From the NCBI GenBank assembly GCA_903903635.1, contig CAIUZK010000221.1, forward strand, positions 1 through 64,000: a DNA stretch of 64,000 nucleotides, in the 5' to 3' direction. Below, piece after piece: positions 1-64,000 of the stretch (the first letter of the stretch is position 1; each line of letters starts with the position of its first letter). Below the pieces are notes generated by a model, which was given only the letters and a program-made list of their open reading frames with translations, had not been told where the DNA came from and did no database searches. Source of the DNA: an uncultured Bacteroidota bacterium (GTDB lineage: Bacteria > Bacteroidota > Bacteroidia > Chitinophagales > Chitinophagaceae). A program made the position numbers and the translations under genes.

Positions 1-1
1 A

Positions 2-1141
2 AGCCCATTGGTTCCCAAAACAAAAATAGTTCGAACCGTTACAGACCTAAAAATCACTAAAAGCGGTTTAAAGAAGTGGATAATAAAATATATTTATTAT
101 AATTGGTATTGTAAGAATTGCAAAAAATCTTCTTCTCTGGACGGCTATAAAAAGGTCGGTAAAATGCATGGTCATAATTTAACTAGCTGGATTATATATC
201 AATATATGGTAAATGTAACTACTTTTGAAAAAATCTATAAAACATTAAAAGATATTTATCAAATATCTTCAGGAAAAAATATCAGTAGCAGTATGCATTA
301 TTTTAAAAAAATTGCTGCAGAATATTATAAGAGCGCATATCAAAAACTTAAAGAAGGTATTGGTGATTGGAGCATTTTACACACAGATGAAACTCAATTT
401 AGGCTAACTAAATCCAATGGTTATGTTTGGGTATTGACTAACATGAATACTGTAATTTATATGTTTAGACCTGATAGAACATGCACGTTTCTTTCTGAAA
501 TTCTAAAAGATTTTAAGGGTATTTTAATTTCCGATTTTTATAAGGGATATGATTCATTTACTTGTAATCAGCAGAAATGTTTGATACACCTTTTAAGAGA
601 TATTAATGACCTTCTTTTTAAAAATCAGCAAAATGTAGAGATTAAACTTATTGCAACCGGTTTTAGTGCATTGCTTAAAAAAATTGTATCTACAATAGAT
701 AAATACGGTTTGAAAAAAAGAAATTTGCAGAAACATTTCAAAGACGTTGAGTTGTTTTATAAAAAGATTGACTTGGTCGAATTTATAACGAAAGAAGGAA
801 TAGCTCTAAGCTTGCGGTTCAAGAGATCTAAGAATAATCTTTTTACTTTTTTAACGTATGATAATGTTCCCTGGAACAATAATAATGCAGAACATTCTTT
901 TAAACATTTTGTAGGTTATAGGAGACATGCGAATGGTTTACTAACCGAAAATAGCATAAAAGATTATTTGATATTATTAAGTCTTTATGAAACCTGTGAG
1001 TATCGAGGAATATCCTTCTGGAATTTTCTTTTATCTAAAGAAAAGGATATAGACAGTTATATGGCAAAATATTCCTCACAAGGAAATTTGAGAAAAAAAA
1101 TATCAATCAATAATTCCCAATCGCCTTCAAATCTTCCATAA
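2..1141 (+). CDS. IS66-family transposase, 5' part outside the window
   Basis: DDE transposase of the IS66 type; it would cut and join the ends of its own element. The frame is open to the first bases of the window, so the N-terminus is missing. Visible order: a YCKNCKK zinc-finger remnant near residue 35, then the catalytic core with HTDETQF (first acidic residue), GYVWVLTN, the ILISDFYKGYDSF segment (second Asp) and NNNNAEHSFKHFVGYRR (the final Glu of the DDE set). The catalytic set looks complete, so the core may be functional. The gene is visibly more AT-rich than its neighbours, which fits recent acquisition. Its last codons lie inside a 94-bp repeat that recurs 0.9 kb downstream. Family assignment is from remembered motifs. 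Confidence 0.85.
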   Translation, partial: SPLVPKTKIVRTVTDLKITKSGLKKWIIKYIYYNWYCKNCKKSSSLDGYKKVGKMHGHNLTSWIIYQYMVNVTTFEKIYKTLKDIYQISSGKNISSSMHYFKKIAAEYYKSAYQKLKEGIGDWSILHTDETQFRLTKSNGYVWVLTNMNTVIYMFRPDRTCTFLSEILKDFKGILISDFYKGYDSFTCNQQKCLIHLLRDINDLLFKNQQNVEIKLIATGFSALLKKIVSTIDKYGLKKRNLQKHFKDVELFYKKIDLVEFITKEGIALSLRFKRSKNNLFTFLTYDNVPWNNNNAEHSFKHFVGYRRHANGLLTENSIKDYLILLSLYETCEYRGISFWNFLLSKEKDIDSYMAKYSSQGNLRKKISINNSQSPSNLP

Positions 1142-1212
1142 AAAAGTTCGAAAGTTGTCCCTTACAGCCCGCAGAAATGTTAAACCCGCGCTTGGCGCGG
1201 GTTTTGTCGTTC
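1119..1212. repeat. 94-bp direct repeat, copy 1
   Basis: This block aligns without gaps to 2022-2115. The 22 bases from 1140 (run of A, then gttcgaaagttgtccc) and the last 18 bases (gcgcgggttttgtcgttc) are identical in both copies, and the middle differs. It contains a perfect hairpin, aacccgcg / cgcgggtt, with a 5-base loop followed by ttttgtcgtt, so it may act as a terminator. It overlaps the 3' end of the transposase frame. Confidence 0.8.
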
Positions 1213-1319
1213 GAAATCAATTGTTTTAATAAAACCATTAAATTTACGTCCATTAATCTCCTTACAAGAAGCCGCATGAACATAAAAAACTCCAAATAAA
1301 AAATAAATAAATAAAAGCC

Positions 1320-1889
1320 ATGCTCGCCATCACAAAGCATATGCCACCCACGGATAATTCAGATGAGGATGTAACCTTTATAACCGTAAACGGGGTGCCT
1401 GATCTGAAATCGAGATGCTATGACACCCCGCTTGGCGGAGGATTAGGTGTAGCCGGACTGGACAGTAAAGAGGTTATTGACATTATCTGCTCCGCATCCT
1501 TTACTGAGGTAGCCCGCTATTTTTCTCATATTTATTTTGATTTGCAAAAAGACTTCTGGATAGATTCCTATATAGAGGTAAATATATTTTGCTATAAGTA
1601 CTTCGACTACCACTATCCATCTGTAAAGCTAAGAATAAGCACAGACCCGGATGAAGGAGCTTATGCCTGGAATGGCAATGAGTTCAACATTGCTTTTAAA
1701 GTTGCACTAGAACAAATGAACTACCCGCAAATGCTCTATTGCCAGGAAAATGAATCTTCCGTAGCATATGGCTTTGGCATCATGTATCATGTAGCCTCCC
1801 CTGAATTGATCATTAAAAATGAGATCGAACGGATATGCCTTGTTTTAGAAAAGTGCATCTTTGATGCAGATAAAATATTAAGGTCTTAA
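1320..1889 (+). CDS. hypothetical protein, orphan gene between repeats
   Basis: A 189-residue protein that I do not recognise. It has no signal peptide and no clear membrane segment. It is acidic and rich in aromatic residues, with a DLQKDFWIDSYIEVNIF stretch in the middle and a helical C-terminus containing NEIERICLVLEKCIFDADK, so it is probably a soluble cytoplasmic protein. The gene sits alone between two 94-bp direct repeats and next to an IS66-type transposase, like a cassette carried by a mobile unit. No TAnnTTTG promoter is obvious. An AT-rich run with several TAAA units precedes the ATG. An alternative ATG lies 21 bases further in. Small orphan genes in such places are sometimes immunity or stress proteins, but nothing here proves that. 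Confidence 0.6.
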   Translation: MLAITKHMPPTDNSDEDVTFITVNGVPDLKSRCYDTPLGGGLGVAGLDSKEVIDIICSASFTEVARYFSHIYFDLQKDFWIDSYIEVNIFCYKYFDYHYPSVKLRISTDPDEGAYAWNGNEFNIAFKVALEQMNYPQMLYCQENESSVAYGFGIMYHVASPELIIKNEIERICLVLEKCIFDADKILRS

Positions 1890-2390
1890 TAATAGCGTAT
1901 AATTAAGGCGTAAACCGGATGATGTCCATCCTGAGTTGACTCAATAGTGTACAACTGCCTCTAATTGACTGTTTGGAATATTAAATAAGAGAATAAGCCA
2001 TATGGAGTTTTAAAAGCCCTGAATTGCTTTCAAATCCTCTACAAAAAAGTTCGAAAGTTGTCCCGCTCTCTCCGCCGAAAATTAGAACCCGTGCTGAGCG
2101 CGGGTTTTGTCGTTCAAAAAGTCCCTTTCTCTAATTTGTGCTTTCGTCTATCTAGCTACCAGGTGACAACATGCAGGTATCGAAAAATAATTGGCACGCA
2201 TTTTGTTGAATATTTACAAATTGACTAAAAGTTATCTGGCCTGATTTATATAGCTTCGCAATTAAATGTTATCAATTTTATCAATAATTTGCTGAATCTG
2301 ATGATAAAAATAGGCACTTTGCATTGTTTTAATTTCAATATTCAATCGGGCGAATAATAAAAGTGAACTACATTTAATCAGGAAATCAGG
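1890..2390. other. intergenic region with repeat copy 2
   Basis: Five hundred bases without a supported gene. They hold the second 94-bp repeat (2022-2115) and AT-rich DNA before the next gene. A weak TAnnTTTG-like box (TACATTTA, 2369-2376) lies 14 bases before the ATG at 2391. Confidence 0.5.
2022..2115. repeat. 94-bp direct repeat, copy 2
   Basis: Ungapped partner of 1119-1212. The hairpin is kept (aacccgtg / cgcgggtt, one G-U pair). Its variable part reads cccgctctctccgcc, which resembles the 3' end of a bacterial tRNA-Ser, but no tRNA body precedes it. The two copies are 903 bp apart, start to start, and enclose one gene. Confidence 0.8.
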
Positions 2391-3110
2391 ATGAAAAATC
2401 ATAGAAAAATGGGGATAATTCGCACTATAGCCTTCTTTGTAGCTGTGCTTTTACAAAGCAATTTTGCACTTGCTCAGTACATGCCGGAGAAATCTGCCGC
2501 TAAGCAAAGCCAGTTAAAGTCTTATGAGTTTCCCTCATTGCAGCAAAAGCACAAATGGCATTGTGCGGGTACAAGAATAGGTGAAGGTATGTTTATAGCC
2601 AGCGATGTGTTTTTAGCGGCGGCGGGTTATACTTATGCCATGGATAGATCGGCCGACAGAAATCAATTGCCGATGGCAACCTCGCTGTTCTCATTGGGTC
2701 TTGGACTAGGTTTTAACGGCGCAATTTATTTTGGTGCCGGAAAAGCGCATGAGGCGGCCCTGCTGAAAAAACAGTCAAGAAAAATGTATCTTTCTCAGGA
2801 TTCAACAGTTATTGATAATTACAGGATCCACAGGCGGTATAGCTATGATAATTTCGGTACGGTAGGGGGGAAGATATTGATGTCGGTCGGCGGGGTATTA
2901 ATAGCCAGTGGCGGAGTTATGGCTCTATCAGCCAACTCAAATAATGAAACCAGTGTCGCTGTTTCCGAAGGATATCTGGGTGCGGGTCTTGTATTTATTG
3001 TGTATGGGGCCGTTTTCTATGGATGCGGTCAGGTAAGGAATGGCTTTTATGGCAGTGGTTTTGGCTTATTTAGCAAGGGGAATTCGGTTGGCCTGGCTTA
3101 TAATTTCTAG
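2391..3110 (+). CDS. hypothetical secreted or outer-membrane protein
   Basis: 239 residues. An N-terminal signal peptide ends near FALAQ (about residue 28), and a GTRIGEGMF segment follows around residue 62. Several small-residue-rich hydrophobic stretches follow (SDVFLAAAGYTYAMD, LFSLGLGLGFNGAIYFGAG, ILMSVGGVLIASGGVMA, YLGAGLVFIVYGAVFYGCG), and the C-terminus is the aromatic end SVGLAYNF. The pattern suggests an exported envelope protein with several short membrane segments, or a small barrel. I do not recognise a named family. It stands alone, convergent with nothing and upstream of ftcD, which has its own promoter. Confidence 0.65.
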   Translation: MKNHRKMGIIRTIAFFVAVLLQSNFALAQYMPEKSAAKQSQLKSYEFPSLQQKHKWHCAGTRIGEGMFIASDVFLAAAGYTYAMDRSADRNQLPMATSLFSLGLGLGFNGAIYFGAGKAHEAALLKKQSRKMYLSQDSTVIDNYRIHRRYSYDNFGTVGGKILMSVGGVLIASGGVMALSANSNNETSVAVSEGYLGAGLVFIVYGAVFYGCGQVRNGFYGSGFGLFSKGNSVGLAYNF

Positions 3111-3195
3111 TGGTTATACTTTTTGTAACCAATCCTTCAATCCGGTATGTTGAAAATACCGGTTACTTTTCATTTTAATACTAGAGCATAAAGGT

Positions 3196-3203
3196 TACTT
3201 TTG
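3196..3203 (+). promoter_or_regulatory. Bacteroidota -7 box upstream of ftcD
   Basis: TACTTTTG matches TAnnTTTG and ends 18 bases before the ftcD ATG, giving a very short leader. The -33 element is not clear. Confidence 0.6.
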
Positions 3204-3221
3204 CAGCCATAAATCTGTGAA

Positions 3222-4913
3222 ATGAAAGACTTTAAAAATGCAATAATAGAATGTGTCCCTAACTTCAGTGAAGGGTGCAACATGGAGGTTATCAGGCAGA
3301 TCACCAATGAAATTGAAAAGATTGAAGGGGTAAGGCTGCTGGATGTGGATCCGGGTAAAGCAACCAACAGAACAGTAGTAACATTTGTAGGTAATCCCCA
3401 TTCAGTGATCGAAGCTGCATTTCAGGCAATAAAGAAGGCGGGAGAGGTAATAGATATGCGTAACCATACCGGCGAACATCCGCGTATGGGCGCGACAGAT
3501 GTTTGCCCGTTGATTCCTGTTTCTGGTATTACCATGGATGAAACAGTTGAATTTGCAAAAATGCTTGGTAAGCGCGTAGGCGAGGAGTTGCGTATCCCGG
3601 TTTATCTTTATGAATATGCCGCTGCTGCCGATTACCGTTGCAACCTGGCCGATATCAGATCCGGAGAATATGAAGGATTTGCAGCCAAAATCTTAAAGCC
3701 GGAATGGAAGCCTGATTATGGCGCTGCGGTTTTTAACGAGCGGAGCGGCGCTACTGTAATCGGAGCACGCGATTTTCTTATAGCCTACAATATCAATCTG
3801 AATACTACCTCTACCCGCAGGGCCAATGCCGTGGCATTTGATATCAGGGAAAAAGGCAGGCAGAAAAAGGATGAAAAAGGCAAAGTAGTGAAGGGTGCTC
3901 AAGGTGAACCGGTATGGGAACCCGGCCTGCTAAAGAATGTTAAGGCAATAGGGTGGTTTATTGAAGAGTATGGTGTTGCCCAGATATCGGTGAACCTTAC
4001 CAATATGTACGTTACGCCACTTCATGTGCTGTTTGATACAGCCTGCGAGCGGGCCACAGCAAGAGGAATGCGGGTAACGGGTAGTGAACTGGTTGGACTG
4101 GTGCCACTGGAAGCCATGCTGGAGGCTGGTAAATATTTTCTGCGTAAGCAGCAAAGAAGTATTGGGGTGGGAGAGGCCGAACTGGTGAGAATTGCAGTGA
4201 AATCGCTTGGGCTTGACGAACTCGGTCCTTTCGATCCGAATAAAAAGATAATTGAATACCAGTTGAAGGAAACCAATGTTAAAAAACTGGTTGATCTGTC
4301 GCTTGCCCGTTTTGCACAGGAAACCGCCGCTGAGTCGCCAGCGCCGGGCGGAGGTTCCATAGCCGCTTATTGTGGTGTGCTTGGGGCTGCTCTGGGCACT
4401 ATGGTGGCCAATCTGTCATCGCACAAAAAAGGGTGGGATAGCCGTTGGGAAGAATTCTCTATACAAGCTGAGAAGGGACAGCGGATCATGAAGGAAATGC
4501 TCTACCTGGTAGACGAGGATACCAACGCCTATAATCTGATCATGGCAGCCTTTGGATTGCCCAAAAGTACCGATGCTGAAAAGGCGGCACGGAAAGCAGC
4601 AATAGATGCAACTACAGTTTATGCTATTAAAATACCTTTCAGGACAATGGAACTGGCTTATGAATCGTTTGCATTAGCTAAGGAAATGATTTTGAATGGT
4701 AATCCGAATTGCGCAAGTGATGCCGGAGTGGGTGCACTATGCGCGCGTGCTGCTGTAAAAGGCACTTACCTCAATGTGAAAACAAATGCTAAGGGATTGC
4801 CGGAAAATGAGGAGATCAAATCCATATTAGAGCGGTCTGAAGCTATGAATGCCGGATGCGAATTACTTGAAAAGGAGATTTGGGATATAGCTTTAAGCAA
4901 AATGATTGGCTAG
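3222..4913 (+). CDS. ftcD: Fused glutamate formimidoyltransferase / formimidoyltetrahydrofolate cyclodeaminase
   Basis: Bifunctional enzyme of histidine breakdown and one-carbon metabolism. It moves the formimino group from N-formiminoglutamate to tetrahydrofolate, then releases ammonia to give 5,10-methenyl-THF. The N-terminal transferase (about residues 5-330) shows IIECVPNFSEG and NHTGEHPRMGATD, with histidines at 82 and 86 near the expected catalytic position. The C-terminal cyclodeaminase (about 350-563) is the all-helical type with SPAPGGGSIAAYCG at about residue 370. The length of 563 aa matches the fused form; the two activities are separate proteins in many bacteria. Promoter and start agree, with an 18-base gap. 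No other hut gene is in the window, so the pathway must be completed elsewhere. Confidence 0.95.
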   Translation: MKDFKNAIIECVPNFSEGCNMEVIRQITNEIEKIEGVRLLDVDPGKATNRTVVTFVGNPHSVIEAAFQAIKKAGEVIDMRNHTGEHPRMGATDVCPLIPVSGITMDETVEFAKMLGKRVGEELRIPVYLYEYAAAADYRCNLADIRSGEYEGFAAKILKPEWKPDYGAAVFNERSGATVIGARDFLIAYNINLNTTSTRRANAVAFDIREKGRQKKDEKGKVVKGAQGEPVWEPGLLKNVKAIGWFIEEYGVAQISVNLTNMYVTPLHVLFDTACERATARGMRVTGSELVGLVPLEAMLEAGKYFLRKQQRSIGVGEAELVRIAVKSLGLDELGPFDPNKKIIEYQLKETNVKKLVDLSLARFAQETAAESPAPGGGSIAAYCGVLGAALGTMVANLSSHKKGWDSRWEEFSIQAEKGQRIMKEMLYLVDEDTNAYNLIMAAFGLPKSTDAEKAARKAAIDATTVYAIKIPFRTMELAYESFALAKEMILNGNPNCASDAGVGALCARAAVKGTYLNVKTNAKGLPENEEIKSILERSEAMNAGCELLEKEIWDIALSKMIG

Positions 4914-4947
4914 TTGCACAGGTTGAAAAAATGAATACTGAATAAAT

Positions 4948-4981
4948 GCAGAAGGCCCGGAAAATTTTCCGGGCCTTCTGC
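4948..4981. terminator. bidirectional terminator, perfect 34-bp palindrome
   Basis: The arms gcagaaggcccggaaaa / ttttccgggccttctgc are 17 bp each with no spacer. It lies between ftcD and the leftward gene at 5021. The A/T block at the centre allows termination from either side. Confidence 0.85.
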
Positions 4982-5020
4982 TGGCGGGTAATAAGTTTAA
5001 CTACGGGTTTTAGAGGCCGG

Positions 5021-6571
5021 TTATTTTGTTAGCTTGTAGCCAAGAGTGAAGCGGAAATAGGCAGATGATAAGGCTTTATTAATGTCAATTCCTTCCTGTT
5101 TATTTGATTGGGCAGGGGCTTGCTGAATCAGTCCGTCCATTAACCATCTATTATTGTACTGATAGGTGAATCCAAGCATATATCCTATGTGTAAAAGATT
5201 GCCGGATGGTGTATTATATGGGTTGTTATAGTACTTGATATCTGTTCCTTTCTGAGGAAAAATCTGACTTGTAGAAAATTGCGGATCAGGCGCTGATGCC
5301 AGATAGGCCGTGAGCTGTTCCCTTGTACTGTCGTGTGTTATTGTTTGCTGGTAGGTATGTTCCTTAACCGTCTGGAGCTGGCTATACACCATATTTACGC
5401 CACCATAAACAGCGAAGCTACCTGATAATTTATATTTCAACAGAATCGGAAGCTCATATTCAGCGTAACTACCACCCATCGAATGTGATTTTCTGATAGA
5501 GTCGTATTTTTGATGATAGGTTACATGCCATTTTGAAAAAGTGTCGTTAAAAACTGGAATGATTACAGGAATAGGGTCAAATACAACATCCGGTTGTTCA
5601 TTATATGGCTTTATATAGGAACTTGCTGTGCCTAAATTCCTTGATTGTAAAGTGGCGCTTTTTACTGCTGGCTGCAGCATAACAGCAAATCTGGGTGATA
5701 GGTTGTACTGGAAATAAGGCGCGATCAGCCATTTTTTTGCACCATCATTATCGAAACCACTTTCATAACCTGCCTTAATGCCTGTTTCAATACGTGCGAA
5801 ATGTGCTTTTGGTTTTGGTGCTGATTTTGGTTCTGGCTTAGGTTCTGGTTTTATTTCGTCCTTTAATGGCTGGTCTGTTTTATCAGGAGTAGCGCTGTTA
5901 TTACCAGCCAGATCTTCATTTCCAGGTTCATTCAGGCTTTTCTCAGCATTGTTTGTATTAAAGTTGCTTCTTGTTTGCTCTGGCTGAATGGCAAAATTAT
6001 TTTCAGGTTTTTCAATTTTCCTTCCGTCTACTTTTCTATCCGTATTGTAATCAGCATTTATATTCGCAATACCTGAGGGGCTTGTATGCCGATGTCCTGG
6101 ACGGTTTTTAGTCCTTATATAATTATTGCTATTGTTGTTTTTGAAATTGGTTTTGACAGCATCAGATTTATAGGCTGCGGGGGCAGCTTGAGCTGGGCTG
6201 GTAATATTTAAATCTGCTGATTTTTTGTTGTCTGTTACTGTTTTAGAATTGTCAATAATATTGTTGGTCGTTACAGGAGATGATTTTGCAATGGTATTGG
6301 CGTTATCCGCCATTGCAAAATTGTTTTCAGACTTGTTTTCACGAAATGAAGTTAGATTCAGCTTCCTGGCCACAGAGATGCTAAGCAGCAATAGTGTGCC
6401 CGCCATCAGCAGGTACAAAGTTTTGCGTGATGAGAAGAAGGAGCCACGGGGTGGGGCCTTTTCCAATCGCCTTTCAAGCGCATCCCACGCCATGGGAGGC
6501 GGAGTTTCGGCATAGTTGCCTAACTCTTCTTTGAACAGGTCATCAATTAATTTACTTTGGTTGTCCATCAC
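5021..6571 (-). CDS. Membrane-anchored outer-membrane beta-barrel-like protein, partner of ECF sigma factor
   Basis: 516 residues. The N-terminus (about 1-45) is cytoplasmic, with IDDLFKEELGNYAETPPPMAWDALERRL, the short helical segment seen in Bacteroidota proteins encoded next to ECF sigma factors. One membrane segment follows (LYLLMAGTLLLLSISVA, about 49-65). Then comes a long low-complexity Asn/Lys/Pro-rich linker with PEPKPEPKSAPKPKAHF, and a C-terminal region with alternating beta strands and an aromatic end (FRFTLGYKLTK), resembling a PorT-type barrel fold. It lies 8 bp after the sigma gene, so the two are surely co-transcribed. The likely role is to hold or release the sigma factor in response to an envelope signal; this is inferred from arrangement. 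Exact family uncertain. Confidence 0.75.
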   Translation of the reverse strand: MMDNQSKLIDDLFKEELGNYAETPPPMAWDALERRLEKAPPRGSFFSSRKTLYLLMAGTLLLLSISVARKLNLTSFRENKSENNFAMADNANTIAKSSPVTTNNIIDNSKTVTDNKKSADLNITSPAQAAPAAYKSDAVKTNFKNNNSNNYIRTKNRPGHRHTSPSGIANINADYNTDRKVDGRKIEKPENNFAIQPEQTRSNFNTNNAEKSLNEPGNEDLAGNNSATPDKTDQPLKDEIKPEPKPEPKSAPKPKAHFARIETGIKAGYESGFDNDGAKKWLIAPYFQYNLSPRFAVMLQPAVKSATLQSRNLGTASSYIKPYNEQPDVVFDPIPVIIPVFNDTFSKWHVTYHQKYDSIRKSHSMGGSYAEYELPILLKYKLSGSFAVYGGVNMVYSQLQTVKEHTYQQTITHDSTREQLTAYLASAPDPQFSTSQIFPQKGTDIKYYNNPYNTPSGNLLHIGYMLGFTYQYNNRWLMDGLIQQAPAQSNKQEGIDINKALSSAYFRFTLGYKLTK

Positions 6572-6579
6572 TTTAATTA

Positions 6580-7176
6580 TTACTTCAAGATGAAATTTAA
6601 TTTTTCTTTAAGTCTTTTTCTGGCATCGTTCAGGTGCCACCTGCTATTAGTTTCGTTAATATTCAATATCGATCCTATCTCTTTATGCGAATAATTTTCG
6701 AAAACAAAGAGGTTGAAAACCGTTCGCTGAGTTTCCGGCAGCGTATGTATCAGTCCCAGCAATTCTTTATGAGATATTTTCTCCAGCGATTCACTCTGTA
6801 CATATGCATCTTCAGGCTGCACTTCCTTATGGTGTTGGTCTGGTTTAATATTTTTTCTCAAATGGTCTGTCAGCGTATTCACAACTATCCTTCTTATCCA
6901 ACCTTCAAATGCGCCCTGGTAATTATAGGTATCCAGCTTGGTCAATACTTTATAAAAAGCATCGTTCAGTACTTCCTGTGCAAGACTATCATTATTATAT
7001 AAGTATCTTTTAATAACGCCATAAGCTGCGGGTGCATAGATGTCATACAGCCTTTTCTGTGCCAGCCTCGACTCATTCAAACAATCATTTATAAGTACAC
7101 TCAGCTCACTATGCACAGCAATAGTGCTACGCCCGGTGGTTGCAAAAGGATTGCTTATATTTATTGTTTCTGCCAA
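6580..7176 (-). CDS. ECF-type RNA polymerase sigma factor
   Basis: Directs RNA polymerase to a dedicated set of promoters. The sigma-2 region is seen in NDCLNESRLAQKRLYDIYAP and NDSLAQEVLNDAFYKVLTKL, followed by GWIRRIVVNTLTDHLRK. Sigma-4 is seen in LPETQRTVFNLFVFENYSHKEIGSIL with a helix-turn-helix. No ATG is available. The reported start is TTG at 7176, and an in-frame GTG at 7116 would give a 178-aa protein of usual ECF length, so the true start is undecided. The frame is open for about 75 bases further upstream without ATG. The gene is first in an operon with the membrane-anchored barrel protein 8 bp downstream. A 13-bp inverted repeat lies upstream (7241-7322) and could be a control site. 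Confidence 0.9.
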   Translation of the reverse strand: MAETINISNPFATTGRSTIAVHSELSVLINDCLNESRLAQKRLYDIYAPAAYGVIKRYLYNNDSLAQEVLNDAFYKVLTKLDTYNYQGAFEGWIRRIVVNTLTDHLRKNIKPDQHHKEVQPEDAYVQSESLEKISHKELLGLIHTLPETQRTVFNLFVFENYSHKEIGSILNINETNSRWHLNDARKRLKEKLNFILK

Positions 7177-7240
7177 AATAATTTGATTGTCAGCCAGTTT
7201 TTTAACTCCGGCTTGAACTAAAGACGAGTTGATGAAGGTA

Positions 7241-7322
7241 AACGTTAGTAACTAAAAAAAATATTTACCCCTGTCAAAAAAAACGGTTGGTAAAAAAAAT
7301 AATTCACTAAGTTACTAACGTT
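7241..7322. repeat. perfect 13-bp inverted repeat between divergent genes
   Basis: aacgttagtaact (7241-7253) and agttactaacgtt (7310-7322) are exact reverse complements, 56 bp apart. They lie between the ECF sigma gene and the divergent T9SS genes. The position suggests paired binding sites or the base of a long hairpin. Confidence 0.75.
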
Positions 7323-7365
7323 TTCCGGATTTCATTCGTCAATGTGTACAGCCCAAGGTGGGTCT

Positions 7366-7397
7366 TGTAACGTATATTTTATTTGGCACTATTTTTG
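7366..7397 (+). promoter_or_regulatory. probable promoter of the tandem T9SS genes
   Basis: TATTTTTG at 7390-7397 fits TAnnTTTG. A TTG at 7366-7368 lies 21 bases upstream, close to the usual spacing. The leader to the ATG at 7480 would be about 80 nt. Confidence 0.5.
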
Positions 7398-7479
7398 CTG
7401 TAAAATGAATGAAGAAAGGAGAGTTTGATAAAGCCAAAGTTATTAGGGCAAAATTATTTACCTGATTATAACCATTAGT

Positions 7480-8355
7480 ATGAAAAAAATATTTCTATCT
7501 GTTTTCGTTGCACTTTTTTCAATTCAGGCTATATGCCAGGTGGCAACCTCACTACATCAGAATTTTGATGCGTCATGTGTTACCACGTCTGGCATGCCTT
7601 CAGGCTGGAGTACGTTCAATCCGATTACATCGACTATACCAAATGGCATGTGGAGTTGTGCGCCAACCAATGGCAGGGCGGGTACACCAGGCATGCAATG
7701 CACAGGTACCTACAGCAGCGCTTTCCACCTTGATACTTCCTTTCTGCTTACTCCTGCTTTGAACCTGAGCGGCTATTCCGGAAGTATTTACCTTCAGTTC
7801 GACAGCAAAACCACTAACATTTATTTTGGTGATACTCTGCATGTTGAAGTTGTTTATGATTCAACTCATCCTGATTCAGGTGCCCATGTTGATCTTACTT
7901 CGTCTTTAGCTCCTGTTTTTGGTCCTGGCGACTCCACAGGTTGGGTAACTCATGTAGCCGATCTTACACCATTTAAATCGACTCCATTCTACATTGCTTT
8001 CCTATATAATTCACCAGTTACATCAGGTAATATCTGGTATATTGATAATGTCAATACTACTGTATCCCCTGTTACGCTGAATGTACCGGGTATAAATAAT
8101 AGGCAGTTACAGTTATCTGTTTCAGGATGCAGTACCGGCAACGAAGTAGGTGTTTTTTACAGAGTAACTGAAGCAGGGGAGTACCAGGTCAGTCTGTTTG
8201 ATGTAACAGGAAGAATTGTTTATAAGAATATGCTGGAAATAAAGGATATTGCATCAGAAATAGAACTGAAAGGATTGAATCTAAATCCAGGGGTTTATAT
8301 TCTTAAACTGGGCAATGAGTCCGTTTCAGGGTTTACAAAAGTATTTGTCAGGTAA
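7480..8355 (+). CDS. T9SS cargo protein with choice-of-anchor J-like domain (copy 1)
   Basis: Secreted or surface-attached protein of 291 residues. Signal peptide MKKIFLSVFVALFSIQAICQ. The central domain, about residues 22-195, has the jelly-roll pattern of the choice-of-anchor J family: SLHQNFD at the start, FLLTPALNLSGYSGSIYLQFDSKT, and IWYIDNVN at the end. The C-terminal T9SS sorting domain (about 205-291) includes YQVSLFDVTGRIVYK and NLNPGVYILKLGNE. The ligand is unknown; this fold often binds glycans or forms part of larger adhesins or proteases, but here it is nearly the whole mature protein. A close paralogue follows 31 bp downstream, so the pair is co-transcribed after tandem duplication. 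Confidence 0.85.
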   Translation: MKKIFLSVFVALFSIQAICQVATSLHQNFDASCVTTSGMPSGWSTFNPITSTIPNGMWSCAPTNGRAGTPGMQCTGTYSSAFHLDTSFLLTPALNLSGYSGSIYLQFDSKTTNIYFGDTLHVEVVYDSTHPDSGAHVDLTSSLAPVFGPGDSTGWVTHVADLTPFKSTPFYIAFLYNSPVTSGNIWYIDNVNTTVSPVTLNVPGINNRQLQLSVSGCSTGNEVGVFYRVTEAGEYQVSLFDVTGRIVYKNMLEIKDIASEIELKGLNLNPGVYILKLGNESVSGFTKVFVR

Positions 8356-8386
8356 AAACTATTTATCGATATTAATTTAGCCATTC

Positions 8387-9271
8387 ATGAAAAAATTTGT
8401 GTTATCCGTTTTATCTGTTTTTATGGGAGGTGTTGCTTTTTGTCAGGTAACATCATTGCATGAGAACTTTGATGTCAAATGTGTATTATCTACCGGTTTC
8501 CCGGGAGATTGGTCAAAGTTCAATCCAATTGCAGCCACAATGCCTCAGGGTGAATGGACCTGTACCCCTACAAATGGCAGGCCAAACACAGTAGGCACAC
8601 AAACGCCAGGTATTGCATGTACAGGTACCTGGGGAAGCAGCCCTCATACAGATACATCTTACCTGATTTCTCCGGCTCTGGATCTGCGGAGTTATACAGG
8701 CAATGTTTACCTGCAGTTTGACACCAAAACAACCAATTTGCACTTCGGAGCTAAGTTGGATGTAGAATTAACACACAATGGAATTACCCCGGATTCGGGT
8801 GGGCTGGCCACTATTCTTACTCCTGCATTGGCTCCATTATTTGGTAATGCAGACTCTTCCGACTGGGTTACCCATCAGGCTAATCTTACTCCCTGGGCTG
8901 CTGTGCCTTTTTATATCGCCTTCAGATACATTTCCACAACTTCCGCCGGTAGTATCTGGTATCTGGATAATGTAAATACATCCACCTCCCGATTACAAAT
9001 CAGTGATGTCAACAGAGATGCTTTACAACTTGAGGTGCTTGGGAACAGTACTTCCAACAATATCTCAATTTCATGCCTGGGGTATGCACAAGCTTATTAT
9101 TATCTTCAATTGTATGATCTGATGGGGAGATTAGTTTATAAGGATTATTTGATGATAAACGATGCGCACCCTGTTATCCATATCGATGGGCTAGGTCTTA
9201 AATCAGGATTGTATATAATTAAAATGTTTAATGATGAGCGGTTTGCTGCCGCTAAATTCATGGTCAATTAA
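8387..9271 (+). CDS. T9SS cargo protein with choice-of-anchor J-like domain (copy 2)
   Basis: 294 residues, same architecture as the gene just upstream. Signal peptide ending VAFCQ, then SLHENFDVKC, a W-C-PTNGRPNT stretch, YLISPALDLRSYTGNVYLQFD, the strand IWYLDNVNTS, and a T9SS C-terminal domain with YYLQLYDLMGRLVYKDYL and GLKSGLYIIKMFNDE. The first halves of the two paralogues are clearly more alike than the last thirds, where the residues between jelly roll and sorting domain have drifted. That suggests selection on the ligand-binding part. Second gene of a probable two-gene operon, with no separate promoter box seen in the 31-bp gap. A candidate structured RNA and a strong terminator follow. 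Confidence 0.85.
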   Translation: MKKFVLSVLSVFMGGVAFCQVTSLHENFDVKCVLSTGFPGDWSKFNPIAATMPQGEWTCTPTNGRPNTVGTQTPGIACTGTWGSSPHTDTSYLISPALDLRSYTGNVYLQFDTKTTNLHFGAKLDVELTHNGITPDSGGLATILTPALAPLFGNADSSDWVTHQANLTPWAAVPFYIAFRYISTTSAGSIWYLDNVNTSTSRLQISDVNRDALQLEVLGNSTSNNISISCLGYAQAYYYLQLYDLMGRLVYKDYLMINDAHPVIHIDGLGLKSGLYIIKMFNDERFAAAKFMVN

Positions 9272-9303
9272 ATTGCATGATTTTCATTGTTAAAAAAAAT
9301 ATG

Positions 9304-9386
9304 TTTACAGGGTACTAACATTTGTTCTGAGAATAACGCCCTTCTTAATGAAGGGTATTCCCTGATAGTTTTACAGCCCCTGTAAA
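9304..9386 (+). ncRNA. candidate structured RNA, unassigned
   Basis: A compact nested fold. The outer stem is tttacaggg (9304-9312) with ccctgtaaa (9378-9386), 9 bp perfect. Inside it, gaata (9331-9335) pairs with tattc (9356-9360), and cccttc (9339-9344) with gaaggg (9350-9355) around the loop ttaat. The internal single-stranded part holds ctgaga and ctgat. A terminator follows at 9458-9492. No coding frame covers it, and infA downstream has its own promoter. It could be a 3'-UTR structure, an independent small RNA or a diverged riboswitch. No Rfam family is claimed. Confidence 0.35.
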
Positions 9387-9457
9387 TTTAATAATATTAA
9401 GCTGCTTTGCCGCAGTCCTTATCTTTTAGAATGGTATTTTGCCAAGAGAGAATTTTT

Positions 9458-9492
9458 CCCTGCCAATCCAAACAACTGGCAGGGATTTTTTT
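9458..9492 (+). terminator. rho-independent terminator
   Basis: ccctgcca (9458-9465) pairs with tggcaggg (9477-9484), followed by seven T. It ends the transcript coming from the T9SS pair or from the candidate RNA. Confidence 0.9.
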
Positions 9493-9837
9493 GTGCCTTG
9501 TGTTCTTGTTTTTTGCTGCAGTACTTTTTGAATGGAAGTGAAATATTGAGTACATTTACCGCGTTCTTTATTACTTACGAAAGGAGAGAAGGCAATTTCA
9601 TTATCCGGAGCAAAGTGAACAGTTTATTTGTTATGTAATAGATATGCGTTTAATTCGATATTTGATCGGACTATTACCTTCTGATCCTTTGAACATAAGG
9701 AGTCAAATTGATTTAATAAAAGGATTTTCCCCCTTCCAAATAGCATGGTGTATTTTCATTATGTCTATGAGAAATCTGAAATAAAATAGTAATCCAATTT
9801 TATTTTCAGATATTTTTTTTAAATAAAAAGATTTCCC
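9493..9837. other. intergenic spacer before the alpha operon
   Basis: About 345 bases without a supported gene. AT-rich, with no strong inverted repeat. It separates the T9SS pair from the ribosomal operon. Confidence 0.5.
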
Positions 9838-9845
9838 TACCTTTG
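9838..9845 (+). promoter_or_regulatory. -7 box of the alpha ribosomal operon
   Basis: TACCTTTG matches TAnnTTTG in an AT-rich setting and ends 15 bases before the infA ATG. It also rules out a TTG start at 9843, which lies inside the box. Confidence 0.7.
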
Positions 9846-9860
9846 CAGTCCTTTAAAAAT

Positions 9861-10079
9861 ATGGCCAAACAATCATTAATCAAGCAGGACGGTACGATAG
9901 TTGAAGCATTGTCAAATGCTATGTTCCGCGTTCGATTAGAGAATGGACATGAAATTCTTGCAACAATTTCCGGAAAGATGCGTATGCATTACATCCGGAT
10001 ATTGCCTGGAGATAAGGTAGGTGTGGAAATGAGCCCTTATGATCTGAGCCGTGGCCGGATCATTTACCGGTATAAATAA
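9861..10079 (+). CDS. infA: Translation initiation factor IF-1
   Basis: Binds the A site of the 30S subunit during initiation, with IF-2 and IF-3. The protein has 72 residues, the standard IF-1 length, and an OB-fold sequence: [65 protein letters not shown]. An upstream TTG would add six residues but falls in the promoter box, so the ATG at 9861 is chosen. First gene of the alpha operon. In most Bacteroidota infA follows secY and map, whereas here it is preceded by non-coding DNA and T9SS genes. Confidence 0.97.
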
Positions 10080-10090
10080 CCACCCCGATA

Positions 10091-10102
10091 CCCCGCGAGG
10101 GG
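10091..10102 (+). promoter_or_regulatory. small GNRA hairpin between infA and rpmJ
   Basis: cccc-gcga-gggg: a four-base-pair GC stem closed by a GCGA (GNRA) tetraloop, followed by ctttctgt. It is short for a terminator. It could slow the polymerase, mark an RNA processing site or bind a ribosomal protein. Confidence 0.4.
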
Positions 10103-10162
10103 CTTTCTGTATGGAAGGTATTATGTAAAATAATTAGTTTAAAAAGTAAATAAAACATAGTC

Positions 10163-10279
10163 ATGAAAGTAAGGGCATCAATAAAGAAGCGTAGCGTTGA
10201 TTGTAAGATCGTTCGCCGTAAAGGAAAGTTGTACATCATCAACAAAAAGAATCCTCGTTTTAAACAAAGGCAGGGATAA
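10163..10279 (+). CDS. rpmJ: Ribosomal protein L36 (bL36), zinc-free type
   Basis: The 38-residue L36 of the large subunit, [17 protein letters not shown] at the start and NPRFKQRQG at the end. The usual zinc ribbon has three Cys and one His. Here only Cys14 remains; positions 11, 27 and 33 are Ser, Asn and Phe. This is therefore a form that does not bind zinc through the classic site, as known for C-minus L36 paralogues. It sits in the normal place between infA and rpsM. Confidence 0.95.
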
Positions 10280-10318
10280 AATCATTTTTAATTTTTAATT
10301 TTTAATTTTTAGTTTTTC

Positions 10319-10699
10319 ATGGCTCGTATAGCTGGTATTGATCTTCCGAAGAACAAACGTGGTGAGATTGCGCTCACTTATATTTTCGGTATAGGTAATA
10401 GTACTGCCCGTTACATTCTTGACAAGGCAGGAGTAAATTATGACAAAAAAGCATTTGAATGGGACGACGTAGAGCAAACAGCTATTCGTAATATCATCAA
10501 TGCCGAATTTAAAGTTGAAGGCCAGTTGCGCTCTGAAGTTCAGATGAACATCAAACGCCTCATGGATATCGCATGTTATCGCGGTGTTCGTCATCGTAAA
10601 GGTTTGCCTTTACGTGGTCAGCGCACACGTACTAACAGTCGTACCCGTAAAGGCAAGCGTAAGACAGTTGCCGGTAAGAAGAAGGCACCTAAGAAATAA
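10319..10699 (+). CDS. rpsM: Ribosomal protein S13 (uS13)
   Basis: Head protein of the 30S subunit; its tail contacts the P-site tRNA and its body bridges to the 50S. The 126 residues show [21 protein letters not shown] at the start and the conserved [27 protein letters not shown], ending in a Lys-rich tail. Preceded by a short A/T array (repeats of atttttaat) that fills the gap after rpmJ. Standard third gene of the alpha operon. Confidence 0.97.
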
Positions 10700-10849
10700 T
10701 TCTTAGCGCCGCTGCCGGATCCGCACAGGTGTAACGGGGAGGAGTGGTGCAGGAAGTTAAAAAGGCAAAAGGTTAAATGAGTAATTCAGTTAACCGATTA
10801 CCTGATTAATTTTTTAACAATTAGTGGACTACCTTATTTAAAAACAAAA

Positions 10850-11254
10850 ATGGCAAAAACACAACAGGCTTCTGCAAAGGCAGTTGCCAAAAAAAGGATC
10901 GTAAAGATCGACACACATGGAGATGTGCATGTAAATGCAACCTTCAACAACATCATCATCAGCATTACCAATAAGGCTGGTCAGGTTATCTCCTGGTCTT
11001 CTGCCGGTAAGATGGGTTTCCGTGGCTCTAAGAAAAATACTCCATACGCTGCACAGACTGCTGCACAGGATTGTGCTAAGGTTGCCAGCGATGCAGGTAT
11101 GAAAAGGGCTGATGTGTATGTAAAAGGACCAGGTTCAGGCCGTGAGGGCGCTATCCGTGCATTGAATAATGCAGGAATAGAAGTAACATCTATCAAGGAT
11201 GTAACTCCTCTGCCACACAATGGCTGTCGTCCTCCAAAGAAACGCAGGGTATAG
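10850..11254 (+). CDS. rpsK: Ribosomal protein S11 (uS11)
   Basis: Platform protein of the 30S subunit next to the mRNA exit path. 134 residues with [55 protein letters not shown] and the conserved C-terminus [19 protein letters not shown] 150-bp gap without recognisable terminator separates it from rpsM, so the operon very likely reads through. Confidence 0.97.
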
Positions 11255-11387
11255 TTTAGCTGGCAGATACCGGTTTACATCGGCTGTCTTTATAATAAAT
11301 CAATTAACAATTTTCTTAATCAGGCTGTTCCGGATCGGATTTTACGATTTTTAAAGGAGACGGGGCAGCTAAAAACAAAAAATCGTA

Positions 11388-11993
11388 ATGGCACGTTACA
11401 CAGGACCCAAAAACAGGATATGCCGTATCTTCGGTGAGCCGATCCTCGGATCAGGCAAAAGCCTCGGAAAGAACAGCAATCCTCCAGGCCAGCATGGCCC
11501 GACCCGCAAACGCAAAACAGCAAGCGAATATGCGGTGCAGTTGAAAGAAAAACAGAAAGCCAAGTATACTTATGGCCTTCTTGAAAAGCAGTTTGCAAAC
11601 ACTTACGTAGAGGCTGCCCGCCTGAAGGGAGCAACCGGTGAGAACCTTATTAAATTACTTGAAGCCCGTCTTGACAATACAGTTTACCGTATGGGTATCG
11701 CGCCAACACGCCCTGCCGCACGCCAACTTGTATCGCACAAGCATCTTATGGTGAATGGTGAAGTGGTGAATATCCCATCTTTCACGCTTAAGCCAGGTGA
11801 TGTAATAGAACTTAAGCCAAAGAGTAAAGCGAATGTAACAGTAACAGGAATGATCCGTGGAAAGAACACAAGGATCAACTGGGTAGAATGGAATGAAAAG
11901 GATATGAAGGGTACTTACCTGGCGCATCCTGAGCGTGAAGCAGTTCCTGAAAATATTAAGGAACAGCTTATCGTTGAGTTGTATTCTAAGTAA
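11388..11993 (+). CDS. rpsD: Ribosomal protein S4 (uS4)
   Basis: 16S-binding assembly protein of the 30S body. In other bacteria it also represses the alpha operon and takes part in antitermination. 201 residues with the MARYTGPKNRICRIFGEPI start, the TYGLLEKQFANTYVEAARLKG segment and an S4 RNA-binding domain, RLDNTVYRMGIAPTRPAARQ through HKHLMVNGEVVNIPSF. The C-terminus is the usual EQLIVELYSK. Typical length. The gap to rpsK is 133 bp. Confidence 0.97.
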   Translation: MARYTGPKNRICRIFGEPILGSGKSLGKNSNPPGQHGPTRKRKTASEYAVQLKEKQKAKYTYGLLEKQFANTYVEAARLKGATGENLIKLLEARLDNTVYRMGIAPTRPAARQLVSHKHLMVNGEVVNIPSFTLKPGDVIELKPKSKANVTVTGMIRGKNTRINWVEWNEKDMKGTYLAHPEREAVPENIKEQLIVELYSK

Positions 11994-12096
11994 TATTTGT
12001 TTTGGTTGGCTGATGCCAACCAAACTGTTGATATAAGCAGGTGGATTTAAGAAGTAAAATAATTTGCATCACAATCAAAAAAAATAATAAATCAAT

Positions 12097-13095
12097 ATGG
12101 CCATATTGAATTTCCAAAAACCGGACAAGATAGCACTTCAGAAGACAACTGAATTTGAAGCGCAGTTCGAATTCCGCCCCCTGGAACCAGGATACGGTGT
12201 TACTATCGGCAATGCATTACGCCGCGTATTGCTTTCCTCTCTGGAAGGTTATGCGATCACCGCCATCAGGATTCCTGGAGCAGATCATGAGTTTGCTACG
12301 CTGAAGGGTGTGCTTGAAGATGTTACGGAAATAATACTGAACCTTAAACAGGTTCGTCTTAAAGCAATTGGTGATACTTCTGACTTCGCCGGAGAAAAAA
12401 TCGATCTCAATATTAAGGGTAAGGAAATTTTTACTGCCGGAATGATAGGCGAATCATTGCCTAACTTCCAGGTTATGAATCCTGACCTGATTATTTGCAA
12501 CCTCCATCCCGGAGCTGGTTTCCAGATGGAACTGCACATAGGAAAGGGCCGTGGCTATGTACCTGCTGAAGAAAACCGTCCTTTGGATGCGCCTCTTGGG
12601 CTTATAGCTATCGATTCTATTTACACTCCTATCAGGAACGTAAAATATACGATTGAAAATACCCGCGTTGAACAGCGCACCGACTTCGAAAAACTGATCA
12701 TGGAAGTAAATACGGATGGTACTATCCATCCTGAAGAAGCTGTTAAAGAAGCTTCCCGCATCCTGATCCAGCACCTGATGATCATTACCGATGAAAATAT
12801 TTCTCTGGATACCAAGCGTGAAGAGAAAGAAACCATCGTTGATGAAGAAACATTATTGGTGCGTAAGGTGCTGAATACACCATTGGAAGATCTCGAACTT
12901 TCTGTACGTGCATTCAACTGTCTGAAAGCTGCCAAGATCAACTCATTGAGCGAACTGGTACAATATACACAGGAAGAACTGATGAAGTTCCGTAATTTCG
13001 GACAGAAGTCACTTTCTGAAATTGAGCAGGTTCTTCACGAGCGTGGCTTGCATTTCGGAATGGACATCAATAAATTCCGCAGAGGAGAAGATTAA
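12097..13095 (+). CDS. rpoA: RNA polymerase alpha subunit
   Basis: Dimerises to start assembly of core RNA polymerase. Its C-terminal domain contacts activators and UP-element DNA. 332 residues: the N-terminal domain has FEFRPLEPGYGVTIGNALRRVLLSSLEGYAIT, and the C-terminal domain (about 255-325) has LELSVRAFNCLKAAKINSLSELV and RNFGQKSLSEIEQVL. Complete and of usual length. An inverted repeat in the gap before rplQ may modulate the last gene. Confidence 0.98.
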   Translation: MAILNFQKPDKIALQKTTEFEAQFEFRPLEPGYGVTIGNALRRVLLSSLEGYAITAIRIPGADHEFATLKGVLEDVTEIILNLKQVRLKAIGDTSDFAGEKIDLNIKGKEIFTAGMIGESLPNFQVMNPDLIICNLHPGAGFQMELHIGKGRGYVPAEENRPLDAPLGLIAIDSIYTPIRNVKYTIENTRVEQRTDFEKLIMEVNTDGTIHPEEAVKEASRILIQHLMIITDENISLDTKREEKETIVDEETLLVRKVLNTPLEDLELSVRAFNCLKAAKINSLSELVQYTQEELMKFRNFGQKSLSEIEQVLHERGLHFGMDINKFRRGED

Positions 13096-13105
13096 GTGTA
13101 ATTCC

Positions 13106-13151
13106 AAAGAGTCGAAATTCCAAATCTCAGGATTGTGAATTTCGACTCTTT
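13106..13151 (+). promoter_or_regulatory. inverted repeat between rpoA and rplQ
   Basis: aaagagtcgaaatt (13106-13119) and aatttcgactcttt (13138-13151) pair perfectly around an 18-base loop. No clean T-run follows, so this may be a partial terminator or processing stem that lowers rplQ relative to rpoA. Confidence 0.55.
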
Positions 13152-13256
13152 AATTTATTAAACAAACAAAACATCAGTATTGGAATCTGGTGTTGGATTT
13201 TCATCACTACCTCATAATTCCCTGACCACGGTATGAGGCATTAAAAAAACAAATTT

Positions 13257-13775
13257 ATGCGTCACGGAGACAAAATCAAAAATTTAAGCCGCACTTACGA
13301 ACATCGCGCGGCACTGCTTTCAAATCTTACTTGTCAGCTTATTGAGCACAAGCGTATCACTACTACTCTGGCTAAAGCCAAGTCATTACGTGTATATGCT
13401 GAGCCAATCATCACTCGTAGCAAGAACGATACTATGCACAATCGTCGTACTGTATTCAGCTACCTGCAGGATAAAGAAGCCATTAAGGAATTGTTTGGTG
13501 TTATAGGAGATAAAGTTGCTGACCGTCCGGGAGGTTATTTACGTATCATCAAGTTGCCACGCCGTATGGGAGATGCTTCTGATATGGCAATGATCGAACT
13601 GGTTGATTTCAACGAAATCTACGGTAAGGATGCTGAAGGTGCTGCAGCCAAGAAAACCCGTCGTAGCCGCAGAAGTTCTGGCGCTGCCAAGAAGGGTGCT
13701 GAACCAACAACAACTCCGGCTGCTGAAACTACTACAGATACTGCTGCCGAAACTACTGAAGAAAATAACGCATAA
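13257..13775 (+). CDS. rplQ: Ribosomal protein L17 (bL17) with C-terminal extension
   Basis: 50S protein near the exit tunnel. The core (about 1-120) has [39 protein letters not shown], and [29 protein letters not shown] tail of about 45 residues follows, rich in Ala, Thr and Glu after a basic [16 protein letters not shown] patch. The tail makes it 172 aa, longer than the E. coli protein of about 127; such extensions are common in Bacteroidota. Last gene of the alpha operon, closed by a strong terminator 22 bp after the stop. Confidence 0.97.
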
Positions 13776-13797
13776 TTTTAACTGCTTGCATTTTGAG

Positions 13798-13828
13798 AAT
13801 GGCTGCCTTCGGGTGGCCATTTTTTTTG
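13798..13828 (+). terminator. rho-independent terminator of the alpha operon
   Basis: A 10-bp stem (aatggctgcc / ggtggccatt, two G-U pairs) is closed by a TTCG tetraloop and followed by a run of T. Confidence 0.9.
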
Positions 13829-13919
13829 GGGATAATAGAGCTATATATTGTATCCCGCCGGGCTTGTACCTCTGTGCAATAAATTGATAAATGTCAAATG
13901 TTTTTTGGATATCAGGAGT

Positions 13920-13927
13920 TAGTTTTG
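13920..13927 (+). promoter_or_regulatory. -7 box that decides the start of the next gene
   Basis: TAGTTTTG fits TAnnTTTG. It lies downstream of the ATG at 13891 and upstream of the ATG at 13990, so translation should begin at 13990. Confidence 0.5.
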
Positions 13928-13989
13928 TGAAAATTCAAGACTATGAAAAATATTCCTGCTATGGTTTTCACTGGATTAATTCAAAAATA

Positions 13990-14613
13990 ATGAAATCTTA
14001 TCCTAAGGTATTTACATTGGTATTTGTAGCGGCGCTAATATTTTTATGTAGTAATTATACCGCCGCGCAATCAAATGAACCATATATCTATGGAGAGTTA
14101 GGTAGTGGAAATGGAAATTTTCGTATAGAAAAAGCAGCGATAAATGCCATATTCTGCAATAACAATATTATTTCATTGAACTATTATTTCACAGAACGAA
14201 TGGCGCCAAATGCCCCTGCCGACTTTCAATGGGGTAACTCAATTATGGATGGTTACTCATCTCCTCAGTCATTATCAGTATATGGAATATCTTATGGCAA
14301 AGTCTTTTTTACGAGATACCATTATTTGAGATTTACCGCTAAGGGAGGCCTTACAGAAGGCTCCGTTAGTACACCCACAGACTATCAACTTCATCAATCA
14401 ATCATGGGGAACTATTATTCATATTCTTTCCATAAAGATTATGTTACAGGTATTGTATTGGAGCCTACCCTGGAATGGGTTTGGGGCAGTGGATTTGGCC
14501 TTTCTTTCGGTCTGTACTCGAATTTAAACACCATTAGTTCGGTTATTGGTTTTGATGTGTGCATGATATTTGGTAAGGTAAGTAGCAGAAGGGCAAATAA
14601 TAAAAATCATTAA
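13990..14613 (+). CDS. hypothetical secreted protein
   Basis: 207 residues from the chosen ATG. This start gives a clean signal peptide (MKSYPKVFTLVFVAALIFLCSNYTAAQ); a longer frame from 13891 would bury it and start ahead of the promoter box. The mature part is rich in Tyr, Gly and Phe with alternating strands (YGELGSGNGNF, YLRFTAKGGLTEGS, GIVLEPTLEWVWGSGFGLSFGLYSNLN), which fits a small outer-membrane or periplasmic beta protein. No family recognised. It has its own promoter and is followed after 44 bp by a membrane protein. Confidence 0.6.
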   Translation: MKSYPKVFTLVFVAALIFLCSNYTAAQSNEPYIYGELGSGNGNFRIEKAAINAIFCNNNIISLNYYFTERMAPNAPADFQWGNSIMDGYSSPQSLSVYGISYGKVFFTRYHYLRFTAKGGLTEGSVSTPTDYQLHQSIMGNYYSYSFHKDYVTGIVLEPTLEWVWGSGFGLSFGLYSNLNTISSVIGFDVCMIFGKVSSRRANNKNH

Positions 14614-14657
14614 GAATTGCTAACATTATTACCTTCAGCGTTCAAATGGTTTAGTGT

Positions 14658-15374
14658 ATGTCCGAAGAATTTATTACTTACCGGTCGTTTCCAAGCCGGG
14701 ATGAGGCACGGAAGGTGGCTGCCAGCCTGGAGAAAGAGGGCATAGGTACAGAAATAGGCAATAGCCAGAAAACACTGGACCCCGTATTGGCCGGCACTGC
14801 TTATGATGATAATATTGTGCTGAGGATAAAGCTGGCTGATTTTAAGAAAGCCAATGAGATACTCATAAAATCAGGGAGTATTGCCTATAATGATATCGAC
14901 CCCGCTCATCCGCTTTTTGAGCTATCGGTTGATGAACTGAAGGATATTTTGGCCAGGCCGGAAGAGTGGGGCGCTGACAACTACAATATTGCACTGGCGC
15001 TGCTGGCTCACCGGGGTGCAAACATTCAGCCCGCCGAAATAGAGCTGAAGCAGGAGGAGCATATGCACCAGCTCGCCGAAAGAAAATCAATTAATTTTTC
15101 GCTGATAGGCATTGGTTATGCATCAGGCCTCGTCAATATTGTGCTCATCTTTACCAGCTACCAGTTCGATATGGTGAAAAACAGGGGCGTATGGTTCCTG
15201 CCCGGACTCTATGGAATTATTATAGGCGGATTGATACTGGGCGCCAAGACCATATTGCCGGATGGCAGGACGATACCCACTTACAACAACCAGGTAAGGT
15301 GGCATGCCATAGCTATGTTTTCGCTCAATGTTCTGGCGTGGCTGATAAATGCTGTGGCAATGATGTTCTGGTAG
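14658..15374 (+). CDS. DUF2007-like membrane protein
   Basis: 238 residues. The N-terminus (about 1-75) resembles the DUF2007 fold: FITYRSFPSRDEARKVAASLEKEGIGTEI, a short alpha/beta domain thought to bind small ligands or act as a sensor module. A middle helical part (LFELSVDELKDILARPEEWG) follows, then three membrane segments near the C-terminus (IGYASGLVNIVLIFTSY, VWFLPGLYGIIIGGLILGA, AIAMFSLNVLAWLINAVAMMF). So an inner-membrane protein with a cytosolic head. Function unknown. It ends 18 bp before the stop of the convergent response regulator gene. Confidence 0.65.
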   Translation: MSEEFITYRSFPSRDEARKVAASLEKEGIGTEIGNSQKTLDPVLAGTAYDDNIVLRIKLADFKKANEILIKSGSIAYNDIDPAHPLFELSVDELKDILARPEEWGADNYNIALALLAHRGANIQPAEIELKQEEHMHQLAERKSINFSLIGIGYASGLVNIVLIFTSYQFDMVKNRGVWFLPGLYGIIIGGLILGAKTILPDGRTIPTYNNQVRWHAIAMFSLNVLAWLINAVAMMFW

Positions 15375-15392
15375 CAGCTTTAGATCACCATA

Positions 15393-16064
15393 TCAGGTAA
15401 GATTAGTCCTTGATGCATCTATGTGCTCAATACCGCTTTTTATGGCGTATACCGCAAGTCCAACCCTTGTTTTAAGCCCAAGTTTTTCGAACAGGGCATC
15501 GCGGTATCCCTCTACCGTTCGACTGCTGCAGATCATCTTTTCTGCAATTTCGCGGTAGGATAACTCCTTGGAACAATAGCGCAGGAACTCCAGTTCTCTT
15601 TCGGTAAAAGTGATATTTACAGGACTGTGAACTTTTTCATCGCCCATATTCATAAATATCTTGCTGGCTGCCCAGTCGGGAAAGTAATGCCCCCTGGAGG
15701 TGAGTTCATCGAGGGCAACCTGCAAATGCTCCGGACGATTGTTTTTAAGCAGGTAACCCTTGGCTCCGGCCTTTACCATTCTTATCAGCGATACATCGTC
15801 ATTCTGCATAGATAGGGCAATAATCAGAACCTCCGGGTGGTTTTTCTTGATCCATTGGGCGGTTGCAAATCCATCCATAACAGGCATGGCAATATCCAGC
15901 AGCACTATATCAGGAATATTTTTTGCTGTCTGGAATTTTTCGATGAGCGCCTTGCCGTGTTCTACCGTATAGAGCACCGAATAATTTGGGAAGTTGTTGA
16001 TGACATTAGCCAATGCCATCGAAACCATATTGTGATCATCAACTATTACCAGGCTGTAATTCAT
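15393..16064 (-). CDS. LuxR/NarL-type response regulator
   Basis: Output protein of a two-component system, a DNA-binding regulator switched by phosphorylation. Receiver domain (1-120): acidic pair DD9-10, phospho-acceptor Asp57 in VLLDIAMPVMDG, Ser84 and Lys107 (KGYLLKN). LuxR-type helix-turn-helix (about 150-215): FTERELEFLRYCSKELSYREIAEKM and SSRTVEGYRDALFEKLGL. It begins 1 bp after the end of the histidine kinase gene, so they are translated together. Its targets are unknown; NarL-type regulators bind short dyads, and two such dyads lie upstream of this operon (18490-18505 and 18895-18910). That link is an inference. Confidence 0.93.
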   Translation of the reverse strand: MNYSLVIVDDHNMVSMALANVINNFPNYSVLYTVEHGKALIEKFQTAKNIPDIVLLDIAMPVMDGFATAQWIKKNHPEVLIIALSMQNDDVSLIRMVKAGAKGYLLKNNRPEHLQVALDELTSRGHYFPDWAASKIFMNMGDEKVHSPVNITFTERELEFLRYCSKELSYREIAEKMICSSRTVEGYRDALFEKLGLKTRVGLAVYAIKSGIEHIDASRTNLT

Positions 16065-16065
16065 G

Positions 16066-16869
16066 CTACGAGAAATTTAATTTTGATGCAGGAATTAAAA
16101 TATCGAGCGAAGTGCCCGTATTAATAACGCTGTTGAATGTAAAATCGGCGCCTATCATCTCGGCTCTTTTTTTCATGTTGCTGAGGCCTATGCCATGGTC
16201 GGGTATCTTACTATAAGCTTGCATATCGAAACCTGCGCCATCGTCGTGCAGATGTATAGCCAGGCCAATGGGCTGATAGTTGAACTGCAGCACTATGTTC
16301 CTGCACCCGGCATGTTTAAGGCTGTTTTGCATAAACTCCTGTACAATGCGCAGAATGAAATTCTTGGTGATGTTGGAGAGCATAAAATCCAGTTCATTAT
16401 ACTCCATGGTCACATTGCACACATTCAGAGCATTGATGCGCTCAATATCGTTTTTAACCTGATCTGCCAGGTCGGCCATTTCAGCTTTTTCATCGGTCAG
16501 GTTTCGGGAGAGGCTGCGCAATTCGGCCAGTGACCGATCTATGATCTTGCCAATATCCGATACCCTGTCGTTCTGGCTGGGGCATACGTTATCATAGGCC
16601 ATCTGGTAGGCCGAGATAGAAGCAACAGTAAGCAACTGCCCTACATTATCATGTATCTCCCGCCCTATATCCTGCATAGTTTGCTGCTGTATCTCCAGTT
16701 TTGAGTTAAGCAGATCCTGTACATGCTGTTCGCGCAGCAATGCCTTTTCCCTTTCACTGATCAACTTGCGCTGATGGTACTTTAGAAAGAATACGATTAT
16801 TCCAACAATAAATACCAGCAGTATCAGGCTGATGATGACTGTGAAGATTTTAAATTCGGTTTCCCCCAT
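16066..16869 (-). CDS. Sensor histidine kinase (HisKA_3 type) without sensory domain
   Basis: NarX/DesK-like kinase. From ATG 16869 it has 267 residues; the longer frame from 16905 needs TTG. A single membrane segment (IISLILLVFIVGIIVFFL) lies at the N-terminus with almost nothing before it, then a coiled-coil linker and the HisKA_3 box REIHDNVGQLL with the phospho-accepting His at about 73. The ATPase domain follows (EFMQNSLKHAGCRNIVLQF, DDGAGFD, HGIGLSNMKKRAEMIGA). There is no periplasmic or cytosolic input domain, so the signal must come from a partner, most likely the 7-TM protein whose gene overlaps this one by 46 bp. The regulator gene follows at once. Confidence 0.92.
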   Translation of the reverse strand: MGETEFKIFTVIISLILLVFIVGIIVFFLKYHQRKLISEREKALLREQHVQDLLNSKLEIQQQTMQDIGREIHDNVGQLLTVASISAYQMAYDNVCPSQNDRVSDIGKIIDRSLAELRSLSRNLTDEKAEMADLADQVKNDIERINALNVCNVTMEYNELDFMLSNITKNFILRIVQEFMQNSLKHAGCRNIVLQFNYQPIGLAIHLHDDGAGFDMQAYSKIPDHGIGLSNMKKRAEMIGADFTFNSVINTGTSLDILIPASKLNFS

Positions 16870-17507
16870 ATAAAACTGAATGTAAACATAAGGTACATAA
16901 AGCAATCCAATGCGTTTGTAATATAGTAGTAAATTTCATGTAAATTATGATATTTAGCTATAAAAGTATTTCTTAGTCCATAATACGGAAAGCTACCGAG
17001 GAAATACACTAATAAACCAACGCAAATCCAGAACATCATGTTTTTCTGAAAGGTTAGGACTTCATCGTTATTGATTAATTGTATAAAGAAAAGCAGGATA
17101 AGTATTAATAATAAAAGATTGCCAATACTATAAGAGATAGAGTCAAAAAAGAACTGATGTTTTGAAAAATAAAAGACATCTGCCATTAGACTAATAAAAT
17201 ATATTCCCATGCATAGTATCGGCAATCCTTTATATTCGCTTTTCTCAAAATTTTTATGGAATAAGCAGAAAAAAAACAGGAATTCTTCTGGTATTACAAA
17301 ATAATTATAATACTTGGTATTGTTAATTCCTAAGCTATCAATAATTGGTCCTGAAAAGTCAGCAAGAAATATGTATATTAGGTAAATTGATAGCCATTTA
17401 AAGTAATTGTTTTTTACTTTTTTCCAATAAATAAGCCCCGCAAAAGCTGCTATTGCTTCAAAAGCATCTAGTATTGCTACAGGCGTACTTATTGGAAGTG
17501 GCATCAT
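16824..17507 (-). CDS. Seven-segment integral membrane protein, probable sensor subunit
   Basis: 227 residues with seven hydrophobic segments, for example LSIYLIYIFLADFSGPII, PILCMGIYFISLMADVFYF, SIGNLLLLILILLFFIQLI and MMFWICVGLLVYFLGSFPYYG. I know no named family. It overlaps the start of the kinase gene by 46 bp and follows the exported-protein gene by 9 bp, so the four genes form one operon. Because the kinase lacks its own sensory domain, this protein is the obvious candidate for the membrane receptor. The two upstream genes (this one and 17517-18305) are visibly more AT-rich than the kinase and regulator genes, which suggests a different history. Confidence 0.7.
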   Translation of the reverse strand: MMPLPISTPVAILDAFEAIAAFAGLIYWKKVKNNYFKWLSIYLIYIFLADFSGPIIDSLGINNTKYYNYFVIPEEFLFFFCLFHKNFEKSEYKGLPILCMGIYFISLMADVFYFSKHQFFFDSISYSIGNLLLLILILLFFIQLINNDEVLTFQKNMMFWICVGLLVYFLGSFPYYGLRNTFIAKYHNLHEIYYYITNALDCFMYLMFTFSFIWGKPNLKSSQSSSA

Positions 17508-17516
17508 AATAATATG

Positions 17517-18305
17517 CTAATACGGTTTGCGATTAGGTCCTTGTAATGAGGCAAGAGGGTCCACATTGTCATTAACAAAATCGACAAATTTCATAAAAGT
17601 GGCCCCACTATTATTCCAATCATCCGTAAATCTATATGGAGGAGGGATCAATCCACCATGATTTCTGGCATTTACTGATGTTGTTGGAGGTAATGCACAT
17701 ATCGGAGTTAGTAAATCAAAAACTGATTTAAAACTACAGTTTGATCCATAAAATGAATATGGATCAAAATCAACATCATGTAAACCATTATCATATGTTG
17801 GGATCATCAATAATGTATGCATGCCTGCATATTGACCATCCGTAATTCCATAATTTATATGTAGTGAATCTGCAGATAAAGGGTATTCTGCATAGTAAAT
17901 TCTTATACCTAACTTCAATGGATGATCGCATGATGTATCTTTAATGCATGTAAGTGATTCAATAGTATTGATGAACTGTTTAAGTGTATCCAAATTAAAC
18001 CATGCCGATCTAGCGTCATTAACTACCGATGGATCATCAGGAGAAGTGGTTGCCATGGCATCAGAACTTTTAAATGGCTCACAATAATTATTTATGATTT
18101 TCCAATGATTCATCCGATAATTACTAACCATCTGATAAGCAATGCGTGCATTAAACTGCGGAGATGGTGTACAAACTAAACTATAGCAATTGCCTGCACA
18201 TGGAGTAGGGGGACATGGAGTGCTACCACATCCCCAGAATAAAACTGTTAAAGTCAAAAAATTTGTTACTAGTAACACTGCCGTTAAACCGGATAGTCGT
18301 TTCAT
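17517..18305 (-). CDS. Exported hypothetical protein, first gene of the signalling operon
   Basis: 262 residues, exported. The N-terminal hydrophobic stretch ends in LFWGCGST, so it may be a lipoprotein anchored at Cys26, although Phe-Trp-Gly is a poor lipobox. A Cys/Pro-rich segment (TPCPPTPCAGNCYSLVC) follows. The mature part has AYQMVSNYRMNHWKIIN, LKLGIRIYYAEYPL, MHTLLMIPTYDNGLHDVDFDPYSFYGSNC and ARNHGGLIPP. No enzyme motif recognised. Its place at the head of a 7-TM / kinase / regulator operon suggests a periplasmic or surface ligand-binding part of the sensor, or the molecule being monitored. A weak -7 box (TACTTTAG on the minus strand, 18344-18351) lies upstream. Confidence 0.65.
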   Translation of the reverse strand: MKRLSGLTAVLLVTNFLTLTVLFWGCGSTPCPPTPCAGNCYSLVCTPSPQFNARIAYQMVSNYRMNHWKIINNYCEPFKSSDAMATTSPDDPSVVNDARSAWFNLDTLKQFINTIESLTCIKDTSCDHPLKLGIRIYYAEYPLSADSLHINYGITDGQYAGMHTLLMIPTYDNGLHDVDFDPYSFYGSNCSFKSVFDLLTPICALPPTTSVNARNHGGLIPPPYRFTDDWNNSGATFMKFVDFVNDNVDPLASLQGPNRKPY

Positions 18306-18468
18306 TTTTAGTTGTTTTTAGTTGTTAACAATGATTTCCTTCACTAAAGTATAAATAGATTTGAACTTCTTTTAGTATGAAACGTCTTTTATTTTACAAT
18401 TAGTAATAATAAATAGCTGCAATCCGCATCATCATTGAAAACCGCTGATTTTCGGAAGAAATCAAATT

Positions 18469-18522
18469 CCGTTAAATAGCGGTTACGGTACCGTTAATCA
18501 ACGGTATTTCAGGCACCGTTAA
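18469..18522. promoter_or_regulatory. dyad cluster A (ACCGTT-N4-AACGGT)
   Basis: A perfect dyad taccgtt-aatc-aacggta at 18489-18506, flanked by the half-sites ccgttaa (18469-18475) and accgttaa (18515-18522) and by an inverted form cggttacgg. The spacing and repetition look like an operator for a dimeric regulator. Confidence 0.55.
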
Positions 18523-18872
18523 TTTATTAACCAATTTGGGTTAAAAAGCTCTTTTCTCCTCTTTTTTGCTGTTTCCTGTCATTTGTTCTAATTAATGAAA
18601 TATCAATCAGCAATAAAATGCTCTCTTTAAACCAAGAGATCCATATAATATACTCTGGTTGATTAGCCGAAATAATTTTGTTGTGCATCCTTATTCTTTC
18701 CGCCGGAATTTCATTTTGAATTATTTTTTTACACCATTGAATGGTTGGAAAAATAATATGTCTAAATGTTATTCCCCTTATCCCTGCATATATTTCATTA
18801 ATGTTATTTGAAAATTGGATTATGTGAAAGCGGCTACAGCAGCGGATTCCGGCCTGAAAGCCAAAAATCAGC

Positions 18873-18928
18873 ACCGCTTAACGACGGTATAAAAACCGTT
18901 AAACAACGGTAGAAAAATTACCGTCGGT
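18873..18928. promoter_or_regulatory. dyad cluster B (ACCGTT-N4-AACGGT)
   Basis: A second dyad accgtt-aaac-aacggt at 18895-18910, with accgcttaacg (18873-18883) before it and taccgtcggt (18919-18928) after it. It lies about 300 bp before the giant adhesin gene and 405 bp from cluster A. Confidence 0.55.
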
Positions 18929-19227
18929 TTATTAATCAGATTCAGTTCAACGACTCTTTCTCACGGATGCCGTCTGTGCCACCTTTACATCGTTGTTTGG
19001 GAGTAAAAAAATCATGCGGCAATACACAGGCTTTTCACTGAATCCCAATCCACAATTAACCATTACAAAAGAGCCTTGCCGGCACATAAGGAAAGGAACA
19101 ATTAAATACATGCGATTATGAAAAAACAAATGTACATAGCCCTCGATGATCCCTGAATGATCAGAAAATAATGCTGTTAAGGCAGCGTGCAATTCACTGA
19201 ATATTTATAACCATTAAAAACAAAAAA

Positions 19228-22200
19228 ATGAAAAACATTATTTTATTACTTGTGTTTTACTTAAGCGCACTGAGCGCTTATGCTCTACCACCCACAACAA
19301 TATATGGTCCGACTTCGGTATGCGTCGGATCGACGATTACCTTGTCCGACAGTACAACGGGTGGTACCTGGGCAAGCAACAATGTAGCTATAGCTACAAT
19401 CGGATCCAGTTCAGGATTAGTAACCGGGATCTCGGCAGGTGTTGATTTTATCACCTATAATTTTTCAGGTGGTGGTTTCGTGACTTATCCGGTTACAGTA
19501 TACGCCACTCCGGCTGCAATCACCGGGCCTTCAGTGGTATGTACCGGATCTGCAATTACGTTGTTGGATATATCAGCCGGCAGCACATGGAGCAGTAGTA
19601 ATTCTGCCTGTGCAAGTGTAAGCCCAACAGGAGTAGTGACGGGGGTATCGGCGCCGTGTGTGGCCACTATCAGTTATGGCAATGCTGCATGTGGGTACAC
19701 GGTACATCCTGTAACTGTTAATGCAACACCGGCTGCAATTACCGGCACTATGAATGTTTGCCTGGGTTACACAACAACGCTGTCTGATGCTACTGCAGGT
19801 GGTACCTGGAGCAGCAGTAATCCTGCATGTGTTACTGTTAACGCCTCAACCGGTGTCTGTACAGGCGTTTCAGCTCCCTGCTGCGCTAATATTACTTATA
19901 CATTGCCCACGGGTTGTTACAGTACTGCTACTGTATGTGTTTATGCATTACCTGCAGCTATTGCCGGTACCTTGGTCATTTGCCAGGGATCAACGTCTAC
20001 ACTGACATGCACTCCCGGTGGTGGTGTATGGAGCGGAGGTAGCCCCTGTGTTTCCATAAATGCTGCAACAGGTGTTGTTTCAGGGCTTACAGCACCCTGC
20101 ACCGGCACAGTAACCTACACATTATCTACAGGTTGCTATACTACAGCAACTGTAACTGTAAATCCTTTACCGCCTGCATGTATTGTTTCCGGTGGCGGTG
20201 GTTATTGTGTTGGTAGCCCATGCCCTCATGTGTTGCTAAACTGTAGCCAGTCTGGCATCAGTTACCAACTATATAAAAATGGCATTGCAACAACAACTAT
20301 TAATCCAGGCACTGGTTCAGCCATTGATTTTGGACCACAGTGTGCTGCCGGTACTTATACTATTGTAGCAACTGACCCTACAACTCTTTGCACCCGCACC
20401 ATGACCGGAAGTGCAACCGTAACCGTATGGCCATTACCACCGGCATGCACCTTAACCGGTGGTGGCATTTGCTGTGCCGGATCTACCGGAGTACCTATCG
20501 GCTTAAGTTGCTCTTCACTTGGCATTAATTACCAGTTGTATTGCGGTACAACACCGGTAGGATCACCGGTAGCTGGTACAGGCGCGGCCATCAGCTTCGG
20601 TCTTTTCTGTACACCTTGCACCTACACTGTAGTAGCAACTGATGCTACAACAGGCTGTACCAATACCATGACAGGCAGCGTTACTGTTACTGTAGCGCCA
20701 CTGCCCACTGTTTTTAATGTATCAGGTGGCGGCAGTTATTGCGATAGTTCTTCAGGTTGCCCACATGTGCAGTTAAACGGTTCTCAATTGGGTGTCACTT
20801 ACAAAATATATTGTGGCACTACCCTGATGGGTACAATGCCGGGTACGGGTTCCGCTTTGGATTTTGGGCCAAGATGCGTTTCATGTACCTATACCATTGT
20901 TGCAACTGATAATACTACAGGTTGCACCAATAATATGCTGGGAAGTGCAACTGTATCAATTACAGCGCCACCTGCGGCAATATCAGGCACAACTACAATT
21001 GTATGCCCTGCTACAACCACAACACTGGCTGATGCAACACCAGGCGGCTCATGGAGCAGCAGTAATGCTGCGTGTGCAACTGTAAGCCCCGCTGGCGTAG
21101 TTACAATGGGAACTGCAGGACCATGTACGGCTGTAATTACCTATATGATGGCCCCCGGATGTTATGCAACAGTATCGGTAAGTGTACCGGCGCCTTGCAC
21201 CCGTCCGAGAGATACCACCTCGTGTTGTATAGATTCAATTGCAGTTAATACAGGATACGACCCAGTTACAAACTCAGCGTTAGCACCTGGCACGAATTGT
21301 AATGCTCCGGTTCGGGATCCCAAATGGGTTGTTAGTTCCGAAACTCCTGATATCGCTGCTGGCTTGCCTGGCTATTCCTGTCCATTCGGTTCTACTGTAG
21401 GTATATTAGAAGTGCCGGCCGGATTGGTTCAGGGTATTAATAGTGCAGATGTTATAGACAGTAGCGGCAACCCTTGTTGGATTGCAACCGCCACCGGTCA
21501 TCCTGCTAAATGGATAAGCTGTGTTAATAGTTCCGCATTTAATACGATTCCAGGTAGTACCTGTCGTATGGTTATGACGAGGCCTTTCACGATGTGCAAA
21601 GGAGACACTGTAACTATTAATCTGAATATATCATACGATAACTATATATATACGGTAAATATTGATGGGGGGGCTAACTTTTTTACTCCTACATATACCG
21701 GAGGTTTTGCTATTTGCTCCACTGCACAAGCATATTCTCCGGCTTCAATAACCCTGTATTTATCAGCTGGCATCCACTATATAAATGTTGATGTTCTTAA
21801 TTATACTCCTGGCGGTGGTATGACGGACAACTCTGCTGGATTGAAAGCATGGGGTTTCGTTAAATCTGTTCATGATTCAGGTTCATTAGTTAATCAGACC
21901 AGGCCTGTTCCATGTTGTTGCTACGGTTGTGAAATTACCGGAACTAAACATATCTGCGTAGGCGGTACTACAACGTTAAGCAGTTGCAGTGGTGGTTGCA
22001 CCTGGAGCAGCAATAATACGGCTATCGCTACAGTTAATTCCTGTACAGGAGTTGTAACCGGCGTAGCAGGTGGTACTGCTATTATTACGCATGTATCTGA
22101 TATAGGTTGCGTTACTACCATTACCATTACAGTGGAAGCGGCTCCAACAGCATGTACAGTGACCGGTGGCGGTTCTTATTGCCCTGGCCCATGTTTATCA

Positions 22201-24615
22201 TGTCCTCATGTTGGTCTTAGTTGCTCACAGGTTGGTGTAAACTACCAATTGTATTGCGGCTCTACTGCAGTACCTCCGGTATTGGCAGGTACAGGCGGTT
22301 CGCTTGATTTCGGTCCTCAATGCGGTCCTTGTACTTATACAATCAAGGCGACCAATGACGAAATAGGTTGCACAAGCAATATGACAGGTTCGGTGACTTC
22401 TACACCTCTTCCGGCTTGTGTTATCAGCGGCCCAACTACGGTATGCGTGGGTAACAATATCACATTATCAAGCAGTTGCACCGCATCATGCCCATGGAGC
22501 AGCGGCAGTACTTCAATTGCTACAGTGGGTTGTACAGGTATAGTTCATGGTGTGAGCGCAGGTATGGTAAATATTACCTACACTTCAGTTAACGGTTGTA
22601 TTTCGGTATATACGGTTACCGTAACAGGCACATGTCCTATTACAGGTACGCTTACTGTATGCGTAGGCACTACAACTACCTTGAGTGCGGCACCTTGTAC
22701 CGGTGGTATATGGTCGAGCAGCAATCCTGCGTGTGTTACTGTTGGAGCAGCCACAGGTGTTTGTACCGGTATTTCAGCACCATGTTGCGCTACAATATCT
22801 TATACAAATACATCAGGCTGTATCAGCACAACTACTGTATGCGTACTGACCGCCCCTGCAACTCCTACGGTTACGCCACCTACCAGTATATGCCTGCCAG
22901 GCAGTACTGCACTTACAGGTTCGGCCGTTCCTGCCGGAAGTTTCTCTTCATGGATATTAACAGGTACTACATACGGCTCATTAAGTTGTACATCTAATTG
23001 CTCAAGTACAACATTTACCGGTTCTGCCCCGGGAGTACAGACTATAACCTATATAGTTTATAATGCTTGCGGCAGCCGTTCAGCTACTACAACTGTATCT
23101 GTAAATACGTTGCCTCCTATCACAGGCGTGCATTCAGTATGCCAGGGGTTACCTGCGACTATTAGTATTACAGGTGCGCCATCCGGTACATGGACAAGCT
23201 ATCCAACGGGTATTGTATCCATCTTCCCGGCAACCAGCACTACTACTACGGTTACAGGTTTAACGCCGGGTACTACAACCCTTACTTATACCACAGCTTC
23301 AGGCTGTCCTGCAACATGGACATTTACAGTTAATCCTACACCGACAGTTACAGGTGGCTTATCATTATGCGCTGGTCTGATATATCTGAATGACCTGACC
23401 GGTTCACCAAGCCCTGGCACATGGACAGGTCCGACATCAGGCCCTGCGGTGATTGTTAGCTCTACATCGTCTACGGCGACTATTCAGACATTTTCTGCAG
23501 GTGTTTCGATGATTGTCTATACTGTTAATGCTACCGGATGTTTCAAACAGGTTAATGTTACAGTAAATGCATTGCCTGTAATCTCAGGTCCTCCAACAAT
23601 GTGTATGGGAACAACTGTATCGATGACTATATTATCATCATTTGGTACAGGTACCTGGAGTATTCTGCCAGCCAACCCACATGTTTCTATAAATACTGGT
23701 ACAGGTCTAATAACTACAACTGGTACAATAACAACTCCTAATTACATAAATGTATATTATACTGATGCAAATGGATGCAGGAGTCTTGGCCATCCTATAA
23801 CAGTTTATCCGCAACCTGTCATAAACGGAGCATCTACCATATGCATAAGTTCAACAAGTAGCGTACCGGAGACTAATTCTTTAGGTGGAACAGGTGTTTG
23901 GTCATTACTTCCAGCTACGCCTTTTGCATCAAATACTCCAATTCTTGGTTCTTCAACCAATGTCAGCGGTTTAAGTCCAGGATACGTAACATTGAAATTT
24001 GTTGCCAGTCCTTCAGGTTGTATAGCATATAAAACACTTCATGTACTTGGCCTGCCTAATCCGGGTACGCTTACAGTAACACCAGGCTCATTCTGTGTAG
24101 GGGCATTAGGAGTTACAGTGAATATGGGCGGAGCTGATTTTGGTGGAAGCTGGCTTTCATCCTGCTCATTTGTTTTGATACCTACTTATACAGGTACAGC
24201 GCCTATAGTTTCAACTTCCTCATGGGGTGGCATTCCGCCAACTGAAGGTTGCGGTATCATCTATACAGTTGCAAATGCCTGTGGTACAAGAGCCTCCAGC
24301 ACTGCGTTTATTGTAGATGCTTGCGGCCATAAAGAAGGTCGTGACGGAGGGGATGGCGTTTCTGAAGTCATAATCGGAGCTCAGTTAAAAGTTTTTCCAA
24401 ATCCTAACCAGGGAACTTTTACAGTAAACCTGCAGAGTGATAAAGATGAAGCCGCATTTGTAAAGGTGGCAAATATCGTAGGTGAAACTGTTTCGACTTT
24501 CCAGACGGTTACGAATAAGGAAAACAGTGTGCTGGTAGAAAAAGCAGCGGGAATTTACCTGATTACAGTTACAACACCAAGTGGCATCTATACAGCCAAG
24601 GTTGTTGTGGAATAA
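19228..24615 (+). CDS. Giant cysteine-rich Ig-like repeat adhesin, T9SS cargo
   Basis: 1795 residues, exported and probably surface-bound. Signal peptide MKNIILLLVFYLSALSAYA. Two kinds of repeat alternate. The first is a bacterial Ig-like (Big2-type) unit of about 75-80 residues: CVGSTITLSDSTTGGTW, ATVNSCTGVVTGV, TITYT. The second, of about 85, starts GGGSYC and contains NYQLYCG, GTG, FGPQC, TYTIVATD and MTGSVTVT. Many repeats carry Cys, often paired at equivalent positions, which is unusual for this fold and suggests disulfide stitching. A non-repetitive domain (about 654-898) interrupts the array. The T9SS sorting domain is at the C-terminus (VFPNPNQGTFTVNLQSD onward). Likely role: adhesion, matrix or gliding. 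A shorter paralogue follows directly; another lies at 45554. Confidence 0.9.
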   Translation: MKNIILLLVFYLSALSAYALPPTTIYGPTSVCVGSTITLSDSTTGGTWASNNVAIATIGSSSGLVTGISAGVDFITYNFSGGGFVTYPVTVYATPAAITGPSVVCTGSAITLLDISAGSTWSSSNSACASVSPTGVVTGVSAPCVATISYGNAACGYTVHPVTVNATPAAITGTMNVCLGYTTTLSDATAGGTWSSSNPACVTVNASTGVCTGVSAPCCANITYTLPTGCYSTATVCVYALPAAIAGTLVICQGSTSTLTCTPGGGVWSGGSPCVSINAATGVVSGLTAPCTGTVTYTLSTGCYTTATVTVNPLPPACIVSGGGGYCVGSPCPHVLLNCSQSGISYQLYKNGIATTTINPGTGSAIDFGPQCAAGTYTIVATDPTTLCTRTMTGSATVTVWPLPPACTLTGGGICCAGSTGVPIGLSCSSLGINYQLYCGTTPVGSPVAGTGAAISFGLFCTPCTYTVVATDATTGCTNTMTGSVTVTVAPLPTVFNVSGGGSYCDSSSGCPHVQLNGSQLGVTYKIYCGTTLMGTMPGTGSALDFGPRCVSCTYTIVATDNTTGCTNNMLGSATVSITAPPAAISGTTTIVCPATTTTLADATPGGSWSSSNAACATVSPAGVVTMGTAGPCTAVITYMMAPGCYATVSVSVPAPCTRPRDTTSCCIDSIAVNTGYDPVTNSALAPGTNCNAPVRDPKWVVSSETPDIAAGLPGYSCPFGSTVGILEVPAGLVQGINSADVIDSSGNPCWIATATGHPAKWISCVNSSAFNTIPGSTCRMVMTRPFTMCKGDTVTINLNISYDNYIYTVNIDGGANFFTPTYTGGFAICSTAQAYSPASITLYLSAGIHYINVDVLNYTPGGGMTDNSAGLKAWGFVKSVHDSGSLVNQTRPVPCCCYGCEITGTKHICVGGTTTLSSCSGGCTWSSNNTAIATVNSCTGVVTGVAGGTAIITHVSDIGCVTTITITVEAAPTACTVTGGGSYCPGPCLSCPHVGLSCSQVGVNYQLYCGSTAVPPVLAGTGGSLDFGPQCGPCTYTIKATNDEIGCTSNMTGSVTSTPLPACVISGPTTVCVGNNITLSSSCTASCPWSSGSTSIATVGCTGIVHGVSAGMVNITYTSVNGCISVYTVTVTGTCPITGTLTVCVGTTTTLSAAPCTGGIWSSSNPACVTVGAATGVCTGISAPCCATISYTNTSGCISTTTVCVLTAPATPTVTPPTSICLPGSTALTGSAVPAGSFSSWILTGTTYGSLSCTSNCSSTTFTGSAPGVQTITYIVYNACGSRSATTTVSVNTLPPITGVHSVCQGLPATISITGAPSGTWTSYPTGIVSIFPATSTTTTVTGLTPGTTTLTYTTASGCPATWTFTVNPTPTVTGGLSLCAGLIYLNDLTGSPSPGTWTGPTSGPAVIVSSTSSTATIQTFSAGVSMIVYTVNATGCFKQVNVTVNALPVISGPPTMCMGTTVSMTILSSFGTGTWSILPANPHVSINTGTGLITTTGTITTPNYINVYYTDANGCRSLGHPITVYPQPVINGASTICISSTSSVPETNSLGGTGVWSLLPATPFASNTPILGSSTNVSGLSPGYVTLKFVASPSGCIAYKTLHVLGLPNPGTLTVTPGSFCVGALGVTVNMGGADFGGSWLSSCSFVLIPTYTGTAPIVSTSSWGGIPPTEGCGIIYTVANACGTRASSTAFIVDACGHKEGRDGGDGVSEVIIGAQLKVFPNPNQGTFTVNLQSDKDEAAFVKVANIVGETVSTFQTVTNKENSVLVEKAAGIYLITVTTPSGIYTAKVVVE

Positions 24616-24627
24616 TACCATTTGCCG

Positions 24628-24660
24628 GTGGCAGTTGAGGGGTTAACCTTCAATTGCCAC
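24628..24660 (+). terminator. stem-loop after the giant adhesin gene
   Basis: gtggcagttga (24628-24638) pairs with tcaattgccac (24650-24660) with one G-U pair. No T-run follows, so it is more likely a partial terminator or an mRNA-stabilising stem that sets the level of the next gene. Confidence 0.5.
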
Positions 24661-24719
24661 TGCAAAATGGCAATATCAGGTCTTGTAAAATCATTATTTA
24701 AACAAAAAAAATCATAACA

Positions 24720-25943
24720 ATGAAAAAGTATATTTTATTGATCTCGTTTATGTCGTGTGCCATGAATCTTTTTGCACAAACGATAACAGGTGTTACTGAT
24801 GTCTGTGTAGGCTCCGTGACCACACTGGCTAATGATTCCCTGGGTGGTACATGGTCCAGCGCTTCGACCGCGATAGCAACTATCGGAACCACTGGTAATG
24901 TTACCGGAGTTTCGGCCGGAACTTCTGTAATAACCTACTTTTATTCAGGTGGAGGGTATATTACAGCAACAGTAACAGTTAACCCGATTCCTGCAGCTAT
25001 ATCAGGGAGCGGAAGTGTTTGCCAGGGCCAAAATACCTTGTATTCAGATGTAACAACAGGAGGCTCATGGAGTAGCAGTAATAACCTTGTTGCTATGGTG
25101 GATGCTGTTACCGGAGTTGTTACCGGGGTGTCAATTGATACTGCAACCATATACTATACATTACTTACAGGTTGTTACAGATCTGCAGGTATTATTATTA
25201 ACGAAATGCCGGTGCCAATTACAGGGTCTGCTAATTTTTGTGTTGGAGTTACCGATTCATTGTATGAATCAGGAGGCGGTACCTGGACTACTGCTTCAAC
25301 AGGCATTATTTCTTTGGGCGCAACTGCCGGTAATATTACTGGGCTTGCCGCTGGTACTGCTGTAGTTACCTATACTTTGTCTACAGGTTGTGCTACAACA
25401 ATGGCGATTACAGTTAATCCTTTACCTGTAGCCGGAACCATTACGGCAAGCTCATTTGTTTGTCTTGGTAGTACTACAACCTGCGCAAGCGACAAATGTT
25501 GCGGTGTTTGGAGCAGCAGTAATTCTGCAATTGCCACAATAAACCCGACAAGTGGAGTAGCTACCGGAGTTGGTGCGGGCATTATTACAATCAATTATGC
25601 AGTTACAAATTATTGTGGCACTGCAAATGCTATATCCGCACTTCAGGTTCTTTCTGTTGATGCATGCAACAAACTCAGTGTGGATAAGACAAAATTATTG
25701 CAAACCGAACTGGCAATCGTTCCAAATCCGGCCACTGATGGCCATTTTACAGTTACTTTAAATTCGGGTAAAGAGGAGCAGGCTACAGTAACCATCACCA
25801 CCATTACCGGTGAAAAGGTGAAAGTCTTTACAACTGCTACCAATAAAAAGAATGAAGTGAAACTGGACAGTGCCGCAGGTATGTATTTCATATCAGCCGT
25901 CACCGAAAGCGGAAAATATGAAGCAAAAGTGATATTGGAGTAA
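24720..25943 (+). CDS. Short Ig-like repeat T9SS protein, paralogue of the giant adhesin
   Basis: 407 residues. Signal peptide ends near NLFAQ. About four Big2-type units (VCVGSVTTLANDSLGGTWSS, VCQGQNTLYSDVTTGGSWSS, FCVGVTDSLYESGGGTW, VCLGSTTTCASDKCCGVWSS) are followed by a T9SS sorting domain (AIVPNPATDGHFTVTLNSG, then KVFTTATNKKNEVKLDSAAGMYFISAV). The sorting domain is nearly the same as in the 1795-aa protein, including a KKNEVKLDSAAG-like motif where that one has KENSVLVEKAAG. It starts 104 bp after the giant gene with only a stem-loop between, so the two are probably expressed together, perhaps as a long filament protein and a short cap or anchor. That division of labour is a guess. Confidence 0.88.
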   Translation: MKKYILLISFMSCAMNLFAQTITGVTDVCVGSVTTLANDSLGGTWSSASTAIATIGTTGNVTGVSAGTSVITYFYSGGGYITATVTVNPIPAAISGSGSVCQGQNTLYSDVTTGGSWSSSNNLVAMVDAVTGVVTGVSIDTATIYYTLLTGCYRSAGIIINEMPVPITGSANFCVGVTDSLYESGGGTWTTASTGIISLGATAGNITGLAAGTAVVTYTLSTGCATTMAITVNPLPVAGTITASSFVCLGSTTTCASDKCCGVWSSSNSAIATINPTSGVATGVGAGIITINYAVTNYCGTANAISALQVLSVDACNKLSVDKTKLLQTELAIVPNPATDGHFTVTLNSGKEEQATVTITTITGEKVKVFTTATNKKNEVKLDSAAGMYFISAVTESGKYEAKVILE

Positions 25944-25970
25944 AATCAGGGGGGAAGTGTAAATGCAAGA

Positions 25971-26002
25971 AAACCATGCGGGCAACTGCGTGGTTTTTTT
26001 TT
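25971..26002 (+). terminator. rho-independent terminator
   Basis: aaccatgc (25972-25979) pairs with gcgtggtt (25988-25995), G-U included, followed by a run of T to about 26002. It ends the adhesin transcript. Confidence 0.85.
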
Positions 26003-26156
26003 AGTTATAATGCTTTATTTATTTGTTTTATATCAATGGTTTCAGATTGCCTTAAATTATATGCCTGAATGGGTATATGAAAATAAATATAAAACAAAAA
26101 TCTACGCAGCCTGTTACTTTTTGTTTCTTACTTTTACACCCTAATTTCTAACAATT

Positions 26157-27494
26157 ATGGCAACTCAGAATATTTTGAATAATTCTCCTGAAAATTTTGC
26201 AGCACAAATGCAAAATGCAGGTATAGATCATGGTTATATTGTCACTATCGACAATAAAGTTGTTACTTCTCATAGCCTTTTTCAGCAACTGGCCGATGAC
26301 ATTGTTCAACTGGATGATTACAGAAAGCACGAAGGTATTTTTATCAAGCTCGATTCAGAGACCAGGTGTTTCTTTATGGTGTTTGTGCATAGCACAGTAA
26401 GAGGTCAGGGGCAGGGTGGCACCAGGCTTAAGTATAAAGACTATGAAGAGATTGGAGGAGCAATAAGGGATGGCCTTAGGCTAAGTAAAGGTATGACCGA
26501 CAAAAATGCCATCTCTAAGATTTGGTGGGGTGGTGGTAAGGCCCTGATCGTGCCTGTTAATGCAGCCCAGTTCGATATGGTGAACGGCGGAACCCGCAAT
26601 GCTGATGGGAAAAAAGTATATACGCATCCTGAATTAAGAACTACGCTGTTTAAAAACTATGGCAGGTTCGTGGCAAGTCTGGGTGGGCCTTATATAGCTG
26701 CCGAGGATATGAATACTACACCTGAAGATATGCAAAACATACTTTCTACCTGTAGGTTTGTTACTTGTCTGCCGGCATCTGTAGGCGGTAGCAGCAACCC
26801 AAGCCACTGGACTGCTGAAGGGGTATTCAATGCGCAATTGGCTACAATTAAACATTACAAGGGCCAGGACGATCTTTCTGGTCTTACCGTTGCAATTCAG
26901 GGTGTAGGAAATGTAGGCGGGCCTCTGGCTGAATATGTGTTGGATAGTGGTGGCAGCCTTGTTATTTTCGATTATGATGCCGATGCCTGCAATGCAATAA
27001 AGAACTACAAAAACGGTATGTATGCAGCTAAGGTGGCTGTAGTAAATACCCCTGCTGAGATTTATGCTGCTGAGTGCGATATTTTTGCACCCTGCGCCAT
27101 TGGTGGAATTTTAAACAGCAATACTATACCTACGCTAAAATGCAAGTATGTGGTGGGCGCCGCCAACAACCAGTTAGGCTTGTTCGACGAAGATTATAAA
27201 TTACTCAGAGACCGCGGCATTATTTATCTGCCCGATTTTTATATCAACCGTCTGGGTATTATCAATTGCGCCAATGAGCAATATGGTCGCCTGGAAGAGG
27301 ACCTGGTCAATGAGGTCCGGAAATTATATAATGATCCCGTCAACGGAACCTTCGCATTACTTGCAGCCAGCGAAGCTGCCAATAAAACACCACAGGAAAT
27401 AGCTATTCAATGGGCTACTGAATGGGGTAAGGAAGCCCACCCGATTTGGGGGCACAGGGGCATTAAGCTGATAAAGACTTATTGCGCCATATAA
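26157..27494 (+). CDS. Glu/Leu/Phe/Val-type amino acid dehydrogenase
   Basis: NAD-dependent oxidative deaminase, probably for branched-chain amino acids (leucine/valine dehydrogenase type). The catalytic lysine is in WWGGGKALIVP (Lys128), and the Rossmann domain shows GLTVAIQGVGNVGGPLAEYV and the acidic end of strand 2, IFDYDAD. The substrate loop has GPYIAAEDMNTT, with the conserved Asp. At 445 aa it is longer than classical leucine dehydrogenases (about 360), with an N-terminal extension of about 60 residues. Substrate is not settled by sequence. A weak -7-like box (TACTTTTA, 26129-26136) lies 20 bases before the ATG. valS begins 25 bp after its stop. Confidence 0.85.
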   Translation: MATQNILNNSPENFAAQMQNAGIDHGYIVTIDNKVVTSHSLFQQLADDIVQLDDYRKHEGIFIKLDSETRCFFMVFVHSTVRGQGQGGTRLKYKDYEEIGGAIRDGLRLSKGMTDKNAISKIWWGGGKALIVPVNAAQFDMVNGGTRNADGKKVYTHPELRTTLFKNYGRFVASLGGPYIAAEDMNTTPEDMQNILSTCRFVTCLPASVGGSSNPSHWTAEGVFNAQLATIKHYKGQDDLSGLTVAIQGVGNVGGPLAEYVLDSGGSLVIFDYDADACNAIKNYKNGMYAAKVAVVNTPAEIYAAECDIFAPCAIGGILNSNTIPTLKCKYVVGAANNQLGLFDEDYKLLRDRGIIYLPDFYINRLGIINCANEQYGRLEEDLVNEVRKLYNDPVNGTFALLAASEAANKTPQEIAIQWATEWGKEAHPIWGHRGIKLIKTYCAI

Positions 27495-27519
27495 CTTTTA
27501 ATTATTGATTGCCAGCATT

Positions 27520-30156
27520 ATGGAACCTACAAAGAATTTTCAGCACAACGAAGCCGACCGGAAGTGGTATGCTCATTGGAACAGCTCGGGTTATTTTAAA
27601 AGTACACCTGATGAGCGTCCTCCTTATACAATTGTTATACCACCACCCAATGTGACCGGTGTGTTGCACATGGGACACGCCCTTAATAACACAGTGCAGG
27701 ATATCCTGATTCGCCGTGCTAAAATGATGGGTTACAATACCTGCTGGGTGCCCGGCACCGACCATGCATCTATAGCCACCGAGGCTAAGGTAGTGGGTAT
27801 GCTGCGCGATCGTGGAATTGATAAAAAGACTTTGCCCCGCGATGAGTTCCTGAAGTATGCATGGGAATGGAAGGAGAAATATGGCGGTATCATATTGAAA
27901 CAACTGGAGAAATTAGGATGCGCCCTCGATTGGGACCGTACAGATTTTACCATGAATGATGATTATTATGCTGCTGTTATCAGGGTTTTTGTAGAGCTTT
28001 TCGAGAAAGGCCTTATATACCGTGGTGTAAAAATGATCAACTGGGATCCTAAGGCCAAGACTGCCCTCAGCGATGAGGAAGTAATACACAGGCAAACCAA
28101 TTCCAAGTTGTATTATGTGCGTTATAAACTGGATACAGACAAGGAAGAGTATATTACCATAGCCACAGTAAGACCTGAAACAATACTGGGCGATACCGGC
28201 GTATGTGTGCATCCTGATGATGAGCGCTATGCACATCTTAAAGGAATGTACTGTTTTATTCCGCTTATCAACAGGCGGGTACCGGTCATTTTTGATGATT
28301 ATATAGATAAGGAATTCGGTACTGGTGCGCTTAAGGTTACGCCCGCCCACGATATTAATGACTACAATCTGGGTCTGAAGCATGGTTTGCCGGTGGTAGA
28401 TACATTGAATGATGACGGTACCATGAGTGAAGCTGCCCAGCTCTATATTGGCCAGGACAGGTTTGCAGTAAGAAAGAAAATCATTGAAGACCTGAAGGCA
28501 ATTGGTGCGGTTGTAAAAGAAGAAGATTATATTAACCAGGTAGGCTTTAGTGAGCGCACCGATGTGGTTATAGAACCCAGGCTTAGTCTGCAGTGGTGGT
28601 GCAATATGCAGGAATTATCCAAACCTGCATTGGATGTGGTAATGAATGATGAGGTGGAATTTCACCCTGCAAAATTCAAGAACACCTACAAGCACTGGAT
28701 GGGCAATATCAAGGATTGGTGCATTAGCCGTCAGCTTTGGTGGGGTCAGCGCATACCGGCCTATTATGATACCGAGGGAGGATTTTATGTGGCAAAAACC
28801 AGTGAGGCCGCTCATGATCAATACGAAGCCAAAAAGCCTGAACTGGCGGCAAAACAGCCGGTACTGAGACAGGATGAAGATGTATTGGATACATGGTTCA
28901 GCAGTTGGTTATGGCCAATGGAGGTGTTCGACTGGAATAAAAATCCCGATAACAAAGACCTGGCTTATTATTATCCGGGTAATACATTGGTAACCGCTCC
29001 CGAGATCATTTTCTTTTGGGTGGCACGTATGATCATGGCCGGCTTTGAATTTATGGGTAAGAAGCCTTTCGATAAGGTTTATTTTACCGGTATTGTTCGG
29101 GATAAGCAGGGGAGGAAAATGAGCAAATCACTAGGTAATTCTCCCGACCTGCTGCAAATGATTGAAGACTCTGGCGCCGATGCGGTTCGCTTTAGTGTAA
29201 TGATTTCTTCGCCTGCGGGCAATGACCTGTTGTTCGATGAAAGCCAGTTGGAACAGGGGCGTAATTTCTGCAATAAAATGTGGAACGCCATGAAGCTCGT
29301 AAAAGGGTGGGAGAGCCGTTGTGTTGACGGAATGGATGATAGTAAGGTACTCTTTGCTATTACCTGGATGGAAGCACGGCTTGCGATGGTGTCATTGGAG
29401 ATAACAGAAATGATTGCCGAATTCAGATTGAGTGAAGGATTGAAAACCATTTATTCACTTATTTGGAACGACTTCTGCTCCTGGTACCTGGAATGGGTGA
29501 AGCCTCCTATGGATCAGCCTGTTTCCTCGCATGTATATCAGCGCACAATTGCCATTTATGAGCAGCTTTTACAATTGCTGCATCCATACCTGCCATTTAT
29601 AACTGAGGAAATCTATCATATTCTTGCAGAACGCCAGCCTGGCGACGATTTGATCATCAGGCAACTGGCAGTATCTCAAACTCCTGATGGCGCCGTTCTG
29701 AAGGGTGGGGTAATGCTACAGGAACTGATAACCGCCGTAAGAGACACCCGGATAAAGAACCAGCTTAAACCTAAGGATACTATCAGACTTTGGATAGATA
29801 CCAGCCATCATTCATTTTATGAGGGTGTGCAGGATATACTCCGCAGGCAGGTTAATGCCGAGACAATTGGTTTTACAACCGAAGCTAAACCCGGATGTAT
29901 CTCCCTGGTTGTTCAAACTGATAAATTATACATTGAGGCTACCGCTGTTACTGTTGATACTACTGTACAGAAGCAACAGATGGAGAAAGACATTGTATAT
30001 CTGAAAGGCTTTATCGAGAGTGTAGACAAAAAGCTGAAAAATGAAAAATTTGTGCAGAATGCCAAGCCGGAAATAATTGAAAATGAAAGAAAGAAACGGG
30101 CTGATGCTGAAGCAAAAATAAAGACAATTGAAGAGAGCCTTGGATTGATGAACTGA
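27520..30156 (+). CDS. valS: Valyl-tRNA synthetase
   Basis: Class I aminoacyl-tRNA synthetase charging tRNA-Val; it edits misactivated threonine. The ATG at 27520 gives 878 residues; a TTG 15 bases earlier is less likely. Visible motifs: PPPNVTGVLHMGH with the HIGH-type HMGH at 50-53, WVPGTDHASIATE, the editing domain around TVRPETILGDTGVCVHPDD, and KMSKS at about 533 in GRKMSKSLGNSPD. The C-terminal coiled coil (about 810-878) is typical of ValRS. Full length. Probably co-transcribed with the dehydrogenase, followed by a strong terminator. The pairing of a valine/leucine-type dehydrogenase with valS may be coincidental. Confidence 0.97.
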   Translation: MEPTKNFQHNEADRKWYAHWNSSGYFKSTPDERPPYTIVIPPPNVTGVLHMGHALNNTVQDILIRRAKMMGYNTCWVPGTDHASIATEAKVVGMLRDRGIDKKTLPRDEFLKYAWEWKEKYGGIILKQLEKLGCALDWDRTDFTMNDDYYAAVIRVFVELFEKGLIYRGVKMINWDPKAKTALSDEEVIHRQTNSKLYYVRYKLDTDKEEYITIATVRPETILGDTGVCVHPDDERYAHLKGMYCFIPLINRRVPVIFDDYIDKEFGTGALKVTPAHDINDYNLGLKHGLPVVDTLNDDGTMSEAAQLYIGQDRFAVRKKIIEDLKAIGAVVKEEDYINQVGFSERTDVVIEPRLSLQWWCNMQELSKPALDVVMNDEVEFHPAKFKNTYKHWMGNIKDWCISRQLWWGQRIPAYYDTEGGFYVAKTSEAAHDQYEAKKPELAAKQPVLRQDEDVLDTWFSSWLWPMEVFDWNKNPDNKDLAYYYPGNTLVTAPEIIFFWVARMIMAGFEFMGKKPFDKVYFTGIVRDKQGRKMSKSLGNSPDLLQMIEDSGADAVRFSVMISSPAGNDLLFDESQLEQGRNFCNKMWNAMKLVKGWESRCVDGMDDSKVLFAITWMEARLAMVSLEITEMIAEFRLSEGLKTIYSLIWNDFCSWYLEWVKPPMDQPVSSHVYQRTIAIYEQLLQLLHPYLPFITEEIYHILAERQPGDDLIIRQLAVSQTPDGAVLKGGVMLQELITAVRDTRIKNQLKPKDTIRLWIDTSHHSFYEGVQDILRRQVNAETIGFTTEAKPGCISLVVQTDKLYIEATAVTVDTTVQKQQMEKDIVYLKGFIESVDKKLKNEKFVQNAKPEIIENERKKRADAEAKIKTIEESLGLMN

Positions 30157-30177
30157 GGCCAGGTTACATATCGATTT

Positions 30178-30216
30178 GCTAATCCCCGTGTATATGCCGG
30201 GGATTAGCTGTTTTTG
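30178..30216 (+). terminator. rho-independent terminator of valS
   Basis: gctaatcccc / ggggattagc stem (30178-30208), followed by tgttttt. Confidence 0.9.
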
Positions 30217-30274
30217 TAGCAATGCGCCCATGAATTGCTATTATATATATCATATAATTGACTGACGGTAATCA

Positions 30275-30305
30275 TTTAGCCTTTAAGCCGGCTGGTCTAC
30301 TTTTG
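30275..30305 (+). promoter_or_regulatory. promoter of a small His-rich protein gene
   Basis: TACTTTTG (30298-30305) fits TAnnTTTG. A TTTAG at 30275-30279 lies 18 bases upstream at about the -33 position. The ATG at 30341 follows 35 bases later. Confidence 0.6.
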
Positions 30306-30340
30306 TAAGGAAATTCATTCAAAGCCACTTAATTTATTTT

Positions 30341-30562
30341 ATGCATATGCAAGAAAACAGTCTTAAGCCAGAGGTGCAGGACATACTGGTTGATGCAGCG
30401 GGTTCAGAAAGTTATAGAGAGGAAGGCACAGAAATTTTGGTTGCCGAATGCAATGTAGTGAGTAAACATGATCATCATAATTCAGCCATCTATGCTACAA
30501 GTCATGTGCATAGTGCTGTAGGGCATGTGAAGCCGCACCATTCCACCCGTATTGATCTGTAG
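30341..30562 (+). CDS. small hypothetical protein, His-rich C-terminus
   Basis: 73 residues, soluble, no signal peptide. The N-terminal half is acidic (LKPEVQDILVDAAGSESYREEGTEI); the C-terminal half is rich in His (SKHDHHNSAIYATSHVHSAVGHVKPHHS) and could bind a metal. A second ATG two codons in is possible. A clear promoter of its own, good codon content and position between a terminator and a convergent gene support a real gene. Function unknown. Confidence 0.6.
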   Translation: MHMQENSLKPEVQDILVDAAGSESYREEGTEILVAECNVVSKHDHHNSAIYATSHVHSAVGHVKPHHSTRIDL

Positions 30563-30743
30563 TGTTTTAGTAAACTGAAGTGATTTTCAGTCAAGTAGTT
30601 TTTTTTGGTTTAGGTTTATAAATTCAGCACAGTGAGGTAACCCTTATTGTGCTTTTTTGTGCCTCCTCTTTTACTAAATTAATATGTAGGATAATATTTA
30701 TCTTGTTAATCCTGAAAATTTGCTTGTTATTTCTATTGCTTTT

Positions 30744-33305
30744 TTATTGGTGCTGTATTAAAAACCTGCGTATTTCATCATTATTTATCTTAATCAAATA
30801 GAAACCATCCGGCAAATCACCCAGACTGATCTTTACTTTGCCTGCATTGAAATTGCCATCGTATACTTTTTGGCCTGACAGGTTGTATACCGACACTGTA
30901 GTAATTATTCCGTTATAGGTTATAGTAAGTTCATTGTGAGCGGGGTTGGGGTATATTTTGTACTTACTATTATTTGTCTCAATAGTTGTTGCTATGGTGC
31001 GGTCGCGAAGTATTTCCACCTTGCAGTTTCCTGATGGCAATATCACCGGATGTATCAAAGTGCCATTAGTATCTGTCGTTCCGGTTGTATTGACTACTCC
31101 ATTTACAACAATATCATAAAGGGTGTTTTTATAAAGGTCAAAAGCTTTTACCATTACTGTCCGGCCTCCGGGAATATTGTCCATGATGTGGTAATTGCAT
31201 AAAGTATCACCGGTTTTGCAGAAGTAATATAGAGCATTATCCCAGTCTATGCCAATGCTGAAATTGTTTTGCTGCCCCACGCCACCCGCAACGGATACAT
31301 TGGCGCTGTCACCGATCTTTATTGTGTGCAAAAACAGTAGGCTGTCGGTAACGCTGTTTGGCCGTACTTCTATACGCCATTTTCCGGGTGTCTGGTAGAT
31401 GGTATCCAATGTGCCGGTGGGAGGGTAGTTTAACCCGTTTACCCAATATTCATAGCCGGTACCGCCAATCCTTGTAGTGTTGGATAACTCAGGAAGTAAA
31501 GTGCGTACAGCTACATTGCCTTTCCCGCTTTGCGCCAGGTAATCTTTGCCATTGAATTTTTCGATATGTCCGGGTACATCACTAGTCAGCAAACTTCCGC
31601 TTATTGATGGCTCATTGGTGAAATGAAGTATAAAACTGGCATCGCGTTGTCGGGTGGCTATATTCTTCAGATGAATATGATCCAGCACGATCACATGATC
31701 GGGTTTATCAAAAAGCACTCTTCTCACATAGCGGTCCAGTTTTGCTGTGTCATAGGCCATTGCCGCCTCTGCGATATTATAACAATAGTTGTTGCCTGAG
31801 GCCCATTTTAGCCAGATACCTTTCTGGTTTTGTGATGCAAAAATATCGCTGTACGATATAAGCGTATTTGACGGATGCTGGCCACCATCATTACTTACCG
31901 GAACCGTGCCGTAATAAAAGTAATGGTCTGTTGAATCAAACACACAAAGGGTATTATGGGCTATGGTACGGGTGTAATAGTTGTACCAGTGGCTTGAACC
32001 ATAAGAATCGTAGTCGCCTGCATCAATGATCAATGGGGCATTTTTGAATATACTGAACGTGTTATTGTCGTTATGTTCATGATTGTTTTTCTTGCTGTAA
32101 GCATTGTAAAACCAAACCAAGGCTGCACTGCTATCCCATGAAGTCCGGCTTTCCGATAGTCCTGCATGCACTGCCTGCCAGTCAAGAGGGGGTGATGGTT
32201 TGGAAACAACAGGTGCATTAAAGTCGCGGTAAACCAGTTTCCAGAAGATAGGCATGGTCCATGTAAGCATTGCCGGTTGTGTAAAGTATTGCGCCAGCCA
32301 GTTGCTTCTCGGGTCGTTGAATATTACTGAGTGCCTGTAGGTAACAATATCCCCGGTCATATTTGTACCTCCATCGCCCCAATTAATACAATTATTGTTG
32401 GGTTGCATAAGATACCAGTACTGATTAATGGAATTTTTAACCCATGGCAGATCAGTATAGAAATTTTTCCCGGTACCAATGAGCATATTATCAAACAGCT
32501 TGAACTGGTCTACCAGGCTCCACATAGAGTAGGCGCCAGACCAATTCCAGCCACCATCATTTCCTCTATAGTAGCCATATACAGGGAAGAATTTAAGTGT
32601 CCATTTGTTGTAAAGTGTATCATACCATTGCAGTACTGTATCCTTTTCCGGGATAGTCAAACCATCACCATTAAATAGCGTAAGTGCATTTTGCATGGTC
32701 ATCACGCAGTTAAGGTCATTATGGCTGCCAACATATGCAGTGCCCGACGACGACAATACATATTTGTTCATGAATTCCCTGTTGGTTTTATAAATGGCCC
32801 TCATGAATTGTTGCCGCTTTGGCACAGGAATGGAATCATACAACCAGTCCATAAGCACATCTCCGGCATCACTCATAGTGCGCAGCAAAGTTTCTTCAGG
32901 ATACCATGACATGGTGGCGAAGTTGGCGCTATCGGCAAGCATAATAAAATGATCAATAATATACTGGCACCGGGTCTTTTGAAGCGGGTTATGTCCTAAC
33001 CTGTATATCACGGCGGTGAGTAATACCTGGTCCATAGCCCATTTATCCGCCCAGTCCCATGTCCATATTGTTGTGTCTGAACCTACCTGGTACAATTGCG
33101 GATCTGTAATCCAGTTGGCTGTATATGCGGTTACCACCTGATTATAAGTTACACCACAATCCCCGGCGCTTAAATTAGCAGTAAGCCAGGCAAACCTTGC
33201 AGAATCGATCATGATCCTTGGTCTGCTTTCATGTATTACAGGATAGGTCTGGGCAAATAGTGGACTGCTTATTAGTAGAAAAAAAGCAAACAGGTATTTC
33301 CTCAT
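30744..33305 (-). CDS. Heparinase II/III-like polysaccharide lyase, T9SS cargo
   Basis: 853 residues, secreted. Signal peptide MRKYLFAFFLLISSPLFAQ. The N-terminal helical toroid (about 60-390) has GYYRGNDGGWNWSGAYS. The beta-sheet domain (about 400-700) holds the heparinase II signature NNHEHNDNNTFSIF, then IDAGDYDSYGSSHWYNYY and TIAHNTLCV, which in this family place the catalytic His and Tyr around the substrate. T9SS sorting domain at the end (YKIYPNPAHNELTITYNG, LSGQKVYDGNF). It should cut acidic polysaccharides by beta-elimination, but substrate (heparin, alginate or other uronate) cannot be read from sequence. No SusC/D pair is near. Transcribed alone, leftward, after an acyltransferase. 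Confidence 0.88.
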   Translation of the reverse strand: MRKYLFAFFLLISSPLFAQTYPVIHESRPRIMIDSARFAWLTANLSAGDCGVTYNQVVTAYTANWITDPQLYQVGSDTTIWTWDWADKWAMDQVLLTAVIYRLGHNPLQKTRCQYIIDHFIMLADSANFATMSWYPEETLLRTMSDAGDVLMDWLYDSIPVPKRQQFMRAIYKTNREFMNKYVLSSSGTAYVGSHNDLNCVMTMQNALTLFNGDGLTIPEKDTVLQWYDTLYNKWTLKFFPVYGYYRGNDGGWNWSGAYSMWSLVDQFKLFDNMLIGTGKNFYTDLPWVKNSINQYWYLMQPNNNCINWGDGGTNMTGDIVTYRHSVIFNDPRSNWLAQYFTQPAMLTWTMPIFWKLVYRDFNAPVVSKPSPPLDWQAVHAGLSESRTSWDSSAALVWFYNAYSKKNNHEHNDNNTFSIFKNAPLIIDAGDYDSYGSSHWYNYYTRTIAHNTLCVFDSTDHYFYYGTVPVSNDGGQHPSNTLISYSDIFASQNQKGIWLKWASGNNYCYNIAEAAMAYDTAKLDRYVRRVLFDKPDHVIVLDHIHLKNIATRQRDASFILHFTNEPSISGSLLTSDVPGHIEKFNGKDYLAQSGKGNVAVRTLLPELSNTTRIGGTGYEYWVNGLNYPPTGTLDTIYQTPGKWRIEVRPNSVTDSLLFLHTIKIGDSANVSVAGGVGQQNNFSIGIDWDNALYYFCKTGDTLCNYHIMDNIPGGRTVMVKAFDLYKNTLYDIVVNGVVNTTGTTDTNGTLIHPVILPSGNCKVEILRDRTIATTIETNNSKYKIYPNPAHNELTITYNGIITTVSVYNLSGQKVYDGNFNAGKVKISLGDLPDGFYLIKINNDEIRRFLIQHQ

Positions 33306-33359
33306 AGCCTCTTATTTGTAAGTAATTTACAAAATAATCCCGGCAATACATTACCGTAC

Positions 33360-34568
33360 TCACTTAATGTTGCCGGTTGATTTATTTTCGGCTACTGCCA
33401 GCACTGGCCTTTTAACATACTCATATACCTTCTTTGCCAGCCGTATGCCAAACTGATCTACATACTTAGCCATTAGCCATGACACTGGTAGCAGCAGCGC
33501 GATGGTGGAAATGAAAACAATAAGCGCACTTTGGTTATATCCATAGGTCTCATATAATTGCAGGAACAGGCCTGCGCTGAATGAACCTATAAGTATAGGG
33601 TGCAGCAGGTATAGCGAAAAGGATATGAAGCCCAGGAACCTGAATGGCAGAATGCTTAAGGTTTTTTGCAGAAATGGCGACAAAATGTAAGCCAGCACCA
33701 GGAAGTAGGCCGCAACAGGAAGACACCATGGGGTGTAATCCCATATGTTGTTTTTTATATTCGCCTGCCACGTGTCGGGGAATGTGCTGCAGAAAGCAAC
33801 TGTGCCCAATGTCAGGCTCATGAACAGTAATACAAAGGCAACTACCGTTGTGATTTTGGTATTTAGTTTTTCGACCCACTTTTCAGTGTAGCACAAGGTC
33901 ATTCCCATTACAAAGGCCATATAAAATGGACTGTTCATTATGTAGAAATACCACATGGCCAGCACCATCATGTGCATCCTGTACCGGGGAGTAAAATGAG
34001 TAAATACAAGGAATGCATACACAAAAAGTGATCCATAGAATTCATAGGATATTGTCCAGAGACAAGTATCAAAACTGGCATCGCCATAAAACATGGTTCC
34101 ATAGGTGAGGCTTGCCCAGAACCGTTTGCCAACTTCAAGGAAATGCCATTGCTTGATAAACCACCCGGAGAGGGTAATGCGGCTGGCTTCCTCATTAAAG
34201 TACCAGTGGTTTGATAATAGAATGAAGGAAATAATCAAAGTAAAAGCAATAGGGATGTAGAGCCTGATAAAACGCCTTTGCAATCCTGATATGGCAACTT
34301 CCAGATCATCAGACCGGAAGTACTTGCGGCTCAGCACAAACCCACTGAGCACAAAAAATATGGCTACACAATAGCCTCCGTTGTTCAGGAAGCTGAATGC
34401 AGAGTGAGTATAATCTATTTCCAGGCCATCAAGATGCGATTTTTCGGGTTTCTGGGTATAATAGGCATTATAAAACGCAAGGCAGAAGTGATTGAGAAAT
34501 ACCCCGAATGCAGCAATGCCCCTTATCCCTTCCAGGTAGGCGATTGATCCGTTCCGTTTTAGCATCAT
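33360..34568 (-). CDS. Membrane acyltransferase, OafA/YrhL (acyltransferase 3) family
   Basis: 402 residues with about ten membrane segments. The N-terminus has the family signature GSIAYLEGIRGIAAFGVFLNHF, where the His is thought catalytic, and an RRFIRLYIPIA box. Such enzymes transfer acetyl or other acyl groups to sugars of O-antigen, capsule or peptidoglycan at the inner membrane. Two adjacent ATG codons (34568 and 34565) are possible starts. It lies 54 bp upstream of the heparinase-like gene on the same strand, so both may be co-transcribed. Confidence 0.88.
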   Translation of the reverse strand: MMLKRNGSIAYLEGIRGIAAFGVFLNHFCLAFYNAYYTQKPEKSHLDGLEIDYTHSAFSFLNNGGYCVAIFFVLSGFVLSRKYFRSDDLEVAISGLQRRFIRLYIPIAFTLIISFILLSNHWYFNEEASRITLSGWFIKQWHFLEVGKRFWASLTYGTMFYGDASFDTCLWTISYEFYGSLFVYAFLVFTHFTPRYRMHMMVLAMWYFYIMNSPFYMAFVMGMTLCYTEKWVEKLNTKITTVVAFVLLFMSLTLGTVAFCSTFPDTWQANIKNNIWDYTPWCLPVAAYFLVLAYILSPFLQKTLSILPFRFLGFISFSLYLLHPILIGSFSAGLFLQLYETYGYNQSALIVFISTIALLLPVSWLMAKYVDQFGIRLAKKVYEYVKRPVLAVAENKSTGNIK

Positions 34569-34670
34569 AGTGTCCTATTCATTTGAGGGTGTATTACAAA
34601 GCTATAAAAACTCATAAAACATAGGTTGCTATTTTGATGATTTTGTAAATACATACCTCTGATTCCTATT

Positions 34671-35249
34671 CTAATCATCCAATCCCTTTCCGTTGAGGAT
34701 GTGTTGCAGGTATTTTTCAATCCGGGCCTCCCTGGTTTTTGATTGCTTGGGTTGGCCAAAATAAAACAGGTAGGCTCTTTGCCGTCCGGGTGTCAGAGCC
34801 TCGAAAGCGTTTTTCAAGGCAGGGCTATTGTCTGTTTTATTTTTAAATTCTTCCGGAATAGTATATTCCGAAGTCTTTTTTAAAGGCACTTTCAATCCTG
34901 CCTTTTCCACTTCAATGGCTTCGCGGATATATGCTTTCAGAATGCCGCTCATTTTTACTATTTCCTGGCTATTGGTAAACCTAACCTGTCGGCCTGCCTG
35001 CACATTTTCCGTTTGCTGAATCAGAATACCCTTGCTGTCTTTTAATAGTGCACCTTTGAAAAATAGCAATGCGCAGTATTCTTTAAACGCATGTATTAAT
35101 ACAATGTTGCTCTTCTGTAGTGTATAGCAGGGGCAACCCCACTTCAGTTCTTCAGTCAACCCACAATCGAGTACGATATTTCTCAATTGCTCCATTTCTT
35201 GCTGCCACTTTTGGGCTTTGCTAAAATAAAAATCAACCTTAGGATTCAT
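34671..35249 (-). CDS. YdeI / OmdA-like protein with DUF1801 domain
   Basis: 192 residues, cytoplasmic. The N-terminal part resembles DUF1801 (EQLRNIVLDCGLTEELKWGCPCYT, then IVLIHAFKEYCALLFFKGALL). The C-terminal part resembles the YdeI/OmpD-associated family: VPLKKTSEYTIPEEFK and ALTPGRQRAYLFYFGQPKQSKTREARIEKYLQHI. Related proteins are linked to peptide or stress resistance, but the activity is unknown. Alone on its strand, with own start at ATG 35249. Confidence 0.8.
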   Translation of the reverse strand: MNPKVDFYFSKAQKWQQEMEQLRNIVLDCGLTEELKWGCPCYTLQKSNIVLIHAFKEYCALLFFKGALLKDSKGILIQQTENVQAGRQVRFTNSQEIVKMSGILKAYIREAIEVEKAGLKVPLKKTSEYTIPEEFKNKTDNSPALKNAFEALTPGRQRAYLFYFGQPKQSKTREARIEKYLQHILNGKGLDD

Positions 35250-35648
35250 GTTGTTAATTTGTAGGGTGTTAAATTAACTGTTTTGGGCCATTTAATGCCA
35301 TCCTACCGTTGTGAAATTCTACCAAATCAACTGTCAGGTGTAGCAATGAAAACTGATAACATTGGTTTTCAGGTTTTTATAATTAGGGGAACCGGACAAC
35401 TTTCAAACATTGCCTCAGCTAATTCTGAATTATCGGCATCTGCTCCATTTTACTACTTCTGTTCTTGATTGTTTGGGTGAATACCTCGCTATTTTAATGT
35501 ATAATCTGGAAACGTGTGAAATATGTAATTCAAACGATTTTGGGTGTAATGATAAGCCTCAGCTAAACAAGCACCTTTACATGAAGGGAATCAGTTGAAT
35601 GGTCTCTGCCGTTATTTACTTATTTCATAGAGTTTAATACTCCAAATA
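35250..35648. other. intergenic region, no supported gene
   Basis: About 400 bases. Two small open frames on the plus strand have no recognisable content. At about 35396-35408 ggacaactttcaaac resembles the reverse complement of the core of the 94-bp repeat near 1.1 kb; this could be a decayed third copy or chance. No TAnnTTTG box is seen close to the ATG at 35649. Confidence 0.4.
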
Positions 35649-36680
35649 ATGCTAGAAATCAGAAAGGAAGGTGTGGTATTACTGAAGACAGGTTTTGGTT
35701 TTGAAAATGAAGGCGTATTAAATCCCGCTGCTATCGATGATGGTGAATTCATACACTTGTTTTACAGGGCAGTGCGTAAGGGTAATTTTTCAAGCATAGG
35801 TTATTGCAAATTAAAGGGCCCGCTGCTTGTAACAGAGCGTCATGATACACCCGTCCTTGTTCCCGAGTTCCCATATGAATCTCATGGCATTGAAGATCCC
35901 CGGATCGTAAAGATCGACGATTTGTACTATCTCACCTATACGGCATATGATGGTGTTAATGCGCTTGGTGCATTAGCATTAACTCCCGATTTAGTTCATT
36001 TTGAAAAGAAGGGTTTGATTGTACCTCTGGTAAGCTATGACAAGTTTTCCCAACTTGTAGGGCCAAACTGTGCAATCAATGAAAAATACCTGCGATATAA
36101 TGCGGTTGGTCCGCTGGTGGAGAAAGATGGCTCTAAGGCGCTGATGTGGGATAAGAATGTGATTTTTTTTCCTGGCAGAATAAATGGAAAAATGTATTTC
36201 CTGCATAGGATAAAACCCGACATTCAAATCGCATCAATAACAGAGCTAACAGAACTAACGCCTGAATTCTGGAACAATTATTTCCAACACTTTGAGGAAA
36301 ACATTGTATTGACTGCAAAGTATGAGCATGAAGTAAGTTATATAGGTGGCGGATGCCCTCCGATAAGAACAGATTATGGTTGGTTGTTGATCTATCATGG
36401 AGTGCATGATACTCTTGATGGTTATGTTTATTCTGCATGTGCTTCGTTGTTGGATCTGGAAAACCCGCAGAAAGAAATTGCACGACTGCCATATCCATTA
36501 TTTCAGCCGGATTTTAAATGGGAACTGATAGGCGAAGTGAATAATGTATGTTTCCCTACAGGTGCAATTGAGCATGACGGTACATTATATATTTATTACG
36601 GCGCCGCCGATGAACAGATCGCTTGCGCATCAGTTAACCTGCAAATATTATTAACCGAATTGTTGGAAAACAAGCTATAA
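35649..36680 (+). CDS. GH130-family beta-mannoside phosphorylase-like protein
   Basis: 343 residues, cytoplasmic, five-bladed propeller pattern of GH130: VLNPAAIDDGEFIHLFYRAV, ESHGIEDPRIVKIDDLYYLTYTAYDG, SYIGGGCPPIRTDYGWLLIYHGV and VCFPTGAIEHDGTLYIYYGAAD. The EDPR segment holds the usual acid residue. Enzymes of this family phosphorolyse beta-mannosides (or run in reverse to build them); some members hydrolyse. No signal peptide. It ends one base before the ATG of a glycosyltransferase gene, so the two surely form one transcript. The exact linkage (beta-1,2 or beta-1,4) cannot be read here. Confidence 0.88.
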   Translation: MLEIRKEGVVLLKTGFGFENEGVLNPAAIDDGEFIHLFYRAVRKGNFSSIGYCKLKGPLLVTERHDTPVLVPEFPYESHGIEDPRIVKIDDLYYLTYTAYDGVNALGALALTPDLVHFEKKGLIVPLVSYDKFSQLVGPNCAINEKYLRYNAVGPLVEKDGSKALMWDKNVIFFPGRINGKMYFLHRIKPDIQIASITELTELTPEFWNNYFQHFEENIVLTAKYEHEVSYIGGGCPPIRTDYGWLLIYHGVHDTLDGYVYSACASLLDLENPQKEIARLPYPLFQPDFKWELIGEVNNVCFPTGAIEHDGTLYIYYGAADEQIACASVNLQILLTELLENKL

Positions 36681-36681
36681 C

Positions 36682-39054
36682 ATGAATGTTGAAGCAAACA
36701 AGGCTATAAATAGTGGTACTCTAGGATCGTGGATTAGTATTTTAGGCGGAAACGCGGGTAATGAAACAAGTAACCATATACCTCCCGGGATTTTATTCCT
36801 TACCACTTACCCTCCCAGGGAATGTGGTATAGCTACTTATTCTCAGGATCTCATTGTTGCATTAAATAACAGATTCAATAACTCATTCAGGATAAGTGTC
36901 TGCGCACTTGAATCTGAGACGGAACAACATGCCTATCCGGAAAATGTAAAATATACACTCAACACAGATGATGCTACGGAGTTCGATAATATTGCCGGTT
37001 GCATCAATAATGATGCTGCAATCAGAATTGTTTTGATACAACATGAATTCGGGTTGTTCAGGAATAATGAGCCGAAATTCAGGGAGTTTTTAATGACAAT
37101 TGCCAAGCCTGTAATTGTGGTATTTCATACCATACTTCCCAATCCTGAGGCAATACTGAAATCCTCTGTGGCACAAATAGCAGATGTAGCACAATGTATA
37201 ATCGTTATGACCAATTCCTCGGCAGAGATACTGGCAAGCGAATATGAGATATCCCCGGCAAAGATTGCAGTTATTCCACATGGCACGCACCTGGTACCTC
37301 ATGCCGACAAATTATTTTTGAAACAGAAATATCAACTGGCCGGTAGAAAAGTACTTTCCACTTTTGGTTTATTAAGTTCCGGTAAAAGTATTGAAACGAC
37401 TTTGGATGCTTTACCTGCAATAATTGAAAAAGACCAATCAGTTCTCTTTCTTATTATTGGTAAGACGCATCCAACTGTTGTAAAGAATGAAGGGGAAAAA
37501 TACCGGGACATGCTTATTGCTAAAGTCGATGAGTTGCGGTTAAATAATAATGTCCGTTTTATAAACCGTTTTTTGCCGCTGCCTGTCTTGCTTGAATACT
37601 TGCAGTTGACTGATATTTATTTATTTACCTCCAAAGATCCGCATCAAGCGGTTAGCGGCACATTTTCATACGCAATAAGTTGCGGATGCCCGGTTATTTC
37701 AACGCCTATTCCGCACGCCCGTGAAGTGTTAGGTCAAGATGCCGGATTAATAGTTGACTTTAATAGCCCGAAGCAACTATCAGAAGCGGTAAATATAGTG
37801 TTAGGTGATGAGCAAAAGAGGAAGAATATGATTTCAAACGGGCTGCACCGAATGGCCTCGACCGCTTGGGAAAATGCGGCAATTGCACATGCTTTATTAT
37901 TTGAAAAAAATAGTATCATTCCTGTTTCTCTTAATTATAGCATACCCGAAATTAATTTTGATCACCTGAAAAAGATGACAACCGGTTTTGGTATTATCCA
38001 GTTTTCACAATTGAATCAACCGGATATCAAATCGGGCTATACATTGGATGATAATGCGAGAGCAATGATCTCCCTATGTCAGCATTTCGAATTAACGAAA
38101 GAAGCTGAATCTGTAACATACATAAACACTTACCTTTCATTCATAAAATACTGTCAGCAACCCGATGGTCATTTTCTGAATTACGTAGATGAAGACAAGG
38201 ATTTTACTAACCAGAATGACTATTCAAATCTTGCCGATTCAAATGGCAGGGCGATATGGGCGCTCGGTTATCTTGTTTCTATGGCTGAAATTCTGCCTTC
38301 TGACCTTGTGCAGGAAGCTGAAGTAATGTTTAAAAATGCTTTGGTTGAAATCGGCAGGGTACATTCCACCCGGGCAATGGCCTTCATAATTAAGGGGTTG
38401 TATTACTACAATATCAGCAGGGAGGATTTCTACTGCAAAGCATTGATTATGCTATTTGCTAACAGATTGGTTCAGATGTACAAACATGAGGCAATTGAAA
38501 AATGGAACTGGTTTGAAAGTTATCTTACCTATGGTAACAGCTTGTTGTCGGAGGCCATGTTGTGTGCCTGGCTGGCAATTGGTGATCGGGAATATAAAGA
38601 CATAGCTAAATCATCGTTTGATTTTCTGTTGTCGAAAACCTTTACCTGTAACAACATTAAAGCTATTTCCAACAAATACTGGTTGATAAGAGGAAATGAA
38701 AAAGAACAACCACCGGCAGGTGGGGAGCAACCCATCGAAATAGCCTATACCATCCTGGCTCTCGACAAATTCAATGAAGTATTTGGAGATCAGGTTTATG
38801 CAGATAAGCTGCGGAATGGTTTTAGCTGGTTTTTAGGAAACAACCACTTACATCAGGTAATTTACAATCCTTGCACAGGTGGATGTTATGATGGCCTTGA
38901 GGAATCCTATGTTAATCTTAATCAGGGAGCCGAGTCAACACTTAGCTACCTGATGGCCCGACTGACCATAGAGAAAAATATTGTCGCAGCGCAGGAAAAG
39001 CACAATGTTACAAGAAGTGGTCGTATTGTTGTTCGGCAACCTCAATATTCATAA
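36682..39054 (+). CDS. GT4 glycosyltransferase fused to an alpha/alpha-toroid domain
   Basis: 790 residues, cytoplasmic. N-terminal glycosyltransferase (about 38-415): PRECGIATYSQDLIVAL, ISPAKIAVIPHGTH, VLSTFGLLSSGKSIETTLDALP, and the donor-binding region DIYLFTSKDPHQAVSGTFSYAISCGCPVIS. The C-terminal part (about 430-770) is helical and looks like a six-hairpin toroid (GYTLDDNARAMISLC, DSNGRAIWALGYLVS, WNWFESYLTYGNSLLSEAML, GGCYDGLEESYVNLNQGAESTLSYL), as in some glycoside hydrolases or epimerases. One polypeptide thus pairs a sugar-transfer domain with a probable sugar-processing domain. Located one base after a GH130 gene, so both may act on the same mannose-containing glycan. Confidence 0.85.
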   Translation: MNVEANKAINSGTLGSWISILGGNAGNETSNHIPPGILFLTTYPPRECGIATYSQDLIVALNNRFNNSFRISVCALESETEQHAYPENVKYTLNTDDATEFDNIAGCINNDAAIRIVLIQHEFGLFRNNEPKFREFLMTIAKPVIVVFHTILPNPEAILKSSVAQIADVAQCIIVMTNSSAEILASEYEISPAKIAVIPHGTHLVPHADKLFLKQKYQLAGRKVLSTFGLLSSGKSIETTLDALPAIIEKDQSVLFLIIGKTHPTVVKNEGEKYRDMLIAKVDELRLNNNVRFINRFLPLPVLLEYLQLTDIYLFTSKDPHQAVSGTFSYAISCGCPVISTPIPHAREVLGQDAGLIVDFNSPKQLSEAVNIVLGDEQKRKNMISNGLHRMASTAWENAAIAHALLFEKNSIIPVSLNYSIPEINFDHLKKMTTGFGIIQFSQLNQPDIKSGYTLDDNARAMISLCQHFELTKEAESVTYINTYLSFIKYCQQPDGHFLNYVDEDKDFTNQNDYSNLADSNGRAIWALGYLVSMAEILPSDLVQEAEVMFKNALVEIGRVHSTRAMAFIIKGLYYYNISREDFYCKALIMLFANRLVQMYKHEAIEKWNWFESYLTYGNSLLSEAMLCAWLAIGDREYKDIAKSSFDFLLSKTFTCNNIKAISNKYWLIRGNEKEQPPAGGEQPIEIAYTILALDKFNEVFGDQVYADKLRNGFSWFLGNNHLHQVIYNPCTGGCYDGLEESYVNLNQGAESTLSYLMARLTIEKNIVAAQEKHNVTRSGRIVVRQPQYS

Positions 39055-39098
39055 TGGGTAAATAGAAGCGAATTATTGTTGAGTTTTAAATGGACTGT

Positions 39099-39662
39099 TT
39101 ACCTTTTCAGGTAAATATCCTGTAGAAATTTTACCTGTTCAGCATCACCGGTTTTTCTGCTGCTTATCGTGTAGTGTTGGAAAGCTCCTTCTTTACAGGC
39201 GCATTCCCTGCCACCATACAACGCTATCGTGGTCACCGAATCGCTGTAAACCTTAGCTATTACATAATTGTTTGCGCTATCCGCTTCTATGATTTGTATC
39301 TTTTGCCTCAGATGTTCTGATTCGTATTTTGCCTCCCACTCATAAAATGCCATTGCAAAGGCAAACCCATTTAATCCTTCCTTATAAAATTCCATTTTGT
39401 TTGCAGTACCAAAGGAAATGGACACTGCCACTGAATCTTTATTGCGGAACCATTGCTGATGTGCCGGTTGAAAATATTTACCTGCTATCCATTCCCCTGG
39501 CATAGTTACACTGCCGTAGGGCAGAACTGCATAGCTGGTATTATTTTTTACCTTATCATAATGAGTGTTTGTGAGTGTGGTACTCATTTTGGGTGAGCAT
39601 GCTTGCAGGCAGAACAGAGCAAATAATAAAACAGCAGTGATGGGTTTTACAGACAACTTCAT
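39099..39662 (-). CDS. hypothetical lipoprotein
   Basis: 187 residues with a lipoprotein signal peptide; lipobox LQAC gives a lipidated Cys at about 22. The mature part has a beta-rich pattern (YAVLPYGSVTMPGEWIAGKYF, SVAVSISFG, IQIIEADSANNYVIAKVYSD) and a short Cys pair in GGRECACKEGAF. No family recognised. The gene lies alone with a good promoter box (39684-39691). Confidence 0.65.
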   Translation of the reverse strand: MKLSVKPITAVLLFALFCLQACSPKMSTTLTNTHYDKVKNNTSYAVLPYGSVTMPGEWIAGKYFQPAHQQWFRNKDSVAVSISFGTANKMEFYKEGLNGFAFAMAFYEWEAKYESEHLRQKIQIIEADSANNYVIAKVYSDSVTTIALYGGRECACKEGAFQHYTISSRKTGDAEQVKFLQDIYLKR

Positions 39663-39683
39663 GGTTTCCGGATTGTTTTATTT

Positions 39684-39691
39684 CAAAAATA
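39684..39691 (-). promoter_or_regulatory. -7 box of the lipoprotein gene
   Basis: On the minus strand the box reads TATTTTTG (TAnnTTTG), 21 bases before the start codon at 39662. The T-run of the neighbouring repeat provides a TTTG at a -33-like distance. Confidence 0.55.
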
Positions 39692-39706
39692 CGAATTCCT
39701 TTCCCA

Positions 39707-39734
39707 AACAAAAAGCCCGGCATTGCTGCTGAGC
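39707..39734 (-). repeat. terminator/promoter cassette repeat, copy 1
   Basis: Contains acaaaaagcccggcattg followed by ctgctgagc; the same block occurs at 42704-42730. On the minus strand it ends in gccgggcttttt, terminator-like, and lies just upstream of a TATTTTTG box and a start codon in both places. Confidence 0.7.
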
Positions 39735-39866
39735 CTGAAAAGGGTAGAGGTGTTTATAACGTAGTAACATTGAGCTGATTTATTGAGCGACATCGAAGTG
39801 CCAATATGCAGCAGCAACTTTCATCCATAATAAAATCTCTGTATTGAAATGTTTAGATAATTATGG

Positions 39867-40946
39867 CTATTTGCCAGGTTTGTTCTTGCTTTTATAGCCA
39901 TAATCTCTGTTCAGGAGAACGTTTAGCGGTTTTAATTCATCTATATTGTCAGACACAATTTTCAGGATTGCGGCAAACGGAGTGAATAATATCATGCCGG
40001 AGATTCCCCAAAGCAGTGTTCCTATTATTATCGCAACCAGTGTAGCCCATGTACTTAAATTAAGTTGCTGCCCCACTATTCGTGGGAATATCACGTTGGA
40101 TTCCAGATATTGTATAAAGACAAAAATAGACACAACGCCTACTGCATACCATGCCGAATCTTTGGTTATTAAAGCCACGGAAACCGGTAGTGCAGCGCTT
40201 ATCAGGATACCTACATAGGGGATTACCATCATAAATGAGGTGACCATACCATATAAAATTGCATGGTCGATACCCAGGGCCAGCAGGCCAATACTGTTTA
40301 GTACACCTACAATGAAATAAACATAGAATGTGCCTTTTATGTAGTTGAAGTAGCTGTGTATACTCTGGCTAAGAATAACCGGTAGTTTTTCTTTGCTTTT
40401 TAAGCTAACTATCATCCCCAGAAATTTCACAAATGTGCCCCGGTGATAAAGAAACAATGCGGCATAAATAGGTACCATTATCAGAAAGAAAACTGTTGAG
40501 ATAGTGGCATTTAATGCTCCTGCAAAATAACTCGTAATCCCATTCACCGCATTTGCTCCCATTTTATCCATCCAATTGTCTTGCTGACTTTGTTGTACTC
40601 CCAATGTTCCTTCTATCCATTTTCTGAGATGGGGTGTAAATTGAGTTATTCTATCCATGACTTTGGGGATGTCTTTTATAAACAAATTCATCTCATATCC
40701 CAGCATCCATAAAAGGGTAGTAAATAAAAGGCTGACCGCGGCCAAAAGCAGGGCTATGGTAAGACTTCGTGGCCAATTCCGGGACTCAAACCATTTACAA
40801 ACAGGGTAGAGTATAATTGCTAATAGCAAACCAAAAAACAATGGTATGAACAGAGCTTTTGCAAAGTAGAGCAGTAAAATTATAATGAAAGTTGCCTGCA
40901 GATACTTGACAACCCTCGAAAGTGAACCCGAATTTTCTTTTTCCAT
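39867..40946 (-). CDS. AI-2E family transporter (YdiK/PerM-like)
   Basis: Inner-membrane permease of the AI-2 exporter superfamily. Members export small molecules or ions (autoinducer-2, drugs, Na+/H+), so the substrate cannot be fixed. From ATG 40946 it has 359 residues; the longer frame needs a TTG. About eight membrane segments are seen: LQATFIIILLLYFAKALFIPL, LLLAAVSLLFTTLLWMLGY, TVFFLIMVPIYAALFLY, GTFYVYFIVGVLNSIGLLAL, FMMVIPYVGILISAALPVSVALI, and the conserved C-terminal ATLVAIIIGTLLWGISGMILFTPFAAILKI. The terminator-like repeat at 39707-39734 follows. Confidence 0.88.
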   Translation of the reverse strand: MEKENSGSLSRVVKYLQATFIIILLLYFAKALFIPLFFGLLLAIILYPVCKWFESRNWPRSLTIALLLAAVSLLFTTLLWMLGYEMNLFIKDIPKVMDRITQFTPHLRKWIEGTLGVQQSQQDNWMDKMGANAVNGITSYFAGALNATISTVFFLIMVPIYAALFLYHRGTFVKFLGMIVSLKSKEKLPVILSQSIHSYFNYIKGTFYVYFIVGVLNSIGLLALGIDHAILYGMVTSFMMVIPYVGILISAALPVSVALITKDSAWYAVGVVSIFVFIQYLESNVIFPRIVGQQLNLSTWATLVAIIIGTLLWGISGMILFTPFAAILKIVSDNIDELKPLNVLLNRDYGYKSKNKPGK

Positions 40947-41029
40947 TTCGTTATTATTCAGCAATATGAAATAATTTTTCTGGCCATGTAATAAATCTGA
41001 TGAAAGCAGAACTGTTTTTTTTAACGTTT

Positions 41030-41674
41030 TTATTCAAACCTGATAAATTTACTTCCTTCCGTTAAGGAAAAGTCGCAATGTTTTGGTACAGCAGTATAGG
41101 TATTGCCACATTCCGGGCAAACAAAATAGGCTGCAGGTAAACTACCCAATGTGTTACTGTTTATATCCCCTAAGGCTTGTTCGAAAAAGGCTTTATGTTT
41201 CCTTTCCGTTTTCATGGCATAATTCAGGCTTAATAAAGCAGGTTCATTGCTGGCGGTTGCGGCGGTTTTAAGAAAATCAGGATACATACTTTGGGCTTCA
41301 TATGCCTCACCTTCTATATCATCATGCAGGTTTTCTTTTGTTGTCTTAACAGTATATACAGGTTTTACTTCGGCAACGGTACCACCTGCATCTTCTATTA
41401 CCGTTTTATGGTTTATAGAATGGATATTCTCGGCGGCTGATACCGCATTGTATAATATTGCAACGTGATGAAGTCCTTCCTGTTCGGCTTTAACTGAAAA
41501 TGCTGCATACTTGGCAGTGGCAGTTCTTTCACCCACGTAGGCGGTCTTCATATTCTCAATTGTTTTTACTCTGGCATTTTCCTGCTCAGATCCGGAAGAT
41601 GCAGGTGCCTTTGTTGCATTGTTACAGGAAATCAAAACAATGGAACTTAACGCAAGCACAATTAGATTTTTCAT
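41030..41674 (-). CDS. Rubrerythrin-like lipoprotein with incomplete rubredoxin site
   Basis: Diiron protein of the rubrerythrin family, probably reducing peroxide. 214 residues, exported: lipobox LISC with Cys17. Four-helix diiron domain (about 35-170) with GERTATAKY (Glu49), AAENIH (Glu82), DDIEGEAYEAQ and KTERKH (Glu157, His160). The C-terminal rubredoxin-like tail (183-214) has C186-P-E-C189-G but the second pair is C200-D-F-S203, so one of the four iron-binding Cys is missing. Most rubrerythrins are cytoplasmic and have all four. The electron input route may therefore differ. Alone on its strand. Confidence 0.88.
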   Translation of the reverse strand: MKNLIVLALSSIVLISCNNATKAPASSGSEQENARVKTIENMKTAYVGERTATAKYAAFSVKAEQEGLHHVAILYNAVSAAENIHSINHKTVIEDAGGTVAEVKPVYTVKTTKENLHDDIEGEAYEAQSMYPDFLKTAATASNEPALLSLNYAMKTERKHKAFFEQALGDINSNTLGSLPAAYFVCPECGNTYTAVPKHCDFSLTEGSKFIRFE

Positions 41675-41944
41675 TTTTTATTGATTTACAATGTGAAATT
41701 CATTACAAAGTACGTTAATATTTAGCCCTGTGGCATGATACATATCAGTCATCCAACAATGCAAGACATTAAAATTGCTGCTTTGCATTTTGCTACCAGG
41801 GGAATAAAAACAGTTAGCAAAAACCGGCAAATACATGGCGGGACTTGACATAACAACTGGAAAAGGAATCAGATAAGTTAATGCCCTAATTTAGCTGTAT
41901 AATAGAAGTCTCCTTTGATATAAGCATTACTCACACCTCATAAT

Positions 41945-42367
41945 ATGGCAGTGGAAATAAGTAAAAATGGAAATTCATTGACTATAGCGGCCCCAAGTAC
42001 TTTTGCTCAGACATACTTTCACGGTACAAAGGCAGACCTGAAGATTGGAAGCTCAATCGAAATAGGTCTTAACTCCAACTATGGCCAAAGAAAGAATGCT
42101 AAATTTATCTACCTGACAGCAACCTTGGATGCCGCTATTTGGGGGGCTGAACTTGCCATAGGGGAGGGCCCTGAAAGAATTTATTTAGTAGAACCAACCG
42201 GACCAATTGAAGATGACCCGAATTTAACGGACAAAAAATTTCAGGGCAATCCAACAATGTCTTTTCGGTCACAACATCCATTTAGGGTTGTCGGAGAGAT
42301 TACCATTTGGCAAGGACATTCACCTGAACAAGTTAAAGCGATGAAAGAAGGAATTGAGCGAGCTTAG
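41945..42367 (+). CDS. arr: Arr-type rifamycin ADP-ribosyltransferase
   Basis: Transfers ADP-ribose from NAD to rifamycins, which stops them binding RNA polymerase. 140 residues, as usual for Arr. Near-diagnostic blocks: FHGTKADLKIG, YLTATLDAAIWGAELA, YLVEPTGPIEDDPNLTDKKF, GNPTMSFRS, RVVGEITIWQGHSPEQ. His26, Tyr56 and Asp91 correspond to His19, Tyr49 and Asp84 of the mycobacterial enzyme, each with an offset of seven, so the active site is intact. It stands alone, with no other resistance gene or integrase next to it. Environmental Arr homologues are widespread, so this is likely a chromosomal resident gene. Confidence 0.93.
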   Translation: MAVEISKNGNSLTIAAPSTFAQTYFHGTKADLKIGSSIEIGLNSNYGQRKNAKFIYLTATLDAAIWGAELAIGEGPERIYLVEPTGPIEDDPNLTDKKFQGNPTMSFRSQHPFRVVGEITIWQGHSPEQVKAMKEGIERA

Positions 42368-42419
42368 CAACTTGGCATTGAGGCAATAGAGGAATAACTA
42401 TATCTATGACCCTAATTAT

Positions 42420-42452
42420 GCCATCCAAAAGATCTTCCAGCTCATATGTGTA
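42420..42452. repeat. 33-bp partial duplication of the adjacent small gene
   Basis: Matches 42556-42588, which lies inside the small gene at 42469-42666, at all but three positions. Direct orientation, 136 bp apart. It seems a remnant of a tandem copy of that gene. Confidence 0.75.
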
Positions 42453-42468
42453 ACAACTTCGTAGCGTT

Positions 42469-42666
42469 TCATTTCAGCTTACCTGATTTTTTAAGGTTGC
42501 TGATAACATCTTTTAACGGCACCTTCTCATCGTTTTTGCGCGATTCGGCAATAAGGCCATCCAAAAGATCTTCCAGTTCATGCGTGTAGTTTTCCAGAGT
42601 ACTCATTTCAATCACTACTGCTTGTTTTTGGTTCAGCTCATTTGTCAGATAACTCACACCCTTCAT
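42469..42666 (-). CDS. small antitoxin-like or regulatory protein
   Basis: 65 residues: MKGVSYLTNELNQKQAVVIEM at the start, then a helical stretch LENYTHELEDLLDGLIAESRKNDE and a basic end (ISNLKKSGKLK). Size and composition resemble small antitoxins that precede a toxin gene, but the next frame to the left holds no toxin. A 33-bp piece of the coding region is repeated downstream (42420-42452). Promoter box TATTTTTG (minus, 42682-42689) and a copy of the 27-bp cassette repeat lie upstream. Real gene likely; function open. Confidence 0.6.
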   Translation of the reverse strand: MKGVSYLTNELNQKQAVVIEMSTLENYTHELEDLLDGLIAESRKNDEKVPLKDVISNLKKSGKLK

Positions 42667-42681
42667 AATATATTATTTTTA

Positions 42682-42689
42682 CAAAAATA
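42682..42689 (-). promoter_or_regulatory. -7 box of the small gene
   Basis: TATTTTTG on the minus strand, 15 bases before the start codon. Same arrangement as at 39684-39691. Confidence 0.55.
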
Positions 42690-42703
42690 CACATAAATTA
42701 AAA

Positions 42704-42730
42704 CAAAAAAGCCCGGCATTGCTGCTGAGC
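42704..42730 (-). repeat. terminator/promoter cassette repeat, copy 2
   Basis: Same core as 39707-39734 (aaaaagcccggcattgctgc and on to tgagc). It also stands just upstream of a TATTTTTG box and a leftward gene. Confidence 0.7.
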
Positions 42731-43307
42731 TTATCAAAAGTCATGATGTCTGGACAATTTTTGAACTGCAGGTCGGTGTGCTGCTCTTATGGTTTGGAAA
42801 CCTAAAAGATATGCAAATAGAAAAAGGGTAGCAAAAACAGCCTGTTTTGTTTACCTGATTTTTTGCAGGGATTTACAGATATAGCAGGAATGTGCAATGC
42901 TTATTGCTCTGAATTTCTTTAAACATGTATCATAGTAAATACAATCACAAATGCACGTTTCAAGACTGATTTGTTGAATTGTCATTGATATGCCACTGCT
43001 TGTAATTTGATCGCCAATAGCTAAAGGACATACTGCCATAATATTTGTCTTTGATTGTTGAATGATAGTAACAATAATCGAGCCCCCATATATAGCCATA
43101 TTGTTGGCATGGTTCTATTGCGGTTGTTGCAAACAGCATCCTGTAAGGGATATAGTTCACGATCAGGTTGTAATTGAATTTAGCATTGAATGAATCTTCA
43201 CCAGTGCAAAATTACTTTGGTCTGTTGTAAACGGAATTATATAATTGCAGATGTAAATTACAAAAATCTCACTTAGGGCTTGTAAGGAAATAAAGGTTGC
43301 TTTTTGA
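42731..43307. other. intergenic region, possible decayed frame
   Basis: No supported gene. On the minus strand two overlapping frames at about 42851-43230 (one reading FNYNLIVNYIPYRMLFATT) look weakly coding, but neither has a clear start and they may be one frame-shifted relic. No family recognised. Confidence 0.35.
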
Positions 43308-43440
43308 CGTAGTTATTTTTCTTTTATTAACTGCCATAGCTTTAGCGAAGGCATGTTATTAACTGCCATAGCTTTAGCGAAGGCATGTTTTGCAAGGCGT
43401 AAAATCTGCGAATAGTGAGCTGTTTAATTCTTTCTTTGAA
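43308..43440. repeat. REP-like dispersed element with 32-bp tandem copy
   Basis: A 32-bp block (ttattaactgccatagcttt and 12 more) occurs twice without change, at 43324-43355 and 43356-43387. Its flanks (gtagttatttttctttta before; tgcgaatagtgagctgttta after) recur at 59172-59290 around a third copy of the block (59188-59219). Each block can fold as gccatagc-TTTA-gcgaaggc with two mismatches. An interspersed element of unknown function. Confidence 0.75.
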
Positions 43441-43602
43441 ACAATAAACACACAGCACAAGGAAAAACCGAAAAGTTTAATGACACTCAAATTCCAATTC
43501 TTTGATGAAAAAAATGTCGTTTTTTACCCCGGCCAGAGTATAATCTAAAGAGTGAATTTTATAAAATGACAATTGTCAGTTATTTGTATGCAGGCAATAC
43601 CC

Positions 43603-43610
43603 TAATTTTG
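43603..43610 (+). promoter_or_regulatory. -7 box of rocD, nearly leaderless
   Basis: TAATTTTG fits TAnnTTTG and ends 4 bases before the ATG, so transcription would begin at or next to the start codon. Confidence 0.6.
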
Positions 43611-43614
43611 CAGT

Positions 43615-44847
43615 ATGCCAGTAATCAACGAATTGTCGCCGCTGACCAATTACTTTCTTGAAAAAGAAGAGATGTATGGTGCTCATAATTACCACCCATT
43701 ACCTGTGGTGCTTACCAGGGGTAAGGGTGTATTTGTATGGGATGTTGACGACAACCGGTATTATGATTTCCTTTCGGGTTACTCAGCAATTAACCAGGGG
43801 CATTGCCATCCGAGGATCATTGAAACCTTTATTGAGCAGGCTCAAAGGCTCACCCTTACCTCACGGGCTTTTCATAATGATGTGCTGGGGGAGTATGAAG
43901 AATTTATTACCCGCTTCTTTGGGTATGACAAAGTGTTGCCCATGAATACAGGGGTGGAAGGGGTTGAGACAGCATTGAAATTGGCCAGGAGATGGGGGTA
44001 TGAGGTAAAGGGCGTAGACAAGAATAAAGCAAAGATCATAACCTGTGCCAATAATTTTCACGGGCGTACAATCAGTGTAATATCTTACAGTACCGATGAT
44101 AGTTCGAAAAGGGATTTTGGTCCGTTTACTCCGGGGTTTGATGTAATTCCTTATAATGATATTCCGGCGCTTAAACTGGCGCTTGAGGATAGCAATGTAG
44201 TAGGATTCCTGGTTGAGCCAATACAGGGTGAAGCAGGTGTAATTGTGCCTGATGAAGGCTATCTGGCTGCTGCCGCGAAAGTGTGTAAGGATGCCAATGT
44301 GTTGTTTATGGCCGATGAGATACAGACCGGTTTGGCACGTACAGGCAGGATGCTGGCCTGTGATCATGAAAATGTAAGACCTGATATTCTTATACTGGGA
44401 AAGGCTTTATCAGGTGGCACAATGCCTGTATCGGCTGTATTGGCTGACAACTGTATTATGGATACCATCAAGCCGGGTGAACATGGATCTACTTATGGCG
44501 GCAATCCGCTGGCATGTAAGGTGGCCATGACTTCGTTGCAGGTATTGGTGGACGAGCAAATGGCTGAAAACTCTCTGGAACTTGGTAAATATTTCAGGCA
44601 GGGGTTAAGGGCTATAGGGCATGAGCATATATCTGTTGTGAGAGGTAAGGGTTTGTTTAATGCTATTGTAATCGATCATCCTGACAAGGATGCAGCATGG
44701 GCCATATGCCTTGAAATGAAGAAAAACGGGCTAATAGCCAAACCAACACACGGCGACCGTATTCGTTTTGCACCACCATTACTCATAACCAGAGAACAGA
44801 CGGAAGAGTGTGTGGAAATAATCAGGAAGAGTATGCTGCTTTTTTAG
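43615..44847 (+). CDS. rocD: Ornithine aminotransferase
   Basis: PLP enzyme that converts ornithine and 2-oxoglutarate to glutamate semialdehyde and glutamate, in arginine and ornithine breakdown. 410 residues, fold type I. Typical blocks: [90 protein letters not shown], and ILGKALSGG with the PLP lysine. Conserved N-terminus fixes the start, 4 bases after the promoter box. Its 3' end overlaps the convergent AlkD-like gene by 26 bp. No other arginine gene is near. Confidence 0.95.
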
Positions 44848-45535
44848 CTTGCTTTCTGCCTGTTCTTATTAATTTCAATGATTTCTTTTCAGCATCATTC
44901 ATTTTCTCAATGGCTATTGTGAAAGCGATAGCGCTGATATCGTTGATATGCTTTTGTAAATAGGGTAGTGTAGCTTCAGGGTAAACGGTATGCATTTCTC
45001 TCAGGGTCCAACCAACACCTTTCTGAACATAGTATTCTTCATCATGCAGCAGGGGAGTGACCAGTGCCGCGATTTTCTCAAATGGCAGGTATATTTTTTT
45101 TGTGCGGCTGAAGTACAACATGCTTACAACTGACTGCCTTCGTTTCCACAAATCGGTGGATTTATTCCAGATTGCCAGTTGCCGGTATACCTTATCCGGA
45201 TAGGTTACAAGTATACGTGAATTGATTTTCGCGAGTGCATCGCAAAGTCCCCAATCGGTTATTTTATCCTGCCAGGTACGTGAGGTTTTCCACAGAGTAT
45301 CATGCAGATCCTTTTTGCTGAGGTGTTTTTCAATAAAAAGATAGGCATGCAGCATGGCCTTGTAAGTGCCTGATTCATTCCAGATATGATCCCATATGGG
45401 CAGTTGTTGATCAAATGGTTTATTGGAAAATGAAAACCCTTTTTTGTGTAATGCCCGCTGGGCGGGAATTACACCCGATACACTGTTTATTCCTGAAGTT
45501 ACTTCAGAAAAACAATCGATAGCAGCCTTACCCAT
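44822..45535 (-). CDS. AlkD-like DNA alkylation repair HEAT protein
   Basis: 237 residues of helical HEAT-like repeats as in AlkC/AlkD DNA glycosylases, which cut alkylated bases without flipping them. Markers: [71 protein letters not shown]. The WKRRQSV and [10 protein letters not shown] boxes match the family. Ends in a Lys-rich tail whose stop is inside the 3' end of rocD. It lies 18 bp after the T9SS adhesin gene on the same strand, an odd operon partner that may be chance. Confidence 0.85.
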
Positions 45536-45553
45536 ATGGTTGGTTCTGATGGG

Positions 45554-48217
45554 TTACTCAACGATGAATTTTGCTTTTAAGCTTCCGTTAGTAGTTTCAG
45601 CAGTGATGAAATAGATGCCTGCGGATGCTTCTAAAGAGATCTGTGTAAGTGTATTTGTATTGACGATCAGATCCTTCAATTTTTGGCCTAAAAGGTTGGT
45701 AACACTAACATGAACTGGTTCATTTACAGCAGAGTTAAGCGCGAACGAAAAAGTGCCTTTATTAGGATTAGGATACAATGACAAAGATGATGGAGCAGCA
45801 ATGGTTTCAATACCTGTTGAGTAAGTGGTAATGATAATGTGCCCTGAAGAACTTGTTCCACAGTCATCGCTATTGGTTACAACACAGGCCACTGAGTCTC
45901 CGTTGAAGAAAGAATTACTGTAGTATTTACGATTGGTAGCGCTATAAACAGGGTTGCCATTGATGTACCATTGGTAAGCAGGCGCAAGGCCACCTGAAGT
46001 TACATTGGCAGTCAGAGTGTCGTAAGTGCCAACCATGATGTGTGTGCCCTGGGCTGCCGTAATTGTAACAGCGGGGACAACAGGAGATTTGGAATAAACA
46101 GAGTCGGAGCCGGTCATGTTATTGCTGCAACCGGTAGCGGTGCTGTTGGCCCTTATAGTGTAGCTGCCAAATGTAGTAAACAAACCAAAGTCGAGCGTTG
46201 CGCCTGTACCCGCTACTGGAGCGCCTACGGCGGTTGAGCTTCTGTATAACTGATAATTCAGCCATGGCTCACTGCCATTCAGGCCAATTGATACGCCCGC
46301 ACTTCCAGCGCAAACACCACCTCCACCGGTAATTGTAAAGGCAACAGGCAGGGGATTTATGCTAATTACTTTGGAGGTAGTGGCAGTGCCGCAAACATTT
46401 GTTACTGAATATCTGATAGAATCAGTGCCGACTGTAACACCGGTAACCAGTCCTGAAGCAATTGTAGCATTACCATTGCTGCTGCTCCAGATACCACCTG
46501 TTGTTGTGTCGGTTAAGGTGAGGGTGCTGCCGATACAAACTATGTTTGCGCCGGTAATATTGCCCGCGAATGGAGCAGGATTAACAGTTATTGCCTTAGT
46601 GGTAACCGCGAAACCACATGCATTGGTTACGGTATAGGTAATGGTATCATAACCATGGTAAATGCCGGTAACCAGGCCACCGGAGATTGTGGCATTACCA
46701 TACATGCTGTACCATGTGCCGCCAGAGATGCTATCGGTAAGTAAGATAGTTGCAGTTTCGCAAACGCTGCTTAAACCTGAAATAGGTGGAGCAACCGGGA
46801 ATGGAATTATAGTAATAATCTTGCTGGCTACTGCAGAGCCGCACATATTGGTTACAACATAATTGATGGTATCGGCACCGGCGGCAACACCAGTCAAAAG
46901 ACCGGAAACTATTGTTGCATTGCCGTTGTAGGCAAGCCAGATACCACCCGGAGTAACATCGGATAAGGTGATGGACGAACCAATACAAACGGATGAGAGT
47001 CCAGTGATGCCTGCCGTGTAGGGGAGTGGATTAACGGTAATAGTATTGGTAACAAATGCTGAACCGCAACCAGTGATTGAGGTATAAGTAATGGTTACAG
47101 TACCTGCAGCAACACCGGTTACTAATCCTGAGGTGCTGACAGTCGCAGTACCTGGTGTTCCGCTGCTCCAGATACCACCTGCTGAAGTATCGGATAAAGT
47201 GATAGTAGAACTTTCACAAACCTCTGCAAGTCCGGTAATAGTTCCTGCATCGGGTGAAGGGAATGCGTTTACAATGGCGGATGCACTAGCTGAGCCGCAA
47301 CTATTTATTACTGTGTAAATAATGGTATCTGCACCTGCAGTTACTCCGGTTACAATACCTCCAAGAACGGTTGCATTGGCATTGAGCTCACTCCACGAGC
47401 CACCAGTTGTAGATTCGGTCAGGGTTATGGAAGAATCAAGACAGATGACTGATGGGCCACTTATATAGCCAGCATATGGTAACGGATTTACTGTTACTAT
47501 TTTAGAAACAGTACAGCCTGGTCCCATAGATGCATAGATTGTAGCTGAACCTGTGCTTAAACCGGTTACTGATCCCGAAAAAGAATCGATAGGGGCAACC
47601 AATGGATCGCTGCTGAACCAGATGCATTCAGGAAGCCAGCTACAAGTGGCAGAAGTGCCCTCACACATTGAATCAGGGCCGGTAATAATTAAAGAAGGTA
47701 TCAGGTTGCTGATTGACTTTGTTACATAACAACCGCCAGTCAACGTATAGGTAATATTTATTGCGCCTAAAGAAATAGGAGTGACAATACCAGTAAGTGA
47801 ATCCATGGTTGCAACTGCTGTATCAGAGGAAGACCAGGTACCTCCTGTTATAGACTCAACATAAATTGAAGAGGCTCCACCAGGGCAATGGAAGTAATCG
47901 GGGCCGGAAATAGGAGCAGGGGTGGGGTTGACGGTAACTGAAGTTGTAGATATTATTCCTGAAACATCATGGGATATAGTAACTATACCCGGAGTAATTC
48001 CGGTAACTACTCCTGTATTTGAATCAATAATGGCAACAACAGTATCACTGCTACTCCATACGCCACCTGCTGCAGTATCCGACAGAGTTGTTGTACCGGA
48101 AGTACAAACCTGCATAGTGCCGGTTATTTGTGCCTGGCTGTTAAAGGAAAAGCCAAAAACAAAAAGAGCAAGGAATAAAGAGCTGAGTTGGCAGTATGTA
48201 TTAAAAAGGTATTTCAT
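45554..48217 (-). CDS. Ig-like repeat T9SS protein, third paralogue
   Basis: From ATG 48217 it has 887 residues with signal peptide ending NSQAQ; a longer GTG frame begins in the promoter box and is rejected. About nine Big2-type units follow (VCTSGTTTLSDTAAGGVWSS, VCIGSSITLSDVTPGGIW, VCIGSTLTLTDTTTGGIWSS and others). Then comes one GGG-type unit (GGGGVCAGSAGVSIGLNGS, NYQLYRSSTAVG), then a PKD/Ig-like stretch with APAYQWYINGNPVY, and a T9SS sorting domain with LSLYPNPNKGTFSFALNSA and LKDLIVNTNTLTQISLEASAGIYFI. It is less rich in Cys than the 1795-aa homologue. Surface adhesin or matrix protein; own promoter at 48234-48241. Confidence 0.9.
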   Translation of the reverse strand: MKYLFNTYCQLSSLFLALFVFGFSFNSQAQITGTMQVCTSGTTTLSDTAAGGVWSSSDTVVAIIDSNTGVVTGITPGIVTISHDVSGIISTTSVTVNPTPAPISGPDYFHCPGGASSIYVESITGGTWSSSDTAVATMDSLTGIVTPISLGAINITYTLTGGCYVTKSISNLIPSLIITGPDSMCEGTSATCSWLPECIWFSSDPLVAPIDSFSGSVTGLSTGSATIYASMGPGCTVSKIVTVNPLPYAGYISGPSVICLDSSITLTESTTGGSWSELNANATVLGGIVTGVTAGADTIIYTVINSCGSASASAIVNAFPSPDAGTITGLAEVCESSTITLSDTSAGGIWSSGTPGTATVSTSGLVTGVAAGTVTITYTSITGCGSAFVTNTITVNPLPYTAGITGLSSVCIGSSITLSDVTPGGIWLAYNGNATIVSGLLTGVAAGADTINYVVTNMCGSAVASKIITIIPFPVAPPISGLSSVCETATILLTDSISGGTWYSMYGNATISGGLVTGIYHGYDTITYTVTNACGFAVTTKAITVNPAPFAGNITGANIVCIGSTLTLTDTTTGGIWSSSNGNATIASGLVTGVTVGTDSIRYSVTNVCGTATTSKVISINPLPVAFTITGGGGVCAGSAGVSIGLNGSEPWLNYQLYRSSTAVGAPVAGTGATLDFGLFTTFGSYTIRANSTATGCSNNMTGSDSVYSKSPVVPAVTITAAQGTHIMVGTYDTLTANVTSGGLAPAYQWYINGNPVYSATNRKYYSNSFFNGDSVACVVTNSDDCGTSSSGHIIITTYSTGIETIAAPSSLSLYPNPNKGTFSFALNSAVNEPVHVSVTNLLGQKLKDLIVNTNTLTQISLEASAGIYFITAETTNGSLKAKFIVE

Positions 48218-48233
48218 GCGGTTGAATTTCACG

Positions 48234-48241
48234 CAAAAATA
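48234..48241 (-). promoter_or_regulatory. -7 box of the third Ig-repeat gene
   Basis: TATTTTTG on the minus strand ends 16 bases before ATG 48217. It leaves the upstream GTG at 48232 outside the transcript. Confidence 0.6.
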
Positions 48242-48274
48242 ACAATTTAATCAGAATTTGTTAACCTGCATTGA

Positions 48275-49429
48275 CTAAAGGGCGCTCTCTTCCTGATAAA
48301 TCTTTATTTCATTGTACAAAGTGTCTCTCTCCACGGGTATACGGCCAACTGCATGGATCATATCGCAGAGCTGCTCGGTGGATAAAGAGGGGGTTTGTTC
48401 TTCGGCACCTGCCATGGAATAAATTTTCGTTGTATCATCAATGGTTCCATCCAGATCATTAACGCCAAAAGCAAGGGTCAACTGGGCGGTCTGCCTGCCC
48501 AGCATTGGCCAGTATGCTTTCAGGTTGCGGAAGTTGTCCATGAATATTCGGGAGATGGCATACAGACGCAGGTCTTCTATTATTGATGTTTCGGATATGT
48601 GAGACATATCATTGTCCCCATTTCTGAATTTAAGCGGAATAAAGCAATTGTAACCACCTGTCCTGTCCTGCGACTGGCGAAGACGGCTCATATGGGCAAT
48701 GAGATGTTTGTATTTTTCTACATGTCCATAAAGCATGGTGGCGTTGGAATGCATGCCCAATTTATGGGCCGTTTCGTGAATGTGCAACCAACCATCAGCA
48801 TCCACCTTGTCGGGACAAATAACGTTCCTGACTTCAGCGTCGAAGATCTCGGCGCCGCCACCTGGTAGTGATTGCAGGCCGGCATCGCGCAACTTTTGCA
48901 TACCTTCCTCAATGCTCAGTTTTGCCTTGCGGATCATATAATCCAGTTCAACAGCAGTAAATCCTTTTATATGTAAACCGGGACGATGCGCTCTTATTTT
49001 ACTCAGCAATTCGCAAAAGAATTCCAGGTTCATTTTAGGGTGAACACCACCTACAATATGCACTTCAGTTACCGGTTGCCCGTCATATTTGCGCACAATA
49101 TCCAGCATTTCTTCCATGCCCAGTTCCCAGCCATCATCACGGTGTTTATACAGCCGGCTGTAGGAGCAGAAGTTGCAGGTAAACACACAGACATTGGTAG
49201 GTTCGATATGAAAATTGCGATTGAAGTAGACTTTGCCACCGTGCAAATCTGATGCAATATGATTGGCCAATGCCCCTACGAAACCCAGTTCTCCCTTTTC
49301 GAAAAGCAACAAACCTTCCTCCTCAGTAATGCGCTCCCTGTGCTGCACCTTATCGGCTATTGCTAAAAGTCTGGGGTCAAGGTTGGCGATTTTAAGGGCT
49401 TCAGACAGATCAAATGGTTTCAAAATCAT
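48275..49429 (-). CDS. mqnE: Aminofutalosine synthase (MqnE), menaquinone pathway
   Basis: Radical SAM enzyme that joins the deoxyadenosyl radical to enolpyruvyl-benzoate in the futalosine route to menaquinone. From ATG 49429 it has 384 residues; extra upstream codons would precede the promoter. The Fe-S cysteines are C81-x3-C85-x2-C88 in NVCVFTCNFCSYSR. Other markers: EVHIVGGVHPKMNLEFF, LPGGGAEIFDAEVRN, GHVEKYKHLIAHM and LTLAFGVNDLDGTI. Standard length. The other mqn genes are not in the window. Confidence 0.95.
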   Translation of the reverse strand: MILKPFDLSEALKIANLDPRLLAIADKVQHRERITEEEGLLLFEKGELGFVGALANHIASDLHGGKVYFNRNFHIEPTNVCVFTCNFCSYSRLYKHRDDGWELGMEEMLDIVRKYDGQPVTEVHIVGGVHPKMNLEFFCELLSKIRAHRPGLHIKGFTAVELDYMIRKAKLSIEEGMQKLRDAGLQSLPGGGAEIFDAEVRNVICPDKVDADGWLHIHETAHKLGMHSNATMLYGHVEKYKHLIAHMSRLRQSQDRTGGYNCFIPLKFRNGDNDMSHISETSIIEDLRLYAISRIFMDNFRNLKAYWPMLGRQTAQLTLAFGVNDLDGTIDDTTKIYSMAGAEEQTPSLSTEQLCDMIHAVGRIPVERDTLYNEIKIYQEESAL

Positions 49430-49463
49430 TGTAACAAATTTTTCCGGAAAATTATTGCGGATG

Positions 49464-49471
49464 CAAAGATA
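49464..49471 (-). promoter_or_regulatory. -7 box of mqnE
   Basis: TATCTTTG on the minus strand, 34 bases before the ATG at 49429. It supports the shorter start. Confidence 0.6.
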
Positions 49472-49550
49472 CCTAACAAAGTAAATACCCTTGTACATTA
49501 ATGCTAAGTGGATAGAATAATATTTTTGGCCTTTTTAACCCATATTGCAG

Positions 49551-49972
49551 CTATAACGGTGTTAAAGCCCGTGTTTGTTGAGTTTTAATTTTTTTGAGGG
49601 TCGGTTTGTGTACTACAGATTTTCTTTTTCTGAAGGGTCGGTAGTCGCTTTTAAGAATATCATAAATTGTTTTTAGCGGTTTATTGGGCTCGGAGCATTT
49701 TCGTACACTTATGATTTGATCATAAGTGTTTTGTCCCGATGTGGTTATTACTTTTTGGGTATTTGCAATTCGCACGATTTCTGTCCAGGTACTATTGATG
49801 TTTTTACTTTTCAGTTGATGGCTGACTGTGTTTACCAACCAATATGCCAATAAACCCCAATGGAGGTGTGCCATTGCGGACTTATCTTTTTTATGGTATA
49901 CAGGCCGTAGATCCAGATCTGTTTTCAGTGGTACGAAAGGTGTTTTCTATTTCCCTGATCGTATTGTAAATA
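49551..49972 (-). pseudogene. IS1634-type transposase, C-terminal remnant with frameshift
   Basis: The open part (49551-49874) matches the C-terminus of Bacteroidota IS1634-like transposases: MAHLHWGLLAYWLVNTV, WTEIVRIANTQKV, SVRKCSEPN. Reading upstream on the minus strand the same protein continues as KTDLDLRPVYHKKDKSAM and, after a one-base frameshift near the codon for FRTTE, as NIYNTIREIENTFRTT, up to about 49972, where a stop ends it. The N-terminal catalytic part is absent. It is a dead fragment, lodged between mqnE and the thiolase gene. Confidence 0.85.
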
Positions 49973-50014
49973 TTTCAAACATTAACAATTCTATGAAAGA
50001 TGCCTGCAATGTGT

Positions 50015-51190
50015 TTAACACCGCTCAATAATTCCGGCTATTCCTTGCCCGCCGCCAATGCACGCTGTGACTATACCGTACTTCTTGTTAAGGCGTTTCA
50101 GGTCGTTAAGTATTTGAATGGTCAACTTGGCCCCGGTGCATCCTAATGGATGCCCCAGAGCTATGGCACCTCCGTTTATGTTTACTTTATCATCGTTTAG
50201 CCCAAGGGTGCGGATTACAGCCAGTGACTGCGATGCAAAGGCTTCATTCAGTTCTATCAGGTCTATATCATCCAGAGTCATTCCTGCCTGTTTCAATACC
50301 TTGGGTATTGCCTTTATTGGGCCTATGCCCATTATGCGTGGATCTACTCCCGCGCAGGCGCAATTTACAAGGCGGCCTATGGGTTGCAACTCCAGTTGTT
50401 TCATCAGCCGCTCACTCATTACCACTGTAAAGGCAGCCCCATCAGAGGTCTGAGAAGAATTGCCTGCTGTTACACTTCCTCCTTGTGTAAAAACTGCCGG
50501 AAGTTTTCCTAACACAGCCATAGAGGTGTCGGCACGTGGCCCTTCATCTGTATCAACTATTGTTTCTCTTTCAGCTCGTTTGTTCTTATCATTAAGGTAA
50601 ACCTCTTTAACTTTTATAGGTAAAATACCATCTTTAAAATAGCCTTCCTTTATTGCATTGATTGCCCGCTGATGCGAGCGCAATGAAAATGCATCCTGAT
50701 CTTCACGGGTTATTTTGTAATCCTTTACCACTTCTTCGGCAGTAAGGCCCATGCTCAGGTAGTAATCACCATTGTCTTTGGCGTATTCATAGTTGGGCAT
50801 TGTGCGCCACCCGGCGGTTGGCACAAGGCTCATGCTTTCAGTGCCACCGGCAATAATACACTCAGCCATGCCCATCTGTATTTTGGCTGAGGCAATAGCA
50901 ATAGCATCCAACCCTGAACCGCAATACCTGTTTACTGTTACACCGGCAGCCCATTCACCTATTGCGCGGTTGGCTATCACCCGGCCCACCTGCAGGCCCT
51001 GTTCAGCTTCAGGCACAGCATTGCCTACTATCACGTCATCTATCAGTTTCGTATCCAGTTGGGGTATGCTGGCCATTAATCCTTTGATCACATTTACTGC
51101 CAGATCATCGGGGCGCATAAAACGAAATCCACCACGTTTTGATTTAGTTACTGCTGTGCGGAAGCCCGCAACTATATATGCTGTCTGCAT
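50015..51190 (-). CDS. Acetyl-CoA C-acyltransferase (thiolase)
   Basis: Cleaves 3-ketoacyl-CoA with CoA in fatty acid beta-oxidation, or runs as acetoacetyl-CoA thiolase; the sequence favours the FadA-like degradative type. 391 residues, typical. Catalytic residues: Cys90 in NRYCGSGLDA, His347 in NGGAIALGHPLG, Cys377 in TACIGGGQG. Promoter box at 51203-51210, giving a leader of about 6 nt. No partner FadB/FadJ gene is in the window, so the rest of the pathway is elsewhere. Confidence 0.93.
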   Translation of the reverse strand: MQTAYIVAGFRTAVTKSKRGGFRFMRPDDLAVNVIKGLMASIPQLDTKLIDDVIVGNAVPEAEQGLQVGRVIANRAIGEWAAGVTVNRYCGSGLDAIAIASAKIQMGMAECIIAGGTESMSLVPTAGWRTMPNYEYAKDNGDYYLSMGLTAEEVVKDYKITREDQDAFSLRSHQRAINAIKEGYFKDGILPIKVKEVYLNDKNKRAERETIVDTDEGPRADTSMAVLGKLPAVFTQGGSVTAGNSSQTSDGAAFTVVMSERLMKQLELQPIGRLVNCACAGVDPRIMGIGPIKAIPKVLKQAGMTLDDIDLIELNEAFASQSLAVIRTLGLNDDKVNINGGAIALGHPLGCTGAKLTIQILNDLKRLNKKYGIVTACIGGGQGIAGIIERC

Positions 51191-51202
51191 GTTTTATTAA
51201 TT

Positions 51203-51210
51203 CAAAGCTA
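51203..51210 (-). promoter_or_regulatory. -7 box of the thiolase gene
   Basis: TAGCTTTG on the minus strand ends 12 bases before the start codon at 51190. Confidence 0.55.
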
Positions 51211-51353
51211 AAACTCCAAAAACAATTATTTCTTACCAATGCCCTGAGCTTATAGTAGCAAGGGCATTTCAAGTACCTAAAGTTAGGCATTGTTGGGTAA
51301 AGTTTAACACACTGTTTATGTAAAAAATGGCTTCATCCGTTATATATACAGCT

Positions 51354-51361
51354 TATCTTTG
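51354..51361 (+). promoter_or_regulatory. -7 box that decides the DUF922 start
   Basis: TATCTTTG fits TAnnTTTG. A TTG start at 51359 would lie inside it, so the ATG at 51377 is used. Confidence 0.6.
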
Positions 51362-51376
51362 AATGTAAATGCAGTT

Positions 51377-52435
51377 ATGGTATCTCTGAGCCGGTTTCTT
51401 CTAGTTGGTGCAATCTGTTTATTGCCTTTTTGGGCCACTGGTCAGCAGGTAAAGTATGTTGATCTCAAAAACGAAAAGGCAAAGTATGCTACCAGGCAAT
51501 TTTATGTCTTTGATGTAGTTGATGACAGAGAAGTAAAGAATATTGGCTTGAAAGACAATGATCCGGTTGAATTCAGAAATGGTGCGGCCTCCTGTATTCA
51601 TCAATTTATTGCCAATAATTTTGTACAGAACCGTTCATCACAACCGATAACTTTACACATCACCAAACTTAATTTCAGTACTAATCGAAATATTACTATT
51701 AAACCATTTAGCAGTCAGCAGGAGGTGATATCTGCAATAAGTATTGCATTTTATGCAGGAGATAAAAAACTGCTTGAATATACAGGCAGCGGCAAGGCGC
51801 ATATTGTTGAGTTTGCAGATGGTATTGATGTCCTTACACGCAAGGCTATTGAAGATGATCTGAAGCAGTTTGATGGCTGGTGGGCTCAAAACAAGGGTAA
51901 GGTGTCAACTTCCTCAGTAGTTAAAGTTGATGTGGTTTTGGGTAAGAATATCGACAGACCTGCATGCATCCCGTATTCACTTACACGGTTGCTCCAGATA
52001 CCTGATTTTGCCGGAGCCATTGAAAACCTTCCAACCGAGGCCGCCGCAACCGTAAGTGGCGTGGCTATAGGTTTCTCATCTGAGACCAGAAACAGTGAGT
52101 TCTTGTTGCATGTGCATATCACTCCGTTTTTCAATAAGGCGCAGTCCTGGTTCAAAAAAGGCACCCAGGATGTGCGTGTTTTGGCCCATGAACAGACCCA
52201 TTTCGATATTACAGCAATCAAGGCTTGTGAGCTGGCTAACGCTATTCGAAGCGCTGATTTGTCAAAAGATAATTATACCTCTGTCATTGAAGAAATGTAT
52301 AAGAAATATGTGGCAGCAGCAAACCAGGAAGAGAACACTTATGACGATGATACCAACCATGGAACAATAATAGCAAAGCAGGAAGAATGGCAGAAAAAGC
52401 TAAGGCAGCAGATTGTAAAATGCGGCTGCTATTAG
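51377..52435 (+). CDS. Secreted protein with C-terminal DUF922 (putative Zn protease)
   Basis: 352 residues. Signal peptide ends LPFWATGQQ. The N-terminal half (about 20-205) is a beta-rich part of unknown fold. The C-terminal half has the DUF922 features: RVLAHEQTHFDITAIKACEL with an HExxH metal site (His271, Glu272, His275 from this start) and YDDDTNHGTIIAKQEEWQ. DUF922 proteins are annotated as predicted Zn-dependent secreted proteases, but activity is not proven. Alone on its strand, between thiolase and a leftward pair. The N-terminal extension makes it unusual, as DUF922 is normally a short protein. Confidence 0.7.
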   Translation: MVSLSRFLLVGAICLLPFWATGQQVKYVDLKNEKAKYATRQFYVFDVVDDREVKNIGLKDNDPVEFRNGAASCIHQFIANNFVQNRSSQPITLHITKLNFSTNRNITIKPFSSQQEVISAISIAFYAGDKKLLEYTGSGKAHIVEFADGIDVLTRKAIEDDLKQFDGWWAQNKGKVSTSSVVKVDVVLGKNIDRPACIPYSLTRLLQIPDFAGAIENLPTEAAATVSGVAIGFSSETRNSEFLLHVHITPFFNKAQSWFKKGTQDVRVLAHEQTHFDITAIKACELANAIRSADLSKDNYTSVIEEMYKKYVAAANQEENTYDDDTNHGTIIAKQEEWQKKLRQQIVKCGCY

Positions 52436-52456
52436 CCAATGAATTGTAAGCCTAAC

Positions 52457-52816
52457 TTAAAGAGGCTGACGTCCTTTGTGAATGATCCTGTCTTGCTTTC
52501 TTATCATTGATTCCCTCTTATAATAGCGTTGGTATTGCTCCTTGTTCAGTATCTTTTTAAATGCCGCATCTTTTTTATGCATCAGTTTGTCCTGCTTCTT
52601 ATTTTTATCAGGCATCTCTGCGGCCTTATCCATTTGTTGCTGGTAAGTTAGCGATATGCTATTTATTTTGCTGGCCAGATCGGCATTGATATGCACGCTA
52701 TCCTGCAACCACTGCATCTCCCTTTTCGACCGTACCTCCGGTGAATACCTGGGCTGGGCAAAGGTAGTAAATGGCACTAAAAATAACAGGAATAGTATAC
52801 ACTTGCTCAATTTCAT
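52457..52816 (-). CDS. small secreted Lys/Gln-rich protein
   Basis: 119 residues. Signal peptide MKLSKCILFLLFLVPFTTFAQ. The mature part is helical and highly charged: ADLASKINSISLTYQQQMDKAAEMPDKNKKQ, then KKILNKEQYQRYYKRESMIRKQDRI. It resembles small periplasmic helical proteins of the Spy/DUF4890 kind, without proof. It follows the YD-repeat-like gene by 21 bp on the same strand and is probably co-transcribed with it. Confidence 0.6.
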   Translation of the reverse strand: MKLSKCILFLLFLVPFTTFAQPRYSPEVRSKREMQWLQDSVHINADLASKINSISLTYQQQMDKAAEMPDKNKKQDKLMHKKDAAFKKILNKEQYQRYYKRESMIRKQDRIIHKGRQPL

Positions 52817-52837
52817 TCAGCCGGATTTGATGCAGGA

Positions 52838-53953
52838 TTAATAATAATCAAAGATGCGCTCAGTGATCCTTTTGGGTTTATCATTTTCGTAAACTATCTT
52901 AATAAACCAGTTGCCTTCTTTATCGTAGGTATAAATGTTCTTGATTTTCATCGTCGATTTTCCCTTAGCGTTGAATCGTTCATTCTCAACCTCGCTGCCC
53001 TTATCATCATATTTGTAGACCTGGGTGATTTTTTCAATCAATGTGCCATCCTGTTTGTAAGTAGCATCCTTAACATGGTTACCCCATTTGTCCAGTTTAC
53101 ACTCATAGGTGGTCTTACCTTTCTCGTTAAACTGAGTGACTTCAATTACGTTGTTTTCATTGTCATACCTGGTGATGATTTTCTTGAATTTATTCGAAAA
53201 TTCATTGTCAAATTCCTTCTCTTCTATCTGGTTGCCCTGGTTATCATAGCCATAGGTATACCGTGCTTTAAATACCCCGGTTTTGTCATAGTCAGTGATC
53301 TCAGTTACATTGCGCTTATCGTCATATTTGAATAGTTCTTTAAGTTTGAGCCGCCCATCGCCTTCAAAAGAATTTTCCTCTTTAATGTTCATTTTATCAT
53401 CATATTTATAAGTGTGCCTGCTTTTCAGCGCTCCCTTAAAATACTCATTCGATTCAACAAGGTTTCCTGAGATATCATATTCCCGGTTATAGTTCCATTC
53501 CAGACTTCCATCTCCTTTGTAAGTGTTCCAATCAATTCTGTTTCCCTTGGCATCAACTTTATACGATGCTGAATCTTCCAGTATACCATCGCCATTATAG
53601 CGGCTGTTGCTTACCAAAACGCCACTGTTATCGTATTTAAACAGGCTTTTTGTGGCCTTAAAGTGTATGTATTCACCCTGTACGGTATCATCTCCGGCGG
53701 TAGAATTGAATTCAAGAAGGTAACCTTTATCGTTAAATTTACTAATGGCAGTATGTACAGTACGGCCTTTTTGCAATTTGCCGTCTCTGCGCACCACTGT
53801 AAATCCGGTTACAGACATGGTTTTTACTTTGCCCCTGATTTTATCCTTCTGAAGGTCATTTTTGTCTTTATTTTTTTCCTTCTCCTGAGGATTTTGTGCG
53901 CTGGCGGCAAAACATACAAGCAACAACAAAAGTGTACACCTTAATAATCTCAT
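52838..53953 (-). CDS. Secreted YD/RHS-like repeat protein
   Basis: 371 residues. Signal peptide ends FAASAQ. Then a Lys/Glu-rich linker, followed by about eleven units of roughly 20-25 residues ending in patterns such as KYDDKGN and YKYDDKMNIKEE, like the YD repeats of RHS proteins but without the core or toxin tip. A beta-solenoid or short filament is likely. No T9SS domain. A very good promoter lies upstream (53982-54012); a small secreted protein follows in the same unit. Confidence 0.7.
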   Translation of the reverse strand: MRLLRCTLLLLLVCFAASAQNPQEKEKNKDKNDLQKDKIRGKVKTMSVTGFTVVRRDGKLQKGRTVHTAISKFNDKGYLLEFNSTAGDDTVQGEYIHFKATKSLFKYDNSGVLVSNSRYNGDGILEDSASYKVDAKGNRIDWNTYKGDGSLEWNYNREYDISGNLVESNEYFKGALKSRHTYKYDDKMNIKEENSFEGDGRLKLKELFKYDDKRNVTEITDYDKTGVFKARYTYGYDNQGNQIEEKEFDNEFSNKFKKIITRYDNENNVIEVTQFNEKGKTTYECKLDKWGNHVKDATYKQDGTLIEKITQVYKYDDKGSEVENERFNAKGKSTMKIKNIYTYDKEGNWFIKIVYENDKPKRITERIFDYY

Positions 53954-53981
53954 ATCTGCTGATTTTAATCCGGGAAGAGGT

Positions 53982-54012
53982 CAAAAGTACCTTAGTAATC
54001 CTGAATTATCAA
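53982..54012 (-). promoter_or_regulatory. promoter of the YD-repeat-like gene
   Basis: On the minus strand TTG (54010-54012) is 20 bases before TACTTTTG (53982-53989), the full Bacteroidota consensus, 28 bases before the ATG. Confidence 0.75.
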
Positions 54013-54299
54013 ATGACTTTTTCCAAATGCAAACTAATACATCTTATGTTAATTGTTTTCATAAAATTGGAAGGACTACTGATTTTCAGAATGATTTCAG
54101 GGATTTACCTCCCCTATCTATTTACACATTGAGTTGGTATTAATGCCATCAGGATAAAAATAATGGCGATTATAGTATGCGGTTCTATGGCAGGAAAAAT
54201 CTCCGGACCAATGAAACACGTTGATAAGTGCCCGATGCGACAATTTTATAAAAATGTAAAATAAAATTAATCTGAAACCTGGTTACAATCAGAGGGATT

Positions 54300-54674
54300 A
54301 TGTCCTTTTATGTAGGGAAAATTCGAGAAGTTATAACAGGTTGCCAGATGGAAGCCAGGTATGAAACCAACAGCGGTGCTCTTTGTGTTGCGAAAACTGA
54401 AAAACAAAACGACCAGATTAATATTGCAACACAATCCTATCCTAATCCGTCTGCCAATGAAGTGAAAATCACATTTACATTGCCCGAAGGAGTAAAACAG
54501 GGGGAATTGATCCTTAATAATGCTAATGGTCAGAAACAAAAGACCTTCGTGGTAGATAGCCGTTTTGGTTTTATTACCCTTGATAATTCGCAGTTGCCAA
54601 ACGGGATGTATTATTATAATATTATTGCAAATGGGGAAATATCATCCACTCAAAAATTGGTTTTGCTAAAATAG
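54300..54674 (+). pseudogene. orphan T9SS sorting domain, decayed gene 3' end
   Basis: 124 residues with no signal peptide. From about residue 45 it is a plain T9SS C-terminal domain: SYPNPSANEVKITFTLPEGVKQGE, LNNANGQKQKTF and LPNGMYYYNIIANGEIS. Sorting domains need an N-terminal export signal, so this frame alone cannot reach the T9SS. It is best read as the end of a lost secreted protein, though the upstream 350 bases show no clear coding relic. Confidence 0.65.
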
Positions 54675-54774
54675 TACAGTTGCTTCAGTTGTTGTTTACA
54701 TCCATAACACTACTTTAACATACTAGCAATCGCTCTGCTGAAAAGGGTTTGGTATGTTGTTGGATATTTTTTCG

Positions 54775-54782
54775 TAACTTCG
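54775..54782 (+). promoter_or_regulatory. weak -7 box upstream of queA
   Basis: TAACTTCG differs from TAnnTTTG at one position. It lies 31 bases before the queA ATG. Confidence 0.4.
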
Positions 54783-54813
54783 CACCCTTTTTAATATCAA
54801 TCTCCGCTTATTT

Positions 54814-55863
54814 ATGAAGTTGTCGCAATTTAAATTCGACTTACCACTCAATCTCATCGCACAACATCCTGCTAAGAAACGTGAAGATAGCCGCCTGATG
54901 GTTATTCATCGTGATACCGGTAAAATTGAACATAAAGTTTTCAAAGATATCCTTGGCTTCTTTCATGACAAAGATGTTATGATAGTTAATAATACCAAGG
55001 TCTTCCCTGCGCGTCTTTATGGCCGCAAGGAAAAGACTGGTGCCAAAATAGAAGTATTTCTGTTGCGTGAATTGAACAAACCTAATCACCTTTGGGATGT
55101 GATTGTAGATCCTGCCCGTAAAATACGTGTGGGTAATAAGCTCTATTTCGGAGATAATGATGAGCTGGTAGCAGAAGTAATTGACAATACTACATCACGC
55201 GGCCGTACTATCCGCTTCCTTTTCGATGGTTCGGAGCAGGAGTTCCGTAATATTCTCGACATCCTGGGTGAAACCCCACTGCCTAAATACATTAAGCGCA
55301 AACCTGAAGAAGAAGATAAAGAACGTTACCAGACAGTATATGCCAAATACGAAGGCGCTGTTGCCGCACCAACTGCCGGTATGCATTTTAGCCGTGAACT
55401 CATCAAGAGGCTGGAGATTGTAGGTGTTAAGTTTGCCGAGGTTACCTTACACACAGGCCTGGGTACTTTCCGTCCTATTGAGGTGGAAGACCTTTCCAAG
55501 CATAAAATGGATGCGGAATATTTCAGAGTTGATGATTATGCTTCAGGCATTGTAAACAAGGCCAAGATTGAGAAAAGACACATTTGCTCTATTGGTACCA
55601 CAACAATGCGTGCACTCGAAAGTTCGGTTACGGCTCAGGGCTTGCTGAAACCTGAAGAAGGCTGGACTAATATTTTCATACATCCGCCATACCAGTTTTC
55701 TATTGCCGATTCTTTGATAACTAACTTCCATTTGCCTAAGACGAGCCTCATGATCATGGCTTGTGCATTTGCCGGTTACGACCTTATGATGACAGCTTAC
55801 GAAACAGCTATCAAAGAGAAATACCGATTCTTCAGCTATGGAGATGCAATGCTGGTGATATAG
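54814..55863 (+). CDS. queA: tRNA preQ1(34) S-adenosylmethionine ribosyltransferase-isomerase
   Basis: Late step of queuosine synthesis: moves and isomerises the ribosyl part of SAM onto preQ1 in the tRNA wobble position. 349 residues, normal length. Family blocks: [112 protein letters not shown]. Stand-alone gene; other que genes are not in the window. Confidence 0.96.
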
Positions 55864-56027
55864 TAAGCTCAAAATCTGCACATTTATTTAAGGACTTCGT
55901 GCCTGAGATAAGTCATTTGCCTCTGGTCAATATGCTGAATTCAGTTATTGAACCGGTAAGGAAGAGATATTTATGCAAATGTCAGCATCGATTTATTTCA
56001 ATAAAGTATATTCGCTTTTGACTTCCG

Positions 56028-56615
56028 TCAGGATTTTGGGTTTGCCAATTTCTTCTTCACTTCCGGCCATTCGCTTTCTATAATGCTGTACATGGCGCTA
56101 TTGCGGTAGGCTCCGTTGGCGCGGATTCTTTCGTTCCGGTGTATACCTTCCAGTGTGGCGCCTATACCCAGGATGGCTGTTCGGCTGCGGTGATTGTTTT
56201 CGTCGGTTAGTAATTGTACTCTTATAGTTTTCAGGGTTTCGAAGCAATAGGTAAGCAACAATAGCTTGCATTCCCGGTTATAGCCGGTGCGCCAATAAGC
56301 CGGGTCGTACCAGGTCCAGCCTATTTCCAGTTTTCTGAATTCCGGATAAAAATTATACAGCATGGTGTGGCCAATAATTTTATTGGTTTTCAGGTCAAAA
56401 ACAGTAAACGGATATTGCTCTCCTGTGGGGCGTTTCAACACCGAACTTTTAAGGTATTTCAACAATGTTCCGGAGTCTGAACCTTTGACAGAAAAGAACT
56501 CCCAGATTTTTTCCTGTTTGGCTACATCAATAAGTTGCGGAAAGTGGTCATGGTCAAGTGGTACGAGTTTTACATTCTCGCCCTGGAGTATTACGGGGTG
56601 CTGTATCCGGTTCAT
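56028..56615 (-). CDS. GNAT-family N-acetyltransferase (RimJ/RimL-like)
   Basis: 195 residues. Pattern of the RimJ/RimL branch: VKLVPLDHDHFPQLIDVAK at the start, then KIIGHTMLYNFYPEFRKLEIGWTWYDPAYWRTGYNRECKLLLL, which holds the acetyl-CoA region, and RSRTAILGIGATLEGIHRNERIRANG. It would acetylate an amine of a protein or small molecule; target unknown. It stands alone between queA and lpxK, which point right. Confidence 0.85.
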   Translation of the reverse strand: MNRIQHPVILQGENVKLVPLDHDHFPQLIDVAKQEKIWEFFSVKGSDSGTLLKYLKSSVLKRPTGEQYPFTVFDLKTNKIIGHTMLYNFYPEFRKLEIGWTWYDPAYWRTGYNRECKLLLLTYCFETLKTIRVQLLTDENNHRSRTAILGIGATLEGIHRNERIRANGAYRNSAMYSIIESEWPEVKKKLANPKS

Positions 56616-56800
56616 GGGGCAATTTACGAATATTTGTTTGGGGGCAATACGGGTTAATGCGGTAATGTGGGATTAATGTGCCAATGTGGGTCAAAAGCGA
56701 TAACGCGGCAATGTTGGGTTAGTTCTGAAATTGGGGGCTGTTGGGTAAACAGGAATTTGAAATTTATACATTGAGATTTAATGCCGTTATTTGCAGTGAA

Positions 56801-57913
56801 ATGGGCACTAAAAACTTATTCTATTATATTTTTTCGTTGGTAAGAGTGTTGCTATATCCGTTTGCATTGATTTATGGTGCAGTGGTGTGGTTGCGCAACC
56901 GTATGTATGATACGAAAGTATTCTCTTCTATTGAATTCAGTATACCGGTGATTACTGTGGGCAATCTTTCAACCGGTGGCACCGGTAAGACACCGCATGT
57001 AGAATACCTTGTTCGACTCATGGAATACCAATACCAGGCGGCAACTATGAGCAGGGGGTATAAGCGGCACACGCAGGGTTTCATGGTGGCAGACGATCAG
57101 AGTAATGCACTGCGGATAGGAGATGAACCCATGCAATACCACATGAAGTATCCGGACCTGGTGGTAAGCGTGGCCGAGGAGCGGATGATAGGTATTCCTG
57201 CACTGCTGCAGCGCAGGCCTGATATTGATGTAATTATACTGGACGATGCCTACCAGCACAGGTCGGTAAAGCCTGGGTTTTCTATACTGATAACCGATTT
57301 TTCCAAACCATTCTATAAAGACCATATATTGCCATTCGGCAGTCTTAGGGAGGGTAGGAGCGCTTATAAAAGGGCCAATGTAATTATTGTATCCAAATGC
57401 CCGCTTACCCTGAGTCAGGCTGATGCAAAGGCAATAGAGGTAAAGATCAATCCGCAGACAGGGCAAAAGGTATTTTTTACAGGCATCCAATATGACAGGC
57501 CCCTGAATTTTGTGACCGATGAACCTGTTGCACTAGAGGGTAGTAATGTTATATTAGTATGCGGTATAGCTCGCCCCGAGCCACTGATAGCCTATGTGAA
57601 AAGCAAGGCAGCAGATGTGCACACACTACCCTATAACGACCATCACTACTTTGTAAGCAGTGACCTGGAAGAAATAAAGGAGACTTATGATAACTGGCAG
57701 GTGCCCAATAAAATTATATTGACCACTGAGAAAGATGCAGCTCGTTTGCAGTTGCATTTCGATAAACTAAGGGAGTGGGGCATAACCATTGCAGTTTTGC
57801 CCATTACAGTGTCCGTACTGCTCAATAAAAGTATTGAATTCAATACACTGGTAATGAATTATGTGGAGCAGGCAGTGGCTGAGCACAATGAGTATGGGGG
57901 TTTAGGGGCATAG
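56801..57913 (+). CDS. lpxK: Tetraacyldisaccharide 4'-kinase
   Basis: Adds the 4'-phosphate in lipid A synthesis, at the inner membrane. From the chosen ATG it has 370 residues; an upstream in-frame ATG would add 20 residues that do not resemble the family. An N-terminal membrane helix (VRVLLYPFALIYGAVVWL) is followed by the P-loop GNLSTGGTGKT (54-64) and HVEYLVRLM. Further on: MSRGYKR, GDEPMQYH, VIILDDAYQHRSV, LPFGSLREG. Presence of lpxK means a lipid A-containing outer membrane. Single gene. Confidence 0.95.
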   Translation: MGTKNLFYYIFSLVRVLLYPFALIYGAVVWLRNRMYDTKVFSSIEFSIPVITVGNLSTGGTGKTPHVEYLVRLMEYQYQAATMSRGYKRHTQGFMVADDQSNALRIGDEPMQYHMKYPDLVVSVAEERMIGIPALLQRRPDIDVIILDDAYQHRSVKPGFSILITDFSKPFYKDHILPFGSLREGRSAYKRANVIIVSKCPLTLSQADAKAIEVKINPQTGQKVFFTGIQYDRPLNFVTDEPVALEGSNVILVCGIARPEPLIAYVKSKAADVHTLPYNDHHYFVSSDLEEIKETYDNWQVPNKIILTTEKDAARLQLHFDKLREWGITIAVLPITVSVLLNKSIEFNTLVMNYVEQAVAEHNEYGGLGA

Positions 57914-58227
57914 GCGATACTTGTGCTTATGTAATTTCATTTATTTTCTTGGCGAGGTAATTGGGAGCTTATTCAAATCGCATTTTTTGTTCCAAGATGG
58001 GAGATGCATCATTAATTAAACTGGAAAGAGTGTACTGTAATGATGAGTTGGCGGCTGCAAATCAGAGCTCAATTCTGAGATAAAGCACAAATTGGGATAC
58101 ACCTGTTTTACCTCTGTGGAATGTTATTTATTTATTATTGAAATACTAATCCCTGCCTGATGCTGAGCTATTTATGATTTTTCGAGATTAAGTTATTTTA
58201 AAGCCCCATTCCAACTGTTTTAAGACA
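57914..58227. other. intergenic spacer, nothing recognised
   Basis: About 310 bases with no supported frame, no strong hairpin and no repeat shared with the rest of the window. Confidence 0.5.
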
Positions 58228-58258
58228 TTGATTGTTCAAAATAAATGTTATAATTTTG
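58228..58258 (+). promoter_or_regulatory. promoter of the CxxCH T9SS gene
   Basis: TTG (58228-58230) is 20 bases before TAATTTTG (58251-58258), the full Bacteroidota consensus. The leader is about 35 nt. Confidence 0.75.
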
Positions 58259-58296
58259 AGCCACACAATTGATAATCAATACTTAACAGACGAAAT

Positions 58297-59130
58297 ATGA
58301 AAAAGAAAGTTATACTTTTTTCAATGCTGGCCGCAGGGCTTTATGTGTCTTTGTCCAGCAATAAGACAGGTTACGGATCAAACAGAACAGGGAGTCATGG
58401 CGCAGCAGTAGGCTGCAGCAGTTGCCATGGTTCCGCAAATTCAGGTGTTACCATTGCAATCGAACTCGATTCAGCCGGAGTACCGGTTACGAGGTACAAA
58501 CCCGGTATGACCTATACCTTGAAATTGACGGGTACCAATGGTACCGCAGCTACAAACCTGAATGGATTTGGTGGCCAGCTTTCTATAGTCAGGGGCATAG
58601 GAACCTCTTCTTCAAATGCTGGTACATTATCTGCACCAACTACTGGTTCTACTATCAGAACAGGTACTGGTAGCATATTGTATATTGAACATTCAACCAG
58701 GATCAGCCCGGCAATCGGTACAGGTGGCTCTGGCACAACTTATGTGCTATCTGCTACCTGGGTTGCACCTGTAGCAGGTTCCGGTACCGTAACGGCATTT
58801 GGACTTATAAATGCTGTAAACTGCAACAACAGCGATGGTAGTGGCGATTATTGGAATAACGGCAGCGCAGCATTTACCGAATTACCTACAGGCGCTTTGG
58901 AAGCTGCAACCGTTGTTGAGGCTGATGCTAAGATGTATCCCAACCCGGTAAGTAATGTACTTAATTTCTCAGGGTACAGCGGACACTGCACCATTACCGA
59001 CATCTCGGGCAAACTCGTATTCTCGGGTAATGTAAGCGGTAATACTTCCATAAATACATCATCGTGGACCAATGGCACTTATATAGTCAGCATAAATGGT
59101 ACTGCTTCAAAAACAATAATCAAGCAATAA
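58297..59130 (+). CDS. T9SS cargo with CxxCH motif and choice-of-anchor V-like domain
   Basis: 277 residues, exported; the N-terminus is hydrophobic (VILFSMLAAGLYVSLSS). The motif GSHGAAVGCSSCHGSAN at about 32-48 has one CxxCH, the attachment site of c-type haem, directly followed by a beta-sandwich of the choice-of-anchor V type (VTIAIELDSAG, YTLKLTGTNG, GFGGQLSIV). A T9SS sorting domain ends it (AKMYPNPVSNVLNFSGYSG, TITDISGKLVFSGN). Such proteins are found in many Bacteroidota and could carry one haem at the cell surface; haem binding is predicted only. Strong promoter. The terminator is displaced by a MITE-like insertion. Confidence 0.85.
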   Translation: MKKKVILFSMLAAGLYVSLSSNKTGYGSNRTGSHGAAVGCSSCHGSANSGVTIAIELDSAGVPVTRYKPGMTYTLKLTGTNGTAATNLNGFGGQLSIVRGIGTSSSNAGTLSAPTTGSTIRTGTGSILYIEHSTRISPAIGTGGSGTTYVLSATWVAPVAGSGTVTAFGLINAVNCNNSDGSGDYWNNGSAAFTELPTGALEAATVVEADAKMYPNPVSNVLNFSGYSGHCTITDISGKLVFSGNVSGNTSINTSSWTNGTYIVSINGTASKTIIKQ

Positions 59131-59138
59131 GACTTCTT

Positions 59139-59352
59139 AGTGACGTTGATTAAATAAAGTACACCATATTGCGAAGTTATATTTCTTTTATTAACTGCCA
59201 TAGCTTTAGCGAAGGCATGTTATACGAGGCATGCCCGCAAGGGCACGAGCGCAGCTCTATCTGCGAATAGTGCGCTATTTAAAGACTTTCACAACGAAGT
59301 AGAAAGGAAAAAGAACGAGTAAGATGGTGTACTTTATTTAATCATCGTCACT
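59139..59352. mobile_element. 214-bp MITE-like element
   Basis: 29-bp terminal inverted repeats (59139-59167 and 59324-59352), identical at 28 of 29 paired positions; the outer end reads agtgacg / cgtcact. No coding frame inside. The interior holds the REP-like block (59188-59219), a perfect hairpin tgccc-gcaa-gggca and flanks shared with 43308-43440. It begins 8 bases after the stop codon at 59130 and separates that gene from its terminator at 59373. No clear target duplication. Confidence 0.7.
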
Positions 59353-59372
59353 TACATACTGCATTCTAAAAA

Positions 59373-59402
59373 TAGCTATCGGTTTCGGTGGCTATTTTTT
59401 TT
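59373..59402 (+). terminator. terminator of the CxxCH T9SS gene, displaced
   Basis: tagctatcg (59373-59381) pairs with cggtggcta (59386-59394), G-U pairs included, followed by eight T. It is 243 bases from the stop codon because of the intervening element. Confidence 0.8.
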
Positions 59403-59790
59403 GAAATCCTAATAGGAGAGTAATAGCATATGTGCTTCTAAAATAAACATGACATAGAGGGGGCAAAGTAATAGTATTATGGTCAGAACCGCTTCTTCAT
59501 CGCTGACCACATTACGTTTTGGGATGAAGTTAATGACATTTGCATTAATATTATTTCATCCAACCCGCATATTTGGGGGCTGTTCTACAATAATAGGCAT
59601 AAAATAAACAATCCAAATTATTTGGAAAAGTCAATTATATGCTTTACATTTGTGCCGAATTCCATCAATAAATATCATATAATCCTATCATGTTATGGCA
59701 ACTTCCAGAATGTTACCCAATTTCAGGTCAAAATACTTCATCATCTCTACACCCACTAATCAACCCGTCAACCCGAAAATCATTGCACAC
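59403..59790. other. intergenic spacer before the satellite
   Basis: About 390 bases, no supported gene. From about 59755 the sequence begins to resemble the satellite (aatcaacccgtcaacccg) and has an extra ttgcacac before the first block. Confidence 0.5.
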
Positions 59791-60690
59791 AAAATTGCAC
59801 ACTCAACCCCAAAATGCGCAAAGATTTGGATCTAATCGCTTGATTTTCAATAAAAAACTGTGCAAAAAAATATTCTTTGCACAGTGTGCAATACTATAAA
59901 CCTCAAATGGTTCCTGAATGGAATATGAATGCTTCTCCGCCGTATCAACCAATCAACCAATCAACCAATCAACCTATCAACCAATCAACCAATCAACCAA
60001 TCAACCTATCAACGTATCAACGTATCAACCTATCAACCAAAATAGAAATTGCACACTCAACCCCAAAATGCGCAATGATTTGGATCTAATTGCTTGATTT
60101 TCAATAAAAAACTGTGCAATAAAATATTTTTTGCTCAGTGTGCAATACTATAAACCTCAAATGGTTCCTGAATAGAATATGAATGCTTCTCCGCCGTATC
60201 AACCCATCAACCTTTCAACGTATCAACGTATCAACGTATCAACGTATCAACCTATCAACCTATCAACCTATCAACCTATCAACCTATCAACCCATCAACC
60301 TATTAACCCATCAACCTATCAACCAAAATAGAAATTGCACACTCAACCCCAAAATGCGCAATTATTTGGATCTAATCGCTTGATTTTCAATAAAAAACTG
60401 TGCAAAAAAATATTCTTTGCGCAGTGTGCAATACTATAAACCTCAAATGGTTCCTGAATGGAATATGAATGCTTCTCCGCCGTATCAACCCATCAACCCA
60501 TCAACCCATCAACCTTTCCAACGTATCAACGTATCAACCTATCAACCTATCAACTTATCAACCTTTCAACGTATCAACGTATCAACTTATCAACCTATCA
60601 ACCTATCAACCTATCAACCTATCAACCTATCAACCTATCAACCAATCAACCAATCAACCAATCAACCTATTAACCTATCAACTTATTAAC
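59791..60690. repeat. Compound satellite: 160-bp block alternating with 8-bp minisatellite, three rounds
   Basis: A conserved block occurs three times (about 59791-59950, 60038-60204 and 60324-60490), each starting near attgcacactcaacccc and ending gcttctccgccgtatcaacc. After each comes an array of an 8-bp unit (tatcaacc with variants aatcaacc, catcaacc, tatcaacg), growing from about 90 to 130 to 200 bp. Inside each block attgcacact and agtgtgcaat form an inverted repeat about 99 bp across, and actgtgcaaa / tttgcacagt forms a hairpin. Because 8 is not a multiple of 3, all frames read the same peptide and stay open by chance. Confidence 0.9.
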
Positions 60691-60783
60691 CAAAATTGCC
60701 TTCAAATAGAGTTGATACATTGAAAATTTGATTCCATATGATTCTAAAAACACTTGACCAGGCAGCAGTAACCTACATAATGC

Positions 60784-60807
60784 AAAAGACCGCCTTTGGG
60801 GGCGGTC
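60784..60807 (-). terminator. rho-independent terminator of rpoC
   Basis: On the minus strand gaccgcc pairs with ggcggtc around a 6-base loop, followed by tttt. It lies 29 bases after the rpoC stop. Confidence 0.9.
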
Positions 60808-60835
60808 TGTTACATTATGTATTAATAAGCTATTA

Positions 60836-63800
60836 CTATTCTTCCTCGTCAAACTGGAGCACATCCCTGTTAGCCTGCAGCAGTTCAAACTCTTCCTTGG
60901 AGCCTACCACTAGGTCATCGAATTCGCGCATACCGGTACCTGCTGGTATCAGGTTACCTGTAATGACGTTTTCCTTGAGACCCATCAGGTAATCTGCCTT
61001 ACCATTGATAGATGCCTGAGACAGTACCTTGGTTGTTTCCTGGAACGATGCGGCCGATATCCAGCTTTGTGTACCCAGAGAGGCCTTGGTAATACCGAGC
61101 AACATTGGTGAAGACGTAGCCGGATTTGCATCGCGGAATTCAACCAGTTTCTTATCGGCACGGCGCAATGCACTGTTCTCTTCACGAATCTCACGCAGCG
61201 TAACGATCTGACCTGGATGCATTTTATCTGATGAACCTGATTCGGTAACTACCTTCTTGTCGTAGATCCAGTCGTTTTCGTCCATAAACTCAAACTTGTC
61301 AACTGTATCTTCTTCAAGGAACTTGGTATCTCCCGGATCAACGATATTTACCTTACGCATCATCTGGCGAACAATAACCTCAATGTGCTTGTCATTGATC
61401 TTCACACCCTGCAGACGATAAACTTCCTGAATTTCATTTACCAGGTATTCTTGTACTGCGAATGGACCCTTGATAGACAGGATATCGCTCGGGGTAGTAG
61501 CGCCATCAGAAAGTGATGTACCAGCCTTTACGAAGTCGCCATCCTGAACCATGATGTGACGTGTGAGCGGAACGAGGTATTTCTTAACCAGTCCTTCGCG
61601 TGATTCAACAATGATCTCACGGTTACCGCGTTTCACATTACCAAATCCTACCACACCATCAATTTCAGCTACCACAGCAGGGTTGCTCGGGTTACGTGCT
61701 TCAAACAGCTCCGTTACCCTTGGCAGACCTCCCGTGATATCCCGGCTACGACCCATCACACGTGGAATCTTAACCAGTACCGTTCCGTTCATTACTTCGT
61801 CGTCGATATTCACAACGATGTGCGATCCAACCGGAAGGTTATACATCTTCTGGTCTTTGGCGCCATCTATATATATTGATGGAATCTTGGTCTTATCTTT
61901 TGTTTCAATAACCACTTTCTCGCGGTGACCTGTTTGTTCGTCAGCCTCTTCGCGGTACGTGATACCTTCAATAACCGAGTCGAAACGAACCTTACCTGAG
62001 ATTTCAGAAATGATAACAGCATTGAACGGATCCCATGTGCAGATCACATCGCCCTTCACTACTTTCTTACCATTACCTATCTTCAGGATAGAACCATATG
62101 GAATGTTATTGGTAATCAGCAGGCGGTCATTTGCCATGTCTACAATACGCACCTCACCGGTACGGCCAATAACAACTGTCTGATCTACACCTTCCGCATC
62201 CTTGTACTTGGTAGTACGCAGACCGTCGAACTGGATGGTACCATCGAAACGGGCAACCAACTGAGATTCGATTGCTGATGATCCCGCAACACCACCCACG
62301 TGGAACGTACGCAGTGTAAGCTGTGTACCTGGCTCACCGATGGACTGTGCCGCAATGATACCTACTGCATCGCCCTTCTGCGTCATGTAGCCGGTTGCAA
62401 GGTTCTTACCATAGCATTTAGCACAAACCCCTCTGCGGCTTTCGCAGGTAAGCACCGAACGGATCTCAACTGTATCGATAGCGCTATCTTCAATACGCTT
62501 AGCAACATCTTCAGTTATTTCTTCGCCGGCATTTGCTATCAACTCTTCGCTTACCGGATCGTATACATTATGCAGTGAAGTACGGCCTAAGATACGGTCA
62601 TATAATGGCTCTACAATTTCTTCATTATCCTTGAGGGCCGAAGTAGCGATACCACGAAGTGTGCCGCAATCTTCTCCTGTGATAACAACATCCTGAGCCA
62701 CATCCACAAGACGGCGTGTGAGGTAACCCGCATCCGCTGTTTTAAGGGCCGTATCCGCAAGACCCTTACGGGCACCATGGGTAGAGATAAAGTACTCCAA
62801 TACACTCAGACCAACCTTGAAGTTGGAAAGGATCGGATTTTCAATGATTTCAGATCCTGATGAACCGCTACGACGAGGTTTAGCCATCAGACCCCTCAGG
62901 CCTGCAAGCTGTTTTACCTGCTGTTTAGATCCACGCGCACCTGAGTCAAGCATCATGTACACAGAGTTGAAGCCCTGCTTGTCTGCTGCCATTTCACGGA
63001 TCAGTGTTTCAGTTACACGTGTATCAACACGTGACCAAACGTCGATGACCTGGTTATAACGCTCATTATTGGTAATGAGACCCATGTTATAGTTTTCCCA
63101 GATTTCATCCACCTCCACCTGCGCATTTTCAACCAGTTTTTCCTTGATATCCGGAACGGTAAGGTCCTTGATATTGAACGACAATCCACCACGGAAGGCC
63201 GTACGGAATCCTAATGTCTTGATATCATCAAGGAAAGCAACTGTTTTAGGAATATTGGTATTCTTAAGGATCTGGCCGATGATCTCCCTCAATGACTTCT
63301 TAGTCAGCAGGGCATTTACGAATCCGTTTTCCTTAGGTACAAATTGGTTGAATATTACACGGCCCACAGTAGTGTCAATCAATTCTGTTTTGATAGAACC
63401 ATCTGCCTGGCGAACGCTTGCCCTTACCTTGATCCATGCATGGAGGTCAGCACGGCCTTCGTTATGTGCAATAACTACTTCTTCAGCGCTGTAATAAGCC
63501 TTGTTTTCACCCTTAACCTTTTCAGTTTCGGTTGATTTCTTACCCTTGGAGATGTAATAAAGTCCGAGTACCATGTCCTGAGAGGGTAGGGTAATAGGCG
63601 TACCATTCTGTGGGTTAAGGATATTATGTGAAGCCAGCATCAATACCTGAGCTTCTACAATAGCCGCATTGCTTAAAGGTACGTGAACGGCCATCTGGTC
63701 ACCATCGAAATCCGCATTGAACGCCGAACAAACAAGAGGGTGAAGCTGGATAGCCTTTCCTTCAATCAATTTTGGCTGGAATGCCTGGATAGATAACCTA

Positions 63801-64000
63801 TGCAGCGTTGGGGCGCGGTTCAGCATGATCGGGTGTCCTTTCAGTACATTCTCAAGAATGTCCCAAACAACTGCCTCTTTACGCTCAACCAGTTTTTTCG
63901 CGCTTTTAACTGTCTTTACTATACCTCTTTCAATAAGCTTACGGATGATAAACGGTTTGAACAACTCAGCCGCCATATCTTTTGGTAATCCGCACTCATG
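60836..64000 (-). CDS. rpoC: RNA polymerase beta-prime subunit, 5' part outside the window
   Basis: Catalytic subunit of RNA polymerase. The visible 1054 codons run to the window edge, reading [17 protein letters not shown] at that end; the first ATG in frame (63976) is internal, not a start. Markers: [42 protein letters not shown] is present in order, with the NADFDGD magnesium site; further on, [14 protein letters not shown] (zinc site 2), the [32 protein letters not shown] bridge-helix and trigger-loop region, and the C-terminal half with [15 protein letters not shown]. The missing N-terminal part would hold zinc site 1 and the clamp. Ends with an acidic tail, typical for the phylum. Confidence 0.98.

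Follow-up and report, generated by a model that had tools for sequence, protein, structure and literature searches.

A conserved four-gene signalling operon in Bacteroidota encodes a short histidine kinase with a putative split receptor

The analysed window comprises 64,000 nucleotides from an uncultured Bacteroidota bacterium of the family Chitinophagaceae. Positions 15393-18305 of its minus strand carry four tightly packed genes in the order EXP-TM7-HK-RR, and re-checking of coordinates and spacing upheld the operon of the original prediction: EXP and TM7 are separated by 9 bp, TM7 and HK overlap by 46 bp, and HK and RR are 1 bp apart. The genes at the locus are as follows:

17517-18305, minus strand: EXP, the first gene, 262 aa
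16824-17507, minus strand: TM7, a 227-aa seven-helix membrane protein, candidate receptor subunit
16066-16869 (from ATG), minus strand: HK, a HisKA_3/HATPase_c histidine kinase
15393-16064, minus strand: RR, a response regulator with a LuxR-type (GerE) DNA-binding domain
19228-24615, plus strand: divergent Big_2 protein with a T9SS sorting signal, 1795 aa, candidate target

Of the 23 compared loci L056-L078, L058 alone has a relative of the Big_2 protein as its divergent neighbour. A promoter scan gave no surplus over shuffled sequences (15 versus 15.4); terminator-like sites numbered 7, versus 2.9 in shuffles.

The last two genes encode a two-component pair. HK matches the Pfam families HisKA_3 (34.0 bits, cut-off 24) and HATPase_c (35.8 bits, cut-off 26.4) and is thus a HisKA_3 kinase, and RR, containing Response_reg and GerE domains, is a NarL/FixJ (LuxR-type) regulator. 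The conserved features of HK are H73-D-N-x-G-Q, N182, DDGxGF and GIGLxNM; both H73 and D57 of RR are invariant in the family alignments. As originally described, the kinase has a single membrane helix and no input domain: one hydrophobic segment was found near the N-terminus, and no further Pfam domain scored above cut-off. The best NCBIfam match of HK is UhpB (E 4.6e-21), and the LiaS model gave E 1.4e-17, both far below cut-off. Of the eight HisKA_3 kinases encoded in the same genome, four have long frames (545-1000 aa) and the other four are short; three of the short ones are accompanied by TM7, and the exception (G000:C172) has no TM7 nearby.

The AlphaFold2 model of TM7 contains seven membrane helices (pLDDT 93.9, pTM 0.89), and the positive-inside rule predicts an N-out/C-in topology. 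The window protein has no Pfam or NCBIfam match above cut-off, transporter and enzyme families included, and no PDB sequence was found for it at E <= 1. Likewise, none of 14 family members matched Pfam above cut-off; five weak single-member matches were obtained, the best being SirB (E 0.003). Structure comparison relates the fold weakly to GPCRs and rhodopsins (best Foldseek E 0.27). The alignment to bacteriorhodopsin 1mgy (202 residues, 4.0 A) has a VIA-align Z of 11.9; for helical bundles, the tool advises caution below about 13. The retinal-binding lysine of microbial rhodopsins was not found in helix 7, where Lys occurs in at most 8 of 61 sequences at any column, and no His column of the alignment is conserved at 60% or more. 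One candidate TM7-HK fusion, L199, was rejected as evidence of contact. This 458-aa kinase itself contains seven TM stretches, but its N-terminal portion bears no match to TM7 (hhalign 0.4%); all that can be concluded from it is that fusion of a seven-helix part to a kinase of this kind is possible.

The hydrophobic N-terminus of EXP runs up to a lipobox-like FWGC and is followed by a domain with the conserved pattern D-x-R-x-x-W ... G-x-R-x-Y ... T-x(4)-P-T ... N-x-G-x-x-x-P-P. No Pfam or NCBIfam family matched the window protein above cut-off, no Pfam family matched 12 family members, and no PDB sequence was found at E <= 1. The AlphaFold2 model of the full protein is of moderate quality (pLDDT 68.4), and with this model as a query no Foldseek match was obtained at E <= 0.001 (best VIA Z 3.0). 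The description of EXP as an exported protein holds for the window protein and fails as a general feature, since 61 of 158 relatives at the same operon position lack an export signal. A wrong choice of start codon is unlikely to account for this in general, as no partner has a hydropathy between 1.2 and 1.5, although single cases may be in error. The orientation of TM7 is unchanged in these operons; therefore, a co-receptor on the outside cannot fit every member.

The two upstream genes are more AT-rich than the kinase pair, as had been noted: in the window, GC content is 0.30 for TM7 and 0.36 for EXP versus 0.44 for HK and 0.45 for RR, and GC3 is 0.29 and 0.24 versus 0.54 and 0.50, respectively. 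An exchange of the input module had been proposed as the cause. In all 94 loci with the complete gene set (a tally that includes some places twice), GC content is lower in TM7 than in HK, whereas GC3 is lower in just 57; thus, the low GC content of TM7 mostly reflects amino-acid composition, no exchange is needed, and we reject it as the main explanation. The low GC3 is not recent in the window genome, because loci L002-L004 show the same drop.

If the upstream genes form part of the signalling system, they should accompany the kinase, and comparison of relatives revealed that they do. HK directly follows at least one TM7 gene in 50 of 51 fetched regions. Conversely, among the best 150 listed matches to HK, a gene matching the TM7 profile lies just upstream in 146 (71 kinases in one set and 75 of 79 in the other), and 4 have no TM7 nearby. 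TM7 without an adjoining kinase was observed in L021 (a TM7-like C-terminal stretch of a 433-aa frame), L138 and L185. TM7 lies just downstream of EXP in 79 of 88 places; of the other nine, three have TM7 on closer look and four are cut by a contig end. The complete set is present in 73 of 80 named loci, five of the remainder being cut by a contig end, and the gene order is kept in relatives across the phylum. Relatives of TM7 were found in 163 of 195 sampled genomes of the family and in 61 of 296 of the phylum, with up to nine per genome (15 candidates per genome scored). EXP and TM7 diverge fastest: mean identity over 95 sets is 22% and 26%, respectively, versus 38% for HK and 49% for RR. 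The distances of EXP track those of TM7 most closely (Spearman 0.67 versus 0.50 for HK and 0.46 for RR), and HK and RR each correlate best with one another. These genomic comparisons support the assignment of EXP and TM7 to the kinase, and neither of the two refutation tests proposed with the original prediction refuted it. Searches of the open-licence PMC literature, judged by the listed titles and the first lines of abstracts, yielded no description of an EXP-TM7-HK-RR operon. This four-protein split design is widespread in Bacteroidota and apparently undescribed.

The palindrome ACCGTTNNNNAACGGT precedes the operon, the operon's paralogue and three other gene starts. Two copies lie between EXP and the divergent gene:

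18490-18505, no strand: palindrome ACCGTTAATCAACGGT, located 185 bp upstream of EXP and a candidate operator for RR; a weaker copy with 2 mismatches lies at 18468-18483
18895-18910, no strand: palindrome ACCGTTAAACAACGGT, located 318 bp upstream of the divergent gene and a second candidate operator; a weaker copy with 2 mismatches lies at 18873-18888

The exact palindrome was found in all 10 genus genomes with a close operon, the window's own included (62 sites), versus 6 of 25 without one (14 sites; Fisher p = 4e-5, with genomes treated as independent, which related species are not). The reversed palindrome, used as a control, occurs in 4 of 10 versus 9 of 25 genomes (p = 1). One of the six genomes that carry sites without a detected close operon, G024, has six of them. 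In loci L056-L078, the palindrome with at most one mismatch lies within 400 bp before EXP in 14 of the 22 loci having EXP; these upstream regions contain 16 sites, with a single one elsewhere in 236 kb, and the reversed palindrome gave 0 and 1, respectively. Overall, just 16 of 77 EXP loci carry it, so that it belongs to one clade. Cultured carriers of both operon and palindrome include Emticicia aquatilis (L080, exact site) and Lacibacter cauensis (L092, one mismatch). The palindrome is probably a DNA target site of the signalling system that can be read from genomes.

We consider it reasonably likely that the operon encodes a split receptor kinase, in which EXP and TM7 set the state of HK and RR regulates its own operon. 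According to this model, (i) the input unit would consist of EXP, attached to the cell envelope, and TM7, located in the inner membrane, (ii) TM7 would contact the single TM helix of HK and set the balance between its kinase and phosphatase activities, (iii) HK would phosphorylate RR, and (iv) RR would bind ACCGTT-N4-AACGGT and thereby regulate its own operon together with a small number of other genes, among them probably those of exported surface proteins. EXP and TM7 might either activate or restrain the kinase.

In a rather unlikely alternative, EXP and TM7 are not receptors but feedback regulators under RR control that bind HK and raise its phosphatase activity, as SaeP and SaeQ do for SaeS, the signal being sensed elsewhere. 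In saePQRS, too, the two-component pair is preceded by genes for a lipoprotein and a membrane protein (PMC5083920), and the candidate operator before EXP implies that EXP and TM7 would be self-induced. However, HK has no other sensor recognisable by Pfam, TM7 is seldom absent beside such kinases (present for 146 of the best 150 listed), and EXP and TM7 are the fastest-diverging components (22% and 26% versus 38% and 49% identity), as input parts should be.

It seems improbable that TM7 is a transporter or enzyme monitored by the kinase in a BceS- or UhpC-like manner, with EXP as its accessory. Sensing via a membrane partner is known from UhpB/UhpC. BceS depends on its own transporter (PMC8534201); yet TM7 falls under the cut-offs of every Pfam and NCBIfam transporter or enzyme family, its weak fold neighbours are GPCRs and rhodopsins, and it has no His column at 60% or more. 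A role of EXP as a ligand-like protein recognised by the partner TM7 of the same or neighbouring cells, for cell-cell or self-recognition, is very improbable. No component varies more than EXP, and its divergence parallels that of TM7; tandem duplications of EXP-TM7 pairs or EXP genes before one kinase occur in Aquimarina and Kordia (L082, L086, L108, L117, L121, L135). Sensors too are expected to be variable, however, and many EXP relatives lack an export signal.

If the split receptor model is correct, many short "sensor-less" HisKA_3 kinases of Bacteroidota have their missing sensor encoded next door, and the palindrome makes the output of the system testable by a reporter. Relatives of TM7 are common in these bacteria, yet TM7 and EXP fall under all Pfam cut-offs, and the design would be unusual in employing one partner domain on either side of the membrane. 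More tentatively, modular receptor kinases of this kind might form a class that extends across the phylum. In such a class, a bare HisKA_3 kinase would be served by a stand-alone seven-helix protein resembling rhodopsins and GPCRs, and a fast-evolving partner domain would tune this protein. That domain would have changed sides between the exterior and the cytoplasm on several occasions, so that a single receptor fold could read external signals in some copies and internal ones in others.

Among known systems, SaePQRS of Staphylococcus aureus, a member of a different phylum, includes a SaeR/SaeS pair of the OmpR/HisKA type, whereas the pair described here is HisKA_3/LuxR-type. The sae regulator gene precedes the kinase gene, whereas RR follows HK. 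SaePQRS is likewise a four-gene operon with lipoprotein and multi-TM genes before the two-component pair; activation does not depend on SaePQ, which is required for inducing the phosphatase activity of SaeS (PMC5083920). Our operon shares this layout, with a signal in EXP that is only lipobox-like and with the pair in opposite order. SaeS is described as an intramembrane-sensing kinase (PMC4388633), and SaeQ has four predicted helices, compared with seven in TM7. The Sae accessory proteins join the kinase in a ternary complex and increase its phosphatase activity. In the QseG-QseE system, an outer-membrane lipoprotein directly binds and activates the histidine kinase, and the abstract names no 7-TM protein (PMC12691602). 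The 7TMR-DISM proteins likewise possess a seven-helix receptor domain; in the genus they are single proteins, with open frames mostly of 690-760 aa, whereas here the extracytoplasmic, TM and signalling parts are encoded by separate genes. TM7 has no Pfam match to 7TMR-DISM (PF07695), and hhalign against 20 aligned 7TMR-DISM proteins gave a probability of 6.0%.

LiaFSR and VraTSR of Firmicutes are also comparable, although we know of no EXP counterpart there. In LiaFSR, a histidine kinase and a regulator are likewise accompanied by an accessory membrane protein, LiaF, which is described as a negative regulator (PMC3543457, PMC7191749). Neither TM7 nor EXP reaches the Pfam and NCBIfam cut-offs for assignment to the LiaF family. 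UhpABC comprises a HisKA_3 kinase, a LuxR-type regulator and a membrane receptor on a protein of its own, the arrangement proposed for the operon described here. UhpC is homologous to transporters and has 12 TM helices, and UhpB contains many as well, whereas seven are predicted for TM7, which lacks a Pfam match above cut-off, and HK has one helix. EXP-TM7-HK-RR may work like SaePQRS, LiaFSR or UhpABC and is to be filed under none of them.

The packed layout and spacing of four genes proposed in the original prediction agree with the gene coordinates:

17517-18305, minus strand, EXP, exported/lipoprotein-like first gene
16824-17507, minus strand, TM7, seven-helix protein
16066-16869, minus strand, HK, HisKA_3 kinase
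15393-16064, minus strand, RR, LuxR-type regulator

Pfam assigns RR to the Response_reg/GerE regulators and HK to the HisKA_3/HATPase_c kinases; neither TM7 nor EXP has a family match above cut-off in Pfam or NCBIfam. Sequence comparison revealed that the His, N-box, and glycine motifs are all kept in HK, so the kinase should be active. HK also shows a DxxxQ-type phosphatase motif, in the form H-D-N-x-G-Q. The TM7 model is a high-confidence seven-helix bundle (pLDDT 93.9, pTM 0.89), and charged loops indicate an N-out/C-in orientation. Rhodopsins and GPCRs are its nearest folds; because a Z of 11.9 may be reached by unrelated helical bundles and TM7 has no conserved Lys in helix 7, we describe TM7 from the model as a seven-helix bundle and claim no homology to these proteins.

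Of 60 related genomes, 16 contain TM7 relatives, at 25 places in all, and home-made profiles detected HK beside TM7 in 24 of these 25 loci, L021 being the exception. From 146 matches in the genome collection, the best 80 were taken as named loci, their record titles including Chitinophagaceae, Flavobacteriaceae (many Aquimarina), and Cytophagales; 73 of the 80 contain EXP, TM7, HK, and RR in that order. The incomplete loci meet a contig end at the start (L064, L081) or at the finish (L069, L084, L112), have no EXP match (L102), or have no adjoining RR (L078).

In 195 genomes of the family Chitinophagaceae, the EXP profile matched 88 places in 68 genomes, 79 of them with a listed TM7 directly downstream. 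For the other nine, (i) L142-L144 contain TM7-HK-RR on closer inspection, (ii) L137 and L139-L141 are truncated by a contig end, (iii) in L138 TM7 lies 1.9 kb from EXP and the kinase is absent, and (iv) L136 has EXP without any TM7. TM7 relatives occur in 163 of the 195 genomes (15 candidates scored per genome), with EXP upstream at 76 of the 150 TM7 places listed. The remaining 74 were sampled by 51 regions covering 52 of them, and HK directly follows a TM7 in 50 of the 51 (not in L185). Thus, the upstream genes are not mostly found without the kinase. Kinases of this type likewise mostly come with TM7: with 13 candidates scored for each genome, the best 150 HK-like places listed include 71 preceded by a listed TM7, and all 79 others were examined, revealing a TM7-profile gene upstream in 75 and RR at the expected position in 72. 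The places without TM7 upstream are L199, L203, L215, and L244. L199 (1498-2874) encodes a 458-aa kinase of the HK type with seven transmembrane stretches of its own, which do not match TM7. Of the eight HisKA_3 kinases in the genome of the window, four are short and four occupy long frames (545-1000 aa), where the flanks examined are too short to exclude an adjoining TM7. Three short ones have TM7 (window, contigs C207 and C177). The fourth, with a regulator at G000:C172:13000-19500 (L303), has no TM7 within 6.5 kb and is possibly an orphan.

The first gene varies between loci. The iterated EXP profile (five iterations, convergence incomplete) matches 158 of 237 upstream partners, a redundant set with some places counted twice. 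It matched 184 of 5254 ORFs, all from loci collected for this system; of the 26 matches beyond the scored partners, 25 were already labelled EXP (tandem copies or cut loci), and the one left over is another copy of a partner gene. Profile-profile comparison of the unlabelled partners (88 in L136-L274, with 24 in smaller groups left out) ties 32 to EXP at 97.4%, 5 at 90.9%, and 7 at 82.4% probability; 3 reach 48.5%, and four clusters of 7, 4, 3, and 3 members gave no sign of a relation to EXP (at most 4.9%). EXP is thus a superfamily that evolves fast, and in some systems other first genes seem to take its place. Tandem EXP genes or EXP-TM7 pairs precede one kinase in L082, L086, L108, L117, L121, and L135 (Aquimarina, Kordia), and two or three consecutive TM7 genes do so in L012/L025, L015, L156, L106, and L122.

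Judged by hydropathy ahead of the domain, 97 of the 158 EXP partners carry an export signal or anchor, 45 of them with a lipobox-like pattern, and the other 61 carry neither; none fell between the two limits used. Mapped on a TM7 tree with 142 distinct sequences (93 and 49), export state needs 13 changes, a rough count given the weak support of 62 of the 139 inner branches and some long-branch attraction, versus 41 on average for shuffled labels; well-supported branches force at least 5. TM7 orientation is the same in both groups, and this mix of exported and non-exported EXP with a constant TM7 orientation is our oddest finding.

Distance correlations over 95 complete sets, of which only the ranking is informative because all pairs share species history, were 0.77 for HK-RR, 0.67 for EXP-TM7, 0.65 for TM7-RR, 0.61 for TM7-HK, 0.50 for EXP-HK, and 0.46 for EXP-RR; TM7 thus tracks RR nearly as closely as EXP. 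The GC contrast originally read as a swapped input module is real in the window, but a swap is unnecessary. Across 94 complete loci, a redundant set, TM7 has a lower GC than HK in all 94 and a lower GC3 in 57; for EXP, the value is lower than that of HK in 33 loci for GC and in 73 for GC3.

EXP and a divergently transcribed protein are separated by 922 bp containing eight ACGGT/ACCGT words, which are packed more densely here than anywhere else in the window. The words build the palindrome ACCGTT-N4-AACGGT, a candidate operator, with exact copies at 18490 and 18895:

window 18468-18910; G000:C207:22632, C212:483, C223:76189, C229:2133, palindrome ACCGTTNNNNAACGGT, by sequence match

Allowing two mismatches gives 5 matches in the window versus 1.6 expected (5 reached in 4 of 100 shuffles). 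Allowing one mismatch, sites lie within 400 bp ahead of EXP at 14 of the 22 EXP-bearing loci among L056-L078 (16 sites, against 1 elsewhere in 236 kb) but at only 16 of all 77 EXP-bearing loci among L056-L135, so the palindrome belongs to one clade. The genome has six exact copies (reversed control, one), all in gaps ahead of ORFs of 100 aa or more: two in the window, one 179 bp ahead of a paralogous EXP (C207), one 78 bp ahead of a T9SS-tailed protein that has a collagen-like protein after it (C229), one 107 bp ahead of a 464+ aa ORF without Pfam match (C212), and one between two divergent ORFs without Pfam match (C223). Only some of these genes look exported; the six sites may form a small regulon. 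Among 35 genus genomes including this one, the palindrome occurs in 10 of 10 with a close operon (TM7 at E <= 1e-30, a limit set by us) versus 6 of 25 without (p = 4e-5, ignoring relatedness; reversed control, p = 1). The strongest exception, G024, has six palindromes and no detected close operon in a fragmented, 78% complete genome. Divergent from the operon, 19228-25943 encodes two adjoining proteins that carry Big_2 (bacterial Ig-like) domains as well as tails for T9SS sorting. The divergent Big_2 protein has a relative beside the operon in L058; within the flanks examined, the remaining 22 loci among L056-L078 have none.

The kinase and regulator families of UhpABC and LiaFSR resemble those of HK and RR. 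The defining proteins of LiaFSR, UhpABC, and 7TMR-DISM were not found in the operon, and therefore we file it under none of them. The layout, with a lipoprotein and a multi-TM protein encoded beside a two-component pair, matches SaePQRS; there, SaePQ is dispensable for activation and induces phosphatase activity (PMC5083920). The main rival to a receptor role is that EXP and TM7 restrain HK. We consider EXP/TM7 as a putative receptor for HK the best of the readings. The operon is a real, widely conserved variant of accessory-protein two-component systems, and its design is apparently new to the literature.
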